A program made the translations under genes and the position numbers. From Candidatus Hydrogenedentota bacterium (GTDB taxonomy: Bacteria > Hydrogenedentota > Hydrogenedentia > Hydrogenedentales > JAJRTN01), in the NCBI GenBank assembly GCA_024278275.1, contig JAJRTN010000150.1, positions 1 to 64,000 of the forward strand: DNA of 64,000 nt, given 5' to 3'. Below, one piece after another: positions 1 through 64,000 of the stretch. Positions within the stretch are counted from its first letter, which is position 1. Each line of letters begins with the position of its first letter. The notes under the pieces were generated by a model, which saw nothing but the letters and a program-made list of their open reading frames with translations, was not told the DNA's origin and did no database searches.

Positions 1-139
1 CCGCCACCTGCAAACAGCACGACCGCAACGTCACGGAATACATCACACGGGCCTGCGTCGCGCGTCTTCACGGTCGTCCTGCTTCATCGCTACTGCCCGT
101 GTCCACCGAAATCCTGGCTCAAGTGGCCTGAACGGTTAC
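1..139 (+). mobile_element. 3' end of an IS66-like insertion sequence (partial)
   Basis: The window opens inside an IS66-like element. A transposase C-terminus ends at a TGA at 129-131, and the bases running from that stop, TGAACGGTTAC (129-139), are the inverse of the GTAAGCGTTCA-type terminal repeat typical of IS66 elements, with one mismatch. The element's right end is therefore placed at 139. The left end and any target duplication lie outside the window. The family assignment rests on a short protein tail and this terminal repeat, so it is likely but not certain. Confidence 0.55.
3..131 (+). CDS. IS66-family transposase, C-terminal fragment (5' truncated by window edge)
   Basis: Reading frame 3 is open from the first base to the TGA at 129-131 and encodes 42 residues (ATCKQHDRNVTEY..., ending ...EILAQVA). 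The TCKxHxxNxxEYI pattern followed by a short Arg/Leu stretch and LLP resembles the C-terminal tail of IS66 TnpC transposases. Only the tail is visible, so catalytic residues cannot be judged. Its stop overlaps the presumed terminal inverted repeat, a compact arrangement common in insertion sequences. An unrelated transposase family remains possible. Confidence 0.5.
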   Translation, partial: ATCKQHDRNVTEYITRACVARLHGRPASSLLPVSTEILAQVA

Positions 140-231
140 AAGATATGCAGTCACAGAGTCGGTCTTCTTGTTTTCTTTTGTCAGCATACTGACGTGACTC
201 GTCCGTTTCCGAGCGAAGTGATCAGGCGGTT

Positions 232-1152
232 TCACAGGGACGCGCCCTGTGCAGCTTCAGAATGCGGTAAGTCTTTTGGTTGGACCTTCTTCCAGACCAC
301 CTTATCGTCTCCCCTACTATGTTCGACCCAAGTCACCAATCGCCCTAGAAATGGGCCAGGAATGGTTTGCTCAGCCAAAGGGTTGACGAAGAGCGATATC
401 GAATCCTCTGGTTCCCGAGTAGCGTTCCAGAGATCCACAGGCGAGTAAAGAACACCCGAGATGATTGAGAAGTCGGGCTTCTCGAACAACACGGTATCGA
501 CCTCACTGCCGCAGTTGCGTTGTACCATTCTCCTGTGGCTTGACTGGGACCACGAGCCGCCACCAGTGGGGAGAATGGTCGCTCCGGCTCCCGCGAGCAC
601 AGAGAGTGGGGCGGGGTGATGGGCATCGAGGAACGAGCCAAACAGGTTCAGATCTGATGCACTCAGCGCAATGACGGCACAGGCATCGGGGCGGATAACT
701 CCCCGGTCCATGTAGTCGCGCATCTTCTTACACTTATCGGTCAACGCTTGCGTGAATCGAAGTAGGCACTCTCGCTCGGGAAAGTCGCCGACTCCATTGA
801 GAATGGGCATCGGCACCCTGTCAGGCTGTGTTCCAGCAGTGGGCGCTATCGCTTCGACAAATACTAGACGGTCACCAAACTTCAGGGAAATGTCCGGCCC
901 CGTATCTGACTTCGAGGAATCCGGCTGGAATCCAACACGAAGCATGCCCACAAAGAGGTACATTTCCCACCAACGTTGGTGAAACTCAATCTGGAGTTTC
1001 TTGAGAAATCCTCTGGGAGCAAAGGGCTCATACTGTTCCCACAACGTACTGAAAAACTCTCGACGCTCCACCGAATGCTCATCAAGCCCTTCACGGAGCC
1101 GTACGTAGAGCCAATGCTCTCCGTCGCGCTGTTGCTGAAGAAGGTCCTTCAT
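232..1152 (-). CDS. Hypothetical protein, possible PD-(D/E)XK-like fold
   Basis: This 306-residue protein is not recognised by name. It has no signal peptide or membrane segment. An acidic pattern in the N-terminal third (E63, the P86-D87 pair, then E100-A-I-A) follows the E...PD...ExK layout of restriction-endonuclease-like folds, but the final Lys is absent, so a nuclease activity is only a guess. The coding region is visibly poorer in G+C than the chromosomal genes to the right. It sits between an IS66-like end and a truncated tRNA-Pro, so it is probably cargo of an integrated element. An AAGGA motif lies unusually close (3 nt) to the ATG, so the start is uncertain. Confidence 0.6.
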   Translation of the reverse strand: MKDLLQQQRDGEHWLYVRLREGLDEHSVERREFFSTLWEQYEPFAPRGFLKKLQIEFHQRWWEMYLFVGMLRVGFQPDSSKSDTGPDISLKFGDRLVFVEAIAPTAGTQPDRVPMPILNGVGDFPERECLLRFTQALTDKCKKMRDYMDRGVIRPDACAVIALSASDLNLFGSFLDAHHPAPLSVLAGAGATILPTGGGSWSQSSHRRMVQRNCGSEVDTVLFEKPDFSIISGVLYSPVDLWNATREPEDSISLFVNPLAEQTIPGPFLGRLVTWVEHSRGDDKVVWKKVQPKDLPHSEAAQGASL

Positions 1153-1500
1153 GTGTCCTTGGTTTCCACAGCCATTTCCTTCACACGAGTCCGTGAGAGG
1201 GCGATAGTGATAGCCCCACCCTTTCTTGACAGAAGAGATGCCCTGACTGTTGGCCTAAGCCATGTGTCATGGCACCTCGCACCCAGCATAGGCACTATGC
1301 CCCTTATGGCACGCACAAACCATAGCACCAAGACACCCCAATCGCAAGGTGGATATATTCGATGGGCACTTGCATAGTATGCCCTGCGTTTTCTCACCTC
1401 GCACCATCCCTACGACAACCAGAAAATCCAATAAGCACAGCACTGTACGCCCTATCGTATTACTGAGTGCCAGCACTACAACGCTACTATATGGACCTCT
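1153..1500. other. Non-coding end of the integrated element
   Basis: No convincing gene is seen here. Base composition is lower in G+C than the chromosome to the right. The stretch lies between the hypothetical gene and the tRNA-Pro fragment. It should contain the element's end, but no integrase gene is visible, so the integrase must lie to the left of the window or have been lost. Confidence 0.5.
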
Positions 1501-1545
1501 CTCGGGGTCAAGAGATCGCTGGTTCAACTCCAGTCGCCCCGACCA
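1501..1545 (+). repeat. 3' half of tRNA-Pro(CGG): attachment-site remnant
   Basis: From 1501 the sequence reads as a tRNA 3' half. There is an anticodon loop CTCGGGG (anticodon CGG at 1503-1505), the 3' anticodon strand TCAAG, a five-base variable region, a 5-bp T stem GCTGG/CCAGT around TTCAACT, and the acceptor strand CGCCCCG plus A and encoded CCA (1543-1545). The CGCCCCG acceptor and CGG anticodon fit tRNA-Pro. The bases before 1501 do not pair with TCAAG and there is no D arm, so the gene is cut at the anticodon loop, a classic tyrosine-recombinase crossover point. The intact tRNA would lie beyond the left edge. Confidence 0.72.
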
Positions 1546-1559
1546 TCTAAAGCATTACG

Positions 1560-1601
1560 GCCCAAGGGTTTCTGAAATGGAGACCTTTGGGCTTTCTGCT
1601 T
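1560..1601 (+). terminator. Rho-independent terminator behind the tRNA-Pro fragment
   Basis: A 13-bp stem with two G-T pairs (1560-1572 with 1580-1592) around a seven-base loop is followed by a T-rich TTTCTGCTT. It lies 15 bases after the CCA of the tRNA-Pro remnant and is most simply the original terminator of that tRNA gene. This supports the view that the chromosome resumes at 1501. Confidence 0.6.
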
Positions 1602-1848
1602 GTCCGGCGAAGCAACCCCAAGGCGAGCCTACTAACCTTCACCGGTGGAGGGGAAGTACCGTGGCGCCCCCAGCGTTATTGGTTTCCGCCCCTCTGGTGC
1701 TGCAACGGCTTGACAATCCACAAAGGGCTACATGCCGCCGTGAGGATGCGTGCGTAAAACCATCGCACTGCACCGATGCCTGGTTGCAATTCTCCAGTAC
1801 GGTGTGCAGGATTGAGGGGTTTGGAAACACCAATAGGGGAAACCTGCC

Positions 1849-3234
1849 ATGATGATGCCCCATGTACTTCTGACAGTAATGGTTTGTCTGGGGACCCCGG
1901 GGGCCGCCATGGGTGATGGCCCCGTCACCGCGACGGACGGCGCTTCGCTCCAGGCCGTGATTGATGCCCATCCCGGACGCATGATCTTCCTGCCCGATGG
2001 GGACTACGTGGTTCACGAAACGGTGCGTATCAGCACGGACGGCACGGGACTGTATGGCTTTGGCCGTATCGTGCAGGAGAACCCGGACGCCCATGTGCTG
2101 GAAATTGAACACGCGGCAAACGTGCGCATCGAGAACATCACGCTGACGCGGGCAAAGGGAAAAAGGGACGCCACGGGACACGGCGTGTTGTGCAGCGATG
2201 TGCGGGGCGTGGTGCTGCGCGGGTTGCGCGTGGTGGACTGCCGGTCGCGAAGCGCGGCCATCGCCCTGCGGGAGGCCACGAATGGCACCATCGAACAGTG
2301 CGAGGTGATCAACTACAAGCGCATCGCCGTGGATGACCGGACGGAGGACCCGGTTCATTGGGGCTATGCCTTCAACGCCATCGACGGTACGGGCATCGAG
2401 GTGAAAAGCTCGACGGGAACGGTGATTCGAGATAATCGCGTGGTGGAAGAAAACCTGCGGCCCACGCCGGAGGTCAAGGAACGCTTCAACCTGGGTGCCC
2501 TGACCAAGGGCGCGAAACCGAGCACCCAGGGGAAATTCGCCGCCGCGGCGTTTGCCAACCAGTACGTGAGCAACTGGCACCAGGGTTCGGCCATCCTCGT
2601 CAGCGGAAGCGGGGTACACCACACCATCGTCTCGGGAAACTACCTTCAGCACTGCGCGCAGGGCATCGATCTCCATTCGGACAACGTGGTGGTGACGAAC
2701 AATGTGGTGGATCATGGCATGATAGGCATCAAGGGCACCCACGGCTGCCGCAACCTGGTAATTGCGAACAACCTGCTTACCCATATCGATATGTGGGGCA
2801 TCGTGCTGAATCCGGGGCAGGCATCCCATTACGCCGAGGAGGCCACGAAAGAAACGCCCGCCAGGGGACAGAACGTGGACGCCGGAACGATCATCGCCAA
2901 TAACATCATCACCGATTACGGCTACGGGGAGGAGTTCTGGAACTATGGCGGCGGGAGTTACGCCATGGCCTTTTTCGAGGGACAGCTCGACACCAACCCG
3001 CCGCTGACCGATGTCATCATACAGGGCAACATGGTCTACAACACGGGCAAGGACGGGCACGTGGAAGGGGACAAGATCGTCAAGGAAGGCCCGCGCTACC
3101 GATACGCCGTCTACGTGGGGCCCTGGGGCGAGGAAAACGATCCGGGGCCGACCTTCCCCAGGCAGCTCCATTTTCAGGGCAATCTATTCCATCCCGGCAG
3201 CGAAGGCGTGTCCAATGTACCGTTGACACCGTGA
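1849..3234 (+). CDS. Secreted right-handed parallel beta-helix protein
   Basis: The protein has 461 residues with an N-terminal signal peptide (about residues 1-22, hydrophobic core ending near GAAMG). It then shows successive short repeats rich in N, V, I and G (for example VVTNNVVDHG and NLVIANNLLTHI), the pattern of right-handed parallel beta-helix proteins of the pectate lyase/polysaccharide lyase and periplasmic copper-binding NosD-like groups. The N-terminal part (TDGASLQAVIDAHPGRMIFLP) matches the lead-in of pectate-lyase-superfamily domains. Substrate cannot be told from sequence. Three ATG codons stand in a row at the start, so it may begin at 1849, 1852 or 1855. It precedes two glycan-active secreted proteins, suggesting a role in polysaccharide breakdown. 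Confidence 0.8.
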   Translation: MMMPHVLLTVMVCLGTPGAAMGDGPVTATDGASLQAVIDAHPGRMIFLPDGDYVVHETVRISTDGTGLYGFGRIVQENPDAHVLEIEHAANVRIENITLTRAKGKRDATGHGVLCSDVRGVVLRGLRVVDCRSRSAAIALREATNGTIEQCEVINYKRIAVDDRTEDPVHWGYAFNAIDGTGIEVKSSTGTVIRDNRVVEENLRPTPEVKERFNLGALTKGAKPSTQGKFAAAAFANQYVSNWHQGSAILVSGSGVHHTIVSGNYLQHCAQGIDLHSDNVVVTNNVVDHGMIGIKGTHGCRNLVIANNLLTHIDMWGIVLNPGQASHYAEEATKETPARGQNVDAGTIIANNIITDYGYGEEFWNYGGGSYAMAFFEGQLDTNPPLTDVIIQGNMVYNTGKDGHVEGDKIVKEGPRYRYAVYVGPWGEENDPGPTFPRQLHFQGNLFHPGSEGVSNVPLTP

Positions 3235-3345
3235 CTCCCTTCCTGCCGACTTGACTGGTGCGGTACGATGGTGGCATACCTTGCATGCTATCCGGCGGCA
3301 CGTTGGCCATAGGTCGGTTGGGCATGGAACGGGGAGAAAGCGCGC

Positions 3346-5430
3346 ATGATTTCCGTATGCCACGGTGGGCTGATTCTCTTGTGCGGCCTTGCGGTGACGC
3401 CACATGCCGTGGCTTTGCCGGAGGACGCACCGGACCATGGTCCGGCCGGGGTATTGGCGAAGGCCGGCTTGTGGGTCCTGGCGCCGCCGAAACAGGTAAA
3501 CCTGACGCCGGGCGTTCGATTGGATCTGACGACCTGTCGCACCGTGTGGTTTGCGGACCCGGCTTTCCCCCAAGGGCGGGGCATGGCGGAACGACTGGCA
3601 ACACGCCTGTCGACCGCCACCGGCCTCTCCTTCGTGGTCGGGACGCCGAAGTCGGGGGCACGGAGCATCCGCCTGGCGGTTTGCCCGTCGGGCGCGGCGT
3701 CCGGCAAACTGCCGGGGATCACGGCGGAGGATCTGGAGGGGCTGGGCGGTGAAGGTTATGTACTGCGCGTCGATGACACGGGGGTGTCGTTGGCCGCGCG
3801 GGATTGGGCGGGGCTTTTCCATGGCATCACCACGCTGGGACAACTGGCCACGGACCGCCAGGACCTGCCCGGTCTGCGTATTCGTGACTGGCCGTCGCTG
3901 CGCTACCGGGGCCTTCAACAGGACATTTCCCGAGGACAGGTGCCGACCATGGCCACCTTCCGGCAACTGGTGGACCTGGCGACCGAGGCGCATTGCAACG
4001 TCCTTGAGCTTTACATCGAGCATACCTTCAAGTTCAGGAGCCACCCCGACATTGCACCACCCGAGGGGATTAGCCCGGAAGAGGGCCGGGCGCTTTTCGA
4101 CTACGGGGCGGCGCGGTACCTGGAGGTTCATCCCCTGTTTCAGGTGCTTGGCCATTCGTACCACATTCTGAACAAACCGCAATACCAACACCTGCGCATC
4201 GGCCCCTGCGAGAAGCAGCCGTGGATCATGACGTACGACATACGCAAGCCCGAAGCCGTGGCTTTTGTCAAGGAGTTGGTGGACGAATTGTGCCAGGCCT
4301 TTCCCGGGAAACTCTTCAACGTGGACATTACGGAGATTGATTGCGACGGTATGTTGGCCGCCGGCATGACTATCGACGAGTTGACGGACCTGGTGTTTGG
4401 CTACGTGCTTCAATTGAATGAAATGGTCAAACGCCACGGCATGCGGCTCATGATTGCCCAAGGTCCGCTTGACAGTACGGGCCATCTGGCGGGCATGGGC
4501 CCCAAGCTCGACGAACTGCCCAAGGACATCATCGTGGGCAGCTACTACTGCGCGGGCGGTAACTACCAACCGGCCTGGGAGAAGGATTTTCCCCGATTGA
4601 AGCGGGAGGGCATCGATTTCTTTGCCCAAGCCTGGATAGGCAGCCACATTCGGCTCATGCCGCCCGCGGAGCACGCCAACGACTTTTCGGATAACGAAGT
4701 GCGCCGTGGTCTCCAGTACGGCGCCCTTGGAAGCATCACCTGTGATTGGGGCGATGCGGGAAACTATCACCTCACGGGGCAGGCCTGGTTTGCCTTCGCC
4801 TATCATGGAGCCTGCGCCTGGGCCGGCGGCGACGTGGACCGCGCCTACTTCGACGAGGCTTATACGCGGTTGCTCTTCGGCCTGAAAGACGACAGCGTGG
4901 CGCGGGCCTACCGCCAGGCGAGCAATATCAGCCAGGAGAAGGTCCGCGTAACCCTGGAAGACGGCACCGTGGCGGCGCGCCCTTCGTACCATTTCTGGGA
5001 GTTCTTCGGCGACCCCTTCACGCGCAAGGAGATCGTGTCTTTGGCCGATCCCGGGGCCGAGGGCGCGCGCATCATCAGGCAGGCCGGTCCCGCCGTGACG
5101 CTCCTTGAAAAGGCCCGGTCCAAGGCCACGCGCAACGCGGTCAACCTCGACCAGTTGCTCTTCGGCGCGCGCAGCTTCGAGGCCCTGGGCCGCAAACTCG
5201 TTGCCCTGGGCCACTACAACGACACGACCTATCCACGCGACAGGGTGGCCGCCGAGTTTGATGCCGTGGCCGATACGTATGAATCACTTAAGGCAGAGTT
5301 CCGGCGCTTATGGTTGGCCGAGGACCGCGAGAATGACCAGTTCAAGGGGCATTGCGCACGCTTTGACTGGACCATTGTTTCGCTTCGACAAAAGGCGAAG
5401 GAACTGGGGGACGGACTTTCCGGTTCCTAG
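3346..5430 (+). CDS. GH20-like beta-N-acetylhexosaminidase homologue, secreted
   Basis: This 694-residue protein has a signal peptide (about 1-23). An N-terminal GH20b-type alpha/beta domain (about 40-185, ending GLRIRDWPSLRYRGLQQDISRG) leads into a TIM-barrel region. The RDWPxxxxRGxxxD join is characteristic of the GH20 domain boundary. The place where GH20 enzymes carry the neighbouring catalytic Asp-Glu (GGDE) reads FNVDITEID: Glu330 can be aligned with the acid/base, but the preceding Asp is Thr329. Activity is therefore in doubt or altered. GH20 enzymes normally remove terminal GlcNAc or GalNAc from glycans. It lies between a beta-helix protein and a GH123-like protein on the same strand. 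Confidence 0.75.
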   Translation: MISVCHGGLILLCGLAVTPHAVALPEDAPDHGPAGVLAKAGLWVLAPPKQVNLTPGVRLDLTTCRTVWFADPAFPQGRGMAERLATRLSTATGLSFVVGTPKSGARSIRLAVCPSGAASGKLPGITAEDLEGLGGEGYVLRVDDTGVSLAARDWAGLFHGITTLGQLATDRQDLPGLRIRDWPSLRYRGLQQDISRGQVPTMATFRQLVDLATEAHCNVLELYIEHTFKFRSHPDIAPPEGISPEEGRALFDYGAARYLEVHPLFQVLGHSYHILNKPQYQHLRIGPCEKQPWIMTYDIRKPEAVAFVKELVDELCQAFPGKLFNVDITEIDCDGMLAAGMTIDELTDLVFGYVLQLNEMVKRHGMRLMIAQGPLDSTGHLAGMGPKLDELPKDIIVGSYYCAGGNYQPAWEKDFPRLKREGIDFFAQAWIGSHIRLMPPAEHANDFSDNEVRRGLQYGALGSITCDWGDAGNYHLTGQAWFAFAYHGACAWAGGDVDRAYFDEAYTRLLFGLKDDSVARAYRQASNISQEKVRVTLEDGTVAARPSYHFWEFFGDPFTRKEIVSLADPGAEGARIIRQAGPAVTLLEKARSKATRNAVNLDQLLFGARSFEALGRKLVALGHYNDTTYPRDRVAAEFDAVADTYESLKAEFRRLWLAEDRENDQFKGHCARFDWTIVSLRQKAKELGDGLSGS

Positions 5431-5873
5431 AGCGTAACATAACCCGTGACACGCTTGAGCGTTCTGAAATTGGGCCGTGGTTTCAGTGGTTCTTGTTGTT
5501 CCCCCCACGTTGTGGAGGTGGAGGAAATCAATCCTGTAACCGTCCGAGGCATTTATGAAATCGGGGGAACCTTTTACGTGCCATTCAATGGCCCGCGTTC
5601 GGTCCCGGTATTTCGTATGTTGCGGCTTTCTCAGCCGCAACATACGGGAGCATGTGGCCGTTACGCGTACATCACCTTTTCACAAAGGGCACACGATAAC
5701 GCGGCAACCAGAACAGCGTACCGGGCAGGCTATGACAGCGCAATCGTGACACGACCGGCAAACGCGGGAGGGTAGGCCAAGGCCCACCCTGCGGAAGCGT
5801 ATCGTGATGGTCCTGTGAACCCTTCGACCATTTGCTATACTGGCGGAGGGTGAAAAATGGTGGGAGGAAACCC
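5431..5873. other. Intergenic region with a long perfect palindrome
   Basis: The 443 bases between the GH20-like and GH123-like genes contain no convincing gene. They hold a strong hairpin (listed separately) and a short segment near 5510-5540 similar to the stretch following the large glycosidase gene near 41705. The ATG at 5832 opens the frame of the next gene but lacks the good ribosome binding site found at 5874. Confidence 0.5.
5614..5646. repeat. 14-bp perfect palindrome (hairpin)
   Basis: The arms at 5614-5627 and 5633-5646 pair without a mismatch around the five-base loop TTCTC. The inner part reads GCGGCT/AGCCGC. No T-run follows on either strand, so simple intrinsic termination is not indicated, though it could block read-through between the two large genes. 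A similar GCnGCTTCC...AGCCGC hairpin lies after the sulfatase gene at 34717-34743, hinting at a dispersed palindrome family. Confidence 0.6.
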
Positions 5874-8800
5874 ATGTTACGGCACGTCCGCCTTCTGAAC
5901 CTGCTTGTTCCGTTTAGCCTCGCCTGTCTGCCGGTTGTCGCGGCGCCGGTGGCCTTGTCCAACGCGGGCTTCGAGGAGGGCGGTGCCCTGCCAACCGGAT
6001 GGACCCTCTCGGGGGGAGACGGTGCGTGGACACAGGAGGGCGAGGGGGGCGGCCGGGGCATCGAGGTCTCGGGCATCGGAGACACCGCCAATTACTGGCG
6101 TACCGGGGCGTTGGGACTGTGTTCCAACGCGGTGTATCAACTGCGGTTCAGCGTGCGCCGGTCTCGTGGCGGCGCCTCGGGTTGCGCCACCACGGGGCCC
6201 GTGTTCGCCAATCGCGATGTGGGCAGCCTCGGCAAGGATTGGCGGCGTTGCACATCCATTTTTGTCACGCCGGACGCCCTCACGCCCGAAGTGGACTGGC
6301 TGCGCTTCGGCCAGTGGCAGGTTAACGGCACGGTGGCCTATGACAATATCGACCTGGTGCGGGTGGAGCCAATCCATCGGCAGACAAACAACCTCGTGCT
6401 GGGGGACGGCGAGTCGGTTACGGGAAAGACCTACCGGTTCACCGCGCCCTTGGGCGACCGGAACGGCAACTACTGCCGTCCCCTGCTGCGCCATCAATGC
6501 GCCTTCAACAGCAACCGCTGGGTCTTCGACAGCCCGGCGCGCGAGGTGGTTTACCGTCAGGAAGCGGGGTCTATTCTCCAAACGCGCGCAACGGTGGAAG
6601 TGAACATGGTCTACCACGCGGGGGGGACGTTGTATGTCTTCGCCGGCGTGCCCGGCGGCGCGGAGGTGTTGCTCGGCACGATGACCGCCGAAGGACCGGC
6701 CACGTTTGAGGTGCCGGAACGCCTGCTTCCCGCGCGGGTTATCGACATCCGCCTCGCGGCGTCCGGCACGGCCCGGCAGGACGGCCCGAACCTCGCCGAG
6801 GGCGCGGCGGCGGCGCAACCCGGCGCGTTCCAGGTCGGGGGATACACCTACGAGGCGACCCTGGCCGAGGCCCCGGGCGATAACGACGGCACGACGATCT
6901 ATGTGGCCGAGCGTGTTCCCGATGGACGGGTGGACGTGAAGGTCCTGGGGTTCGGCGACATGCGGCCCGGTGGGGTGAACGTGTTTCGCGCCTCCCTTCG
7001 CAACGATTCCAGCAAAACGGTGTCCGTCACCCCCACCCTTCGTTACGTCCACCGGGACGGTCCCGAAGAGAGCCGCCGAGAGCATGTCTACGCGGCCTCT
7101 CCCCTGGCCCTGGCCCCCGGCGAGGCCAGGCCCGTGAGCCTGGCCTTTCCCCTGACCATCACGGGGGACATGGCGATCCGCCTTTCGCTCGGCGAGGACA
7201 GCCCCTATACCGCCGAGGCGTGGCTTAACATCCCCGCCTACTATGCTATCGACTACGGTGAACGGCTGCCGGACAGCAGCGACCGGGCCGGCCTGTGGTG
7301 GGCGTCCTCGGGGTGGAAGGTGTGGCCGGAACGGCCCCTTCCCGCGTTGGAAGGTGCGGCCATGCGCATTGCCCTGGCCCGAAACGAAAGCGAGGCCGCC
7401 CAGTTCGTGCTGCGTCCCCAAAGGCCGTTGAAGGGCCTTAGCGCGACCCCCGGCGTGTTCAAGCGCGGCGGCGACGCACTGCCCGGGGGTTGCGTCGAGG
7501 TACTTCGGGTCCGCTATGTGGACATCACTCAACCAACGGACGAAACGGGCGTGCGGGGCGCCTGGCCCGACCCGTTGCCGCCCTTTACCGCGCCCATCAA
7601 CCTGGATGGCGGGCGCAACCACCCGTTTTGGGTGCGGGTGCGGGTGCCGGAAGGGACGCGACCGGGACTTTACAGGGGCGCCATCCGTTTGAAGGCGCAA
7701 GCGTATACTGCCGAAGTGCCCCTGCACATCGAGGTTTATGGCTTCACGCTGCCCAAACGGATGACCTGCGTCACCTCCTTCGGCATCAGCCCGCAACGCA
7801 TCTTCCAGTACCAGGGCCTCACCGATTCCGGGCAACAGCGCGCGGTTTGGGAGAAATACCTGGAGACGCTGGCCGCGCATCACATCTTCCCTTATGACCC
7901 GGCTCCGCTGGATCCCTTCCGCGTGACCTGGCCCGATGCCGGCCCCTGGGAAGGTGGTGTCCGGGACCGGACGGTGAAGCACTCGGGGCAAGCATCGGCC
8001 CGTATCGAGGACACCAGTAAGAGCGCCAGCCACGGCCTGAACTGCGCCCGTCGTATACCTTTGCCGGAGGGCGGTCTGCGCCTGGCCTTCTGGTACCGCA
8101 CCGGCACGGCGGGTCACGCCTTCAATGCCACCGTGCGTTACTTTCGCGCCGACGGCCGTTGGCTTTCGGGAAAAAACGCGGATCTCGTGGTGGAGGGTAG
8201 CCCGGACTGGCGGCGTTTTGAGCACTCCTTAACCACCTATCCCGAGAACGCTACCCATGGCGCGGTGACCCTTTGGGGCGCGCGCTGGACCGACGGCGGA
8301 GAGGAAACGGGCACGGTGTGGTGCGATGACCTTGAAGTATCCGCCCTCGCCGATGGGCGTGTTTTGCTGCGTGAAGGTTTCGAGCCGTTGCCCGCGGAGT
8401 CCCTCACGCCGAAAATCGACTGGACGGCCTGGGACCGGGCCATGACCCACGCCGTGGACGACCTGGGCTGCAACGCCTTCAAGATCCCCATGGTCGGCCT
8501 GGGCGGCGGCACCTTCCACGACCGCGTGGAGCCGTCCCTCCTGGGCTACCGGGAAGGCACCCCGGAATATACCACCGCCTTCACGGCCTACGCCCAAGCG
8601 GTGGAGGCCCACCTCGCGGCCAGGGGCTGGCTCGACGAAGCCTATGTCTATTGGTTCGATGAGCCGGATCCCAAGGACTATGCCTTCGTCATGAACGGTT
8701 TCGAGAAATTGCGCCGGGCCGCCCCCGGCCTGCGCGGGATGCTTACCGAGCAGGTGGAGGCCGAGTTGGTGGGCGGGCCGAAGATCTGGTGTCCCCTCAC

Positions 8801-9437
8801 CCCCGCCTACGACCCCGAATTGGCCGCGCTGCGCCGGGAAAAGGGCGACGAATTCTGGTGGTACATCTGCACGGGACCCAAGGCACCCTACGTCACCCTC
8901 TTCATCGACCATCCGGGCACGGAGCTGCGTGTCTGGGGCTGGCAAACCTTCAAGCGGGGCATCACGGGGATGCTCGTGTGGCAGACCAACTACTGGACCA
9001 GTCCCACGGCCTACACCGACCCCGAGCACCCCCAGAACCCCTACGAGGATCCCATGAGCTGGACCACGGGCTACGGCGTGCCCGCAGGCACACGGGCGCC
9101 CTGGGGCAACGGCGACGGCCGCTTTCTATATCCCCCCGAAGCCGCCGCCCATGGCCGACCCGGCCGGCCCGTGCTCGAAGGACCCGTGGTCAGTATCCGC
9201 CTGGAGATGTTGCGGGACGGCATCGAGGACTACGAATACCTGGCCCTGCTGACGCGCCTTTTGGCGAAGCACCGGGACAAACTCTCCGCCGGGACGGTGT
9301 CGGACATTCAGGCCCTGCTGCGAGTCCCGGGAACCATCAGTCGGAACCTGACGCAATTCACCCGTGACCCCGCGCCCATGGAGAACCGCCGGGAAGCCCT
9401 GGCGCGCGCCATTGCCAGCCTCTCCCGCATCCGCTGA
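5874..9437 (+). CDS. Secreted DUF4091/GH123-like glycoside hydrolase, multidomain
   Basis: This 1187-residue protein carries a signal peptide (about 1-22). A jelly-roll type carbohydrate-binding domain follows (about 25-170, beginning VALSNAGFEEGG). The C-terminal half matches the DUF4091 domain, whose fold is that of GH123 beta-N-acetylgalactosaminidases. The catalytic Asp-Glu pair is seen as WFDEPDP (D929, E930). A second binding-module-like insertion (about 690-820) interrupts the catalytic part. The start at 5874 has GGGAGGA at good distance; an upstream in-frame ATG at 5832 does not. With the GH20-like neighbour it points to hydrolysis of amino-sugar glycans, by inference. The exact substrate is unknown. 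Confidence 0.8.
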   Translation: MLRHVRLLNLLVPFSLACLPVVAAPVALSNAGFEEGGALPTGWTLSGGDGAWTQEGEGGGRGIEVSGIGDTANYWRTGALGLCSNAVYQLRFSVRRSRGGASGCATTGPVFANRDVGSLGKDWRRCTSIFVTPDALTPEVDWLRFGQWQVNGTVAYDNIDLVRVEPIHRQTNNLVLGDGESVTGKTYRFTAPLGDRNGNYCRPLLRHQCAFNSNRWVFDSPAREVVYRQEAGSILQTRATVEVNMVYHAGGTLYVFAGVPGGAEVLLGTMTAEGPATFEVPERLLPARVIDIRLAASGTARQDGPNLAEGAAAAQPGAFQVGGYTYEATLAEAPGDNDGTTIYVAERVPDGRVDVKVLGFGDMRPGGVNVFRASLRNDSSKTVSVTPTLRYVHRDGPEESRREHVYAASPLALAPGEARPVSLAFPLTITGDMAIRLSLGEDSPYTAEAWLNIPAYYAIDYGERLPDSSDRAGLWWASSGWKVWPERPLPALEGAAMRIALARNESEAAQFVLRPQRPLKGLSATPGVFKRGGDALPGGCVEVLRVRYVDITQPTDETGVRGAWPDPLPPFTAPINLDGGRNHPFWVRVRVPEGTRPGLYRGAIRLKAQAYTAEVPLHIEVYGFTLPKRMTCVTSFGISPQRIFQYQGLTDSGQQRAVWEKYLETLAAHHIFPYDPAPLDPFRVTWPDAGPWEGGVRDRTVKHSGQASARIEDTSKSASHGLNCARRIPLPEGGLRLAFWYRTGTAGHAFNATVRYFRADGRWLSGKNADLVVEGSPDWRRFEHSLTTYPENATHGAVTLWGARWTDGGEETGTVWCDDLEVSALADGRVLLREGFEPLPAESLTPKIDWTAWDRAMTHAVDDLGCNAFKIPMVGLGGGTFHDRVEPSLLGYREGTPEYTTAFTAYAQAVEAHLAARGWLDEAYVYWFDEPDPKDYAFVMNGFEKLRRAAPGLRGMLTEQVEAELVGGPKIWCPLTPAYDPELAALRREKGDEFWWYICTGPKAPYVTLFIDHPGTELRVWGWQTFKRGITGMLVWQTNYWTSPTAYTDPEHPQNPYEDPMSWTTGYGVPAGTRAPWGNGDGRFLYPPEAAAHGRPGRPVLEGPVVSIRLEMLRDGIEDYEYLALLTRLLAKHRDKLSAGTVSDIQALLRVPGTISRNLTQFTRDPAPMENRREALARAIASLSRIR

Positions 9438-9439
9438 AC

Positions 9440-9478
9440 GCCGGGGGCACACGTGTTTCCGTGTCTGGCCCGGCGTGG
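9440..9478 (+). terminator. Hairpin after the GH123-like gene
   Basis: ACGCCGGG (9440-9447) pairs with CCCGGCGT (9471-9478), and an inner CACACG/CGTGT helix lengthens the stem. It starts three bases after the stop codon. No T-run follows, so it may be a weak terminator or a transcript-stabilising hairpin. Confidence 0.45.
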
Positions 9479-9488
9479 CCAGCCCTGG

Positions 9489-9615
9489 GCGGCGCGTTTC
9501 GTTGATATCGTCGGCGTGGTGGTAACCCGCGACGAAATGGACCCTCTCGGCGGAGTTCCCCCCACTTTCTTCGTCCCCATATTGGTGACCCATCGATGGC
9601 CGTCCGATCTGCTAA
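9489..9615 (-). pseudogene. Decayed C-terminal fragment of a GNAT acetyltransferase
   Basis: Minus-strand translation gives NSAERVHFVAGYHHADDINE in one frame (9557 downward). This closely matches SSAEMIHLVTGYRHADDIYE near the C-terminus of the intact acetyltransferase encoded 2 kb away. Just upstream, a different frame gives VTNMGTKKVG, which matches VTGMNKVSVS immediately before that motif in the intact gene. The homology therefore crosses a frameshift, and no start or N-terminal domain is left. This looks like the remnant of a second copy. The Lrp/radical SAM pair lies between the fragment and the intact gene. Confidence 0.65.
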
Positions 9616-9670
9616 TGTGAATTATCACACGGTTTGCCATCATTTTTCAGCAGTATATTCTGTAATTATA

Positions 9671-9699
9671 TTGAAAGATGATATTATATTATGTATAAT
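9671..9699 (+). promoter_or_regulatory. Sigma-70-type promoter for the Lrp-like regulator gene
   Basis: TTGAAA (9671-9676) and a perfect TATAAT (9694-9699) are separated by exactly 17 bases within a very AT-rich block that contrasts with the GC-rich surroundings. A transcript starting near 9706 would have a leader of about 40 bases before the regulator's ATG at 9749. AT-rich DNA of this kind is also the usual binding target of Lrp proteins, so autoregulation is plausible. Confidence 0.75.
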
Positions 9700-9748
9700 G
9701 AATGTTTTGACGAAGAATCTTTAAAAAGTAAACAGAAAGCGTTTCAGA

Positions 9749-10258
9749 ATGTCCCCCAAAACTCCACTGCCGGGCAAAACAGACCTCGCCATCCTGAAAA
9801 TCCTGCAATCCCGGGCTCGAATCTCCAATGCTGAGCTTGCCAAACAGGTAGGGCTGTCAGAGTCTGCGTGCCTGGCACGGACCAGGCGGCTTCAGGAAAG
9901 TGGCACGATCAGGCAGTTTGTGACCGTGGTGAATGCGCAAGAGGTTGGCGTAGCGGTGACCACATTCACCTTCGTCACCCTCGCCCGGCACAACCGCGCC
10001 ATGGCGGAGGCCTTTGTCGGCCACATCCGGCGGATGCCCGAGGTTATGGAGTGCTACAACGTAACGGGACAGTGGGATTACCTGCTCAAGATTGTCGCGC
10101 GCGACATTTCCGCTTACCGGGATTTCGTCATCGACCGGTTGATCGAAGCCGAGGGGGTGGACAAAGTGGAAACCCTCATGGTCCTGAAAGCCGAGAAAGT
10201 AACTTTTGAACTCCCATTGGATGCATTGCCGGAAAGGATTGAACCATGTGCGCCGTGA
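9749..10258 (+). CDS. Lrp/AsnC family transcriptional regulator
   Basis: The protein has 169 residues. An N-terminal winged helix-turn-helix spans about 11-60 (TDLAILKILQ, then NAELAKQVGLSESACLARTRRL). An AsnC/RAM ligand-binding domain spans about 68-155, containing the family hallmark VTGQWDYLLKIVARD and the ETLMVLKAEK strand. Such proteins bind DNA as dimers or octamers and respond to amino acids or related small molecules. The gene has a strong promoter and its last 13 bases overlap the radical SAM gene, so it probably regulates that gene or responds to its product. The intact HTH argues against a siroheme-decarboxylase (AhbA/B-type) role, although those share the fold. Confidence 0.88.
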   Translation: MSPKTPLPGKTDLAILKILQSRARISNAELAKQVGLSESACLARTRRLQESGTIRQFVTVVNAQEVGVAVTTFTFVTLARHNRAMAEAFVGHIRRMPEVMECYNVTGQWDYLLKIVARDISAYRDFVIDRLIEAEGVDKVETLMVLKAEKVTFELPLDALPERIEPCAP

Positions 10259-11430
10259 ATCCGCTTAAATTAAAGGCCTGCTTACTGGTGGAAGGAATCG
10301 ACGCCGGCCCCGAAGCCCTTGCGGGGGTGGGCACCCGGTTCAAAGAACAGAACCATGGACTTTTCGGTTGGGACATGGTCAACCACAAAAGCCTGGACAT
10401 GCCCGATGATTTTGTCTTGTCCGACGGGACCGTGGTGCAATTCCGATACAATCCCTCCTCGTCCTTTCGCCTGGAGACCTCCGGGGACGGTTTGTATGTC
10501 TCATACCTGGGGGAGCAGATAGACGACGCGCGGCTCATCCCTCGGCCCCAATTCTATGACCGTCTCACGAGCGATGGAAATCCCATGCGGAAGATAGCCC
10601 AGATTGGCGGTGAAGACTGTTTTTTTGTTTGCTATCAAAACTATTGTTCTCACTTTGGCAGGGGTGAGCAATGCAACTTCTGCAACCTGGTGCCCACCAA
10701 GAAAACCTATGACGCTGTCCTGTCGAGAAAAGAGATCCACGAAATCGGGGAAACCGCTGCAGCCGCCTTTTCGGAGGGCATGTGCAAGCACATCTTATTG
10801 ACCGGGGGCTGCTTCAGCCATGAGCGGGAAGTGGAGGTGGTGTGCGACATTGTCGGGGTCATCCGGGAGGCCCTGGAGGTGGACACCGTTCCGGGAACCA
10901 TTCTCCCCTCGGCGACGCTTCAGGAGGACGACATACGGCGGTATCGGGATGCGGGGATTGGGGCTATCGGATACAGCATGGAAATATGGGATGAGGCCTA
11001 TTACCGGGCCATCTGCCCGGGGAAGGCCCGGGTCACGTCGCACGATGATTTTCTGAAGGCCATTGGCAAAGCCGTTCAAATCTTTGGTCCGGGCCGGGTC
11101 TATGGTGTCTTCGTTATGGGGCTGGAACCGCGCACCACTTTTCTCGAGGGTGTCCGGGAATTGGCGGCACGGGGGGCCAATGTCGTCCCCTTTGTATGGA
11201 GCCCAAACCCGGGTTCGCGCCTGGAAGGGCATCGCGCCCCCACGGCGGAATGGTACATGGAAACTATCCTGGAGGCCGGTGAGATTTTCGCCCGCTGTGA
11301 TGTGCCCCGCGGCGATGAGAATCACTGCTATCGATGCGACGGGAACTCCATGCTTCATGATATATTGCGCAACATCGAAGGGACTCTCCCCGAAAAGGCG
11401 ACGGAAATGACCCAAGCCCCCGCAACATGA
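10246..11430 (+). CDS. Radical SAM protein with atypical cysteine spacing
   Basis: This is a 394-residue cytosolic protein. The cluster-binding region reads YCSHFGRGEQCNFCN, giving C134-x8-C143-x2-C146 instead of the usual Cx3Cx2C; two more cysteines precede it (C125, C129). A glycine motif (LLTGGCFSH) and a TIM-barrel-like core follow, and a second cysteine group stands near the C-terminus (C351, C361, C364), possibly an auxiliary cluster. GGAAAGGA lies at good distance from the ATG at 10246, inside the end of the regulator gene, so the pair is translationally coupled. The reaction is unknown. No maturase, peptide precursor or biosynthetic gene lies nearby. Confidence 0.82.
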   Translation: MCAVNPLKLKACLLVEGIDAGPEALAGVGTRFKEQNHGLFGWDMVNHKSLDMPDDFVLSDGTVVQFRYNPSSSFRLETSGDGLYVSYLGEQIDDARLIPRPQFYDRLTSDGNPMRKIAQIGGEDCFFVCYQNYCSHFGRGEQCNFCNLVPTKKTYDAVLSRKEIHEIGETAAAAFSEGMCKHILLTGGCFSHEREVEVVCDIVGVIREALEVDTVPGTILPSATLQEDDIRRYRDAGIGAIGYSMEIWDEAYYRAICPGKARVTSHDDFLKAIGKAVQIFGPGRVYGVFVMGLEPRTTFLEGVRELAARGANVVPFVWSPNPGSRLEGHRAPTAEWYMETILEAGEIFARCDVPRGDENHCYRCDGNSMLHDILRNIEGTLPEKATEMTQAPAT

Positions 11431-11472
11431 AACGCCGCGCGTCCAGGGCAGGCGGGTACCCGCTGCCGGGCC

Positions 11473-12681
11473 TCAGAACCGATCCATGGTCCATACGTAG
11501 GAGGTACGTTTGGGGAAGAGCACGCGGAACAACTCCCGCGCCTCGGGCTTGACCATGCGACGGCGCGCTTCGTAGATATCATCGGCGTGGCGGTAGCCCG
11601 TGACAAGGTGGATCATTTCGGCGGAACTCACACTCACCTTGTTCATCCCCGTGACGGCGGCCACGTCGATGGCACCCCGGTTGGCGCGAATGCGGCAGGG
11701 CTTTCGGTCCACGATGAGGGTTAACTCGGCGCGCGTTTCGCGTGCGGCGTAGCGGGTGAGCAGGTTTTCCCACTCCGGGATAAGGGATTCGAGGGTTTCG
11801 TACAGGTCGACGAAGGCCAACATACCCCCCGCGTTGCGCTCAATGTGGGTCTCGTGGACCGACCTGTATTGCAAGAGATAGCGGATAAAGGGGTGGGGCG
11901 GCGGGGCGGCGAAACGCACCCGGGGAATGCACTTCTCCGCGGCCAGACCGGCGCAGGCGTGCAAGACCGCGCCACAGGCCCGCCAATCCTGAACCCCCAC
12001 CTCGTCGATGGTCAGGTTCCGGTCGTGCTCGCGGGGGAGAAAATAGGCCAGCATCTTGCCCTTCACATCGGTGAGCACGCGAAGCCGCTTCCACCGTTCC
12101 CAGAGATTGGTGATGTGGGCGCCACTGCGAATTATGGAACAGGCCACCGCGCCGTCGTGGGCGTCGTGCATCTTCTGGATGGACCGGATATCACCCGGCT
12201 TTCCGTCGCGAATGCGGTACTCCTGGTGGGGGATGGCCGTTGCCTCCAACACGTCCACCGAAGTCACGTATTCCGCCAAGGCCGTGGCATACCCGAACTT
12301 GTGGTAGAAGTCCGGAATCCCGAAGAGCATGGACACGTGATAACCATGGTCGGCCATGTAGTGCAGCGAGTCCTGGAGCATGGCGGAGGCAATACCCTTG
12401 CGGCGGTGCCGTTCCGAGGTGGCCACCCACCCGAAGCCCCCCATGCGCAGACGCGCCTCGCCGATGCGGATGGTGTCGGTATTGATGCGGTGCGCGCCCA
12501 CGACCTCCGTTCCCATGAGGGCCACGCGGGTGTGTTCGCGCTGAAACCCGGGATAGTTGACCCCCATGGTTTCCAGGGCGCGGGATGAGTTGAAGTAATC
12601 GCCGAAGCATTTTGCCATTAGATCGTTGGCGAGCCGCAACTCCTCTTCCGTCTCCACCCCCCGTGCGATAACGTCCGTCAT
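11473..12681 (-). CDS. GNAT family N-acetyltransferase, Eis-like two-domain type
   Basis: This protein has 402 residues. The N-terminal GNAT domain has the acetyl-CoA motif RHRRKGIASAML (about 91-102). The long C-terminal part, with a final sterol-carrier-like region, gives the size and layout of Eis-type acetyltransferases that act on amines or small molecules. The start at 12681 is chosen because AGGAGGAA stands about 9 bases before it; an upstream in-frame codon at 12717 lacks this. It runs toward the radical SAM gene (convergent). A truncated, frameshifted homologue of its C-terminus is present near 9489-9615. Substrate is unknown. Confidence 0.8.
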   Translation of the reverse strand: MTDVIARGVETEEELRLANDLMAKCFGDYFNSSRALETMGVNYPGFQREHTRVALMGTEVVGAHRINTDTIRIGEARLRMGGFGWVATSERHRRKGIASAMLQDSLHYMADHGYHVSMLFGIPDFYHKFGYATALAEYVTSVDVLEATAIPHQEYRIRDGKPGDIRSIQKMHDAHDGAVACSIIRSGAHITNLWERWKRLRVLTDVKGKMLAYFLPREHDRNLTIDEVGVQDWRACGAVLHACAGLAAEKCIPRVRFAAPPPHPFIRYLLQYRSVHETHIERNAGGMLAFVDLYETLESLIPEWENLLTRYAARETRAELTLIVDRKPCRIRANRGAIDVAAVTGMNKVSVSSAEMIHLVTGYRHADDIYEARRRMVKPEARELFRVLFPKRTSYVWTMDRF

Positions 12682-12750
12682 GGTACTGCTTTCCTCCTGT
12701 CGGGAAAACGATACCACATATTCGGCGAAGCGGGGAAACGTCCGAAAACA

Positions 12751-14097
12751 CTATTCGTGGCGCAGGGCTTCCACGGGGTCCATGTTGGCGGCGCGGATGG
12801 CGGGGTAAATGCCGAAGATCACGCCGACCAGGCCCGATATGCCGAAGGCCATGAGGGGGGACCAGGGGGTGATGATGGTAATCATGCCGGCGAAGGCGGT
12901 AATGATATAGGGAATGACAATACCCAGGGCGACCCCGATGAGGCCGCCAATCCCGGAAAGGATGACGGTCTCCACGAGGAACTGCATGATGATGTCGCGC
13001 CGCCTGGCGCCCAAGGCGCGGCGGATGCCGATTTCGCGGGTGCGCTCGGTGACGCTGGCGAGCATGATGTTCATGATGCCGATACCGCCCACGATGAGGG
13101 AGATGGCGGCGATGGACCCGAGCACCAGGTTGAAGACCTGGGCCATTTTCTTCGCGGCGCGCAGTTCGGCCAGGGGTACCACGATCTCGTAGTCCCGCTT
13201 CTTGTGATTTCGCGCCAGGATTTCGTCCACGATGCGGGCCGTTTCCTCGACCTCGGCCTTGTTTTTTACCTCGACCACGGCCTCGTGCAGTTCAACGCGG
13301 GTGGCTTCGATGCTTCCGCTGTTTCGTTTCACCAGCACTTCGCCGAAGCGATCCTTGGCGGCGGACAGGGGGATGTATGCCCGGGCGGTGGCCACCGAAG
13401 CGCTTCCCTTGCTTTCCCCTTTATGTTTGGTCCCGGCGTTGTTTCGGCCGGCCTGTCTGCTTTCCGCCTCGATGACGCCCACCACCCGGTAGTAGTCACT
13501 GCCCACACGCACGCTGTTGCCCACGGGAGACGTAATCGGAAAGAGTTTGCCGGCCGTCTTCTCGTCCAGGACGCACACATTGGCTTTTTGGAGGGATTCG
13601 AGTTGGGAGAAGAAGCGGCCCTTGAGCAGCTTGAGGTTTCGCATCCGGGGATACCAGTAGACGCTTCCCACCACCTCTCCGTCAACACGCTTGTCCAGAT
13701 GCCATATGTTGGTTTTGATGATGCGGCCCGGCACGACTACGCGCACCCCCGGGATGGAACCCTTGATGCGGTCCACGTCGGCATAGGTAATGCCGTAAGG
13801 GAGCACGAAGCTCTGTTGGGAACCAAGGTTTTTCGTGCCTGTGGGGCGCTTGCTTCGAATGATGATGTTGTTGCTGCCAAGACGCCGGATTTGTTCCTGT
13901 GCCTCGAAACTGGCGCCCTCCCCCACCGCCAGCATGGCGATGACGGAACAAACGCCGAAAACGATGCCCAGCACGGTGAGCAGTGACCGGAGCCGGTGCA
14001 GCCACAGGCTCTTGAAGCCCAGCAGGACGGCGCGCCGAAGCCGGGAGAGGGTGAAGCCGCCCCGGGAATGCCTGACCATGTCCCGAAGATCATCCAT
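12751..14097 (-). CDS. MacB-like ABC transporter permease
   Basis: The protein has 448 residues: one N-terminal membrane helix (about 20-45, RSLLTVLGIVFGVCSVIAM), a large periplasmic MacB_PCD domain, and an FtsX domain with three C-terminal helices (including SIAAISLIVGGIGIMNIML and TREIGIRRALGAR). This is the mechanotransmission permease topology of type VII ABC systems, which drive efflux through a TolC tunnel. The ATG at 14097 overlaps the end of the ATPase gene by eight bases, so the two are translationally coupled. It is the last gene of the tolC-adaptor-ATPase-permease operon. Unlike E. coli MacB, the ATPase is a separate polypeptide. Confidence 0.9.
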   Translation of the reverse strand: MDDLRDMVRHSRGGFTLSRLRRAVLLGFKSLWLHRLRSLLTVLGIVFGVCSVIAMLAVGEGASFEAQEQIRRLGSNNIIIRSKRPTGTKNLGSQQSFVLPYGITYADVDRIKGSIPGVRVVVPGRIIKTNIWHLDKRVDGEVVGSVYWYPRMRNLKLLKGRFFSQLESLQKANVCVLDEKTAGKLFPITSPVGNSVRVGSDYYRVVGVIEAESRQAGRNNAGTKHKGESKGSASVATARAYIPLSAAKDRFGEVLVKRNSGSIEATRVELHEAVVEVKNKAEVEETARIVDEILARNHKKRDYEIVVPLAELRAAKKMAQVFNLVLGSIAAISLIVGGIGIMNIMLASVTERTREIGIRRALGARRRDIIMQFLVETVILSGIGGLIGVALGIVIPYIITAFAGMITIITPWSPLMAFGISGLVGVIFGIYPAIRAANMDPVEALRHE

Positions 14098-14782
14098 GGG
14101 TGATATCTGCCTCCACGCGGCCGTCGCGGAGGCGCACCACGCGCATGGACCGTTCGCCGATTTCGTTGTCGTGGGTGACCATGATGATCGTCTTTCCCTG
14201 GCCATGGAGTTCGTCCAGCAGGGCAAGAATCTCCGCGCCCGACCGGCTGTCGAGATTCCCCGTGGGCTCGTCGGCCAGGATGATCAGGGGGTCGTTCACC
14301 AGTGCCCGGGCAATTCCGACGCGCTGTTGCTGGCCGCCGGAAAGCTCGAAGGGCTTGTGGTCAAGGCGGTTGCCCAAGCCCACGCGGTCGGCGAGGGCCG
14401 CGGCAGCCTCACGGCTCTCATGGGCGGGAACGCCCTGGTAATAGAGGGGCACCTCGATGTTTTCCACCACGGTCAACTGCTGAATGAGATTATAGGACTG
14501 GAAAATAAACCCCAACCGTTTCCCCCGGATGCCGGAAAGCGCGTCGTCATCGAAGGCCGAAACATCCTGGCCGCCAAGAACATAGCGGCCGGCGGTGGGA
14601 CGGTCGAGGCACCCCAGCACGTTCAGCATGGTGGATTTGCCGCAGCCGGAGGGCCCCATGATGCTCACGTACTCCCCCTCCTGGAAGGTGAGGCTCACCC
14701 CGTCCAGGGCATTCAGCACGTTTTGCCCCATGTGATAGGTTTTGGTGACCTTCTCAAGCGAGACGATGGGCGCCCTCGACAT
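14090..14782 (-). CDS. ABC transporter ATP-binding protein (MacB/LolD type)
   Basis: The protein has 230 residues with all ABC motifs: Walker A GPSGCGKST (43-51), Q-loop FQSYNLIQQLTVVEN, signature LSGGQQQRV, Walker B LIILADEPTGNLD and the switch His in MVTHD. The DEPTGNLDS form is typical of the LolD/FtsE/MacB subfamily. Its ATG shares one base with the stop codon of the adaptor gene (TAATG), which fixes the start. It energises the MacB-like permease encoded directly after it. The transported substrate cannot be told from sequence. Confidence 0.92.
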   Translation of the reverse strand: MSRAPIVSLEKVTKTYHMGQNVLNALDGVSLTFQEGEYVSIMGPSGCGKSTMLNVLGCLDRPTAGRYVLGGQDVSAFDDDALSGIRGKRLGFIFQSYNLIQQLTVVENIEVPLYYQGVPAHESREAAAALADRVGLGNRLDHKPFELSGGQQQRVGIARALVNDPLIILADEPTGNLDSRSGAEILALLDELHGQGKTIIMVTHDNEIGERSMRVVRLRDGRVEADITHG

Positions 14783-16731
14783 TACACGTCCTGTTTCTTG
14801 GCGGTGGCTGTTGTGTTCCCGGGTGTTCCACCCCGGGGCACTTCCGGCGCGGTTCCACCGGGCTCCTCGCGCAGCGCATCGGGCACACGGAGCAACACGG
14901 TCTCTCCTTCTTCCAGCCCCTTGACGATCTCCACGAAAGTGTCGTTGAACTGGCCGGTCTCCACGACCCGCCTTTCGGGGGTATTTCCCTTGAGAACGTA
15001 GCAGACCTGTTCCCCCTTGTTGGGGCTCACGGCCTGCAGGGGAACCTGCAACACGTCTTTCAGCGTGTCGATGATGATCTCCGCCTCGGCGCTCATGCCG
15101 GGCTTCAGGAACGCATGGGTTCCCTCCACCAGGATGGTCGTTCCGTAGACCTTGAGATCGGGGCTCATCCACCGGTTTTGGGAGTCGGGCAGCACGGAGA
15201 TCTTTTCAACGCGGCCTTCCAGCACCTCATCAGGGAAGGCATCCACCCGAATGCGCGCCCGCTGCCCCTTCTTCACTTTCTTGACCACGGACTCATGTAC
15301 CTTTACATTGACCTCCATGAGCGTCGTGTCGGGAATGGTGATGATCACCTGTCGTTCACGGACCGTGGCGCCTTCTTCAATACGCTGTTCGTTCCGCCAC
15401 CACTGCTGATTGCTGCCATAGACGACCAGCCCGGAACGCTTCGCCTTGATCACGCACTTGGCAATCTGCTCCGCCAGTTCCTTGCGTCGCCGTTTCTGCA
15501 ACTCGTAACGGGCTTCGGCGGAATTAAGCCGGGCCTTGGCCTGGGCCAGTTTGGCCGAGGCCGTGCGCATGGCGCGCTGAAGTTTCCGCAAGGCTTCCTC
15601 GTAATCCGAGAGCAGCTTCTCGGCCTGTTTCGGGAACTCGTACTTGATATACAGGTCCTTGCTGGTTATGGCGGACTGGGTGCTGATCCGGCGCCGCTGG
15701 AGGGCCAACTGGTCGTTTTCCAGTTCGTTCTTGGTCACGAAACCCCGGTCAAAGAGACGCTGCGTACCCTTGAGCTTTTCGTCGGCAAGCCCTTCCTCGT
15801 TCTGTGCAAGGATGAGATCATCCTCGAACTTCCTGAGCTTCTGCCCCGCTTCTCCATCGCCCAGGAGATTTACGTCGGCGTATTTCTTCAGGGAGAGCGT
15901 GAGACCCGCGCCAACGTTATAGGTGGATGTCACCTCGATACGGTTCCCGCCCTCCGTCCGCTTTTCACCGTCGTCCGCGGCGGGAGTCTCGCAGGGGGCC
16001 GGCCGCGCGGAGGAAGGTTCTCCAGGTTCCAGTGCCACCGCGTTCTTTTCACCTTCCCCCTCGCCTTCCTCCGCCTCTTCGACGTAAACGGGGATTTCGG
16101 AGGCCTGTAACTCCTCGGCATCACGCTCCTGCATGGATTGCCTGATTTCCGCGAGTGCCCGTTCCGACGCCTTTTCCAGGCCCAATTCGTCAAGGATGGA
16201 TTGGGCCACGTCTGCGCTCAGGTACTTCTCCAGGTCCATCTTGGCGAACTTCGCCGCAAGGCTCGCCGCCTTGATATCGCTCTCGTTCTGGTTGACCGTG
16301 ATATCGTATTGTTCCCGTGCCTCGGTATAGGTGGCATAGGAGTTCTGAAACTCGAGTTCCTGCTGCGTCTGGCGGTCAATCAATTCCTTCGAATCCAACT
16401 CCACCAGCACCAACCCGTTCTTGATATCCTCCTGGGAGACGAAGTACCCCTCATCCACAATGCTGAGGATTTTCGTCTGTCCCTGAACCTCGGAACGCAC
16501 TTCCTGCGATTCCTTGGCCTCGATGCTGCCACCTTCGGTAACCAGGATTTCCAGGTCGCCCCGGGTCACCGTAAAGGTCGTTCCCGAAGCATCTTCCTCT
16601 CCACCACCGCGCAACAGCAACCAGGCACCGGAAAAGAGGATGAGGGCAAGCAGGAAACCCCAGGATTTCCTGCCGAAACGACGTTTCCGAGCGCGCCGCC
16701 CGGAAGCGGTTTCCTCACGGGGTGATGGCAT
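14782..16731 (-). CDS. HlyD/MacA-family periplasmic adaptor, enlarged
   Basis: This 649-residue protein has a basic N-terminus followed by one membrane anchor (about 25-42, GFLLALILFSGAWLLL). A lipoyl/barrel-sandwich part, a long coiled-coil hairpin (about 100-400) and C-terminal beta-barrel and membrane-proximal domains follow. It is clearly longer than typical MacA (about 370). Part of the extra length is a low-complexity Glu/Gly/Pro-rich insert (about 195-250, with EEAEEGEGEGEK) placed within the helical hairpin. The adaptor links the inner-membrane ATPase/permease to the TolC-like protein. Its start lies inside the end of the tolC-like gene (17-base overlap). Confidence 0.87.
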   Translation of the reverse strand: MPSPREETASGRRARKRRFGRKSWGFLLALILFSGAWLLLRGGGEEDASGTTFTVTRGDLEILVTEGGSIEAKESQEVRSEVQGQTKILSIVDEGYFVSQEDIKNGLVLVELDSKELIDRQTQQELEFQNSYATYTEAREQYDITVNQNESDIKAASLAAKFAKMDLEKYLSADVAQSILDELGLEKASERALAEIRQSMQERDAEELQASEIPVYVEEAEEGEGEGEKNAVALEPGEPSSARPAPCETPAADDGEKRTEGGNRIEVTSTYNVGAGLTLSLKKYADVNLLGDGEAGQKLRKFEDDLILAQNEEGLADEKLKGTQRLFDRGFVTKNELENDQLALQRRRISTQSAITSKDLYIKYEFPKQAEKLLSDYEEALRKLQRAMRTASAKLAQAKARLNSAEARYELQKRRRKELAEQIAKCVIKAKRSGLVVYGSNQQWWRNEQRIEEGATVRERQVIITIPDTTLMEVNVKVHESVVKKVKKGQRARIRVDAFPDEVLEGRVEKISVLPDSQNRWMSPDLKVYGTTILVEGTHAFLKPGMSAEAEIIIDTLKDVLQVPLQAVSPNKGEQVCYVLKGNTPERRVVETGQFNDTFVEIVKGLEEGETVLLRVPDALREEPGGTAPEVPRGGTPGNTTATAKKQDV

Positions 16732-18604
16732 CGGTCACTTCCTCCCATTGCCCATCTTCCTTGATGAAAAGGATTCCCATGTCCTGCCAGAAGGTCAGGC
16801 GCGCGATGGTGTGGTTTATCAACTCATCGGTAAGGTTGTTTCTCGCGGAAGTCAGGTCGTCCTGTGCGTCCACCAGGTCGCGGGTCGTTGCACGGCCGAG
16901 TTCGGCGAGCAGTTCCTGCTCCTCCACGCGGCGTTCGCCCAGCCGCAGGCTCACCCTGGCGACTTCATAGTTGAGCCGGGCCCGGTCGAGGTCGCGCCAG
17001 GCTTCCCGCACATCCAGTTTGACGTTGTCTTCGGCAAGCGACTCCTCCCGCCGTGCCCGCTCCAGGCCGATCAGGGCCGCCCGGTAGTTGTTTCGCTTGG
17101 CCTTCTGATCAAAAGGCAGATCCAAATCCAGGCCCGCGGACCAGCGGCCACGCTGGAAATCAATCTCCTGGAAATTATCCGTCCCGGTGCTGCCCGCGTT
17201 ACCCGTAAGCACCAGGTCCAACCCCGGCTTGAGGGCGTCCGCCGCCACCATGACCCGCCGCTTGGCGTCGATGGTTCGGTCACGGGCGTTGTAATAGTCC
17301 AGGCGCGTGGCGAGGGCCACCTTGGCCGCGTCCTCGGGGGAAACGTTGAACTGGCGCAAGCCATCCTGGTGGAGCCGGTCCAGTTCGGCCATATCCAGGA
17401 TAATGGCCGCGTCCGTGCTCAATCCCAACTGAATCTTGAAGCGATCCAGGCTGGCTTTATAACTTTGGAGCGAGTTGATCCAACTGTTCTTGGCGTTCAA
17501 CTCCGCCTGCTCGAGGAGCCCAAGATCAGACTGGGACTTACGTCCCTCCGCCGCCAGGGCGCGCTGGAGCTTCAGGTTCTCCTGGAAACGCAGATAACTG
17601 TTGTAGTTGTTCGTCAGACGGTCCCGTGCCTGGAGCACCCCGTAGTATTGTGAGCAGATGCTCACGGTAAAGGTCTTCCGGAAGCGGGTGAAGCTGCGTA
17701 AGCTGTAGAGCACGTCACGCTCCGCCTGCGTCAGGCGTTCCGCCGCGATCTTGCGGCCCGCGCCCCGCAGGATGGGCTGCGTAAACGAGGCCACCAGCGC
17801 CGATGAGGTCGCCACGCGGTCATCGCCGGTGAGAAAACGGAGGAAATTGGAGGTAAGATTGACCGCGAAACGTCCACCGCCTTTCAGCAGGACACTGGTT
17901 CCAAAACGGGTTTGCCCCGAAAGGCTGCGCTCATTCCTGACCTCCGTGCGCACCCCGTCGGCGCCCGCCAGCGTTCCCGCTGCGGCCACCAGGCCCGCAT
18001 AGTCATTGAGCAGGGTCGCCGGTGTTCCCGTCAGGCTTTCAAACTGATCGATAATGGCGTTGGCGCCGCCCAGGGCCGCGCTGAAGTCCGTCGGCCTGGT
18101 TACATCCCGGGTTGTCCGGTTATAACCGCCCGACAGAAGCCCGGAGAAAATGGGGGCGTAATCGTAGCGGTCGAGGGTCAGGGAAAGGGCTTGCAGGTAA
18201 AGCGATTCGCGCTGTGCCTGGTAGTTCCGGTTGCGGCGTACCGCGATGGCCAGCGCCCGTTCGAGCGGCACAATGTGCGCCCCCACCTCGTCGTTTTCCC
18301 CTAGGGCCGGGTCCTTTTCAGTCACTTGCTCCAGCCCATCCAGCGGATCCCAGGCGCTATCCTGGTCGATGGTAAAGCCGGGGGGCATTCCGGGCACGTC
18401 CGGCGATTTTTCCGTGACGATACCATATACTTCCTTATCTGCGGATTCACGGTAATGCGTTGTTGCGCATCCTCCCAGAAGCGTTCCCAGGAGGAAGGCC
18501 AGGCATCCCGCTCCAGGAAAGAACACGGAAAAGCGCGCGTACTGGACGAAAATGGTAACCGTTTGTTTTGTCATGCTTCCGAGATACCCCGTTAAGGCGG
18601 ACAT
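16715..18604 (-). CDS. TolC family outer-membrane efflux lipoprotein
   Basis: This 629-residue protein carries an unusually long lipoprotein signal ending in the lipobox LGGC (Cys46). Two outer-membrane efflux protein repeats follow, with long helical stretches (for example RLTNNYNSYLRFQENLKLQR and LDVREAWRDLDRARLNYEVA). It would form the outer-membrane channel of the exporter encoded downstream. The start at 18604 has AGGGAAAG eight bases before it; an alternative ATG at 18574 lacks a usable site. It is first in the four-gene operon. A lipidated outer-membrane factor fits the NodT/OprM type. Confidence 0.86.
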   Translation of the reverse strand: MSALTGYLGSMTKQTVTIFVQYARFSVFFPGAGCLAFLLGTLLGGCATTHYRESADKEVYGIVTEKSPDVPGMPPGFTIDQDSAWDPLDGLEQVTEKDPALGENDEVGAHIVPLERALAIAVRRNRNYQAQRESLYLQALSLTLDRYDYAPIFSGLLSGGYNRTTRDVTRPTDFSAALGGANAIIDQFESLTGTPATLLNDYAGLVAAAGTLAGADGVRTEVRNERSLSGQTRFGTSVLLKGGGRFAVNLTSNFLRFLTGDDRVATSSALVASFTQPILRGAGRKIAAERLTQAERDVLYSLRSFTRFRKTFTVSICSQYYGVLQARDRLTNNYNSYLRFQENLKLQRALAAEGRKSQSDLGLLEQAELNAKNSWINSLQSYKASLDRFKIQLGLSTDAAIILDMAELDRLHQDGLRQFNVSPEDAAKVALATRLDYYNARDRTIDAKRRVMVAADALKPGLDLVLTGNAGSTGTDNFQEIDFQRGRWSAGLDLDLPFDQKAKRNNYRAALIGLERARREESLAEDNVKLDVREAWRDLDRARLNYEVARVSLRLGERRVEEQELLAELGRATTRDLVDAQDDLTSARNNLTDELINHTIARLTFWQDMGILFIKEDGQWEEVTDAITP

Positions 18605-18676
18605 GAAGACGTCTTTCCCTATGCTGATGTCCGACTGGATGAAAAACGATCAAAGACTCCACCCTGCAATTATTAG

Positions 18677-18698
18677 ACCCTTTCGGGAAGGAAAGGGT
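18677..18698 (-). terminator. Probable terminator of the translation operon
   Basis: ACCCTTTC (18677-18684) pairs with GAAAGGGT (18691-18698) around a six-base loop, 24-45 bases after the stop of ribF on the minus strand. The following bases are AT-rich but not a clean T-run, so efficiency is uncertain. Confidence 0.45.
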
Positions 18699-18721
18699 GA
18701 CGACACAATAATCCCCTGTAA

Positions 18722-19687
18722 TTAAACCCCGGCGGGAAGGTTCGGTTCCATCTTGTCAGGCCCCAGGGCCTGAAAATAGTCCCGGATGGTTTCCACGTCC
18801 TGGTTGATGGCGCGAACGAGACTGTCAAGGTCCGCAAACTTCACTTCGGGCCGCAACCTCTTGTAAAAGATCAATTCCAGGGTTTCTCCTACGATATCAC
18901 CATCAAAATCAATCAGAAAGGCCTCTATGGTGATGTCTTCGTGTCGTATGGTGGGTGCAATACCGATGTTCACGGCCGCCATGTATCGGCGGCCGGTCAC
19001 GATGGCTTCGGCCGCATAGACCCCGTGGGCAGGTATGATATGAGGTCCGGGCCGGATGTTGGCCGTTGGAAATCCCAGTTTCCGGCCGATGCCGCGTCCC
19101 CGGGCAACCTCGCCCAGGATGGTATACCGGCGTCCGAGGTACTTCTCGGCCTGATCCAGCGCGCCCTGGAGTAGGGCTTCCCGGATAAGCGTGCTGCTGA
19201 TGCGTTCCCCCTGCATGATAAGGGGAGGGACTTCCTCCACCGTATATCCCAGCGCGGAAGCCCGTTTGGCGAGGTAGGCATGGTCTCCGCCGGCATTTTT
19301 CCCGAAAGCGAAGTCATGCCCAACGATCAGGTGCCGGGCACCACATCGCCGCAAGACGATATCTTCGAGGAACACCGAACGGTCCATGTCCGCCGTGGCG
19401 GCATTGAAGGGGAGCACGAAAAGGATGTCCACGCCCATGGCCTTCAGCAGTCGTTCCTTGAGTGTGTCGCCGGTAAGCAGGTTCGGCACGCCGTTCGGCG
19501 CGAAATACTGCCTTGGGTGGGGGCGCAGGGTCATGAGGGCGGCCGTGCCGTCCATACGTTTCGCGGCATCTTTCAGGTGGCGAACGATGCGTTGGTGTCC
19601 GAGATGGATACCGTCAAAGCTGCCGATAGTAAGGCAGAGATTGGACGTTTTACCATGGAAAGCGCGGACATCGTCAACAACGCGCAT
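18722..19687 (-). CDS. ribF: Bifunctional riboflavin kinase / FAD synthetase
   Basis: The protein has 321 residues. The N-terminal nucleotidyltransferase (FAD synthetase) domain has the motif GSFDGIHLGHQ (about 23-33). The C-terminal riboflavin kinase domain includes GRGIGRKLGFPTANI (about 197-211) and the DFDGDIVGE motif. It converts riboflavin to FMN and FMN to FAD in the cytosol. It lies 27 bases after truB and closes the rimP-nusA-infB operon, its position in many bacteria. No FMN riboswitch is seen next to it; as an internal operon gene it is probably co-transcribed. Confidence 0.95.
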   Translation of the reverse strand: MRVVDDVRAFHGKTSNLCLTIGSFDGIHLGHQRIVRHLKDAAKRMDGTAALMTLRPHPRQYFAPNGVPNLLTGDTLKERLLKAMGVDILFVLPFNAATADMDRSVFLEDIVLRRCGARHLIVGHDFAFGKNAGGDHAYLAKRASALGYTVEEVPPLIMQGERISSTLIREALLQGALDQAEKYLGRRYTILGEVARGRGIGRKLGFPTANIRPGPHIIPAHGVYAAEAIVTGRRYMAAVNIGIAPTIRHEDITIEAFLIDFDGDIVGETLELIFYKRLRPEVKFADLDSLVRAINQDVETIRDYFQALGPDKMEPNLPAGV

Positions 19688-19714
19688 ATACCCGGTCCTT
19701 CCCGCGTGGCGTAA

Positions 19715-20605
19715 TCATGCAAAAACACGTTTGGGATGGACGCGCGCTCCCACGGCCGTCGGCTGAACAAGCCCCAATGCCAGCAGGTCGCCCGCTTCGC
19801 TTTTGACCTGGACCCAGCCCTCGTTCACGGGACATCCTTCGAGTAAATCGGTGCTGGTCACGGTGTTCCCGGCCTTGAGCGTCTCCAGGGCTTGCGGAAG
19901 AAGGACCACGATGGGCAGGTCCAGGGCGTCGCCCATGCGAATCAGGCGGTCGCGGATCACTGCTTCGTCCGTGAAGGCGTCCACGGGCAACGCCGCGGTG
20001 ACCTCATGGCGTCCAACGGCCGTGCGTCGCAACCCGGCGAGCACGGCGCCACAACCCAGCTCTTGTCCGATGTCGTGACACAGGCTGCGCACGTAGGTGC
20101 CCCGGCCGCACCGGACACGCACCCGGGCGTCGGGCGCGGTGTACTCCACTACGTCAAAGGCATACACCCGAACCGGTCGGGGTTCGCGTTCCACGGTTTC
20201 GCCCTTTCGGGCCTTCTTGTAAAGCCGTTCCCCCCCCACCTTGACGGCGCTGACCATGGGCGGTACTTGCATGATTTCACCCACATAGGGCATGCACGCC
20301 GCCTGGATGCGCTCGGCGGTCATATCAGCGGGCACGGTATTCTCCTCAATGACCTCACCGTCGAGGTCGAAGGAATCCGTGACCACGCCCAAGCGCATGA
20401 TGCCTTCATAGGTCTTATCGAGGCCCGTCAAGTGTTCCGACAAGCGCGTGGCCTTGCCCAGGCAAACCAGGAGCAATCCGGTCGCGGCCGGATCGAGCGT
20501 TCCCGTGTGCCCCACACGGCGGATTCCCGCGGCCTTCCGAATGCGGTCAACCACGTCGTGGGAGGTCATTCCGGCAGGTTTGTCGACCAACAGCAGTCCC
20601 GTCAT
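19715..20605 (-). CDS. truB: tRNA pseudouridine(55) synthase TruB
   Basis: The protein has 296 residues. The catalytic motif GHTGTLDPAATGLL holds the nucleophile Asp38; the N-terminal GLLLVDKPAGMTSHDVV and the RCGRGTYVRSL motif are also TruB hallmarks. It isomerises U55 in the T loop of tRNAs. The ATG at 20605 overlaps the stop of the preceding rbfA-nrnA fusion gene (ATGA), confirming the start and tight coupling. The C-terminal region is compatible with a small PUA-like domain. Confidence 0.95.
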   Translation of the reverse strand: MTGLLLVDKPAGMTSHDVVDRIRKAAGIRRVGHTGTLDPAATGLLLVCLGKATRLSEHLTGLDKTYEGIMRLGVVTDSFDLDGEVIEENTVPADMTAERIQAACMPYVGEIMQVPPMVSAVKVGGERLYKKARKGETVEREPRPVRVYAFDVVEYTAPDARVRVRCGRGTYVRSLCHDIGQELGCGAVLAGLRRTAVGRHEVTAALPVDAFTDEAVIRDRLIRMGDALDLPIVVLLPQALETLKAGNTVTSTDLLEGCPVNEGWVQVKSEAGDLLALGLVQPTAVGARVHPKRVFA

Positions 20606-21936
20606 GGCGATTCCTTCATGGCCCTTTCCAAGCGGTCCAATACCGTTGGCATGGCCTCGGCCAGGGACATATCGAGGGTGACCCCCGCGGCGGCCGCATG
20701 GCCTCCGCCCCCGAATTGAGCGAGGAAGACGGCTGAATTGAACTCCGGAACGGAGCGGAAACTCGCTTTGGTTGTGTGAGCATCCACTTGGGTGAAAAGT
20801 ACGGCCACGCGGACGCCGTCCACGTTGCGCAGGTAGTTGATGAGCCCGCCGGTATCTTCCTTTTCCCCGCCCACGGCCGCCAGATCCTGGTAGGAAACAT
20901 AGGACGCGGCGATGGCTCCGTCGGCCCTGAATTCCGCCCGGGCAAGGACATGGCACAACATATCGAACTTGGGCCGGGACATGGCGCTAAAAACCGTTTC
21001 GCATATGGGCGCGGTTTCAAGGCCGGTTTCATGGAGTTTCGCGGCTATCCTGTGGGAACGGGCGGTCGTGTTGACGTACCGGTAGCCGCCGGTGTCGGTC
21101 ACTTGGGCCACGTAGGCGCAGTGGGCGGCCCCCATGGTGAGGGGTATGTCCGCCGTCTCGAACAGGTCCACCACGATCTCACCCACGGCGGCATAGGAGG
21201 AGTCGATGAAACCCGCCGTACCATCGGGATATTCCGCCAGGTGATGGTCCACCACGAAAACTTTCTGCCCCGGCTCAAGCCAGTCACGAACCGCGCCGAT
21301 TCGGGCGAGGGAGGCCACGTCGACGATGACCAGGGCCTGGAAACGAGGCCGTTCGGCTTCGCAGTTGATGATATCCTTCGCGCCGGGCAGACCACGGTAA
21401 ACGGCGGGCACGGGGTCATGCAAGGCACAGGTGACGGTTTTCCCCATGGCCCGCAGGAAGTGGGCCACCCCCAGCAGACCACCCACGGCATCGCCATCGG
21501 GACTGACATGAGAGGTCACCAGGAAGGACTCGGTTTTCCGCATATCTGCAACCAGGTCCGAAAGACCCAGGTGAAGCATGGGGGCTTCGTCCTGCTCGCG
21601 GTGAATCGTTTCAAGCACACTTTCCAGGTGGTACACCTTGTCGAGAGAATCGTCTTCAAAGAAACGGATCTCCGGCGTGACGCGCATTCGCAGGTGCTTG
21701 CCCACTTCACGCCGGACCCATCCTGCGGAGTTGCGCAGTCCGATAAGCGAGCTCTTCCGTTCCTTTTCTTCACCAAACAGGCTCACATGGATGTTCGCGT
21801 AGCGCAAGTCGGTAGACATGCGCACGGACATGACGGATACGAAACCGATCCTGGGATCCTTGAGCCCCCTGGTGATGAGGCGAGCGACTTCTTCGTGAAT
21901 CAGTGCGCCCACGCGGGCGGGACGGCCTGTCTGCAT
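20602..21936 (-). CDS. RbfA-NrnA fusion: ribosome-binding factor A joined to DHH/DHHA1 phosphoesterase
   Basis: One uninterrupted 444-residue frame contains two families. Residues 1-113 are RbfA, the 30S maturation factor (RVGALIHEEVARLI, DPRIGFVSVMSVRMSTDL, RVTPEIRFFEDDSLDK). Residues from about 120 to the end are an NrnA-type nano-RNase/pAp phosphatase, with DGD (147-149), VIVD (Asp206), the DHH triad (230-232) and the DHHA1 glycine motif GGGGH (409-413). In many genomes rbfA and nrnA are separate neighbours in this operon; here no stop or start separates them. The start at 21936 shares one base with the stop of ylxP. All metal-binding residues are present, so the enzyme part looks active. 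Confidence 0.9.
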   Translation of the reverse strand: MQTGRPARVGALIHEEVARLITRGLKDPRIGFVSVMSVRMSTDLRYANIHVSLFGEEKERKSSLIGLRNSAGWVRREVGKHLRMRVTPEIRFFEDDSLDKVYHLESVLETIHREQDEAPMLHLGLSDLVADMRKTESFLVTSHVSPDGDAVGGLLGVAHFLRAMGKTVTCALHDPVPAVYRGLPGAKDIINCEAERPRFQALVIVDVASLARIGAVRDWLEPGQKVFVVDHHLAEYPDGTAGFIDSSYAAVGEIVVDLFETADIPLTMGAAHCAYVAQVTDTGGYRYVNTTARSHRIAAKLHETGLETAPICETVFSAMSRPKFDMLCHVLARAEFRADGAIAASYVSYQDLAAVGGEKEDTGGLINYLRNVDGVRVAVLFTQVDAHTTKASFRSVPEFNSAVFLAQFGGGGHAAAAGVTLDMSLAEAMPTVLDRLERAMKESP

Positions 21937-22217
21937 TAGAACATCTCTATCCGATAGTCGGCGAGTTCGGCTCCCGGTCTGTTGGAAGCGAACCGGACAA
22001 TTTCGTTCAGTTGTGTGTTGGCGTGGGCGTGCTCGTTCGAGACGACGCACACGGTAAGACGGGCACGCTGCCACAGGTCCTGGTAGTCCGTTTCGGCCAC
22101 CGAACAATTGTAGCGGTTTCTGAGCTGTTGCTTCAGCCCTTTCACGACACGACGCTTCTCTTTAAGTGAGCGCGCCTCACGCGTGAGCAGGTCTATCTGC
22201 AAAACACCAATGGTCAA
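21936..22217 (-). CDS. DUF503 family protein (YlxP-like)
   Basis: This is a 93-residue protein of the DUF503/YlxP family (IGVLQIDLLTREARSLKEKR, then ETDYQDLWQRARLTVCVVS). YlxP sits between infB and rbfA in many bacteria, and its structure resembles an alpha/beta ferredoxin-like fold. Its exact role, probably linked to ribosome maturation, is not established. The first possible start is a TTG at 22217 with only a poor GGA-type site, so the start is uncertain. Its stop codon shares a base with the next ATG. The family match is strong from the SLKEKR motif and gene order. Confidence 0.85.
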   Translation of the reverse strand: MTIGVLQIDLLTREARSLKEKRRVVKGLKQQLRNRYNCSVAETDYQDLWQRARLTVCVVSNEHAHANTQLNEIVRFASNRPGAELADYRIEMF

Positions 22218-22345
22218 GGGTTCCAGCTATCCGCGTAATTGAGGTTTTTCCCACGATCCATTCCGAATGCCCAGGTTCACACCGCCGCGACATTCCATCT
22301 TTTGCGGCCCTGGCGCGGGAAATTTTTTCTCCACAAAAGCGCCTG

Positions 22346-25300
22346 CTACAAGGTCTTGGGGACGAGTTCCACCTTGAAGGACTCGATGATGTCCCCCACC
22401 TGTATGTCATCAAAACGCTCCAGTTTCATGCCGCATTCAAAGCCCTGTGAAACGGAGCGCACGTCATCCTTTTCGCGCCGCAGCGTCCCAATACGGCCGG
22501 TGTGGATGATTTTGCCGTCCCGTATCAAACGGGCAAGCCCGCCGCGCACGGTTTCACCGTCCTGCTGCATGCAACCGGCGATGTTGCCAATGGCGGAGGA
22601 ACGGAAGACCTGCCGAATTTCGGCATGTCCCACGATAATTTCCTTGGACTCGGGCGTGAGCAGGCCCTCAACGGCCTTCTTCACCTCGTCAAGCAGTTCA
22701 TAAATAACAAGATAACTGCGAATGTCCACGCCTTCCTGTTCAGCGACGGCCTGCACCTTCGCGTCTGCGGTGACGTGGAAGCCAATGACGACGGCATCGC
22801 TGGTGCTGGCCAGCATGATGTCCGATTCATTCACGGCGCCCACCCCGGCGTGTACTACCTGGACACTGACTTCCTCATTACCGATCCGGGAAAGGCTTGA
22901 GGTCAGCACATCCACCGAGCCCTGTACATCCGCCTTGAGCACAATGGAGAGGGTTTTCTGCTCGATCCCTTCCATGCGCGCATGAAAGTCTTCCAGGGTC
23001 ATGCGTTTCCGGGCGGGACCGCGTTTTTGACGGTTCACATCGGCCCGCTTTTCCGCCACGCCGCGCACCATCCGCTCGTTTTCCGAAACAATGAATTGGT
23101 CGCCCGCCGTGGGGGGTTCACTGAAGCCGGTCACCAGGACGGGCGTGGAGGGACCGGCTTCACTGACCTGTCTGCCACGGGAATTGGTCATGGTGCGCAC
23201 GCGACCGTAGGTTTGCCCGGCAAGGAACATGTCCCCCACCTTCAGCGTGCCGCTTCGAACCATGACCCACGCGACGGGGCCTTGTCCGCGGGATATTTCG
23301 GATTCAACGATGGCGCCGCGGGCGGGCTTATTGGGGTTGGCCTTCAGCTCCAGCATCTGGGATTCCAGGATCAACATCTCCATCAGCTCATTGATGCCCT
23401 CCCCCGTTTGGCAGGAGATGTTCTTCATGATGGTCTTTCCCCCCCAACTCTCGTCCACCAACTCATACTGAACAAGTTCCTGACGCACCCGGTCGGGCTG
23501 GGCGTTGATCTTGTCGCACTTGTTGATGGCCACCACGATGGGAACTTCCGCGGCCCGCGCGTGGTTGATGGCTTCCACCGTCTGCGGCTTCACGCCATCG
23601 TCGGCGGCCACCACGAGTACCACCACGTCGGTAATACTCGCGCCACGGGCGCGCATCTGGGTAAAGGCCTCGTGTCCGGGAGTATCGAGAAAGACAACAC
23701 GCCCCTGTTCGAGTTCCACGTCGTAGGCCGCGATGTGCTGGGTGATGCCGCCGGCCTCACCGGCCGCGACACTTGCCTTGCGCACATAGTCGAGAAGAGA
23801 GGTCTTTCCGTGATCCACATGGCCCATGATGGTAACCACCGGCGGGCGAAGCACAAGACTCTCGGGGTCGTCCGGTTCCTCGGTGAACAATTCTTCCTCC
23901 TCGGGGATAACCGACCGCACCTCAAAACCGAACTGGGTCGCAACGGTTCGGATCACGTCAATCTCAAGCGATTGATTCTTGTTGGCCATGATATTCTCTT
24001 CCATGAGCGCGAGAATAACATCATTAATGTCCGCGTCCATGCTATCCGCCAACTGCTCGACCGTCATGGTTTCGTCCACTTCGAGCACACCACCGTGCTG
24101 TGCCACGGGCTGCCCCGATTCGTCCCGTCGTTTCCTGCGCCGTTTTTTCGGGACGGTTCCGGGCGCTCCACCGGCCTGATAGCTTTTCACCGCCGCCGCC
24201 GCGTCCCGGCGAAGGATCTCTTCCATGGCTCGGGCGCGCTCGGCGCGACGCTGCCGTTTCTTGGCCGTCTTTCCCGTTCCGCCGCGTTTTCCCCGACCGC
24301 TTCCCGCGGCCGGCTTGGGTCCCGAACGGAATTGCCGCTCCGCCCGTCCCTCTCGTGCGCTGCTTTCCTTTACCGGAAGTGGCGCGATGGGTTGGCGCAC
24401 ACGGGGACGTTTGCGTTCTTCTTTTTCGCGCTCCCGTTCCTGGGCCTTGCGAATTACCTCCGCCACCACGGAAGGATCGGGAACCGGCAAGGGGCGTTCA
24501 TTCCGCTTGCGCTCCTTTTCTTCCTGCATGCGCTCGGCATGGGCCAGGGCGCCCTCATCCGCATGTCCATCGACCGCCCGGTCCGCGGATGCTTCATCCT
24601 TCGTATCCGGGGCGGGCGGCAGGATTTCAGCCAGAACCGACCCGTTCGCCTCGGTTTGGGCGGAGGGTTGGGCTTCTTCCCCGGGAACGCTCTCCGGCGG
24701 GGCGGCACCTTCTTCGGCCGGGGCGGTATGCACCGGCGTTGCTTCAGCTTCACCGGTTTCGGGGGGTGCCTCGGCGGTGGCGGGTTCCTCGGCCGGGGTC
24801 ACCACCTCGGCCGGGGAGGCGACCACGGTTTCCACGGCGGGTTGATCAACTATCGTGGCTTCCGCCGGGGGATTCTCTGTTTCTATAATCTGTGGGGCCG
24901 GGGCTTCCACCTCTTCCGGGGCGGCATCTTTTGTCGCCTTCTTTTTGGCGGCGGCTTTTTTCTTCTCGGCGGCAGCCTTCTTCTTCTCGGCGGCGGCCTT
25001 TTTCTTGGCGGCGGCCTTGGCCTTGGCGGCGGCTTTTTTCGCGGCGGCCAAACGGCGTTTCTCATTTGCTTTCTGAAGACGCTCCGCCTTCTTGCGCTTC
25101 TCCTCCTCCTTTTTCTGGATTTCCTGGAGGAAGGTTTCGAGCGAAGAGGGATCCTCATCCACATCCATCAGGATGTCGCACTGATCGTCATTTATCTCCA
25201 CATCGACGCTACTCACCTCGAAGCGAAGCTTGCGCAATGTGTCGAGTGCCTCATCGGCACTCATATCGAGTCGCTCGGACAGACTTAAAATGGTCTGCAT
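22346..25300 (-). CDS. infB: Translation initiation factor IF-2
   Basis: The protein has 984 residues. The N-terminal IF2_N-type helix-rich domain ([20 protein letters not shown]) is followed by a very long low-complexity linker of Ala/Lys and then Pro/Glu/Ala runs (about 70-300), and a second IF2_N module near 410-450 ([20 protein letters not shown]). The GTPase domain begins near 490 with GHVDHGKTS, then DTPGHEAF and NKCD. Beta-barrel domains II-IV follow. IF-2 places fMet-tRNA in the P site. The length is in the upper range for the family because of the linker. Confidence 0.97.
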
Positions 25301-25385
25301 CTACAATTTCCTCCCAAAACACCGTATTCATATTCCGGCCATGCCGGCGCTTTCCGGTATCCGCTTTCGCGGAGCCGGGTATTCT

Positions 25386-26558
25386 CTACTCATTATCGGG
25401 GGCAAGGGGAGCGGGATCCGGCGTGGTTTCCGCCGGGCCTTCCTCGGGCTCTAAAGCAAGCCCATCCTCCCGGGGGACGGTCTCGGATTCGGGTAACGCC
25501 TCATCCAATCCTTCTTCTCCTCCGTCCTCCGATTCACCTTCTCCGTGGATATCGATATTCCAGCCAATCAACTTCGAGGCAAGCCGGGCGTTTTGTCCGC
25601 GCTTGCCAATGGCCAACGACAATTGATCCTGAGGTACCGTTACGCGAATGGAGCCCTTTTCCTCATCGCCTTCCAGGTTCAGAATATCGGCGGGGTTCAG
25701 GGCATTGGCGCAAAGTTCAAGGGGGTTGTCGCTCCAGCGCACGATGTCAATCTTCTCGCCCGACAATTCCTCCACTACCGCGCGAACGCGGGAGCCCTTC
25801 ATGCCGACACAGGCCCCCACGGCGTCCACGTTGGCGTCATTCGAGACCACGGCGACCTTGGTACGGCTGCCCGGCTCGCGGGAGATGGCCCGGATTTCCA
25901 CGGTGCCATCGTAGAGTTCGGGAACTTCCTGTTCGAACAGGCCGCGCACCAGCTCGGGTGAAGTCCGCGACAAAATGACGCCGGTTCCGCGTGGTCCCTT
26001 TTCGACCTCAAGCAGGTAAGCACGAATCCGGTCGCCGGGCTTGAAGTTCTCACGGGGAGACTGTTCACGGTAGGGTACGATGGCTTCCGCCCGTCCCACG
26101 CTCACAACAATGTTCCCATGATGGATTCGCTTGACCGTGCCCGTAATCAGGTCGCCTTCACGGCCCTTGAATTCATCATAAATACGATCACGTTCGGCAT
26201 CCTTGATTTTCTGAATAATGACCTGTTTCGCCGTTTGCGCGGCGATCCGCCCGAAATCTTTCGGTTCGGTGGGCACTTTAAGGCGGTTGCCCGTCACCAC
26301 CGCAGGGTTTAATTTAAGCGCCTCTTCAAGACTGATTTCAAGAGCGTCATCCTCCACGGTTTCGACGACGGTTCGGATTTCAAAGACCTTGAAAGCCAAG
26401 GTGTTTTCGTCCACGTCAACGGTCACGTCGCTTGCCCGGTTCATGCTCTTGCGCGCGGCGCTTTCGATGGCACTCCGAATGGCGTCGAGGAGCGTTACGC
26501 GATCAATACTCTTCTCCGCTTCGAGTTGCTGCAAAATCACTTTCAGATTTTGATCCAA
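25386..26558 (-). CDS. nusA: Transcription termination/antitermination protein NusA
   Basis: The protein has 390 residues. An N-terminal RNA-polymerase-binding domain (about 1-125) precedes an S1 domain (about 135-200, GDLITGTVKRIHHGNIVVSVG) and two KH domains (DPVGACVGMKGSRVRAV and LAIGKRGQNARLASKL motifs). A short acidic C-terminal tail rich in Glu, Pro and Asp replaces the helix-hairpin repeats of E. coli NusA. It modulates pausing, termination and antitermination. It follows rimP by 20 bases and precedes infB by 85 bases, without a ylxR gene between them. Confidence 0.96.
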   Translation of the reverse strand: MDQNLKVILQQLEAEKSIDRVTLLDAIRSAIESAARKSMNRASDVTVDVDENTLAFKVFEIRTVVETVEDDALEISLEEALKLNPAVVTGNRLKVPTEPKDFGRIAAQTAKQVIIQKIKDAERDRIYDEFKGREGDLITGTVKRIHHGNIVVSVGRAEAIVPYREQSPRENFKPGDRIRAYLLEVEKGPRGTGVILSRTSPELVRGLFEQEVPELYDGTVEIRAISREPGSRTKVAVVSNDANVDAVGACVGMKGSRVRAVVEELSGEKIDIVRWSDNPLELCANALNPADILNLEGDEEKGSIRVTVPQDQLSLAIGKRGQNARLASKLIGWNIDIHGEGESEDGGEEGLDEALPESETVPREDGLALEPEEGPAETTPDPAPLAPDNE

Positions 26559-26578
26559 ACCGGCCTCCTTTCCTCGTC

Positions 26579-27034
26579 CTAACGGACGAGGTTCGCCTTC
26601 TTGAGGTTCTCGATATGCACCTCGACATTTGCTCCTTCGCTTGTTAAAAGGATTAAACCGTCGCGGAAACCCTGAAGGATGCCGCGAAAGTTTTTCCGCC
26701 CGAGCAGTGCCGTGTGCGTACTCAGTTTAAGTTCCTCGCCGGCAAAGCGCTCGAAATCCGCAGGCTTGCGCAATGGGCGATCAAAGCCCGGCGAGGAGAC
26801 CTCGAGAACATAATCCTCCTCAATATAATCCCGTGCATCGAGTACGGGGTTCAAAAGCTGTGACACCGTCTGGCAATCGGCGTGCGTAATGCCACCTTCT
26901 TTGTCAATATAGACCCGAAGGACCCGTGTCCCGTGCTGTTTGCCGAACTCGACCTCGACGAGATCGTAACCGGCCGCCTGCAAGTCGGGCTCAAATAGCG
27001 TCCAACTTTGGCGTATGATTTCCGGAACGTTCAC
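26579..27034 (-). CDS. rimP: Ribosome maturation factor RimP
   Basis: The protein has 151 residues from a GTG at 27034 with a GGAG motif nine bases upstream; in-frame codons further upstream have no family similarity. The RimP N-terminal domain is recognised by AGYDLVEVEFGKQHGTRVLRVYID and the DCQTVSQLLNPVLD region, followed by EVSSPGFDRPLRKPADFERF, the family signature. The C-terminal SH3-like domain follows. RimP assists 30S subunit maturation. It is the first gene of the rimP-nusA-infB operon. Confidence 0.93.
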   Translation of the reverse strand: MNVPEIIRQSWTLFEPDLQAAGYDLVEVEFGKQHGTRVLRVYIDKEGGITHADCQTVSQLLNPVLDARDYIEEDYVLEVSSPGFDRPLRKPADFERFAGEELKLSTHTALLGRKNFRGILQGFRDGLILLTSEGANVEVHIENLKKANLVR

Positions 27035-27514
27035 CGTGAATCTCCGGGCGTACCAACAAAAAAAGCGGGTCGAGACCCACTCACGCGAGAAGCCACACTT
27101 GTTCACCTGCAGTTTAGCATAGTACCCCGCGCTTGTGCAATACGTCCGGGAGCGTTGGTGAAGGCCGAAAACCGCGCTACCGGCTGTTTTCTTTGAGAAG
27201 GTTAGGCGGACCTCCATACCTGTATGCGCGTAAAAGCTCGGGGCCCATTGGACCTTCGCCCTGCAGCCGGGGGCAGCTATGCCACACAAAAAAGGGCATA
27301 TCGAAATGCGCCTCACACAGGCCCGTGAACGGGCTCGCTTAACCTGGTGGAATCGCCATTACCTGTTGTGGCAATTCGAGTTCATCAGCCATCCAGAAAC
27401 ACCAAAGATGCTTTTGTTAAAGGACTTGCGTTAACCCTGATTTTCAAGGCCAGACGGCTGAATTCGTCTTCTTGGGCCGGGATGATGCTGTTTTTGGAAG
27501 ACAATTCGGCAGGC
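27035..27514. other. Intergenic region between divergent rimP and AAA-ATPase genes
   Basis: About 480 bases with mixed composition and no convincing gene. It must hold the promoter of the rimP operon on the minus strand, but no clear -35/-10 pair could be singled out. The right part is lower in G+C, like the ATPase gene that follows, and may have arrived with it. Confidence 0.4.
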
Positions 27515-27563
27515 TTCACTTTGCGCGCAATATCGAGTATAATTGCTCAATAAGTTGAGTAAT
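27515..27563 (+). promoter_or_regulatory. Promoter with overlapping palindromic operator
   Basis: A perfect TATAAT (27538-27543) has TTCACT (27515-27520) 17 bases upstream as a weak -35. Directly overlapping its end, TTGCTCAA (27543-27550) and TTGAGTAA (27555-27562) form an interrupted palindrome separated by four bases. Such a site covering the -10 edge and start point is a typical repressor operator. The GTG of the ATPase gene follows 17 bases later. Confidence 0.6.
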
Positions 27564-27579
27564 CGGGAGATTGGTATAG

Positions 27580-28776
27580 GTGTTCAAGCGACAGGTTTTC
27601 CATCAATTACGTAAACGCATATCCGAACCGAGGCGGTTCATACAGGTTCTCGCGGGACCACGACAGACGGGCAAAACCACTGCTGCGCGCCAAGTCGCTG
27701 AGGTGGTTGACATGCCGACGCACTATGCTTCTGCGGATGCGCCGACACTTAAGGACCGAACGTGGATTGAGCAGCAGTGGGAAATCGCACGAATGGCCTG
27801 CCAGTCAGCGGGACATACTCAGCAGTGCCTGCTTATCTTGGATGAGATTCAGAAGATTCCCGGATGGTCGGAGGTTGTGAAGAGGTTGTGGGACGAGGAC
27901 ACCGCTTCGAAGTGCTGTACGCACGTGATTCTGCTGGGCTCCTCGCCATCGTTGATGCAGATGGGGCTCAGCGAAAGCCTGGCAGGCCGATTCGAGATCC
28001 TGCCTGTTACGCACTGGTCGTTCGGAGAGATGCACGAGGCCTTCGCATGGGACCTCAAACAGTATGTATATTTCGGAGGCTACCCGGGGGCGGCAGCACT
28101 CGTCGGCGACGAAAGCCGATGGATGCAGTATGTGCTCGAGTCGCTAATCGAGACGTCAATCTCGCGCGATATTTTGTTGATGACACGCGTTGACAAGCCC
28201 GCGCTTCTTCGACGCCTATTCGAACTGGGCTGTTCCTACTCGGGCCGGATACTCTCCTTTCAGAAGATGGTTGGTCAGTTGCAGGACGCGGGAAACACCA
28301 CGACCTTGGCCCACTATCTTCAGCTCCTTAGCAGTGCCGGTCTTCTCACCGGTCTTCAGAAATACGCTGGACAGGTCGTGCGGCGGCGCGCCTCAAGTCC
28401 TAAACTGCTTGTCATGAATACTGCCCTCATGAGCGTATCCTCGGGCATCACATATGAAGAGGCGCGGATTGACTTCGAGTTCTGGGGGCGGCTCGTTGAG
28501 TCGACCGTTGGGGCGGCGCTTGTCAACGGGGCGACAGGAACGAACATCGAGGTATTCTACTGGGCCAACCGAAATCGGGAGGTCGATTTTGTCTTGCAGC
28601 GTGGGAAGAGGCTTGTGGCCATTGAAGTCAAAAGTGGACAGAGGAGAGGCACACTTCCAGGCATAGAGGCCTTTTGCAAGGAGTTTCCCGTCACGAGAAA
28701 GCTGTTGGTAGGTGCGGATGGCATCCCCCTGGAAGACTTTCTCACGGCCCCCGTAGAAGAGTGGGTGGAATTGTGA
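27580..28776 (+). CDS. AAA-family ATPase with DUF4143 domain
   Basis: This 398-residue protein starts at a GTG with GGGAG upstream. The N-terminal AAA_14-type domain has Walker A GPRQTGKTT (26-34) and Walker B LLILDEIQ (84-91). The C-terminal DUF4143 domain ends in REVDFVL...VAIEVKSG, the VD...ExK layout of restriction-endonuclease-like folds. These proteins are widespread, often laterally moved, and of unclear function. Base composition is lower in G+C than the neighbours, and the gene is flanked by unrelated housekeeping genes, which suggests transfer. No partner toxin or antitoxin gene is seen beside it. Confidence 0.85.
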   Translation: MFKRQVFHQLRKRISEPRRFIQVLAGPRQTGKTTAARQVAEVVDMPTHYASADAPTLKDRTWIEQQWEIARMACQSAGHTQQCLLILDEIQKIPGWSEVVKRLWDEDTASKCCTHVILLGSSPSLMQMGLSESLAGRFEILPVTHWSFGEMHEAFAWDLKQYVYFGGYPGAAALVGDESRWMQYVLESLIETSISRDILLMTRVDKPALLRRLFELGCSYSGRILSFQKMVGQLQDAGNTTTLAHYLQLLSSAGLLTGLQKYAGQVVRRRASSPKLLVMNTALMSVSSGITYEEARIDFEFWGRLVESTVGAALVNGATGTNIEVFYWANRNREVDFVLQRGKRLVAIEVKSGQRRGTLPGIEAFCKEFPVTRKLLVGADGIPLEDFLTAPVEEWVEL

Positions 28777-28946
28777 TATTGTCGCGAAGGTGTTACTCAA
28801 ATCGTTACCTATCATTGCAAAACATAGACAACATGGGATGGGTGCGGTCGGTGAGCGTATCCCTTTGCATCTCAGTAAGTTATTGGTTTTTTAGGGGGGC
28901 GTGAAGATCGGGCTCTGCCGGCTCATAAGCCAAAGGCCGTGTGTGG

Positions 28947-29645
28947 TTAACGGCACAACACGGCGAGATTGCGCCCCGTCCCGCCATCACGGCGGTAGGA
29001 ATGGTACGTCGTTCCGCAAATCGTGCAGCACCCGGAAACCTGAATCTGCCCTTCAGGAACCCCCGAGGCGATCAGTTGTCGGCGATTCGTCTCCCACAGG
29101 TCCAGGAAACACCCTCGCGCAGGCAGCCCTTTCCCACGCCAGTCCCGCGCCATTTCCTCGGACACTTCGTAGCAGCAAGGCCCGGCGGAAGGTCCGACAA
29201 GGGCCCAAAGGGTTTCCGGGGCGGCGCCGAAGTGTTGCACGAGGGCATTGACGGCCGACCGGGATATTCCCTGCCGCGTGCCTTTCCGTCCGGCATGGAC
29301 CAGCCCGATGGCCCCCGGCGCAACCAGGTAGACGGGCACGCAATCGGCCACCATGATACCCAGGGGAAGCCCCGGCACATCGGTTATCATGCCATCGGCG
29401 ACGGGAGCGCTCACCAGGGCGTCCATGTTGGCGCCGCAACCACGATCCGCGTCGGAAACCACGGCAACACGGCTGCCATGCACCTGGCGGACGGATACGA
29501 GGTGGGCGGGCTCCAGGCCGCAGCGCCGGAGATACGCGGCGCGTTGCCCGTCCGTGCGGGGTGACCACCCGCAATCTCCATCGTCAAGTCCGGAGAGTCC
29601 GGCCACCGTGACGCCTTGTTGTTCCAATGTATCGAAATGAACCAT
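28947..29645 (-). CDS. pgeF: Peptidoglycan editing factor / laccase-domain protein PgeF
   Basis: This 232-residue protein of the YfiH/multicopper polyphenol oxidase (DUF152) family has the metal-site motifs VRQVHGSRV, MVADCVPV and GLVHAGRKGTRQGI, plus GPSAGPCCYEV. Family members act as purine nucleosidases/phosphorylases or as editing factors that keep non-canonical peptides out of peptidoglycan. The assignment between these roles is not settled by sequence. An extra cysteine-rich C-terminal tail (GCCTICGTTYHSYRRDG) is the usual end of the family. It is transcribed alone, convergent with the ATPase gene. Confidence 0.9.
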   Translation of the reverse strand: MVHFDTLEQQGVTVAGLSGLDDGDCGWSPRTDGQRAAYLRRCGLEPAHLVSVRQVHGSRVAVVSDADRGCGANMDALVSAPVADGMITDVPGLPLGIMVADCVPVYLVAPGAIGLVHAGRKGTRQGISRSAVNALVQHFGAAPETLWALVGPSAGPCCYEVSEEMARDWRGKGLPARGCFLDLWETNRRQLIASGVPEGQIQVSGCCTICGTTYHSYRRDGGTGRNLAVLCR

Positions 29646-29685
29646 GGTCTCTCCCGTTGCGGTAACCGCTCGCGACTTTTCTAAT

Positions 29686-29824
29686 CCGTCATTGCGAGGA
29701 ACGAGCCGTTGCGCGATAGCGGAAGTACGCTATTGCGAAAGCGTAGTGACGTGGCCATCGAGTGTGTCATGACATACTCCCATAACCCAGCTTGTCACGG
29801 TCGCTTAGGCCCTCGCAATAACGG
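29686..29824. repeat. MITE-like intergenic repeat with terminal inverted repeats
   Basis: The segment begins CCGTCATTGCGAGG and ends CCTCGCAATAACGG, inverted copies with one difference, about 139 bases apart. The internal part can fold further (CGATAGC...GCTATTG). The GTCATTGCGAGGA opening is a motif seen in small non-autonomous repeats of many bacteria. No protein is encoded. A single copy is visible in this window. Confidence 0.6.
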
Positions 29825-29942
29825 TTTATGAAAGGTGCGAACGGTTTTCCAAGGTCGTTAACGCTCCAGCATGTGGGGTCCCGCCGGCACGGTAATCACG
29901 ATGCCCCTCCATGTCCTCCGTGATCCAATAGAAATTCTTTTC

Positions 29943-30035
29943 AACCACGAAATACACGAACGGGAATGGTGACATTTTCGGTCCCCCCTGCATCTGCATT
30001 CTCTTTCTTTCGTGTATTTTGTGTATTTCGTGGTT
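29943..30035. repeat. Inverted repeat pair (CACGAAATACACGAA type)
   Basis: AACCACGAAATACACGAA (29943-29960) is inverted at 30018-30035, with a second partial unit (TTTCGTGTATTTTG) preceding it. The arms flank about 57 bases. This type of sequence is a common dispersed intergenic repeat. It lies between pgeF and hslU, beside the other repeat at 29686. Confidence 0.55.
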
Positions 30036-30130
30036 GCATCTTCCCCCCGATTGGTATCCCCCGTGAAGACAAGTGTCCTGAAGCAAAACCGCGTTCCCGG
30101 CCCGGAATCAGTCCTTTTTCCAGGGTCACG

Positions 30131-31525
30131 TTACAGGATGTACTTGGACAAATCCTGGTCTTGCACCAGGTCGGAAAGCCGCCGATCCACCTCGGCGGCG
30201 GTGACTTCAACCCGGCTGCCCGCCCGGTCCGGGGCGTCGAAAGAAATATCCTCGATCAGGTTTTCCATCAACGTATGCAGCCGTCGGGCGCCGATGTTCT
30301 CGGCCTTTTCGTTGGCCTGCTGACACAGCTCCGCCACGCGGGCGATGGCGTCATCGGTGAAGACCAGTTCCACGCCTTCGGTGGCGAGCATGGCGCAGTA
30401 TTGCTTAATCAGCGAGCCCTGCGGTTCACGGAGAATGCGCTCGAACTCGTCCGACGAAAGGCTGTTCAACTCGACGCGGATGGGAAAACGCCCCTGCAAT
30501 TCCGGGATAAGGTCGGAGACCTTTGTCATGTGAAACGCGCCCGCGGCGATGAAGAGGATATGGTCGGTGCGCACCGTGCCGTACTTGGTCATCACGTTGC
30601 TGCCTTCCACAATCGGCAGAATGTCGCGTTGTACCCCCTCTCGGGAAACATCCGGACCGTGGCCCTGCCCCCCCGAGCGTCCGGCGATCTTGTCTATTTC
30701 GTCCAGGAACACGATGCCCGCGTTTTCGACCCGTTCGATGGCGCGCTGCGCCACCGCGTCCATGTCAATCATGTCCTGCAGGACCTCCTGTTCGAGGAGA
30801 TCCCGGGCTTCCGCCACGGTAACATGGCGCGTGGTGGAGCGTTGCGGCATGAGACGGCCCATCAGGTCTTGCAGATTGACCCCCATTTCCTCCATGCCGG
30901 CGTTGGAGAAGACCTGCATGGTGGACATGCCTCCCGTGTCACGGACCTTGACCTCCACCTCCCGTTCGTCCAGGTCGCCCGCGCGCAGTTTTCGCAGCAG
31001 GATTTCGCGCGTGCGCTCCTCGGCGGAATCCTCGCGAAGATTGCGGGCCGGACCTTCATCCCCCGCGGCGGGGTCGGCGGGATGAAACACCCGCTGCGGG
31101 CCGGCGGGCTGTTTGGGCAGAAGGAGGTCCATGAGGCGGCGTTCCGCTTCCTCCCTGGCGGGCTGTTCCGCTTCCTTCATCATTTCCTCGCGGACCAGGT
31201 TGATTCCCACCTCGACGAGATCGCGTATCATGGATTCGCAGTCCCGCCCCACGTAGCCCACTTCGGTGAACTTGCTGGCCTCCACCTTGATGAAGGGCGC
31301 GTCCGCCAGCTTAGAGAGCCGTCGGGCGATCTCCGTTTTCCCCACGCCCGTGGGACCGATCATGATGATATTCTTCGGCGCCACCTCCTCCCGCAGATCC
31401 TCGGAGAGCTGCTTGCGCCGCCAGCGGTTGCGCAGGGCAATGGCCACCTTCCGCTTGGCATCATCCTGTCCGATGATATGACGATCCAGGGATTCAACAA
31501 TCTGCCGGGGTGTAAGGGATTCCAT
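30131..31525 (-). CDS. hslU: ATP-dependent protease ATPase subunit HslU
   Basis: The protein has 464 residues starting [20 protein letters not shown]. Walker A GPTGVGKT (57-64), Walker [10 protein letters not shown], the intermediate I-domain (about 110-240) and the C-terminal tail ending in DLSKYIL are all typical; the extreme C-terminus inserts into HslV to activate it. In most bacteria hslV lies directly before hslU. Here the upstream neighbour is rpiB, so the protease subunit must be elsewhere or missing. The gene follows rpiB by 16 bases on the same strand and is probably co-transcribed. Confidence 0.95.
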
Positions 31526-31541
31526 GAGAAACTTTCTTGGG

Positions 31542-31985
31542 TTAGCCGAGTTTATCGACCCGCCGCTGGTGGCGTTCCTGGCCGCTGAAAGGGGTGGCGA
31601 GCCAGACATCAATGAGTTTCTTGCACCGGTCCAGGGGGGTCGTTCTTTTTCCAAGACACAACACGTTGGCGTCGTTGTGTTCGCGGGCGAGTTGCGCCAT
31701 CTCTTCCGTACAGCAGACCGCCGCGCGGATCCCCCGGTTTCGGTTCGCGGCGATGCTGATGCCAATCCCGGTGCCGCAAAGCAGTATGCCCCGTTCCGCC
31801 TGGCCCGCAAGTACGGCGTCGGCCACCTTCTGGCCGAAATCGGGATAGTCCACCGAATCCGGACCGTTTGTGCCGCAATCGACCACCTCGTGGCCTAATT
31901 CCTCCAGGTAGGCCATCAAGGCGGGCTTGAAATGCGGTCCCGGGTCTTCATAACCGGCATGGTCGCTGCCGAAGGCGATTTTCAT
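31542..31985 (-). CDS. rpiB: Ribose-5-phosphate isomerase B
   Basis: The 147-residue protein starts [12 protein letters not shown], with AAAGGAAG seven bases before the ATG at 31985; an upstream in-frame codon at 32003 is less likely. RpiB/LacAB motifs are clear: the N-terminal GSDHAG, the YPDFG segment, and the active-site Cys in [15 protein letters not shown]. It interconverts ribose 5-phosphate and ribulose 5-phosphate. It heads a two-gene unit with hslU. Confidence 0.93.
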
Positions 31986-32188
31986 GACGTTCTTCCTTTC
32001 CATACAGGGGGAAATCGGGTATGTCGGCGCAATGCGTCCGCCCGATGGTGGGGTATTTTACGCATCCGCCCCGGATTGTCACAAGTGGGCGGGGAAATAC
32101 CCTTCCGCCAGGGGAGCGTGTTCTCAATCGTCATGAGACCGTGGAGAGAGGAAAGGCTATCTCGCTCTTGCTCACCCGGCTTGCCGTA

Positions 32189-32971
32189 TCAATGTGCCAT
32201 CATCTTCCCGGCGACGGCGGTGACAATCCGGCGGGGGAAAACCTTGGCGGCCAGGGCGCCGGCCTTGTTGCCCAGTCCCGTAATGATGACGCGCCGGCCC
32301 CGCATGCAGGCCTGGTATCCTTCCCGGGCCACTTCCTCGGCTTTGCCCATGGGAACCAGGCCCTTCTTGAAAACAGCGCTGTTCTCCATATCCGCTTCCC
32401 GCGCGAACTCGGTGGTGGTCGCGCCGGGACACAGACAGGTAACGGTCACGCCGGTGCCGGACAGCTCGGCGGCAATGGCCTCGCTGAAAGACAGAACATA
32501 GGCTTTGGTGGCGCAGTAGGCCGCAAAGTGGGGACCCGGCTGGAACGCGGCCGTGGAAGCAACGTTCAGGATCCGGCCCCGCCGGCGTTCCACCATGCCG
32601 GGCAGGACCAGGCGCGTGAGCAGCGTCAAAGCCACCATGTTGAGTTGCAGCATGGCGGCCAGGCGGTCGGGATCGTTTTCCACGAAAGCGCCGGAGTGCC
32701 CGAAACCCGCGTTATTCACGAGAACGTCCAAGGCAATGCCGTCGGCCTGCAAACGGTCAATGAGTTGCCGGGGCGCCGAAGGATTGCTTAAATCGCAAAC
32801 CTCGACCCGCGTACCGACCTGGTACGTTGTTTCCAATTCCGCAGCCAGCTCCCGTAACTTGTCTTCCCGCCGAGCCACCAGGACCACGTCCCATCCATCG
32901 GCGGCGAAACACCTGGCCAATTCCCGGCCGATGCCGGCCGATGCACCCGTAATCAATGCCATGCGCGACAT
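32189..32971 (-). CDS. Short-chain dehydrogenase/reductase
   Basis: The protein has 260 residues. The NAD(P)-binding TGASAGIG motif (8-15), NNAGFG, the catalytic Ser in VASTAA and the YxxxK motif (YCATK) are present, so this is an active classical SDR. The basic residues following the second strand (ARREDKL) suggest NADP preference. The substrate is unknown; closest in style to the DltE/YqjQ group of SDRs. GGGAGGA stands eight bases before the ATG at 32971, which decides the start over 33001. Confidence 0.88.
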   Translation of the reverse strand: MSRMALITGASAGIGRELARCFAADGWDVVLVARREDKLRELAAELETTYQVGTRVEVCDLSNPSAPRQLIDRLQADGIALDVLVNNAGFGHSGAFVENDPDRLAAMLQLNMVALTLLTRLVLPGMVERRRGRILNVASTAAFQPGPHFAAYCATKAYVLSFSEAIAAELSGTGVTVTCLCPGATTTEFAREADMENSAVFKKGLVPMGKAEEVAREGYQACMRGRRVIITGLGNKAGALAAKVFPRRIVTAVAGKMMAH

Positions 32972-33215
32972 TTCACCATCCTCCCGGCGTGTCCGCCCCA
33001 TGGCGGCTTGCCTTTTGTTACACCAGTCTACTCCAGCGATACCCGTTTCGGCCAGCGGCGTATCGCGGAAGTTGGGGAGAGCCTCCCACCCGCACGGTTA
33101 GCGTCGGGGACGCATGGAAATATTTCGGCTGCTGAAATACCAGGGCCATGAATGCTATCCTCGCGGACGGTAGCGCCACTGTTTGGCGATCCCGGAAAGA
33201 AGGGAGATATCCGCA

Positions 33216-34673
33216 ATGACTTCACCCACGGAAATGGACCGGCGCGGTTTCTTGGGCACGGCGGCGGCCGGGGCGGCACTCACGGCCCTTTCCCGGACCA
33301 ATACGGCCCGGGCGAATGAAGGAGCGAAGATGACGAAACATCCCAACCTGGTTTTCGTGTTCGGTGACCAATGGCGTCAGCAGGCCACGGGTTACGCGGG
33401 AGATCCCAACGTCATTACGCCGAACCTTGACCGGCTGGCGAAGGAAAGCCTGAACTTCACGAACGCCGTGTCGGGCTGTCCGGTCTGCACGCCGTGGCGG
33501 GCGAGCTTCCTCACGGGGCAATACTGGCTCACGTGCCGCATGTTCATGAACGATGTGTGCCTGCCGGACAAGGCGGTCTCCCTGGCCGAGGCCTACCATG
33601 ACGCGGGTTACGACACGGCGTATATCGGCAAGTGGCACCTGGATGGTCATGGCCGGTCGGCTTTCATTCCCCGCGAGCGCCGACAGGGCTTTCAGTTCTG
33701 GAAGGTGCTGGAATGCACGCACAACTACAATCACTCGGACTATTACGGTGATGACCCGGAAAAGCACACGTGGGAGGGCTACGACGCCATCGCCCAGACC
33801 CGGGAGGCTCAACGGTATATCCGGGATCATCCCAAGGACAAGCCCTTTTCGCTGGTCCTCTCGTGGGGGCCTCCCCACGCGCCGTACCAGACCGCCCCGG
33901 AACAGTATCGCAAGATGTACGACCCGGCCAGGATTGTGCTGCGTCCCAATGTGCCCGAGGCGTGGGCCGAAACGGCCCGCCAGGAATTGGCGGGCTACTA
34001 CGCCCACATCACGGCACTGGACGATTGTGTCGGCGACCTGCTGAAAACCCTTGACGAGGAAGGCATCGCCGACGACACGATCTTCGTGTTCACCTCGGAT
34101 CATGGCGATATGCTTCGGTCGCAGGGAATGACCAAGAAGCAGAAGCCTTGGGACGAGTCCATCCGGGTGCCTTTCCTGCTGCGTTACCCGGCGAAACTGG
34201 GGAAAGCCGGGCGGACCGTAAGCACCCTCCTGAACGCGCCGGACATCATGCCCACCCTCCTCGGGCTGAGCGACGTGACCATTCCAGCATCGGTGGAAGG
34301 AATGAACTTCGCGCCGACCCTGCTGCGCGGGAAGGATCCCGAGGTGGAGGGCGCGCTGCTCATGTGCCCACAGCCCTTCGGTCAATGGCCGCGAAGTGAC
34401 GGCGGCGTGGAGTTCCGGGGGATTCGGACGGCGCGATATACCTATACCCGCACCCTCGAAGGGCCGTGGCTGCTCTATGACAACGAGACCGATCCCTACC
34501 AGGTGACGAATCGGGTCAACGACCCAGCGTACCAGGCCGTGCGGGAACGCCTCGACGCCATGGTGCAGCGAAAGTTGAAGGAAACGAACGACGATTTCCT
34601 CCCGGGGCCGGAATTGTTGGCGAAGTACGGCATCGAGGTGGACGCGACCGGCACCGTGCCCTACGCTCCTTGA
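33216..34673 (+). CDS. Tat-exported type I sulfatase
   Basis: The protein has 485 residues. The N-terminus carries a twin-arginine signal (MDRRGFLGTAAAGAALTA, from residue 7). The sulfatase domain begins NLVFVFGDQWRQ with metal ligand Asp51. The formylglycine motif CxPxR is CTPWR (Cys91-Arg95), and later metal ligands appear in FVFTSDHGDM. Cys-type sulfatases need conversion to formylglycine, which anSME or FGE would provide; neither gene is in the window. The start at 33216 has AAGGGAGAT upstream. It probably desulfates host or algal glycans and fits the secreted glycosidases of the window. Confidence 0.92.
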   Translation: MTSPTEMDRRGFLGTAAAGAALTALSRTNTARANEGAKMTKHPNLVFVFGDQWRQQATGYAGDPNVITPNLDRLAKESLNFTNAVSGCPVCTPWRASFLTGQYWLTCRMFMNDVCLPDKAVSLAEAYHDAGYDTAYIGKWHLDGHGRSAFIPRERRQGFQFWKVLECTHNYNHSDYYGDDPEKHTWEGYDAIAQTREAQRYIRDHPKDKPFSLVLSWGPPHAPYQTAPEQYRKMYDPARIVLRPNVPEAWAETARQELAGYYAHITALDDCVGDLLKTLDEEGIADDTIFVFTSDHGDMLRSQGMTKKQKPWDESIRVPFLLRYPAKLGKAGRTVSTLLNAPDIMPTLLGLSDVTIPASVEGMNFAPTLLRGKDPEVEGALLMCPQPFGQWPRSDGGVEFRGIRTARYTYTRTLEGPWLLYDNETDPYQVTNRVNDPAYQAVRERLDAMVQRKLKETNDDFLPGPELLAKYGIEVDATGTVPYAP

Positions 34674-34716
34674 ACAACGTGACGGCCATGCCATGGGGGC
34701 GGGGATGACGGTAATG

Positions 34717-34743
34717 TAGAAGCAGCTTCCAGCCGCTTCTACG
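34717..34743. repeat. Hairpin after the sulfatase gene
   Basis: GTAGAAGC (34717-34724) pairs with GCTTCTAC (34736-34743), with an AGCTTCCAGCC loop that can extend the stem. No T-run follows. The core resembles the palindrome at 5614-5646. Confidence 0.45.
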
Positions 34744-34754
34744 TTGGGTTATGC

Positions 34755-34791
34755 AAAAAGCCCCGGCGAACCATGAGGTATTCGCCGGGGC
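34755..34791 (-). terminator. Strong rho-independent terminator of rpmB
   Basis: On the minus strand GCCCCGGCGAA pairs perfectly with TTCGCCGGGGC around a ten-base loop and is followed by TTTTTGC. It starts 27 bases after the rpmB stop codon. This is a textbook terminator; it could also work weakly in the other direction for the sulfatase transcript. Confidence 0.85.
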
Positions 34792-34817
34792 GTGATAATC
34801 CGTTGCTGAATGACGCG

Positions 34818-35084
34818 CTACTCGGAAGCCGCGGCCTGCCGCGCGCGGCCACGGGGGGCCTTGGTGAACTTGCCGGCCTTGATGTAGCGGGCGCAAACCT
34901 TTACGCGATGCACGCGGCCATTTTCGTCCACCACGCGAATGCGTTGAAGATTGGGTTTCCAGCGGCGTTTGCTGATACCGGTAACGTTCTGACCGATACC
35001 GCCTTCGCGCTTGGCTTTACCACGGCGAACCACCTTGTTGCCCACGCGCGGGCGTTTGCCACTGTATTCACACACTCTGGACAT
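34818..35084 (-). CDS. rpmB: 50S ribosomal protein L28
   Basis: The 88-residue basic protein begins MSRVCEYSGKRPRVGNKVV, the conserved L28 N-terminus. The KRRWKPNLQRIRV motif and the VKVCARYIKAG segment confirm the family. Only one cysteine of the CxxC pair found in zinc-binding L28 is near the N-terminus (Cys5), so this is likely a zinc-free form. It is monocistronic, with a clear promoter and a strong terminator. Confidence 0.95.
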   Translation of the reverse strand: MSRVCEYSGKRPRVGNKVVRRGKAKREGGIGQNVTGISKRRWKPNLQRIRVVDENGRVHRVKVCARYIKAGKFTKAPRGRARQAAASE

Positions 35085-35189
35085 GGCCGTTTCCTCCGGA
35101 AAAAACTATCGCCGGACGGACCTGCCCACGAAACGGTTCGTTGGGAAGCGTCTGCCGGACGTGCTATACTCCACTCCAAGGGAGCCGAA

Positions 35190-35218
35190 AGTGTAGCATA
35201 CCCGGGGCACCGGTTCAA
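35190..35218 (-). promoter_or_regulatory. Promoter for rpmB
   Basis: On the minus strand TTGAAC (35213-35218) and TACACT (35190-35195) are separated by 17 bases. Transcription would start about 100 bases before the rpmB ATG. The match is good but not perfect at both hexamers. Confidence 0.5.
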
Positions 35219-35354
35219 GAATGCCATTTGCGAAAAGACGATGTTCAACAAGACCGCCACATGATCCTGTGGGTTCGGGGGTGGGAAGTCACAATATACG
35301 GGAACCGGCTTCGCGTTCCCGCGGATGGCACGCAAGGAAAGTCCTACATCGCAA

Positions 35355-36260
35355 ATGTCTCATGTGAGCCACCCCACCCCACGGATTCCACTTTCCCGTC
35401 CCGCGCTCCGGGGCCTGGCGGCCCGGCGCTTTATGGGCCTCGTCCTCCTGATCCCGATTTTCTTTTCCGGCTGCGTGCATTCCCGTGCTCCCCTGCGAAC
35501 CGCGACCGTGCCCGAAGGGGCGCCCGGCGTGCGCGACGTGCTGGCCGAACTTAACCGGCAACAGCAGGCCCTGGTCTGTTTCCGCGCGACGGGGCGCCTG
35601 GTGGTGAAGCTTCCCGGGGATGCCGCCGCCTACAGTTTCCGGGGCACCCGCCTCCTTTACGCGGCGCCGGACCGGTTTTACGTGGAAGCGCGGAAACACG
35701 GAGCCCGCGCCTTTCTGCTCACCGCCGCCGGCGAGGAATATGTGGTGGTTTCGCCCACCAGAAGGGCCTACCTGCACGATACGGAAGCGCGTCTTCCTTC
35801 AGGAGCGGGAGAATACGTATCCCCGGCCGACCTGGCGCGTGAAATGCTGTTGGGCGGAGACTGGGCCCACCTGTCACCCCGCAGGATGGAGATAACCGGG
35901 TTTGATCGCATTACGGGCGAGGTGACCGTCGAAGTATACCAATCCGCGAAACACAAGCAACTGCTCCGGCGTTTGCACCTCCGGGGCGGTCCCTCCTGGC
36001 GGGCCGTCCTGGAACAACGCTTCGATCCGGACACCGGACGGGTCGTGGCCGAAACCAGCCGTGAGAACTACGGGGTTATGGCCGGGGTTCTTTTCCCGGA
36101 ACATTTGGAAACACGCTTTCCCGGTCAGGATGCCTGGATGCGGCTCGACGTGCGTCGCCTGGAGACGGAGGTCTTCTTCGGCCCGGAGGTTTTCGATGTG
36201 GAATCCGCCCTGCGGGACGCACGCCGCCGGGGTTATAAACGAATGGAGACGGTGGAGTGA
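35355..36260 (+). CDS. Lipoprotein, LolA/LolB-like fold
   Basis: From the ATG at 35355 the product has 301 residues. The lipobox FFSGC follows a hydrophobic stretch (GLVLLIPIFF). The remainder has a strand-rich pattern (FRATGRLVVKLPGDAAAYSFRG, VEVYQSAKHKQLLRRLHLRG) typical of LolA/LolB or outer-membrane lipoprotein-sorting-like folds, where an incomplete beta-barrel holds a lipid. A role in lipid or lipoprotein transfer is inferred. The start is uncertain: ATGs at 35325 and 35433 are also in frame. The gene overlaps rlmN by four bases (GTGA). Confidence 0.7.
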   Translation: MSHVSHPTPRIPLSRPALRGLAARRFMGLVLLIPIFFSGCVHSRAPLRTATVPEGAPGVRDVLAELNRQQQALVCFRATGRLVVKLPGDAAAYSFRGTRLLYAAPDRFYVEARKHGARAFLLTAAGEEYVVVSPTRRAYLHDTEARLPSGAGEYVSPADLAREMLLGGDWAHLSPRRMEITGFDRITGEVTVEVYQSAKHKQLLRRLHLRGGPSWRAVLEQRFDPDTGRVVAETSRENYGVMAGVLFPEHLETRFPGQDAWMRLDVRRLETEVFFGPEVFDVESALRDARRRGYKRMETVE

Positions 36261-37303
36261 AGCACCCATTGGCGGGGATGACACCCGAAGAATTGGCGGA
36301 AACGTTGCGGCTCAAGCCCTTTCAGGGCCGTCAGCTTTTTCAATGGATACACCGTCGGCAGGTCTTTCAATTCGATGAAATGACCAATTTGCCAAAGGCC
36401 CTTCGTACCCATTTGAAGGAAACGGGGGACCCCGTCCGTCTGCGTCTTCTGCAACGCACGGCCTCGGCGCGAACCGGAACCTGCAAGGTGCTGCTCGCCC
36501 TGCCCGACGGCGAAACCGTCGAGTCCGTACTCATCCGCGACGGCCGCCGCGTCACGCTCTGCGTATCCTCCCAGGTAGGATGCGCGCTCAAGTGCGACTT
36601 CTGCGCCACCGGGCTGGCCGGATTCCGGCGCAACCTGGAGCCCGCGGAGATTGTCGAGCAGGTGCTTTACCTGTTGGCGGGAGAGGAACTGTACGGCAAG
36701 ACCCCGAACATCGTATACATGGGCATGGGCGAACCCTTTCGCAACTATGGTGCCGTGACAAAGAGCATCCGCCTCCTGATGCACCCCGAAGGGCTAGGCA
36801 TTGGCGCACGGAAAATCACCCTTTCCACCGCCGGTGACGTAAAAGGCATTGAACGCTTCGCGCAAGAGGACTGGCAAGTCCGGTTGAGCGTATCGCTCCA
36901 CGCGGCCAATGACACGCTGCGGTCTCACCTGGTGCCCCTGAACCGGCGTTACGGACTGGCCGACTTGCGCAAGGCCCTCCTGGGTTACCAGGCAATAACG
37001 GGACGGCAGGTCACTTTCGAGTGGACCCTGCTGGAGGGCGTGAACGATTCCAGCCGTGATGTGCGGGAACTGCTGGCCTTCCTGCGGGGGATACGCGCCA
37101 GCGTGAATCTCATTCCGTGGAATCCCGTTCCCGGCCTGGACTACGCGCCCGCGTCGCGCCGCCAGTGCCGGGCCTTCCTCGACCAACTGACCGAATGTGG
37201 GGTGAAGGCGACCTTGCGCCGGGAGAAAGGACAGGATATTGAGGCGGCCTGCGGACAGCTTCGCCGCATCGCCGGGGAAGGTTTCAGCCCTTCTTCCCCC
37301 TGA
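36257..37303 (+). CDS. rlmN: 23S rRNA (adenine(2503)-C(2))-methyltransferase RlmN
   Basis: The protein has 348 residues from a GTG that overlaps the preceding stop. The radical SAM motif CALKCDFC gives C109-x3-C113-x2-C116. The conserved C-terminal Cys332 (DIEAACGQL) forms the covalent intermediate. MGMGEP and the SLHAANDTLR motif are also hallmarks. It methylates A2503 of 23S rRNA and A37 of some tRNAs. All catalytic residues are present, and Cfr-type features were not noted. Confidence 0.95.
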   Translation: MKHPLAGMTPEELAETLRLKPFQGRQLFQWIHRRQVFQFDEMTNLPKALRTHLKETGDPVRLRLLQRTASARTGTCKVLLALPDGETVESVLIRDGRRVTLCVSSQVGCALKCDFCATGLAGFRRNLEPAEIVEQVLYLLAGEELYGKTPNIVYMGMGEPFRNYGAVTKSIRLLMHPEGLGIGARKITLSTAGDVKGIERFAQEDWQVRLSVSLHAANDTLRSHLVPLNRRYGLADLRKALLGYQAITGRQVTFEWTLLEGVNDSSRDVRELLAFLRGIRASVNLIPWNPVPGLDYAPASRRQCRAFLDQLTECGVKATLRREKGQDIEAACGQLRRIAGEGFSPSSP

Positions 37304-37565
37304 CACGGCATGGCCGCCTTGGGCAGGAATCCGGGGTTTTCAGCACGCAGGATGCGCTGAAGCGCCTCCTGCAATTTCACGCCAAGGCGGTCACTGTCTG
37401 CATATTGTTGATTGAAGTTCGCGCCCACGCCGTGCCCGGCTTCTCCTTGATTTGCGATCTCCTCCTTCACGGGGCTAGGGTGAAGGCGCGTGGTCCGCTG
37501 AGAGCGGGCTCTTCGTGTAGATGTCCTTCACGGTATCGTCCGCGCTTTTGGGAAAGGGCCGGGTC

Positions 37566-40500
37566 ATGCACATGGAATCCATGGGGAAACGAGGATTGGC
37601 GTGGTGCATGGCGGGGGGCGCGGGCCTTTTCTTTGCGCTTTCCTTGTGCTTCCTCGCGCCGGGAGAGGAGATTGACATGATGTCCGCATCGGAACACGAA
37701 CCGATCGTCTGGTTGTCCACCCCCGCGCCGGATGCCTTCGTGGAGAGCGCCCACCTGTCCGTTGGCACGGAGGGCCGCGCGCTGACGACGGAAGTCTTTG
37801 GTGAGGTCTACTTTGATGTCGCCCTGACAGATGCCCAAGCGGCGCAATGTGCTTTCGTCTATCTCCTGCTCGATCTGCCCAGCCCGGCACAAATTGAGTT
37901 GTTTTACCGTCTGGAAGGAGGCGAGGGGTTCGACAACGCCCATTTCGCCCTTGGTTCTAAGCCCACGTTCCTGCCCGGCCCTCGCGCCTATCGCATCGAC
38001 ATGAGGAACCTGCCCGGCTGGCGAGGGAACCTGAAAGCGCTGCGGGTGCGCCTGGGGGGGCTCATGTCCGGCGCCACCATCGGTTATGGAGGCATCGCCG
38101 CCACCGCGCGGCCTCTCGACGCACTGCCCGGCAAACCCGGTTGGCCGGTTGCTCCCATTGCCGCCGGGCCGCCTTACCGGGGCGAGCGCTTTGCCACGTG
38201 CAGTCGTACGGTGGTTTCCATGGACGAGGTGACCGCGGCGGCCGGTCTCTCGACCTACATCGCCAATCCCAAGGACAGCAATCCTTACGGGTTGAACTTT
38301 GATCCCCAGTCCCAGTTCAGTCTTGTCCAATTTCAGCCCGGAATCGGGCAAGCGGAGGTGTCCCCCAGTGTCGCCGTTTCGGTTGAGGTCACGCCGGAGC
38401 CGGGCACTCTCAAAGCCACCCTCGATTTCCCCGGGGGAATGATCGAGGTGCAGGCGACGCCCCTGCGGGAATTGTCCGACACCGCCGAAGCGGAAGGAGC
38501 GGTACTCTACCGGATTCAATCCCGGAACGGCGCGCCCGTATGGGTGGACTGCGGCCAGATGGCGCCCATGACGGTTTGGGAACGGGGGGCCTGGCTGCGC
38601 ACGGGTGTGACCAAGGGAGTGCCCTGTACCGTCACGGTGGAGCGTGGCGGCGCCATCGCCATCCGCCATCCCGAGGTGCCCTGCGTGGTTGTGCTTCGCC
38701 CCGGTCCGGGGGCGGAGCCCGTCACCCTTTCCCGCGACGGCACCACGGGGCGCATAGACTTTCCCGGTGGCGCGGGCTGGCTGGTCGCCGGCTTCGCGGC
38801 GGACGCGGATCGTGCCCTGGCCCTTACCCGGGGCGACCCTGTTCCCATGGAGTCCGCGAGTCTGGATTATTTTCGGCGTGTATTGGACCACTTCCGCATC
38901 GAGACGCCCAACCCGGTCATCGACGAGGCTTTCCGCACGGCCTGGCTCACCATGGATTACACGTGGGTCAAGCCCTACGGCTGCATGGAATCCCTGCATC
39001 ACTGGTGGGCCATCTGGCAGCAGTATCCCTCGGCAAGCTTCGAATGGGCCGGTCTGACGGACCGTTCCCGCGAGAACATCCTCGAACATGCGCGACGGCA
39101 GTACAAGAGCGGCAACATCCCTTACCTGCTTTTCTTCGGGGAGCGTCACTCTGATTTCGGCGGCAACAACCAGACCTTTATGTGGCAGGTTCAACATTAC
39201 CTCGAAACCACGGGTGACACGGAACTGGCGCGTGAAGTGCTCCCCGTGATACGCCGCCTGGTGGACGCTTTTTGGCGCTATGAGGACCTGGACGACAACG
39301 GCGTTCCGAGTTTCGGGGTCCAGGTGTTGACCCAGGAGGACTACATCGCCTCCCCGCGCGACGCCGTTTCCCCGGCCGCGGTGGGCGTGGAGATGTGGCG
39401 CACCCTCGCCTTGCTGGAGCGTCTCTCCGGGAACGGGAAGGAGGCGGAGGCCGCGGAGCGGAAGGCCGCCGAGGCCGCCGTCCGCTGGCGAAAAAGTCTT
39501 TGGATGGACGATTTGGGCCGGCCCGCCTATTTCGTGGATGACTTGGGAGAAAGGCGGCTTGAAGGCCCCTACCACACCTTCGTGTTGCCGGTGGTCCTCG
39601 GTTTGCTGGATCCGCTGGACGCCTACACCACGGCCCGTCATCTGCGCGACCGCCTCATGGGAGCCAGTGGCGAGTTGTATTACAGCAACCTTTTTCCGAA
39701 CCACATCAGCGGTGTTCGGAGCAGCCCCTACGGCCCCACCTGGGGCATGCAGGCCGGCGCCTATATGCAACCCTGGGCCACCCGACTCTTCAATGCCATC
39801 GGCGCGCCCGACGCGGCCATAGGGCCCCTCGAAACCGTGGCGCGATGGGCGACCATGTTTCCCCACCTCGATGCGTGGCCCGAGTCCTCCACCGAATTCA
39901 CCCCGGCCTATTTCTCCAACACTGCGGCCAGCTATGCCCAAACCGTCATTGAGTCTCTCTTCGGATTGCGGCTGGACCGCACCGAAAACCTTTTGCGCGT
40001 GCAGCCGGGTTTTCCCGGGGACTGGGACCAGGCGCGTATTCAACTTGGCCCGGTCCGTGCGTGCTATCGGCGAACGGGCCAAGTCTACGAGTATCGGATT
40101 ACGACGGACGAGCCCTTGCGCCGCGAACTGCGTTGGCCCCTGCCCGTGGGTGCCATTACGTCCGTGGAAGTCGACGGCGAAGCCGCTGAATACACGACGG
40201 AGCCTGCCGTTGGCGGAATGTGGCTCTGCCTTGCCACCGAGGCACGTCGGGAAACGCGGTTCCGATTCCGCGCGGAACCCGTGACGTGGCGCGTGGATCA
40301 TGCGCGGAGCCTGGCCGAGGGGGAGGTCATGGACCTTCGGGTCTCGGGCGGCGAGGTCATGGGCGTGGAGGACCCCTGTGGTGTAACCCGGGGCGTCGAT
40401 CAATCCGGAAAAACCGTCCGCGTCCGGTTGGCCGAAGGACTCCTGGACGAAGCCATGCGTTACGGCCGGCTGGGGCAACTGAATTTCTCCCGGCGGACCT

Positions 40501-41696
40501 TCTTCCTCCGATGCCGCGCCGGGGATCAGACTTTCTGGGCGCCCATTGATTTTGCCCTGCTGCCACGGGTGGAAGCGGCTCCCGCCAACGACCTCGAAGG
40601 TTCGGAAGGCCGTTGGGCATTGCGTCTCACCGTCCGAAACAACACCCTTTCACCCCTGCGCGGCACCGGCGTGACACGGTGGGCGGGAAGGGAAAGGCCC
40701 CTTTCCATCAACGTGCCCGCGAGAGGGGAACAGGAGATTGCCATCGAAACGCCCACGGAGGCCCTGGTCGCCCTTTCGCCCGGCGAAAACCCCTTGCGCC
40801 TGGTGTTGCCCGGCGGCACCGGCCTGGACCTGGCGTGTCCTGTCATTGCGCCTTTCCTGAAACAAGGGGGCGCCTTCGTCCCCGTCCCTATCCCCGAGGA
40901 ACAGCTTGTCAGCGACGAGGGCTGGAAGGACTTCGCCGCCTTCCCCGTTTTCTGGCAGGGCCCCTACAACGGTTTTCCACCCCCCATGGACGCCCTCCGT
41001 GGCCGGACGAAGGTGACCTGCGACCGCACGCCCGGCGTCGTTTTTCCCCTGGATGAGGCGGGACGGTTCGCCCTGGCCTCACGAAAAGCCGGCCGCAACG
41101 CCATCACCGTTCCCGTGGATGAGTCTTTTCGCAAGATCTACCTCCTGGTCCTGCCACTCGTGGAGAACCACGATATGTTCACCCAATGCGGCTTGGTGCG
41201 CGTAACCTGCAAGGCCGATTTTGATCGACCGCCCTTCGATCCCCGGGAGGAACCCGTCCAATGGACCCGGGCACGCTATGACAAGATCGTCATCCAGCGG
41301 CCCCTTTACACCCCCGGCGACCTCGACAGTTGGATGCCCGAGCAATACGCCGGCCCCATGGCAACGGCCCGGCAAGGGCGCGACGCCCCCCATGGGCTGC
41401 TTGACCGGCTCTCCGAGAACGATGGGGACTGGGCCGAGGGCGTCCCCCTGGCGAGTCCCTACGGCATGTTTGCCATGTTCCAGGCGCCGCCGCGCAATGG
41501 TTGGCCGGAAGGGGCATTTCGTTCCTTTCCCCAGCCTCAATACTGGGCGTCCTGCCCCGAAATTCGCACCGACTCCGCCGTTTTCAACGTGGTCGAGGTG
41601 GATCTTGGCCGAAGCCGCCACGTGGAGTCCATTGAACTCATATGCCCCCTTCAGGATGCCGCCCTGGGCCTCGTGTCCGTCGTGGGGCTCCGGTAA
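37566..41696 (+). CDS. Very large secreted six-hairpin glycosidase-like protein
   Basis: The product has 1376 residues. A membrane-spanning signal segment lies at about 10-32 (WCMAGGAGLFFALSLCFLA). A beta-rich N-terminal part (about 40-430) leads into an (alpha/alpha)6-barrel-like region (about 450-810; TAWLTMDYTWVKPYGCMESL, FGGNNQTFMWQVQHYLETTGD, WATMFPHLDAWPESSTEF), as in six-hairpin glycosidases. About 500 further residues form beta domains. The GH family and substrate cannot be fixed. The start at 37566 is preferred over 37521 because a GGGAAAGGG stretch lies just upstream. It stands alone, far from the other glycan genes, after rlmN. Confidence 0.72.
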   Translation: MHMESMGKRGLAWCMAGGAGLFFALSLCFLAPGEEIDMMSASEHEPIVWLSTPAPDAFVESAHLSVGTEGRALTTEVFGEVYFDVALTDAQAAQCAFVYLLLDLPSPAQIELFYRLEGGEGFDNAHFALGSKPTFLPGPRAYRIDMRNLPGWRGNLKALRVRLGGLMSGATIGYGGIAATARPLDALPGKPGWPVAPIAAGPPYRGERFATCSRTVVSMDEVTAAAGLSTYIANPKDSNPYGLNFDPQSQFSLVQFQPGIGQAEVSPSVAVSVEVTPEPGTLKATLDFPGGMIEVQATPLRELSDTAEAEGAVLYRIQSRNGAPVWVDCGQMAPMTVWERGAWLRTGVTKGVPCTVTVERGGAIAIRHPEVPCVVVLRPGPGAEPVTLSRDGTTGRIDFPGGAGWLVAGFAADADRALALTRGDPVPMESASLDYFRRVLDHFRIETPNPVIDEAFRTAWLTMDYTWVKPYGCMESLHHWWAIWQQYPSASFEWAGLTDRSRENILEHARRQYKSGNIPYLLFFGERHSDFGGNNQTFMWQVQHYLETTGDTELAREVLPVIRRLVDAFWRYEDLDDNGVPSFGVQVLTQEDYIASPRDAVSPAAVGVEMWRTLALLERLSGNGKEAEAAERKAAEAAVRWRKSLWMDDLGRPAYFVDDLGERRLEGPYHTFVLPVVLGLLDPLDAYTTARHLRDRLMGASGELYYSNLFPNHISGVRSSPYGPTWGMQAGAYMQPWATRLFNAIGAPDAAIGPLETVARWATMFPHLDAWPESSTEFTPAYFSNTAASYAQTVIESLFGLRLDRTENLLRVQPGFPGDWDQARIQLGPVRACYRRTGQVYEYRITTDEPLRRELRWPLPVGAITSVEVDGEAAEYTTEPAVGGMWLCLATEARRETRFRFRAEPVTWRVDHARSLAEGEVMDLRVSGGEVMGVEDPCGVTRGVDQSGKTVRVRLAEGLLDEAMRYGRLGQLNFSRRTFFLRCRAGDQTFWAPIDFALLPRVEAAPANDLEGSEGRWALRLTVRNNTLSPLRGTGVTRWAGRERPLSINVPARGEQEIAIETPTEALVALSPGENPLRLVLPGGTGLDLACPVIAPFLKQGGAFVPVPIPEEQLVSDEGWKDFAAFPVFWQGPYNGFPPPMDALRGRTKVTCDRTPGVVFPLDEAGRFALASRKAGRNAITVPVDESFRKIYLLVLPLVENHDMFTQCGLVRVTCKADFDRPPFDPREEPVQWTRARYDKIVIQRPLYTPGDLDSWMPEQYAGPMATARQGRDAPHGLLDRLSENDGDWAEGVPLASPYGMFAMFQAPPRNGWPEGAFRSFPQPQYWASCPEIRTDSAVFNVVEVDLGRSRHVESIELICPLQDAALGLVSVVGLR

Positions 41697-41705
41697 CTTG
41701 CCTGT

Positions 41706-41748
41706 TGCGGAGGTGGAGAAAATCGCCTTTTCGCAAATGGCACGTGAA
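41706..41748. repeat. Short dispersed intergenic repeat (copy near 35221)
   Basis: The stretch ATCGCCTTTTCGCAAATGGC (41723-41742) recurs inverted with one change as GCCATTTGCGAAAAGACGAT at 35223-35242. The preceding GGAGGTGGAGAAAATC resembles GGAGGTGGAGGAAATC near 5516. These are too short to call a mobile element, but three related intergenic copies in one window suggest a family. Confidence 0.4.
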
Positions 41749-41757
41749 TGGTACAAA

Positions 41758-41787
41758 TTGACTTAACCCCGCGCGGTATGGTATTTT
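41758..41787 (+). promoter_or_regulatory. Candidate promoter for nadX and the ribosomal genes
   Basis: TTGACT (41758-41763) and TATTTT (41782-41787) are 18 bases apart, about 105 bases before the nadX start. It is the best candidate in the interval. It could also serve rplU-rpmA, which follow nadX by 52 bases. Confidence 0.4.
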
Positions 41788-41893
41788 ACGACAGATTTTG
41801 CACGGTCGTGGACGACTGCACGGAACAGTAGTCCCTGGTGCTTCCCGCCTCGGGCGGTCCCCCGGTGTGTCCAACACGAATCGGGTCTAAAGC

Positions 41894-42733
41894 ATGTCCA
41901 AAATGAAAGTCGCCCTCATCGGCTGTGGCAATATCGGCGCTGATATCTGCATCGCTCTGCAAAAGGGCGATATGGAGGCGGAGATCGGTGCCCTGCATGA
42001 TATTGATGAAGACCGGGCCAACCTGCTTAAGCGGACGTTTCACCTGGACGCGAAGGTTGCCGGTCTGGATGAAGCCATCGGACTCTGTGATTTCATTGTG
42101 GAGTGCGCGGTGGCCTCGGTGGTGGAGCCCGTGGTGAAGTCCGCCATGAGGCAACGTCGCCATTGTTTGATTATGAGTGTTGCCGGCCTGGTGCGGCATC
42201 TTGATCTGGTGGAGGAGGCGCGGCGGCGGAATATCCAGATTCGGATTCCTTCCGGGGCCTTGTGCGGCCTGGATGGTGTGCGGGCGGCCATGGAAGCGGG
42301 TTTGCATAGCGTGGTTCTCACCACGCGCAAGCCACCGCGTGCGTTGGAAGACGCACCGTATTTTAAGGAACGGCACATCGACCTGAAGAACCTCACGGAA
42401 CCGAAAGTGGTTTTCGAGGGAAACGCGCTCGAGGCGGCCAGGGCTTTTCCGGCCAATGTAAATGTCGCCGGGGCCTTGAGTATCGCGGGAATCGGACCGA
42501 AAGAAACAATGGTACGGGTTATAGCCGACCCCAACACGACGGATAACTGCCACGAAGTGACCGCGGAAGGCGCTTTTGGCCATTTGAAAACCATCACGTC
42601 GAACATGCCGTCTCCCCGAAATGCGAAATCGAGTTATCTTGCGTCTCTCTCGGCATGCGCCGAGTTGCGTCAGGCCGCGTTGGCTTTCGTCAAACGCGCG
42701 GAAAAGGCGCTTGAACATACTGTGACAACCTGA
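41894..42733 (+). CDS. nadX: Aspartate dehydrogenase
   Basis: The protein has 279 residues. A Rossmann motif IGCGNIGAD (9-17) opens the NAD-binding domain. The family-specific PSGALCGLDGVRAAM and the NVNVAGALSIAGIG segment, with a catalytic His near the C-terminal third (TDNCHEV), match the DUF108 aspartate dehydrogenase family. It oxidises L-aspartate to iminoaspartate, the first step of NAD synthesis when coupled to NadA. It lies just ahead of rplU on the same strand. No nadA or nadC is beside it, so an amino-acid catabolic role is also possible. Confidence 0.88.
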   Translation: MSKMKVALIGCGNIGADICIALQKGDMEAEIGALHDIDEDRANLLKRTFHLDAKVAGLDEAIGLCDFIVECAVASVVEPVVKSAMRQRRHCLIMSVAGLVRHLDLVEEARRRNIQIRIPSGALCGLDGVRAAMEAGLHSVVLTTRKPPRALEDAPYFKERHIDLKNLTEPKVVFEGNALEAARAFPANVNVAGALSIAGIGPKETMVRVIADPNTTDNCHEVTAEGAFGHLKTITSNMPSPRNAKSSYLASLSACAELRQAALAFVKRAEKALEHTVTT

Positions 42734-42785
42734 AATCACGGCGCTTCACGGAGCGCCCGGACCGAACGGAAATGGAGAAAATGAC

Positions 42786-43097
42786 ATGTACGCAGTTGTC
42801 GTAACCGGCGGCAAGCAATACAAGGTCGCCCCGGGCGACCGCTTGCGCGTCGAGAAGCTGGACGCCGCGGTGGGCACGTCGATTGATTTGGACCAGATTC
42901 GTCTCGTCTCGAAGGAAGACGGCCTGATCATCGATCCCTCGGCACTCAGCGCGTCCAAGGTGGTCGCGGAAATCACCGCGCAGGGCAAAGGAAAGAAAAT
43001 CCGGGTTTTCAAGAAGAAGCGGCGGAAAAACTATACCCGGCTTCATGGGCACCGGCAGTTGTACACCGAACTGCTGATCCGTGATATTCAGGCATAA
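42786..43097 (+). CDS. rplU: 50S ribosomal protein L21
   Basis: The 103-residue protein begins MYAVVVTGGKQYKVAPGD, the invariant L21 N-terminus, and ends with the conserved KKKRRKNYTRLHGHRQ basic tail region. It binds 23S rRNA near L20. GGAGAAAATGAC precedes the ATG. It is followed by rpmA after 12 bases, the universal order rplU-rpmA-obgE. Confidence 0.96.
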   Translation: MYAVVVTGGKQYKVAPGDRLRVEKLDAAVGTSIDLDQIRLVSKEDGLIIDPSALSASKVVAEITAQGKGKKIRVFKKKRRKNYTRLHGHRQLYTELLIRDIQA

Positions 43098-43109
43098 AGG
43101 AGAGAAAGC

Positions 43110-43370
43110 ATGTCTCATAAGAAAGCAGGCGGCAGCTCGCGTAATGGCCGCGACAGTGAATCCAAGCGGCTGGGCGTGAAGAAATACGGCGGCGAAAAGG
43201 TTATCCCGGGCAATATCATCGTTCGCCAGCGGGGTACCAAGTTTGCCCCGGGCGAGAACGTCGGTCTTGGCCGTGATCACACGATCTTTGCCATGACCGA
43301 GGGCACGGTTCGGTTCCGCTTCTTCAAGCGCGGCCGTCAGTGCATCGACGTGGTTCCCGCCGGCGAGTAA
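43110..43370 (+). CDS. rpmA: 50S ribosomal protein L27
   Basis: The 86-residue protein starts [20 protein letters not shown], the conserved flexible N-terminus that reaches the peptidyl-transferase centre. There is no Firmicutes-type cleavable extension. AAAGGAGAG gives a strong ribosome binding site. A terminator-like hairpin follows before obgE. Confidence 0.97.
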
Positions 43371-43418
43371 AAAAGCATTTCGGGGTGTTTCGCGCCGGAG
43401 TGCAGGTTCAAACACTTT

Positions 43419-43455
43419 CCCCCAGCCCGGTTCACGCGGGCTGGGGGTATGTTTG
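43419..43455 (+). terminator. Terminator or attenuator between rpmA and obgE
   Basis: CCCCCAGCCCG (43419-43429) pairs perfectly with CGGGCTGGGGG (43437-43447) around a seven-base loop. The following TATGTTTGTTGTTT is T-rich but interrupted. It should end most rplU-rpmA transcripts and lower obgE expression relative to the ribosomal genes. Confidence 0.7.
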
Positions 43456-43515
43456 TTGTTTGCCACGAGGGTACACGCCGGCCGTCGGATCGGGCCGTCG
43501 GATCGGGTTAAGGTC

Positions 43516-44775
43516 ATGTTCATCGATTATGTTCGCGTAAGGGCCGTGGGAGGCGACGGGGGCCGGGGCTGTTGCAGCTTCCGGCGGGAGAAGTATGTTC
43601 CCCTGGGCGGTCCCAATGGTGGCGACGGAGGTGATGGCGGTGATGTGGTCTTCGAGGTGGCGCCACGGCTTACTTCCCTGCTGGATCTCAAGTACCACCC
43701 TCTTGTTCGGGGACGCCGTGGCGCCCACGGACGGGGAAGCGCCCAGCACGGGCGCCGTGGCGAGGAGACGATCATTGCCGTGCCGCGGGGAACGGTGGTG
43801 CATGACAGCGCCACGGGCGCGGTGCTGGCCGACCTCACCGAGGCGGGGCAGCGCTTCGTGGCGGCCCGGGGCGGCCGGGGCGGCAAGGGCAATGCGCGCT
43901 TCGTCACGCCCACGAACCGTGCGCCCAAGTTTGCCGAAATGGGTGAGTCCGGCGAGGATCAGGAATATGTCCTGGAGTTGAAACTTATCGCCGAGGTGGG
44001 TTTCGTGGGATTGCCCAACGCCGGTAAATCCACCCTGCTTTCCGCCATCAGCGCGGCGGAGCCGAAGATCGCGGATTATCCCTTCACGACCCTCTCCCCC
44101 AATCTTGGCGTGGTTTCCCTGAGTGACCATCGTACCCTCACCGTGGCGGATATTCCGGGCATCATTGAAGGCGCGGCCCGGGGAAAAGGGTTGGGACATG
44201 ACTTTCTGCGCCACATCGAGCGAACGCGGGTGCTCCTGTTCCTGATCGATCCGGGCGACGAGGATCCGCTGGAGACCATGGGGGTGTTGGAAAAGGAACT
44301 GGCGGAGCACAGTCCGGCTTTCGCGGAGCGCCCCCGGGTCGTGGCCTTTACCAAGTTGGACGTGACGGAAAACCGGGAGGCTTTCTCAGGGATTGCCGGA
44401 GAGATGGGGCATGTTCACGGCATCTCCGCGGTTACGGGGGAGGGCGTTCCCGCATTACTCGAGGCGCTTTGGGAAGCGGTACAACGGGCGCTTCGGACCG
44501 AGGCCGAGGTGGAGGAGGAACCGGAGGCGGAGCGGGTGTACACCTACGAGGCGCCTTTCTCGATTCGCTCCACTTCGTCGGGGTTTCGCATTGAAGGTCG
44601 AAAGGTGGTCCGCGCCGTGGCCATGACCGACTTTGAAAACGAAGAAGCCGTTCGACACCTGCAGCTTGTACTCAAGAAAATGGGACTTTTTCGGGCACTC
44701 AAGCGCATGGGAGCGAAAGCCGGCCAATCCATGTTCATTGGAGACTTCGAGTTGGAATATGAGCCCGGCGACTGA
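43516..44775 (+). CDS. obgE: GTPase Obg
   Basis: The protein has 419 residues from the ATG of MFIDYVRVRAVGGDGG. The glycine-rich Obg fold (1-158, GGPNGGDGGDGGDVVF) precedes the GTPase domain with G1 GLPNAGKST (165-173), G3 DIPG and G4 TKLD. A C-terminal OCT domain (about 345-419) is present. Obg works in 50S assembly and stringent-response control. The start at 43516 is chosen from family alignment; the frame is open further upstream without similarity. Confidence 0.95.
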   Translation: MFIDYVRVRAVGGDGGRGCCSFRREKYVPLGGPNGGDGGDGGDVVFEVAPRLTSLLDLKYHPLVRGRRGAHGRGSAQHGRRGEETIIAVPRGTVVHDSATGAVLADLTEAGQRFVAARGGRGGKGNARFVTPTNRAPKFAEMGESGEDQEYVLELKLIAEVGFVGLPNAGKSTLLSAISAAEPKIADYPFTTLSPNLGVVSLSDHRTLTVADIPGIIEGAARGKGLGHDFLRHIERTRVLLFLIDPGDEDPLETMGVLEKELAEHSPAFAERPRVVAFTKLDVTENREAFSGIAGEMGHVHGISAVTGEGVPALLEALWEAVQRALRTEAEVEEEPEAERVYTYEAPFSIRSTSSGFRIEGRKVVRAVAMTDFENEEAVRHLQLVLKKMGLFRALKRMGAKAGQSMFIGDFELEYEPGD

Positions 44776-44895
44776 TGCAACATGGCGTAAACCTCAACGT
44801 TGCATAAAAACCCGGGCGGCCGTTGGCGCCTCTTTAAAAAACGTATCCCCGCGAAGCATGGGTTGACGGTATGGCTTGGCTCTTTTTCAAGGAGT

Positions 44896-44921
44896 GCCGC
44901 ATTCGCGGGATGACGGCGGGG
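44896..44921. repeat. Partial copy of the CGCGAATGCGGG repeat
   Basis: GCCGCATTCGCGGGATGACGG carries the core of the repeat found at 45646-45710 in inverted orientation. With that copy it flanks the PLP-binding-protein gene on both sides. Confidence 0.45.
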
Positions 44922-44936
44922 ATGGCCGCAGGGGGC

Positions 44937-45620
44937 TTATGCATAGAGGGCGCGGCCGATACGGATTTCGGTGGCGCCTTCCTCAATCGCTGTTTCGAAA
45001 TCGTTGGTCATGCCCATGGAGAGGGTTTTGAGACCGTGGCTTTCCGCCAAGGTGCGAAGGGTCCGAAAAACACGGCGGAGGGCTATTTCATCGGCGTGCG
45101 ACGGGGCCATGGTCAGAAGCCCTTCGATGTCCAGGCGATCCAGGCCACGGAGTTTGTCGAGGGTGGAATCCAATTCATGGGGCGCGAAACCGTGCTTGGA
45201 GGATTCGCCCGAAACGTTTACCTCCATGAGGCAGGACATGGTTTTTCCGGCGGTTTCGCAGCGGGCGTGAAGGGCCTCGGCCAGGCTGATCCGGTCGATG
45301 GCGTCCACGCGCTGGAAGCATTCGACGACATGGCGGACTTTCCGGCGCTGAATGTTGCCGATCATGTGCCAGCAGATGTCAGGGTGATTCATGGCCTCGA
45401 TTTTGGGCCTGGCCACGTCGGCACGGTTTTCACCGAGGTGGCGAATACCGAGACCGTAAAGAATCCCGGCTTCTTCAATGCCCACCATCTTGGTAACCGC
45501 CACGAGCCGAACCGTCTCGGGATCGCGTCCGGCCCGGAGGGCAGCCCGGGCGATACGTTCACGAATCCGGTTCAGGTTGCGCTTGATGGTGGCGTGGCGT
45601 GTGTTGGAATCCGGTGGCAT
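44937..45620 (-). CDS. YggS-family pyridoxal phosphate homeostasis protein
   Basis: The protein has 227 residues. The PLP-binding lysine is Lys44 in LVAVTK. GENRADVARPK, WHMIGNIQRRKVRHV and the C-terminal SMGMTNDFETAIEEGATEIRIG (phosphate-binding part) match the PLPBP/YggS family, which buffers free PLP and influences amino-acid metabolism. The usual GE(N)Y(V)Q motif reads GENRAD here, a small deviation. It is not next to proC, sepF or yggT, and stands alone between two copies of an intergenic repeat. Confidence 0.92.
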   Translation of the reverse strand: MPPDSNTRHATIKRNLNRIRERIARAALRAGRDPETVRLVAVTKMVGIEEAGILYGLGIRHLGENRADVARPKIEAMNHPDICWHMIGNIQRRKVRHVVECFQRVDAIDRISLAEALHARCETAGKTMSCLMEVNVSGESSKHGFAPHELDSTLDKLRGLDRLDIEGLLTMAPSHADEIALRRVFRTLRTLAESHGLKTLSMGMTNDFETAIEEGATEIRIGRALYA

Positions 45621-45645
45621 AGTTCCTTACACCCATGAAGTTGTA

Positions 45646-45710
45646 TGCAAATGATCACGAATACGTGTTTCCTCCTCCCTTCCGTCCTTCCCGCGAATGC
45701 GGGAATCCGG
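45646..45710. repeat. Dispersed intergenic repeat with palindromic core, copy 1
   Basis: This copy shares the order TGCAAATG-TCACGA-GTGTTTCC-GTCCTT-CGCGGGAATCC with a second copy at 51463-51530. Its core CCCGCGAATGCGGG is a palindrome. It lies just upstream of the PLP-binding-protein gene. Confidence 0.6.
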
Positions 45711-46072
45711 CGTGAGACGGTCGCTTGAGGCTCCCCGCCATGACGGTCTTTTGGCCCCGGTCACGCCGGGGTCAGGGAGATAGGATCTCGTTGGGAATGT
45801 TGGAAGTCGTGATGGGCCCCGTTCGCGATGAATCTGCAGGTGAGAACATGCCCAGGCGAGTCGTGCGCTGAAGCATGCCCTGCGGGATGTCCCATGAAAC
45901 CAAGGAAGAATCGCTGATAAAAGCGAATCCCGTCCTTTTTACGTCATTGTGAAGGGGCCTAAGCGACGCTGGCAACCTCCTGTTATGCAGGGGCCGGATT
46001 GCCGCGTCACGTTGCTTCTTAAAAGCGCTCTTTCCACTATCACATGACGACTCGTCCCCCACTTTTCCTGCG
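45711..46072. other. Intergenic region without recognised features
   Basis: About 360 bases between the PLP-binding-protein gene and the TPR-protein gene. No gene with a convincing protein or ribosome binding site was found on either strand, and no clear terminator for the TPR gene was seen. Confidence 0.4.
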
Positions 46073-47512
46073 TCAGTTTCTTCGCTTGTTCCTGCCACGA
46101 AGTTCGGGAGGCATGCCCCGGCAGTCGGTTCCACCTTCCTGGCGCAGGATCCACATTTTCTCAGACAAGGAGAGGTTGAGTCCATGCTTCTGCTTAAGGC
46201 GGATGATCATCTCCGAGCCTTCGTCCCAGAAGTCGTTACTTTCCCAGCGTGCCTTCTCCAAGACGCCGATGGCGTCTCGGATCTTGTTTTCACGAATCAG
46301 GTCCTGTGCCTTCATGCGAAGGCGCCGGCCCACGGCGTAGGGTTCATCCCCCATGCTTTCCCAAATCTTGAGCGCTTCGGCCCGGTACTTATCCGCCTCG
46401 GCCTGGAGTTTGGCCCGTTCGTCCGGGTCGGTGGCCTTGTCCAGCGCCTGCAGGACCTCCAGCATGCGCTTCTCGGCGATGCGTCCTTCGTTTCGCCGGA
46501 CAAAGCGGGGGGCCACGGAAGAGCCGGTGGCGCTGTTGGGGTAGCGCTTCATATAATCGATCCAGCCGGCCCGGGCTTCCTCGAACTGGCCGTTCAACTC
46601 CTCGACGATATACAACTGGCGTGGCACCCAAACCTCGTGGGGTACGGAGACGGCGGTCTTCAGGGCGGCCACGGCGTTGGGATAGTCGTTGAGCTTGTTC
46701 TTGTAGATGGCAAAGCCCAAGTCGAAGGGAAGCTTATAGTTTCGGGGGTTGTGTTCGATTCCCGACTGGAGGAACTCGGCGGCCCAGTAGTAGAAAGATT
46801 CCTTTTCTCCCACGCAGGTGCCGTACTCATCGCTCCATACCTTGAGGTTTTCCGGGGTGTCATCGAGTTTGGCCGTCACGTTGTAGGCCACGTGCCAGGC
46901 ACCCAGGAGATAAGCATCGATGAAATGGGGGTCGAGGAGTACGCATGATTCCATGAGGGGCACCATGAGATGTACGGTGCCTTCGTGCCAGAGGCGGTCC
47001 ACTTCGAGCCAGATGAAGTTGGCCGCCAGTTGGCGGAAGCCGAAAAAGAGGTTGAATATATTGGCACCGGAGACATATCCCTCATACTGGGCAAGCTTCA
47101 GCTTCTGATCCCGTGCCCGTGCCAGAAAGTCCTTGCGGACGCCGTCCAACGCGCCATTCCGTGCCAGCTTGAAAAGAAGATCATAGTTCTCGTCGCTGGC
47201 GGTCAGATAGGCCAAGGTGCCCACCGTTCGCCCGTCGTCCATGACCCGCTCTTCCCTGGGCACGTCGGGGAGCAGGCCGGTGGCGGCTTTCTCCACTTCT
47301 TTCAGGAAGGCCACATCGTTGGCGTACTCGACCGTTCTCTTCGTGCGGACTTTTTCATCGTCGAAAAGCCGAACATGGGTACCCGCGGCGATGATCCACT
47401 CGTAAAAAACTTGTCCCTCGCGGATGCTGTCGATGTGACGTCCCTGGAGGGTTCCCAAGGTGCCTGCCACGAGGAGCAGGACCGCCAGTATGAGGTTCAT
47501 TGGGCGCTTCAT
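46073..47512 (-). CDS. TPR-like protein associated with an ABC exporter
   Basis: The 479-residue protein has an N-terminal membrane anchor or signal (MNLILAVLLLVAGTLGTL) followed by helix-rich pairs in the style of tetratricopeptide repeats (LQSGIEHNPRNYKLPFDLGF, AVAALKTAVSVPHEVWVPRQ, EARAGWIDYMKRYPNSATGS). No catalytic motif was recognised. It follows the ABC permease gene by six bases, so it is co-expressed and may be a periplasmic partner of that transporter. Its family name is not known to me. Confidence 0.72.
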   Translation of the reverse strand: MKRPMNLILAVLLLVAGTLGTLQGRHIDSIREGQVFYEWIIAAGTHVRLFDDEKVRTKRTVEYANDVAFLKEVEKAATGLLPDVPREERVMDDGRTVGTLAYLTASDENYDLLFKLARNGALDGVRKDFLARARDQKLKLAQYEGYVSGANIFNLFFGFRQLAANFIWLEVDRLWHEGTVHLMVPLMESCVLLDPHFIDAYLLGAWHVAYNVTAKLDDTPENLKVWSDEYGTCVGEKESFYYWAAEFLQSGIEHNPRNYKLPFDLGFAIYKNKLNDYPNAVAALKTAVSVPHEVWVPRQLYIVEELNGQFEEARAGWIDYMKRYPNSATGSSVAPRFVRRNEGRIAEKRMLEVLQALDKATDPDERAKLQAEADKYRAEALKIWESMGDEPYAVGRRLRMKAQDLIRENKIRDAIGVLEKARWESNDFWDEGSEMIIRLKQKHGLNLSLSEKMWILRQEGGTDCRGMPPELRGRNKRRN

Positions 47513-47518
47513 GGCGGT

Positions 47519-48349
47519 TTAGAGCTCCTTGCGGCGGAAGACCCAATAGGCCAGGATAAAGCCGACCATGGCGTACACCAGCCCATAAATGATCAGGTTG
47601 GGGATAAGAACATCCGCCGGGGGATCATTGGGCGGACTATTGACGATCTGGGTCTTAAGGCTGAAGTACTGCAAATTGGGCAACACGTTGTAGAGGACGC
47701 GTGCCAGCCCGCCGATGAGTTCGTCCAGCTTTTCGCCGGTTTGTCCCGCGCGCTCAATAACATCCTTGAGATACTGTGTCAGGTTGCAGGTGATGTAGAT
47801 GAACAGTCCGGCGATGGTGGGCAGGACGGCGGAGGTGGAGGTGCAGGAGATGGCGAAAGTGAAGGCCGATACAATGAGGAACTCAAAGTAGGTAAGCAGG
47901 ATGGACCACAGGAGCAGGGTGGGGGGAATGCCCTGTCGCAGGTAGAGGGCGACGAAGAAGAGGCCGCCCATGAGCAACAGGTTCAACAGGATGATCGCCT
48001 GGATCCCCATGAACTTGCCGAGGAGGTATTGAAAGCGGTTCAGGGGCTTGCTCAACACGCTGTAAACCACTTTGTTTTCCATTTCATTGGGCACCATGGA
48101 TGCCGAGATGAAGACGGTAATGAGCATGCCGAAGATGGAAATGGTGGTGACACAAATATCTTTGATGAGCTTGAGGTCGATATCGGTCTGGGCCTCGCCG
48201 ACCATGCGCTGATTCATAAAGGAGGTGATAAAACTGGCACCGAAGATAACCAGCAGGCTGAGGATGAGAAAGCCGATATAGGACCGCTTTCGGATCCCCT
48301 CACGCCAAGTATACACACCGATACAGATCGGTCCTCTCAGGAAGTCCAT
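47519..48349 (-). CDS. ABC-2 type transporter permease
   Basis: The protein has 276 residues with six predicted membrane helices (for example YIGFLILSLLVIFGASFI, GMLITVFISASMVPNEME, AIILLNLLLMGGLFFVALYL, GLVYAMVGFILAYWVF). The layout and the PNEMENKVVYSVLSKPLNRFQYLLGKF segment after helix 2 are typical of ABC-2 permeases of the NosY/GldF group. The start overlaps the ATPase stop (TGATG). The exported substrate is unknown. Confidence 0.87.
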   Translation of the reverse strand: MDFLRGPICIGVYTWREGIRKRSYIGFLILSLLVIFGASFITSFMNQRMVGEAQTDIDLKLIKDICVTTISIFGMLITVFISASMVPNEMENKVVYSVLSKPLNRFQYLLGKFMGIQAIILLNLLLMGGLFFVALYLRQGIPPTLLLWSILLTYFEFLIVSAFTFAISCTSTSAVLPTIAGLFIYITCNLTQYLKDVIERAGQTGEKLDELIGGLARVLYNVLPNLQYFSLKTQIVNSPPNDPPADVLIPNLIIYGLVYAMVGFILAYWVFRRKEL

Positions 48350-49314
48350 CAGGCATTACTCCGCTTTGCTTCCGCCGCGCCGACGACGCGGACAAATACA
48401 TCTTCCAGGCTTTCCCGCCGTGGGGCCACGCGCACGAGGGTCAGTTTTTCAGCCTTGCACAGCTCCAGGGCATCGTAGGCCGACAGGCTTTCGGCCACGC
48501 GAAGCGTGACGACGTCCCCCACCTTGTCTTCCTTGACCATTCCCTTTTCCGCCAGCCTGGCGAGGGCGGAATCGTCGATGCCGCGCACCTCGATATTGAG
48601 GTCACGGTCGGTGAGCAGCTCGTCGATGGTCCCCAGTGTCTGGAGAACCCCCTCGAAGAGAATGCCCACCCGGTCCGAAATCAACTCGACCTCAAGCAAC
48701 TCGTGGCTGGAGATGAGAAGGGTTTTGCCCTGATCCCGCAGCACGCTGAGAATGTCACGGATTTCCTTGCGTGCAATGGGATCGAGACCGGTGGTGGGTT
48801 CGTCGAGGATGAGGAGCTGGGGGTCGCTGATCAGGGCCTGGGCCAGGCCGATACGCTGGCGCATGCCCTTCGAGTAGCCGCGCATCATTCGCTTGCGGGC
48901 GTGCCCCATGCCGACCTGCTCCATCACTTCGTCAACCCGACGGTTGAGTTTGGCGCCCGTCAGACCGTAGAGCTTGCCGTAGAACTTGAGAATCTCCTCC
49001 CCCCGGAGGAAATCGGGATAGTAGGCGCCTTCGGGGAGATAGCCGATTTCGCGTTTGACCGCGGACGAGTAAATCCGGTCGGAACCCATGATGCGGATGC
49101 TGCCGGAAGTGGGGAAAATAAGTCCCAGCAACATCTTGATGGTGGTGGTCTTTCCCGAGCCGTTCGGCCCGAGGTAGGCGAATATCTCGCCGGGGTTGAC
49201 GCTCAGGTTGAGGTCCGTCAGGGCGTGGACATCCTGCCCGCGCCGCGCCCCCTCATACACCTTCGTCAAGCCATGGGTTTCGATTACTGACGACACGTAA
49301 TAAGGGCCTTTCAT
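48349..49314 (-). CDS. ABC transporter ATP-binding protein (ABC-2 exporter)
   Basis: The protein has 321 residues. Walker A GPNGSGKTT (49-57), signature YSKGMRQRIG, Walker B LLILDEPTTGLDP and the switch His in ISSHELLEVE are intact. The C-terminal extension (about 230-321) resembles that of drug or polysaccharide exporter ATPases (CcmA/NatA type). It starts the operon ATPase-permease-TPR protein. The first ATG at 49314 is used; an internal start would lose the first strand. Confidence 0.93.
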   Translation of the reverse strand: MKGPYYVSSVIETHGLTKVYEGARRGQDVHALTDLNLSVNPGEIFAYLGPNGSGKTTTIKMLLGLIFPTSGSIRIMGSDRIYSSAVKREIGYLPEGAYYPDFLRGEEILKFYGKLYGLTGAKLNRRVDEVMEQVGMGHARKRMMRGYSKGMRQRIGLAQALISDPQLLILDEPTTGLDPIARKEIRDILSVLRDQGKTLLISSHELLEVELISDRVGILFEGVLQTLGTIDELLTDRDLNIEVRGIDDSALARLAEKGMVKEDKVGDVVTLRVAESLSAYDALELCKAEKLTLVRVAPRRESLEDVFVRVVGAAEAKRSNA

Positions 49315-49811
49315 GCTTTGGTTTAGCCGCGCATCACGAACCGCGGAGGCGACCGGTCCGGTGAGATTGGCATCCAGGACGTAAAGTCATGACAGGAAGC
49401 AGCTCGCCCGAATATGGCCGAAGAGCCGCTTGAGGCATATCATACAAGGTCCGGATGATATCAGATCACTTTGAACGAATCAATTCCCCGTAATTTACTT
49501 CAGCGGCGCAAAATTGGAGTACGTAGTCTTGGTGGGCCTTGGCCACCAAGACGGAAACCTTGACGACGAAACAGCCTCTCTTGGAAAAGGGGCCATGGAG
49601 CGCCCTGTTGGCGCGGGACACGTGCCGCCAACGGGCATGCGGGAGCATGCACCCGGTAAAAGAGAAACGCACCACAGGTGCATTCCAGCCAACCCTTCGC
49701 GCCGTCCCCCGGGAATCCTTTCAACCCATGTTCACGGACTTATTCGTCACTTTGGCTCCCCATTGCATGCCCCGATTTATGCAACAAGAGAGCTGACAGC
49801 GGAGCATGTTC
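49315..49811. other. Long non-coding region upstream of the pseudopilin gene
   Basis: No convincing gene is seen. On the plus strand the frame of the pseudopilin is open back to 49514, but the translated part has no ordered pattern and no ribosome binding site. The region ends in a good plus-strand terminator, which implies that something is transcribed across it. Confidence 0.45.
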
Positions 49812-49853
49812 CCGGGCCTTCGCCGGGACTCCAATCCCAGGCCCGGATTTTTT
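49812..49853 (+). terminator. Rho-independent terminator without an upstream gene
   Basis: CCGGGCCT (49812-49819) pairs perfectly with AGGCCCGG (49839-49846) and is followed by ATTTTTT. The 19-base loop can itself pair in part (CGCCGGGACTCC). It lies on the plus strand where no plus-strand gene precedes it within 5 kb, and about 360 bases before the pseudopilin start. It could end a small RNA or act as a leader attenuator. Confidence 0.65.
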
Positions 49854-50104
49854 CACCAGCCTCCTGTTGCGTACGCGTATCCCGGGTCATCTCAAGGACT
49901 TGTCTCATTTGGCGACCTCGACGTGTGTCTACACGCTGTCGTCCGCCTCGCTTCGTCAACCCCCCTGACTTGGTCCATCTACCCATGGGCACGACGAAGC
50001 GGGTGAACTGCCCGGGCCAGGCTCGACGGATTCATACAATAAAATCCACGAAACCCAGCAAGACAAAAAATCGTGTGGAGGATACCGTGAAAATGATAAG
50101 TTGG

Positions 50105-50129
50105 TATCATGTATGTCATGATATCATGA
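50105..50129. promoter_or_regulatory. Perfect 14-bp palindrome with TATCATG direct repeat
   Basis: TCATGATATCATGA (50116-50129) is a perfect palindrome. TATCATG also occurs at 50105-50111, 17 bases before its copy within the palindrome (50122-50128). The block is AT-rich and stands about 90 bases before the pseudopilin start, the place expected for an operator. The cognate regulator is unknown. Confidence 0.5.
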
Positions 50130-50215
50130 TAGTGATTTTGGCCGCTTATCGCCAAAGTCATCACAACGATGCACGGCCCATGGAGGGCCGGTGCGAAACA
50201 AGAGGAGACGCAGTC

Positions 50216-51307
50216 ATGCAACAAACCAGACGGGGGTTTACCCTCATCGAACTCCTGGTCGTCATTGCCATTATCGGCATCCTGGCGGCCATCCTGCTTC
50301 CCGCGCTCGCACGGGCGCGAGAAGCCGCGCGCAGGGCTTCCTGTGCGAACAATCTCAAGCAGTGGGGGCTCATTTTCAAGATGTATTCAAACGAAGAGCG
50401 CTCGGGAGCTTTCCCGCCGGTGATGGTGGACATCCCGACGGTACCGGCCAGTAATCTCAACATGAATGGCATCATGTCGTACCAGGGTGGCTCACTCTAC
50501 CCCGACTACTGGACCGACCCGAATATCGCGAAGTGCCCCTCGGACTCCGGTGGCGACCGGACGGCCGCTTCATTGGGAATCCGCGATGATTTCGCACAGC
50601 AGGTTCGGGATGCCGCCACGCGTTACTCCCAAACCGGCGACCCGGCGGACAAGACCTGTCTGAACTCCCTCCTTTCCATGCCGGTGTCGTATTTTTACAC
50701 GGGCTGGGCCACCCGCAGTTGCGGACAGTTGGCCAAGATCATTGCCAGCAAGTACCGGATTGTCGCGTGGGCGCGGGGCAACGTCCCCAATTCTGTCTAT
50801 CCGGCCACGGAGGTCTGCGGATTTCAGACAACGGGCTTCTCGGGGTGGATACCGCGTGACTTTCCGGGCGAACTGGGCGCGAGCGGCATGATGTGGCCCG
50901 AGGGTTCGGCGGCCTGGGTGATGGACGAAAATGGCGATCCGTTGCCCGACACCTATCCCGTGCTGAAGGAAGGCGTGGAACGCTTCTTCATCACCGACAT
51001 CAATAATCCTGCGGCGGGCGCGCAGGCCCAAAGCAGCATTGCCGTCATGTTTGACAGTTTCGGCGTCAATGACGACAACGCGCTGGGAACGGGTTCATGG
51101 GACTTTGGCTGGACCATGCCGGATGAGAAATCGGGGATTATGCGCTTCAACCATGTTCCCGGCGGTTGCAACATTCTCTACATGGACGGCCACGTGGAGT
51201 TCAAGAAGTATGGGCGTGAATATCCCATCGGCACGAATTACCGGGACGGTGCCTGGCTGGGTGTGGTGCTGCCCAACCTGGTTCCCGTAAGCTCCGGGTT
51301 TGGTTGA
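50216..51307 (+). CDS. Prepilin-type pseudopilin with H-x-DG C-terminal motif
   Basis: The protein has 363 residues. The type IV prepilin signal is [17 protein letters not shown], cleaved after Gly7, with Glu12 at position +5 and a 20-residue hydrophobic helix. The helix tail ([19 protein letters not shown]) and the C-terminal H...YMDGHVEF match the DUF1559-type or H-X9-DG pseudopilins abundant in PVC bacteria; the spacer between His and Asp-Gly is ten residues here. AGAGGAGA precedes the ATG at 50216. Such proteins are secretion pseudopilins or surface structures of uncertain role. No pilus assembly genes are nearby. Confidence 0.9.
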
Positions 51308-51341
51308 TTTCAACCCGACCCCACCGTGGATTGATTTCGGG

Positions 51342-51379
51342 GCCCGGAACCGGCCCGCCATGGCGGGCTGATTCCGGGC
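51342..51379 (+). terminator. Nested hairpin after the pseudopilin gene
   Basis: GCCCGGAA (51342-51349) pairs with TTCCGGGC (51372-51379), and inside it GCCCGC pairs with GCGGGC around CATG. It lies 35 bases after the stop. The T content after it is low, so it is a probable but not certain terminator. Confidence 0.5.
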
Positions 51380-51462
51380 TTCCCTGATCCGGGTGCGGTG
51401 AGGCAGGGCCGGGGAAGAGGGTACAGGCGGAGCCCCCGTTTGGCTCTTTACCGGTGAGGCTC

Positions 51463-51530
51463 TGCACAAATGGTCACGAGTGCGTGTTTCCCCCGCCTGT
51501 CCTTACTGTTCCCCGAACGCGGGAATCCAG
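51463..51530. repeat. Dispersed intergenic repeat with palindromic core, copy 2
   Basis: This copy corresponds to 45646-45710 (TGCACAAATGGTCACGAG, GCGTGTTTCC, CGCGGGAATCC). About 35 bases further on, GGAGTCCCGCTTTCGCGGG (51561-51579) is a related palindrome in inverted orientation, so the interval 51463-51586 may be a single larger inverted unit. Confidence 0.6.
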
Positions 51531-51652
51531 GGGAAAGATCAAGGTGCTGCGCCGTGCCATGGAGTCCCGCTTTCGCGGGGGTGAGGGCTGGTCGTGGTAT
51601 GGACGGTCGCAGCCGCTAAGTGGTTTCGGCGAAGCCGGGTTCGGAGAATGAT

Positions 51653-52774
51653 ATGGCGGCTAATCCCGTGGTGGTGTTTGGCGCGGGGAGCATTGGGCGC
51701 GGATTGCTTGGCCAACTGCTGAGCGAGAACGGGATGCCGATGCTGTTCGTGGAACCGGTGGAGGCATTGCGTTGCGCGTTGGCTGAATCGAAGGGCTACA
51801 CGGTGCGCCTGGCGGGGCGGCAAGCGGAAGACTTCGTGATTAGCGGCTATGAGGTTGCGGCTCCGGAGGAGCGGGATCGTATTACGGCGGCGCTGGCCTC
51901 GTGTCCTTTTGCGGCGACGGCGGTGGGGGGAGTACATTTGCCGGACGTGGCGAATCTCGTTACGGAAACAATTGGTGGTGCGCGCCGGGCACCGCTGCCA
52001 ATGCTCCTGTGTGAGAATTGGCCGAATGCCGCGGAGGAAATGGCGCATTGTTTGAACACGAAGGCATTGGCACGGGGGAAAGTGGTTTGCGTACCCTCAT
52101 CCGTCGAACGCATGGTCAGGCCGGCGGAGGGGCTTGGTCTCGTGGGCGAAAGTTGCGAATCCCTGTTCATCGACGGGACCACCTGGCCCGGCCCTCGTCC
52201 CGCCTTGAAGGGCTTCGCGTTCGTGGAGGCCCTTGAAGCGTACTACAAGCGCAAGCTTTTCACGAATAATGCGGGCCATGCGCTGCTGGCTTATGAAGGG
52301 GCGCTTCGCGGTTGCGACACCTTGTGCGCGGCCCTGGAGCATTCGGACATTGCGGCCCATCTCAAGGCGTTGCTCCTCGTTGCCGCGGAAGCGCTTCACC
52401 GGGAGTATGGGTTGGGCCGGGAAGCGCTCGACCGGCATGTGCGCGACCTGCTGATCTACCGTTACCCGAACGAAGCCCTGGGGGACACGGTGGCACGGGT
52501 GGGCCGTCAGCCGCTGCGCAAACTGGGCCGCGAGGAACGGTTGACCGGCCTGTTACGCCTGCTGGCAAAGCACGGCCTGGACGCGACGCCGGTCCATCGC
52601 GCCATGGCCGCGGCGCTGTGCTACTTTGACCCCGACGATGAAGAATGCATAAGAATGCGGGAAATGATCCGGCGGGACGGGCCGGCGGTCGTGCTTGAAT
52701 CCGCGTGCGGCCTGTCGCCCGGCCAGCCCGCTTTTGAGGCCGTCCTGGCGTATTACGGGAAAATGGAGCGATAA
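51653..52774 (+). CDS. Mannitol-1-phosphate 5-dehydrogenase-like polyol dehydrogenase
   Basis: This 373-residue protein of the mannitol dehydrogenase family has an N-terminal Rossmann motif VFGAGSIGRGLLGQLL (7-22) and the family motif YKRKLFTNNAGHALLAY in the middle, with Lys and His in the expected catalytic places. It resembles MtlD in size. No PTS gene is close, so the substrate need not be mannitol 1-phosphate. GGAG stands seven bases before the ATG at 51653. The next gene, a zinc alcohol dehydrogenase, follows after two bases, so both probably act in one sugar-alcohol pathway. Confidence 0.82.
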   Translation: MAANPVVVFGAGSIGRGLLGQLLSENGMPMLFVEPVEALRCALAESKGYTVRLAGRQAEDFVISGYEVAAPEERDRITAALASCPFAATAVGGVHLPDVANLVTETIGGARRAPLPMLLCENWPNAAEEMAHCLNTKALARGKVVCVPSSVERMVRPAEGLGLVGESCESLFIDGTTWPGPRPALKGFAFVEALEAYYKRKLFTNNAGHALLAYEGALRGCDTLCAALEHSDIAAHLKALLLVAAEALHREYGLGREALDRHVRDLLIYRYPNEALGDTVARVGRQPLRKLGREERLTGLLRLLAKHGLDATPVHRAMAAALCYFDPDDEECIRMREMIRRDGPAVVLESACGLSPGQPAFEAVLAYYGKMER

Positions 52775-52776
52775 TC

Positions 52777-53835
52777 ATGCGAAGAGCGGTGCTGCGAGAC
52801 GTGAAGACCCTAGCGTTTGAGGAGGTGAACCGGCCGGCGTGTCCGGAAGACGGCCTCCTGGTCAAGATGAAGACCTGTTCGGTATGCGCCACCGATGTCA
52901 AGATCTACAACCATGGGCACCAACTCTTGCAGCTCCCGAGGGTGCTGGGCCACGAAATAGCCGGGATTGTGGCGGAAACCGGTCCGCGTGCGGCCGGCGG
53001 GTTCGCGCCGGGGCAGCGGGTGGCGGTGTGCGCGGTCATCAACTGTGGTCGCTGCGACTACTGCCTGCGTGGCGCGCCGAGCATGTGCCTGGACTTGGAA
53101 GCCTTCGGCTACCATTACGACGGCGGGTACGAGGAGTACCTGGCCGTGCCCGCGAAATCCATCCAGTGTGGCGGCGTGAATGTTCTCCCGGAGACCATGA
53201 GCTTTCAGGAAGCGTCGTTGGCCGAGCTTCTCGCGTGCTCCATCAACGGCCAGAACCTGTCGGGCTTTCAGTTGGGGCAAAGCGTGCTTATCATCGGAGT
53301 CGGCCCGGTGGGCCTGATGCAGGCCCAATTAGCGCGTGCGCGCGGGGTGTCGTGCGTGTGGGTCGCCGATGTGCTTGCGGAGAAACGCGCCCTGGCCGAG
53401 GCCCTCCTGGGCGACGGGGTGGCGGGAACCCTCGACACGGCCGACGAAGGGGCCTTCCTCGATGCGGTACAGGCGGTCACCGACGGGCGTGGCTTCGACC
53501 AGGTCATGTTGTGTTGCGGCGTGGGCTCCATCCAGCGCGTCAGCCTGGCGTGCGTGGCGAAAATGGGTTGTGTCAATTTTTTCGGGGGGCTGCCCAAGGG
53601 AAACAGCCTGGTGGAATTGGATACCAATCTCATCCATTACAAGCAATGCCGCGTGGTGGGCACGCACGGCTCGTCGGCGCTGGAGAACCGTGAAGCCCTG
53701 GCCATGATCCACGCCGGCCTGATCGATGTGAAGCCGCTGGTGACGGAAACCATTCCACTGGATGCGCTGGAAGACGCCTTGCGCGTCACCCGTCCGGCCC
53801 CCAGTCGTCTTAAAAGCGTCGTGACGTTTGAATGA
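52777..53835 (+). CDS. Zinc-dependent alcohol/polyol dehydrogenase (MDR family)
   Basis: The protein has 352 residues. Catalytic zinc ligands are Cys37 and His59-Glu60 (VLGHEIAG). The structural zinc lobe is CGRCDYCLRGAPSMC (C90, C93, C96, C104). The NAD-binding motif is IGVGPVGLMQ. It fits the sorbitol/threonine dehydrogenase branch of the medium-chain family. It is encoded two bases after the mannitol-dehydrogenase-like gene. Substrate is unknown; a sugar alcohol or related polyol is likely from the context. Confidence 0.9.
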   Translation: MRRAVLRDVKTLAFEEVNRPACPEDGLLVKMKTCSVCATDVKIYNHGHQLLQLPRVLGHEIAGIVAETGPRAAGGFAPGQRVAVCAVINCGRCDYCLRGAPSMCLDLEAFGYHYDGGYEEYLAVPAKSIQCGGVNVLPETMSFQEASLAELLACSINGQNLSGFQLGQSVLIIGVGPVGLMQAQLARARGVSCVWVADVLAEKRALAEALLGDGVAGTLDTADEGAFLDAVQAVTDGRGFDQVMLCCGVGSIQRVSLACVAKMGCVNFFGGLPKGNSLVELDTNLIHYKQCRVVGTHGSSALENREALAMIHAGLIDVKPLVTETIPLDALEDALRVTRPAPSRLKSVVTFE

Positions 53836-54253
53836 CGGCGCGGCCGGGAGAGGGGTATGGTCGCCTTTTGGATAACCCCTTCGAATTCCAGCTTCGGCCT
53901 GAAACCCGGTTCTCGTTACAGGTGCGGGCGGAAAGATACTTGTTTCCTGCCTTATCCGCATAGTGGGCAGGCTGGTTAGGCACGCCCACAAATAAGGGCC
54001 GTAAAGCGCTCCCTGGATTCCCTGCCTGGAGCCGGCCGAAAAAAACGGCGTGAACACAGAATTATCACTTTGTTTGCGATGGGGATGGCTGCTTTTTTGC
54101 AGGTTTTCACGAGAGGCCGAGAGGGGAAGGTGTTTTGGGGGCTAAAGTGTCTAACATATTGGTATAAAATCATTTAAGATAGAATAAACTCTTGACAGTG
54201 AAAGATGGTAATGACAGGATTGGGGCGCTGGAGAAGATTTTTTGATTTTTTTC
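53836..54253. other. AT-rich intergenic region before the small zinc-protein gene
   Basis: About 420 bases. The first half is GC-rich without a gene. The second half (from about 54130) is AT-rich, with TATAAA near 54162 and a TTGACA at 54192-54197 that has no good -10 partner. These may be further regulatory elements of the downstream gene. Confidence 0.4.
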
Positions 54254-54282
54254 TTGACATTTGAAAAGGATCGTGGTATAAG
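54254..54282 (+). promoter_or_regulatory. Near-consensus sigma-70 promoter
   Basis: A perfect TTGACA (54254-54259) and TATAAG (54277-54282) are spaced by exactly 17 bases. The start point near 54289 leaves a leader of about 54 bases before the ATG at 54343. It is among the best promoters in the window and serves a gene of only 44 codons. Confidence 0.82.
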
Positions 54283-54342
54283 CTGCCTAAGTTTGCCCGC
54301 CAAACTGAACCCACTCCATTTGAAAGGACGGTGAGATCCATC

Positions 54343-54477
54343 ATGCAATGTACCTTGTGCAACGAGCACATTGATGACATCGAGTTTGAGCTCGATGATG
54401 CCTTCGAGGTTGAAGGCGAGTACTGGCACGCCGAGTGTTACGCCGAGTATTTCGGTGAGGTCCTCGAGGCCGTGTAA
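54343..54477 (+). CDS. 44-aa LIM-like zinc-finger small protein
   Basis: A 44-residue protein, MQCTLCNEHI... to ...VLEAV. Cys3-x2-Cys6 and, after 22 residues, His29-x2-Cys32 (WHAEC) give the layout of the first half of a LIM-type zinc finger. The spacer is acidic (DDIEFELDDAFEVEGE) and the protein is strongly negative overall. No name is known to me. It has its own near-consensus promoter, a GGTGAG site seven bases before the ATG, and a terminator 28 bases after the stop, so it is a monocistronic, probably well-expressed gene. It could be a zinc-binding adaptor or regulator; this is inference. Confidence 0.78.
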   Translation: MQCTLCNEHIDDIEFELDDAFEVEGEYWHAECYAEYFGEVLEAV

Positions 54478-54504
54478 ATTCCAAGCCATCCGATTGTGGC
54501 CCGC

Positions 54505-54540
54505 ACCCCGGCAGCAGCAGGCAGCCGGGGTTTCTGCTTT
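54505..54540 (+). terminator. Terminator of the small zinc-protein gene
   Basis: ACCCCGGC (54505-54512) pairs with GCCGGGGT (54524-54531) around an eleven-base loop, followed by TTCTGCTTTT. The stem is GC-rich and the T-run slightly interrupted. It starts 27 bases after the stop codon. Confidence 0.75.
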
Positions 54541-54545
54541 TCGGG

Positions 54546-54957
54546 CTGTTTCGCCTCTTTCACGTTTTCCGGGGGACTGTCCCTTGGGCCGTTGCTCATG
54601 GAAGAACACCTCGCTGGAAACGGTCGCAATTGAAAACGAGGGTAAGCTGCATCTCCGTCGTCCGCGTGTTACAATAAACACTCCAAATGTAGCGTGTCCG
54701 AATGGGTGTGTTACCTGGTATGCGGCAGGCACGGGCGGGAAGCCCGTGACGAGCGTCCCCGTGGAGGCCCGTGGGGACAAGGCATGGTAAAGACAACGGG
54801 ATGTCCATACGTGGTTGAGAGCGCCATAATGCTCGGTAAGAGGAAATGGTCTCGTTGAAAATCACCTTTTTTTTAATTCGTACAGGGCACTTCCAGGCAC
54901 GGCTCGGTTAATGGACCGGCACGCCGCCCCGCGGCGCGCATCAAGGGAACCCCCACA
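54546..54957. other. Intergenic region before accA
   Basis: About 410 bases with no convincing gene. A TACAAT at 54670-54675 could be a -10 element but lacks a good -35. A T-run near 54866 is not preceded by a clear stem. AAGGGA lies just before the GTG of accA. Confidence 0.35.
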
Positions 54958-55935
54958 GTGAGTAAGAAACGTTCCAATTCGGGCGGCAACCATTTGCTCC
55001 CCTTCGAGAAAGAACTGGCGGAAATGGAAGCGGCGGTCGCCGCGGCGGAGACGGAGGAGGAAAAGCAGGCGCGTCGGCAGGCGTTTGACGAAGCGCGGAC
55101 GCGGGTTTACGCTGAGTTGACGGCGTGGCAACGCATTCAGCTTGCCCGTCACCCGCAGCGGCCGCGCATGTTGGATTATACGAGTCGCATCCTGGATGAC
55201 CTCGTGGAATTGCACGGTGATCGCGCCATCGGGGACGATCCCGCCATGGTGTGTGGTATTGGCCGTTTCCAGGGTGAAACCGTGTTTGTCATGGGCCAGC
55301 AAAAAGGCATACAGACGGACGAGAAGGTGCGTCGCAATTTCGGCATGGCCCACCCCGACGGTTACCGGAAAGCCATGCGCATGATGCGGCTGGCGGAGCG
55401 TTACGGGTTTCCCGTGATTTCCTTTGTGGACACGCCGGCGGCCCATCCCGATATCGAGGCGGAGCGTTTTGGCCAGGGGCCCATTATCGCCCAAAGCATG
55501 TTGACCTGCCTGGAGCTGAAGGTCCCCATCTTCTGCGCGATCCTGAGCGAAGGGGGGAGCGGCGGGGCGCTGGCCATCGCCGTGGGCGATTGGGTGACCA
55601 TGTTCGAGTATGCCATGTACGTTATCTGTCCCCCGGAACGGTGCGCGGAGATCCTGTGGCGGGACGTGGAGCAGAAGGAGTTGGCCGCCTCGGCCATGCG
55701 CGTTTCCGCCCCGGAACTCTTCGAGCTGGGAACGCTGGACAGTATCATGCCCGAGAGCGACGGTGGCGCCCACCGCGCGCCCGATGCGGCGGCGCAGGTG
55801 TTGTCGGAGGAAATTGCCAAGTTCCTCGACGGCTGCAAGAAAGGACTTTGGACGCCCGAGAAACGGCAGGCCAAGTTCCGTGCCATGGGGCAGTTTCTTG
55901 AACCGGCGGTCGAAGCAGAACTCGAACATGTCTAA
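54958..55935 (+). CDS. accA: Acetyl-CoA carboxylase carboxyltransferase subunit alpha
   Basis: The protein has 325 residues from a GTG with AAGGGA upstream. The family is shown by RPRMLDYTSRILDD, ELHGDRAIGDD, GMAHPDGYRKAMRMM and the oxyanion-hole region SEGGSGGALAI. AccA and AccD together transfer the carboxyl group from biotin to acetyl-CoA to form malonyl-CoA. accD is not in the window. The end overlaps the next gene by eight bases. A short charged N-terminal coiled coil (about 15-60) is normal for AccA. Confidence 0.95.
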   Translation: MSKKRSNSGGNHLLPFEKELAEMEAAVAAAETEEEKQARRQAFDEARTRVYAELTAWQRIQLARHPQRPRMLDYTSRILDDLVELHGDRAIGDDPAMVCGIGRFQGETVFVMGQQKGIQTDEKVRRNFGMAHPDGYRKAMRMMRLAERYGFPVISFVDTPAAHPDIEAERFGQGPIIAQSMLTCLELKVPIFCAILSEGGSGGALAIAVGDWVTMFEYAMYVICPPERCAEILWRDVEQKELAASAMRVSAPELFELGTLDSIMPESDGGAHRAPDAAAQVLSEEIAKFLDGCKKGLWTPEKRQAKFRAMGQFLEPAVEAELEHV

Positions 55936-56233
55936 AGCGGGGCCCGGCGTGCTGGAGGACAGGGGCGACCACCTGCTGTTGCGGGTTCGGGTGCAACCCA
56001 AGGCGTCGCGCAATGCTTTTCTCGTGGTGGAGGGCCGGGTGCGCGTGGCGCTTACGGCCCCGCCCGTGGAGGGTGCGGCCAACAAGGCGTTATGCGTTTT
56101 CTTGGCGAAGCGCATGGGCGTGGCGAAACGTTGTGTCACTGTTGTTGGCGGGGACAAGTCACGGGACAAGACCTTGCGTATCGAAGAATGTTCACCGTCC
56201 GAGGCCCGAAACCGACTGGGACTGGGCACATGA
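55928..56233 (+). CDS. DUF167 family protein (YggU-like)
   Basis: This 101-residue protein has the DUF167 core LLLRVRVQPKASRNAF, VRVALTAPPVEGAANKAL and VVGGDKSRDKTLRI. The family is small, alpha/beta, and of unknown function. The ATG at 55928 lies inside the end of accA, indicating coupling. It precedes the purine nucleoside phosphorylase gene by 19 bases. Confidence 0.9.
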   Translation: MSKAGPGVLEDRGDHLLLRVRVQPKASRNAFLVVEGRVRVALTAPPVEGAANKALCVFLAKRMGVAKRCVTVVGGDKSRDKTLRIEECSPSEARNRLGLGT

Positions 56234-56252
56234 CCTTGCATGAAGGGAAAGC

Positions 56253-57077
56253 ATGAAGCTAAGCGAGCAGATCACCGAGGCCGCGGAGGCCATTCGCCGT
56301 GTGTGCGACATCAAACCCCAAGTGGTGATTGTGTTGGGCACGGGACTGGGGGCCCTGGCGGACCGCATTGAAGTCAAGGCCCGGATGGATTACGGGGATA
56401 TCCCCCACTTTCCCGCGTCCACGGTGGAGACCCACGCGGGTGAGCTGGTGTTGGGCGAACTGTCGGGCAAGCGGGTGGTGGCGCTGTCGGGCCGGTTCCA
56501 TCCCTACGAAGGCTATTCCCTTCAGCAGGTCACCTTCCCCATTCGCGTGGCGAAGGCCCTGGGCGTGTCCACGATGGTTGTGTCCAACGCGGCGGGTGGG
56601 ATGAACCCCCAATTCCGGGCGGGCGACCTGATGGTGATTACGGATCACATCAATCTCATGGGCGACAATCCGCTGATCGGTCCCAACGACGACGCCCTGG
56701 GACCGCGTTTTCCGGACATGTCCGAACCTTATACGGAATCGCTCATTGAACTGGCGGAAACTATTTCCCTGGAACAGGGTATAAAGCTGTTGCGAGGCGT
56801 GTACCTGGCGTGCACGGGGCCCTGCCTGGAGACCAGGGCGGAGTACCGGTTCATGCGGGCCATCGGCGGTGACGCGGTGGGCATGAGCACGGTGCCGGAG
56901 GTGATCGTGGCGGTTCATGCGGGGCTGAAGGTACTGGGTTTCTCGGTGATTACCGATGAATGCTTCCCGGACGCGCTGGAAGCCGCCGATATAGAGAAGA
57001 TTATTGCCACGGCGAATGGGGCTGAACCCAAGCTGGCCACGCTGGTTTCGGCATGCCTGGCGCGGATGAGCGCGTAG
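56253..57077 (+). CDS. Purine nucleoside phosphorylase (PNP-I type)
   Basis: The protein has 274 residues. VIVLGTGLGALADRI, IPHFPASTVETHAG, SGRFHPYEGYSLQQVTFPIR, VSNAAGGMNPQFRAGDLMVI and DHINLMGDNPL match the trimeric PNP family (PunA/XapA). The segment GDAVGMSTVPEVIVAVHAG holds the purine-binding Met. It releases purine bases from nucleosides by phosphorolysis. It is probably co-transcribed with the DUF167 gene. Confidence 0.93.
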   Translation: MKLSEQITEAAEAIRRVCDIKPQVVIVLGTGLGALADRIEVKARMDYGDIPHFPASTVETHAGELVLGELSGKRVVALSGRFHPYEGYSLQQVTFPIRVAKALGVSTMVVSNAAGGMNPQFRAGDLMVITDHINLMGDNPLIGPNDDALGPRFPDMSEPYTESLIELAETISLEQGIKLLRGVYLACTGPCLETRAEYRFMRAIGGDAVGMSTVPEVIVAVHAGLKVLGFSVITDECFPDALEAADIEKIIATANGAEPKLATLVSACLARMSA

Positions 57078-57224
57078 TCCCGTGGCGCCGTAATTCGCCT
57101 CGAACGGGCGGGTCTGATATACTGGCACATGCTCCTTGCAAAGAGAGGCGTAAACCTCGGGTGCGACACGTATTATGAGGCATTCATTGAAATCTCATGC
57201 CAACAACACAGGGGGGTATAGTTC

Positions 57225-58265
57225 ATGCCGGTAAAGACGGTTCGAGTTCTTTTCATCCTGGCTTGTATCATCATGGGTGGCGCTTGGGCGCAGTACCTGG
57301 TGAATCTTTCCCGCGAGGAATCCCTGTCGCCGGGGGATACCACGCTGTGGATGCTTCTTGGCGCCATCGCGGGCGGCACTGTCGCGGCCCTGGTGTTGTT
57401 CGCGCTGCATTTCGTTACCCAGGAACTTTATGAAAAACTTGCGCCCGCCCTGATCGCCATCGTGCTGGCCATGGTGGTGGGTTATCTTCTTGGACGCTAT
57501 ATTATTTTTCTCAATCCCGACATGGACGGGACGATCCAGGTTTTTGTGCTGGCCACGCTGGTGTTGCTCTTTGGCTTCGCCGGTATTTCCCTCGGCCTGA
57601 CGCGCGCTTCGAGTTGGGACACGCTGATTACCGCGGTGGAACGCCACAAGAACGACCGGGGCTGTCTGAAACTGGTGGACACGAGCGTCATTATTGACGG
57701 ACGTATTTCGGATATCTGTGCCAGCGGTTTCGTGGAGGGCACGTTGTTGGTGCCGCGATTCGTGTTGCACGAATTGCAGAATATCGCCGATTCATCCGAC
57801 GTGCTGCGTCGAGCGAAGGGACGGCGCGGCCTGGACATTCTGAAGGCCCTGCAAGGGGAGGAATCGCCGGTACCCCTGGAAATCATTGATGATGATCCGG
57901 CCGACATCCGTGAAGTGGATGCCAAACTGGTCGCCTTGGGCAAGCAGTACGACGCGAAGATTCTCACCAATGACTTTAATCTCAACAAGGTGGCCCAAAT
58001 CGAGGGCGTCGTGGTGCTGAACATCAACGATCTGGCCAACGCCTTGAAGCCGGCCGTACTCCCCGATGAGCGGATGGAGGTCAAGGTGATCAAGGAAGGC
58101 AAGGAATCCGCCCAGGGGGTGGGCTACCTGGACGACGGCACGATGATCGTGGTGGATGGGGGGCGTCCTTACCTGGGCAAGAAGGTGCAGGTCGTGGTGA
58201 CCAGCGTCCTCCAGACGGCCGCCGGCAGAATGATCTTCACCCGCTTCGATAATTTACCGACGTGA
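57225..58265 (+). CDS. Membrane-anchored PIN-TRAM protein (YacL-like)
   Basis: The protein has 346 residues. Four N-terminal membrane helices (about 7-25, 42-62, 73-92 and 104-124) are followed by a PIN domain with the acidic residues of [12 protein letters not shown] (D152, D158) and [10 protein letters not shown], and a C-terminal TRAM domain (about 283-346). The family is linked to RNA handling at the membrane; a nuclease activity is likely because the PIN acidic set is present. It overlaps ispD by four bases (GTGA), the same order (yacL-ispD-ispF) found in many bacteria. Confidence 0.92.
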
Positions 58266-58936
58266 ATACGCGCCTGCTCATCGCGGCGGCGGGCTTGGGG
58301 GAGCGGCTGGGCGGTCGCCGGCCGAAGGCGCTCGTACCCTTGATGGGACGACCCCTCCTTTTGCGCACGTTGGACCGTTTTCGCGAGGCGGGTCTGACCG
58401 AAGGGGTGGTGCTTGTGCCGCCGGGTTGGGGGGATGGGTTCTCCACCATCTTGGCCGGGCGTGGTTTGCGGCTGGTTGAGGGAGGCACACGCCGGCAGGA
58501 TTCGGTGGGCCACGGGCTCGCCGCGCTGGATGACGATGCGGAGGTGGTGGTCATCCACGATGCCGCCCGTCCTTTCGTCAGCGTGGAGGCCATCCGGGCG
58601 TCCATCGAGGCCGCCGTCGCATTCGGGGCCGCCACGGTCGCCATTCCCAGTATCGATACCATCCTGGAGGGCGATGCGGAGGGCTTTCTCCAATCCACCC
58701 CGGAGCGCAGTCGTCTTTGGGCCTGCCAAACGCCCCAGACCTTTCGCGTCGAGGTCATTCGTGAAGCCCACCGCCGCGCGACGGCGGAGGGCTTCGAAGG
58801 CACCGACGATGCCTCCCTGGTGCGACGCATGGGCGGCCGGGTGAAACTGGTGATGGGATCGCGGCATAACCTGAAGATCACTTTGCCGGAAGATCTTCGT
58901 CTGGCGGAGGCCATGGTGCGGGAGGAACTGGCGTGA
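58262..58936 (+). CDS. ispD: 2-C-methyl-D-erythritol 4-phosphate cytidylyltransferase
   Basis: The protein has 224 residues from a GTG. The nucleotide-binding [14 protein letters not shown]...PKALVPL, the [12 protein letters not shown] and the AIPSIDTI segments are IspD hallmarks. It makes CDP-methylerythritol in the MEP isoprenoid pathway. The stop overlaps the ispF start (GTGA). The usual TxK of IspD reads as SID in this protein, a modest deviation. Confidence 0.93.
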
Positions 58937-59409
58937 TTCGCGTGGGCCAGGGCTACGATCTCCACCGTCTGGCGGCGGGACGGCCGCTCATCCTGGGGGG
59001 CGTAACCATCCCCCATGAGAAGGGGCTGCTGGGACACTCCGATGCCGACGTGCTGGCCCATGCCATCACCGACGCGATCCTGGGCGCGGCCGCCCTGGGC
59101 AATATCGGCCAACTTTTCCCGGATACGGACCCGGCCTTCCAGGGTGCCGACAGCCTGGAACTCCTGGAGGAAGCCTGCCGGCGTGTCACGGAGGCCGGCT
59201 ACCGGCTGATCAACGTGGACAGTACGGTGGTGGCCGAACGCCCTAAACTGAACCCGCACCTGGACGCCATTCGCGCACGGCTGGCGGCGGCGCTGGGTTT
59301 GCCCGTGGAGAGGGTTTCCGTTAAGGCGAAGACCAACGAGGGCGTGGGAGCGGAAGGCGCCGAGGCGGCCATCAGTGCCCAGGCCGTGGCGTTGGTCGCG
59401 CGGGATTAA
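58933..59409 (+). CDS. ispF: 2-C-methyl-D-erythritol 2,4-cyclodiphosphate synthase
   Basis: The protein has 158 residues from a GTG. The metal ligands Asp9 and His11 (GYDLHRL) and His43 ([12 protein letters not shown]) are present, with the C-terminal [13 protein letters not shown] motif. It follows ispD directly with a four-base overlap. It forms the cyclic diphosphate of the MEP pathway. Confidence 0.96.
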
Positions 59410-59411
59410 CC

Positions 59412-60140
59412 ATGGGCAGGGAACGTCTCGACATTCTGGTCCAGCGCCGGGAAGGCGTGTCGCGGTCCAAGGCCCAGGGGCTGATCCTGACCGGACAAGT
59501 CGTCGGCCCCGACGGCACGAAGCTGAACAAGCCCGGCGCGCGTTTCACGGAAGACACGGTCTTCACCATTCTCGAACAACCCCGCTTCGTCAGCCGGGGG
59601 GGCGAGAAACTGGAAGCGGCTTTCAAAGCCTTCCAGCCCGACGTGACGGGATTGGTCTGTATTGACGCCGGGGCCAGTACGGGCGGTTTCACGGATTGCC
59701 TGCTCCAGCATGGCGCGGCCAAGGTCTACGCCGTGGACGTGGGGTATGGGCAACTCGCCTGGCGCCTGCGCGAGGATCCCCGGGTCGTGGTGATGGAACG
59801 ATGCAACGCGCGCCATCTCCGGCCGGAACAACTGGAGGAGTCCCCTACCTTCTTCACCGTGGACTGCTCCTTCATTTCGCTGAAGCTGGTTCTACCTGCG
59901 CTGGTGCGCGTCATGCCTCCCCATCCCGCCGGTATCGCCCTGGTGAAACCCCAGTTCGAAGCGGGGAAACACCAGGTGGGGAAAGGCGGCGTGGTCCGCG
60001 ATCCGAAGGTTCACGAGCAGGTTGTTCAGGATGCTTGTGACATCGCCAAGGCGCTTGGCTTCGCCCGGGTGGATGTCATTCCGTCGCCGCTGATCGGGCC
60101 GGCGGGCAACCGCGAGTTCCTGGCGTATATGCGCGGGTGA
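59412..60140 (+). CDS. tlyA: TlyA family rRNA methyltransferase
   Basis: The protein has 242 residues. The N-terminal S4 RNA-binding domain (RLDILVQRREGVSRSKAQGL) precedes a FtsJ-like methyltransferase with the SAM motif IDAGASTGGFTDCLL and the VDCSFISLKLVLP and LVKPQFEAG segments. TlyA proteins 2'-O-methylate 16S and/or 23S rRNA; the old name hemolysin is misleading. It follows ispF by two bases. Which rRNA site it modifies cannot be told. Confidence 0.92.
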   Translation: MGRERLDILVQRREGVSRSKAQGLILTGQVVGPDGTKLNKPGARFTEDTVFTILEQPRFVSRGGEKLEAAFKAFQPDVTGLVCIDAGASTGGFTDCLLQHGAAKVYAVDVGYGQLAWRLREDPRVVVMERCNARHLRPEQLEESPTFFTVDCSFISLKLVLPALVRVMPPHPAGIALVKPQFEAGKHQVGKGGVVRDPKVHEQVVQDACDIAKALGFARVDVIPSPLIGPAGNREFLAYMRG

Positions 60141-60242
60141 CGTCCATGCCGCTGTTTCCCGTCCACTTGCACGGGGTGGTGCGGATTGGGCACAGTGTCC
60201 GTGGGTATTGCGAGAGAAACGGGTGATGGGTTGTGTTCGCCT

Positions 60243-61919
60243 ATGCTTGAAACGCTGAGAATCCGGGATTACGCGCTTATCGAGGCCATGGAAGTGGATT
60301 TTGGCGGGGGCTTCAATGCGCTTACGGGCGAAACGGGCGCGGGCAAATCCATCCTGGTGGGCGCGTTGAACCTGGTGCTGGGGGCGCGTGTCTCCGGGGA
60401 CGTGCTGCGGGCGGGCGCCAAACGTGCCACCATCGACGCGGTCTTTCGGTTGGAGCGCCCCTCTCCCCCACTCCGCGCGCTGCTCGACACCCACGACGTG
60501 GAACTGGAGGACGGGGCGCTGCTCCTGTCGCGAACGGTTTCCGCGGAGGGCCGGAGCCGGGGCTACGCGGGGGGCAAACTGGTGCCCATCGCGGTGTTGG
60601 CGGCCATCGGGGATGAACTGGTGGACCTCCACGGGCAGCATGAACACCAGTCGCTGCTGAAAGCGGAGCGCCAGCTTGGCCTGCTGGATGGCTTTTGCGG
60701 GACCGTGGACGCCGCCGCCGAGGTGCGGAGGCAGGTGGGGGAATTGCGGCGGCTCGATGAGGCAATCGACGCCCTGGCGCGGGATGACCGTGACCGGACC
60801 CGCCAGGTGGAGTTTCTGCGCTTCGAGGTGACGGAGATTGATGAGGCCGGTTTCGCGCCGGGCGAAGAGGAGGAGGTGCGAAGCCGGTTGAAACGGATTA
60901 CAAATGCGGAGAGCATCTGCCTGCTGGCGAACCATGCCCACGCCCTGCTGTATGAGGGCGAAGAAACCTCGGCCATTGACGCCATCGACCGGGCGGGACG
61001 GGACCTGGCGGAATTGGCCGCGCTGGACGACGGCTTTGATGCCCTCGCGCGGCAACTGGACGAGGCACGGGGCGGCGTGGACGCGGTGGCGGCGGAGTTG
61101 CGAACCTATACGGAGGCGGTGGAGTATGACCCGGAAGAACTGGAAGCGCTGAATCAGCGACTGGCCCTGCTGGGGCAGCTCAAGCGGAAATACGGGGGAA
61201 GCATCGAGGAGATCCTGGCCTACCGCGACCAGGCGGCGGAGGAGCTGGAGGGCCTGGAACATCGTGACGAGCGCCTGGAATCCCTGCGGCGGGAGCGGGA
61301 CAGGCTCCGCGAGAAGACGCTGAAAGCAGCAAAGGCACTTTCACGAAAGCGCCATGCGGGCGCGGCGAGACTGGATAAGGCGGTGAGTGCGCGCCTGGCG
61401 GACCTGGGGATGAAGGGGGCCGTGTTCAAGACGGACATGGACCCGGTTGACCTGGGGGCGAGTGGAATCGACCGGGTGGTTTTTTCCCTGGCGGCGAACG
61501 CGGGGGAGAAACGGAAACCCCTGCGGCAGGTGGCCTCGGGCGGCGAGGTGTCGCGCATCATGCTGGCCCTCAAGTCGGTCTTCGCTTCGGCGGACACGAT
61601 TCCCACGCTCATCTTCGACGAGATTGACGCCGGGGTGGGCGGCACGGTGGCGCGGAAAGTGGCCACCCAGCTTCGGAGCCTCGCGCAATCGCACCAGGTG
61701 ATCTGCATCACCCACATTCCCCAGATCGCCGCCGTGGCGGACCACCACTTCAGCGTGTCGAAGCAAACGAAAAAGGGGCGCACCGTGACCGGGGTCCGGG
61801 CGATCTTGGGAGACGACCGGGTGCGGGAAGTGGCGCGGTTGTTGGACGGTTCGGTGTCGGAGGTGAGCCTGGAGCACGCGCGAACGCTGCTTGACGCGCA
61901 GAACGTGGCGGTTGGGTGA
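60243..61919 (+). CDS. recN: DNA repair protein RecN
   Basis: The protein has 558 residues. Walker A GETGAGKS (29-36), the long coiled-coil middle (about 150-380), and the SMC-like signature LRQVASGGEVSRIMLALK with Walker B TLIFDEIDAGVGG are all in place. RecN is an SMC-like ATPase that works in double-strand-break repair. The start at 60243 is chosen because the family begins MLxxLxIxDYAL. Its place after tlyA is common. Confidence 0.95.
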   Translation: MLETLRIRDYALIEAMEVDFGGGFNALTGETGAGKSILVGALNLVLGARVSGDVLRAGAKRATIDAVFRLERPSPPLRALLDTHDVELEDGALLLSRTVSAEGRSRGYAGGKLVPIAVLAAIGDELVDLHGQHEHQSLLKAERQLGLLDGFCGTVDAAAEVRRQVGELRRLDEAIDALARDDRDRTRQVEFLRFEVTEIDEAGFAPGEEEEVRSRLKRITNAESICLLANHAHALLYEGEETSAIDAIDRAGRDLAELAALDDGFDALARQLDEARGGVDAVAAELRTYTEAVEYDPEELEALNQRLALLGQLKRKYGGSIEEILAYRDQAAEELEGLEHRDERLESLRRERDRLREKTLKAAKALSRKRHAGAARLDKAVSARLADLGMKGAVFKTDMDPVDLGASGIDRVVFSLAANAGEKRKPLRQVASGGEVSRIMLALKSVFASADTIPTLIFDEIDAGVGGTVARKVATQLRSLAQSHQVICITHIPQIAAVADHHFSVSKQTKKGRTVTGVRAILGDDRVREVARLLDGSVSEVSLEHARTLLDAQNVAVG

Positions 61920-62016
61920 TACCAGTTTTTTTCGCGAATTCGTTCGAAATGGCAAGGGTATGACGGAATGCTTCCGGGCAGTGGGCACGGACCGCAACAC
62001 GACAGGAGACCCAACA

Positions 62017-62595
62017 GTGGAAATCAGTCGAATCAAGGTAGGCGTCATGGGATCGGCGGGGGGCAAGATGGACGAGGATATCGTCGCGCGGTGCAAGGCA
62101 CTGGGGCGGGCCATCGCGGAGGAGGGCTGCGCCATTCTCACGGGGGGGTGTCCCGGACTGCCGTATTACGCCGTCATCGGCTGCAAACAGGCCGGTGGCC
62201 TGACGGTGGGGGTCTCCCCCGCGCTGAGTCTCGCGGAGCATGTGGGCCGTTACGGCAGTCCCACGGATCACATCGACGTGATGATCTACACGGGCGCGGG
62301 ACTGATGGGCCGGGAGATTACGGGCGTGCGCAGTTGCGATATCGTACTGATTGTCGGGGGCCGCTCGGGCACGCTGGGCGAGTTCGCCATCGCCTATGAC
62401 GAGGGGAGACTTATCGGCGTGTTGACCGGCACGGGCGGCGTGGCGGATCACGTGGACGATTTCATGCCTATCATCAAGAAAGACACGGGATCGCGCATTA
62501 TCTACGATGCCGACCCGGCCGCGCTGGTGCGCCGCTGCGTGGCGGCGTTCAAGGAGTCACCGTCGGAAATCGTGGAACGGGAGGCCGCGGGATGA
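62017..62595 (+). CDS. LOG/lysine-decarboxylase-like family protein (TIGR00725 type)
   Basis: The protein has 192 residues from a GTG with CAGGAGA eight bases before it. KVGVMGSAGGKMDE, AILTGGCPGLPYYAV and the CDIVLIVGGRSGTLGEF motif (a variant of PGGxGTxxE) place it in the LOG-like superfamily, whose members hydrolyse nucleotides to free bases (cytokinin-like chemistry) in characterised cases. Function here is not proven. It overlaps the beta-CASP gene by four bases. Confidence 0.82.
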   Translation: MEISRIKVGVMGSAGGKMDEDIVARCKALGRAIAEEGCAILTGGCPGLPYYAVIGCKQAGGLTVGVSPALSLAEHVGRYGSPTDHIDVMIYTGAGLMGREITGVRSCDIVLIVGGRSGTLGEFAIAYDEGRLIGVLTGTGGVADHVDDFMPIIKKDTGSRIIYDADPAALVRRCVAAFKESPSEIVEREAAG

Positions 62596-63971
62596 AGATC
62601 ACATCGTATGGCGCCGCGGGCGGGGTCACGGGAAGCAAACACCTGCTGGAGATCGAGGGGAAACGGATTCTGCTGGATTGTGGCCTCTTCCAGGGGCGGC
62701 GCAAGGAATCCAACGAACGCAACCGGCATTTGGGCTTCGACGTAAACACACTGGATGCCGTGGTGTTGAGTCACGCCCACATTGATCACAGCGGATTGCT
62801 GCCCCTGTTGGCGAAGCGGGGCTACCGGGGCAACGTGTACACGACGCCCGCCACGCGCGATTTGTGCGCCATCATGCTGCTGGACAGCGCCCACATTCAA
62901 CAGCGCGATGCCGAGTGGCTTTCGAAAAAGAAAATGGAGTTTGTTGCGCCGCCCTATGTCAGCGAGGATGTGCAGGAGATCATGCGCCACTTCATCAGCG
63001 TGCCTTATGACCTGCGCTTTCCCGTGCTGCCCGATGTGTTCGTGACGCTTCGCGACGCGGGTCACGTACTGGGTTCCGCCATGGTGGAAGTGGAATACGC
63101 CGAGGGCGGGCAATGGAAACGCCTGATCTACAGCGGCGACATCGGGCGCAGGAACATGAGCATTCTCGAAGACCCCTGGGAACCCACCGAGGCCGATGTG
63201 GTCATGATGGAAAGCACCTATGGGTCGCGCGATCACGACCCGGTGGAGATGATGGAAGGAAAGCTGGCGGACGTGATCAACGAGACCCACGCCCGGGGCG
63301 GAAAAGTGATCATCCCCAGCTTCGCCCTGGAACGGGCGCAGGAAGTGGTCTACACGCTCAAGGTACTGGAAAGCAAGGGGGCCATTCCCAAGATGCCCGT
63401 GTTCGTGGACAGCCCGCTCACGGTGAACATTACCGAGGTTTTCCGGTTGCACACGGAAAGTTTCGACGACGAATTCCTTGATCTCATGGAGACCAGGGGC
63501 GATCCCTTCCAGCTCGGCAACATCCGCTACATCCGCAACCGCGAACAGTCCATGGAGTTGAACGGTCTCAAGGGACCGGCCATCATCATCTCGGCGTCGG
63601 GTATGTGCGAATTCGGGCGGATTGTTCACCACCTGCGCAACAACATTGAAGACCCGAAGAACACCATCCTCATCGTCGGCTACCAGGCGCGTAACACGCT
63701 GGGCCGCCGCATCGTGGAGCGGCAGCGGGAAGTTCGGATCTTCGGCGTGAGCCGGGAACTCCGCGCGCGGGTCAAGGTGATGAACGAGTTCAGCGCCCAC
63801 GCCGGGCGCTCGGAATTGATCGACTTCGGCGCGCGCTTTAAGAACAGCGCCCAAAGAACCATCCTGGTTCATGGCGAGGAGGAGAGTCTTCAAGCGTTGA
63901 AAAGCGGGCTGGAAGGAAAAGGGGTGAAGGGAATCAGCATCCAGGAGGAAGGCGTCGTGGTGGAGGTGTGA
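62592..63971 (+). CDS. MBL-fold beta-CASP ribonuclease-like hydrolase
   Basis: The protein has 459 residues. The metallo-beta-lactamase motif HAHIDH (61-66) is intact. Further metal ligands lie in RDAGHVLGSAM and YSGDIGR. The beta-CASP domain and the C-terminal FSAHAGRSELIDF motif follow. This matches RNA-specificity beta-CASP proteins related to CPSF73 and YsdC-type RNases. It probably cleaves RNA, but substrates of this bacterial branch are little known. It follows the LOG-like gene with ATGA coupling. Confidence 0.9.
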   Translation: MKITSYGAAGGVTGSKHLLEIEGKRILLDCGLFQGRRKESNERNRHLGFDVNTLDAVVLSHAHIDHSGLLPLLAKRGYRGNVYTTPATRDLCAIMLLDSAHIQQRDAEWLSKKKMEFVAPPYVSEDVQEIMRHFISVPYDLRFPVLPDVFVTLRDAGHVLGSAMVEVEYAEGGQWKRLIYSGDIGRRNMSILEDPWEPTEADVVMMESTYGSRDHDPVEMMEGKLADVINETHARGGKVIIPSFALERAQEVVYTLKVLESKGAIPKMPVFVDSPLTVNITEVFRLHTESFDDEFLDLMETRGDPFQLGNIRYIRNREQSMELNGLKGPAIIISASGMCEFGRIVHHLRNNIEDPKNTILIVGYQARNTLGRRIVERQREVRIFGVSRELRARVKVMNEFSAHAGRSELIDFGARFKNSAQRTILVHGEEESLQALKSGLEGKGVKGISIQEEGVVVEV

Positions 63972-63983
63972 TGGAGCGGCGGC

Positions 63984-64000
63984 ATGCCGGATGAGACGGA
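63984..64000 (+). CDS. Possible start of a further gene at the window edge
   Basis: An ATG at 63984, preceded by GGAG at a distance of seven bases, opens a frame (MPDET...) that runs off the window. Thirteen bases after the beta-CASP stop, it would fit an operon continuation, but only five codons are visible. Confidence 0.3.

Follow-up and report, generated by a model that had tools for sequence, protein, structure and literature searches.

RbfA and an NrnA-type DHH/DHHA1 enzyme in one protein: a fusion of repeated origin in Candidatus Hydrogenedentota and other phyla

What does it mean that rbfA, a gene for a 30S maturation factor, and a gene for an NrnA-type DHH/DHHA1 enzyme are read as one protein in a Candidatus Hydrogenedentota genome? 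The locus lies in the window (the whole stretch of 64,000 nucleotides that was analysed), which belongs to a genome of 5.35 Mb in 200 contigs, 96% complete. A preliminary description of this DNA had reported a single frame of 444 codons in which RbfA is followed by an NrnA-type enzyme with DGD, Asp206, DHH and GGGGH motifs, and had added that rbfA and nrnA are neighbours in many bacteria. The open reading frame and its Pfam domains bear out the first of these claims, the motif residues are present and invariant in the fused homologues described below, and adjacent rbfA and nrnA genes were found to be widespread in other phyla. The fused gene (Table 1) is part of a conserved run, infB-DUF503-rbfA-nrnA-truB-ribF, which ends in the ribF-like gene in the relatives compared, and a search of the whole genome returned it as one match. 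Its three named relatives, with 41-59% identity, are all Candidatus Hydrogenedentota, and the one at 41% is a split locus.

Table 1. Coordinates of the fused gene, its parts and its neighbours in the window.
Feature	Position	Strand	Basis or remark
rbfA-nrnA fusion gene	20602..21936	minus	single open frame of 444 codons (21936 down to 20605) plus stop (20604-20602); Pfam RBFA, DHH and DHHA1
RbfA (KH-like) domain, residues 5-108	21613..21924	minus	Pfam RBFA (PF02033), E 3.7e-29, 101.6 bits against a cut-off of 34.7; sequence match to E. coli RbfA 7afl_V
NrnA-type DHH/DHHA1 enzyme domain, residues 125-444	20605..21564	minus	Pfam, motifs, fold match
Junction, about residues 117-124	21565..21588	minus	alignment of 33 fused homologues; AlphaFold2 model
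DUF503 (YlxP-like) gene, directly upstream	21936..22217	minus	stop overlaps the fusion ATG by 1 nt (TAATG)
truB, directly downstream	19715..20605	minus	ATG overlaps the fusion stop by 4 nt (ATGA)
infB (IF-2)	22346..25300	minus	family search
ribF-like gene	18722..19687	minus	gene order kept across relatives; label presumed from position

The N-terminal part of the protein gives full-length matches to the RbfA family models, since in addition to PF02033 it is covered by TIGR00082 of NCBIfam (residues 4-113, 99 bits against a cut-off of 51.15). It resembles RbfA of the E. coli type (7afl) in having a full-length domain above the curated cut-offs, in its position in an infB-rbfA-truB operon and in being the sole copy, no second RbfA having been found in a search of the window's genome. 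It differs from it in that the C-terminal tail is replaced by the enzyme and in the KH-like AxG kink, where S70-A71-G72 (21721-21729, minus strand) aligns with A-S-G of E. coli. Among the 33 fused homologues the Gly of this kink is invariant and the Ala position is Ser in 31, while K26-R29, G31-S34, G72 and W73 are invariant in all of them.

The enzyme half spans about residues 125-442 and comprises Pfam DHH (residues 138-276, E 4.1e-11) followed by DHHA1 (residues 356-442, E 2.6e-11), both above the gathering score. Its motifs are intact (DGD 147-149, Asp206, DHH 230-232 and GGGGH 409-413), and D147, G148, D149, D206, D230, H231, H232, D281, R394 and G409-H413 are invariant in all 33 fused homologues. 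The nearest solved sequences to the fusion are the T. maritima TM1595 phosphodiesterase, M. tuberculosis Rv2837c and E. coli RbfA. AlphaFold2, run on an alignment built without rows from plasmid records, gave a model of the fusion with a mean pLDDT of 94.1 and a pTM of 0.77, in which the orientation of the domains is not trustworthy; a Foldseek search with the enzyme part returned TM1595 with a target TM-score of 0.94 and Rv2837c with 0.90. The DHH and GGGGH residues are shared with proteins of the NrnA/CnpB/TM1595 type (B. subtilis NrnA, 5j21; Rv2837c, 5cet; TM1595, 5o1u), and the fold is shared with TM1595 and Rv2837c, at an identity of about 28-30% in the structural alignments. The best NCBIfam equivalog model for NrnA (NF053633) reached 96.8 bits against a cut-off of 350, for which reason the enzyme half is called NrnA-type here rather than NrnA proper. 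A further difference from NrnA is the RbfA domain fused to its N-terminus: in recent work NrnA and NrnB are standalone DHH-DHHA1 proteins, and the substrates of characterised NrnA are RNAs of 2-4 nt (PMC12709177). B. subtilis NrnA is described as a 5'-3' exonuclease on RNAs of this length (PMC12709177, citing earlier work; also the title of PMC9757072).

How widely, and how often, the two genes have merged was investigated in 68 Candidatus Hydrogenedentota genomes, all of one order. One open frame runs across both domains in 33 of them, belonging to ten families (f1, f2, f3, f6-f11 and one f4 genome, G017). Split, neighbouring rbfA and nrnA genes are present in the f5 genomes with readable loci and in three f4 genomes, and some of the 68 genomes had no match or contig-end fragments alone. 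At nearly all split loci nrnA is in the +1 frame relative to rbfA and runs into, or starts near, the end of rbfA. When a tree was built from the RbfA and NrnA parts, 32 of the fused proteins grouped together as a clade (UFBoot/SH-aLRT 100/99) and that of G017 (locus L024) fell among the split f4 genomes (100/100). A tree of the neighbouring genes (IF-2, DUF503, TruB, RibF) agrees, with the 32 fused genomes together at 97 and L024 in the f4 group at 99; the order in which the split lineages diverge has low support. The fusion in the 32 genomes is one event, and L024 is a second, independent one. A single origin of all 33 fusions was rejected by the AU test (p = 0.000176), for which the group was defined by the fused trait, before the careful tree but after a quick one. 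The split state is read as ancestral because the outgroups are mostly split, the counts of changes alone giving no direction.

Outside the phylum about 380 genomes were covered, and the phyla of G098, G200 and G101 were each searched. Among the matches listed, open fused frames are present in G098 (locus L076), the sole genome sampled of its phylum, in G200 and G291, which represent one phylum in which both genomes sampled are fused, and in G101 (L078), which has three split relatives in the same family. The fusions at L024, L076 and L078 are each known from a single genome. In a wide tree the fusions of other phyla group neither with each other nor with those of Hydrogenedentota, the deep branches of this tree being poorly supported. 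With two events in Hydrogenedentota and three in other phyla, fusions arose at least five times, which is a lower bound taken from the matches listed. Adjacent rbfA/nrnA pairs (Monoglobus, Vescimonas, Tsukamurella, split Hydrogenedentota) share with the fusion both genes, their order and often an overlap, but they encode two proteins, nrnA lying in a different frame or after a stop.

Neither a description of an RbfA-NrnA fusion nor a published functional link between rbfA and nrnA was found in the open-licence PMC literature. We rate RbfA-NrnA as a domain architecture that is new but combines two known families; it stands out for its repeated origin and its retention. Because the fusion was repeated independently and kept without reversal through the whole clade, it suggests that a nanoRNA/dinucleotide hydrolase and 30S assembly are partners, physically or functionally; the merger in at least four lineages beyond the main clade likewise hints that the two jobs are linked, and the fusion offers a single protein in which such a partnership can be tested.

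The reading we favour, and consider somewhat more likely than not, is that of a bifunctional 30S assembly factor with an active nanoRNA/pApA/pAp hydrolase, which RbfA would carry to pre-30S particles. In the ancestor of the large Hydrogenedentota clade, neighbouring genes whose ends overlapped or abutted came to be read in a single frame, and we infer a full-length product with both activities. Its N-terminal RbfA domain would serve ordinary 30S maturation, with a binding site on pre-30S close to helix 28 and to the ends of the 16S rRNA, and its C-terminal DHH/DHHA1 domain would hydrolyse 2-4 nt RNA, pApA or pAp, the enzyme being made one-to-one with RbfA and carried by it. The benefit of tethering may lie in the local clearing of RNA fragments, in a fixed stoichiometry, or in both; as possible purposes of tethering the preliminary description had named the clearing of leader or trimming fragments and the sensing of pAp or nanoRNA. 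Geometrically, tethering is compatible with what is seen of RbfA on the ribosome: of two cryo-EM placements, one has its C-terminus pointing to the 5' end of the 16S rRNA (PMC9032327; cf. PMC8201178). A C-terminal NrnA would then come near the 16S 5' region, where it could clear fragments but would be unlikely to trim long precursors. Since characterised NrnA acts on 2-4 nt RNAs, this half would fit a fragment scavenger more readily than an enzyme that trims. That many bacteria, the split Hydrogenedentota among them, do without the fusion means that tethering is no general requirement. A bolder version, in which the enzyme acts on the assembling small subunit near the 16S ends, removing rRNA oligonucleotides or reading pApA, pAp or nanoRNA, so that 30S release would be tied to the levels of RNA fragments or of a second messenger, appears improbable to us.

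Alternatively, the fusion may be neutral or matter at the level of expression only, an indel having joined two coupled genes whose halves work independently, so that the joint would provide equal amounts and nothing else. One indel suffices, since the ends of the split genes overlap or abut and nrnA is usually read in the +1 frame. The pair is commonly adjacent in other phyla too, and several phyla carry the two genes in frame with only stop codons between them. Such an origin, although it gives this alternative some weight, leaves it on the unlikely side when the junction and the history of the clade are considered. Residues 98-145 align gap-free in all 33 fused proteins with no indel at the junction, whereas the split RbfA tails beyond the last helix are 10 to 26 residues long, 42% of them acidic; of the fused residues 112-119, which align without gaps, 22% are acidic. 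The conservation of the linker among relatives, which the preliminary description had proposed to look for, is thereby established. The limits it had given for the joining segment (about residues 114-135) were adjusted to about 118-124, based on Met120 and on the AlphaFold2 model, in which a helix of residues 97-117 ends RbfA and the NrnA part follows closely behind. The branches of the fused clade add up to about 12.6 substitutions per site, and nowhere along them was a return to split genes seen, although stops lie one step away, with three to seven single-base changes to a stop in codons 108-119 of each fused gene. Moreover, the pairs IF-2/DUF503, DUF503/rbfA, nrnA/truB and truB/ribF share no frame in 57-60 Hydrogenedentota loci, and some of them overlap equally tightly yet stay unfused; this comparison is supportive and is not a statistical test, because rbfA-nrnA was the criterion by which the loci were picked and the phylum provides two events.

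The gene content of the window's genome raises a different possibility for the enzyme. One DHH protein was found there besides the fusion, and it reads as RecJ; no second NrnA was found in the genome search. Provided that the genome is sufficiently complete, no DHH enzyme other than the fusion would serve nanoRNA, pAp or pApA in it. A single diadenylate cyclase (PF02457) is encoded (G000:C84:18658-18993, L106), so that c-di-AMP is probably made. As the structures closest in fold are TM1595, which was solved with pApA, and Rv2837c, a c-di-AMP/pApA role becomes a candidate that was absent from the preliminary description: the fused enzyme would mainly be a c-di-AMP/pApA phosphodiesterase, and the fusion would tie second-messenger turnover, not RNA scraps, to 30S assembly. 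No DHH phosphodiesterase besides RecJ and the fusion was found in the genome, but the substrates of DHH/DHHA1 proteins cannot be safely assigned from sequence, and a search for Orn in this genome found none, which implies that a nanoRNase is needed as well. On balance a predominantly second-messenger role seems rather doubtful.

Even if the bifunctional reading holds, the gene might yield two products, the full-length RbfA-NrnA and a free NrnA initiated at Met120 (21577-21579, minus strand), which occupies the position of the old NrnA start codon. Judged by eye, a conserved hydrophobic position follows Met120 at a distance of five residues, as it follows many start methionines of split NrnA. 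The codon of Met120 is ATG in 28 of the 33 fused genes; in the other five it is CTA, CTG or TTT (Leu or Phe). Pairing with the anti-Shine-Dalgarno sequence upstream of Met120 does not clearly exceed that of synonymous shuffles (mean z -0.32, p 0.06) or that at other internal ATGs (p 0.19), and no clear Shine-Dalgarno signal was found at Met120, a weak test because the fusion's own start scores no better and is itself without a strong one. We regard a second product as unlikely. The faintest of the alternatives, a false join of two genes through a frameshift in sequencing or assembly, has in its favour the relatives with separate genes in another frame, but its chance is negligible and it is ruled out for the clade by 33 separate genomes of ten families with a shared frame and a conserved, indel-free junction. 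The preliminary description had named separate genes in relatives together with a frameshift at the junction as evidence against the fusion; such relatives do exist, in other lineages, but in the clade there is no frameshift, and the fusion of the neighbouring genes is kept in 33 genomes of the phylum.

Some loci depart from both the fused and the ordinary split arrangement. Within Hydrogenedentota, the frame is irregular at a small number of split loci, through in-frame stops or a break in nrnA; among them are L061 (G032) and L063 (G063), with a stop inside the nrnA match, and L064 (G064), with the frame broken in two, and they may be assembly errors. In other phyla, rbfA and nrnA share a frame and are kept apart by just one or two stop codons at L079 (G235), L080 (G088), L081 (G187) and L082 (G180), and same-frame, stop-separated genes are also present in G384, G375, G448, G451, G320, G369 and G364. 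At these loci readthrough or single-base changes would yield a fusion; at L079 the stop TAG is directly followed by an in-frame TTG.
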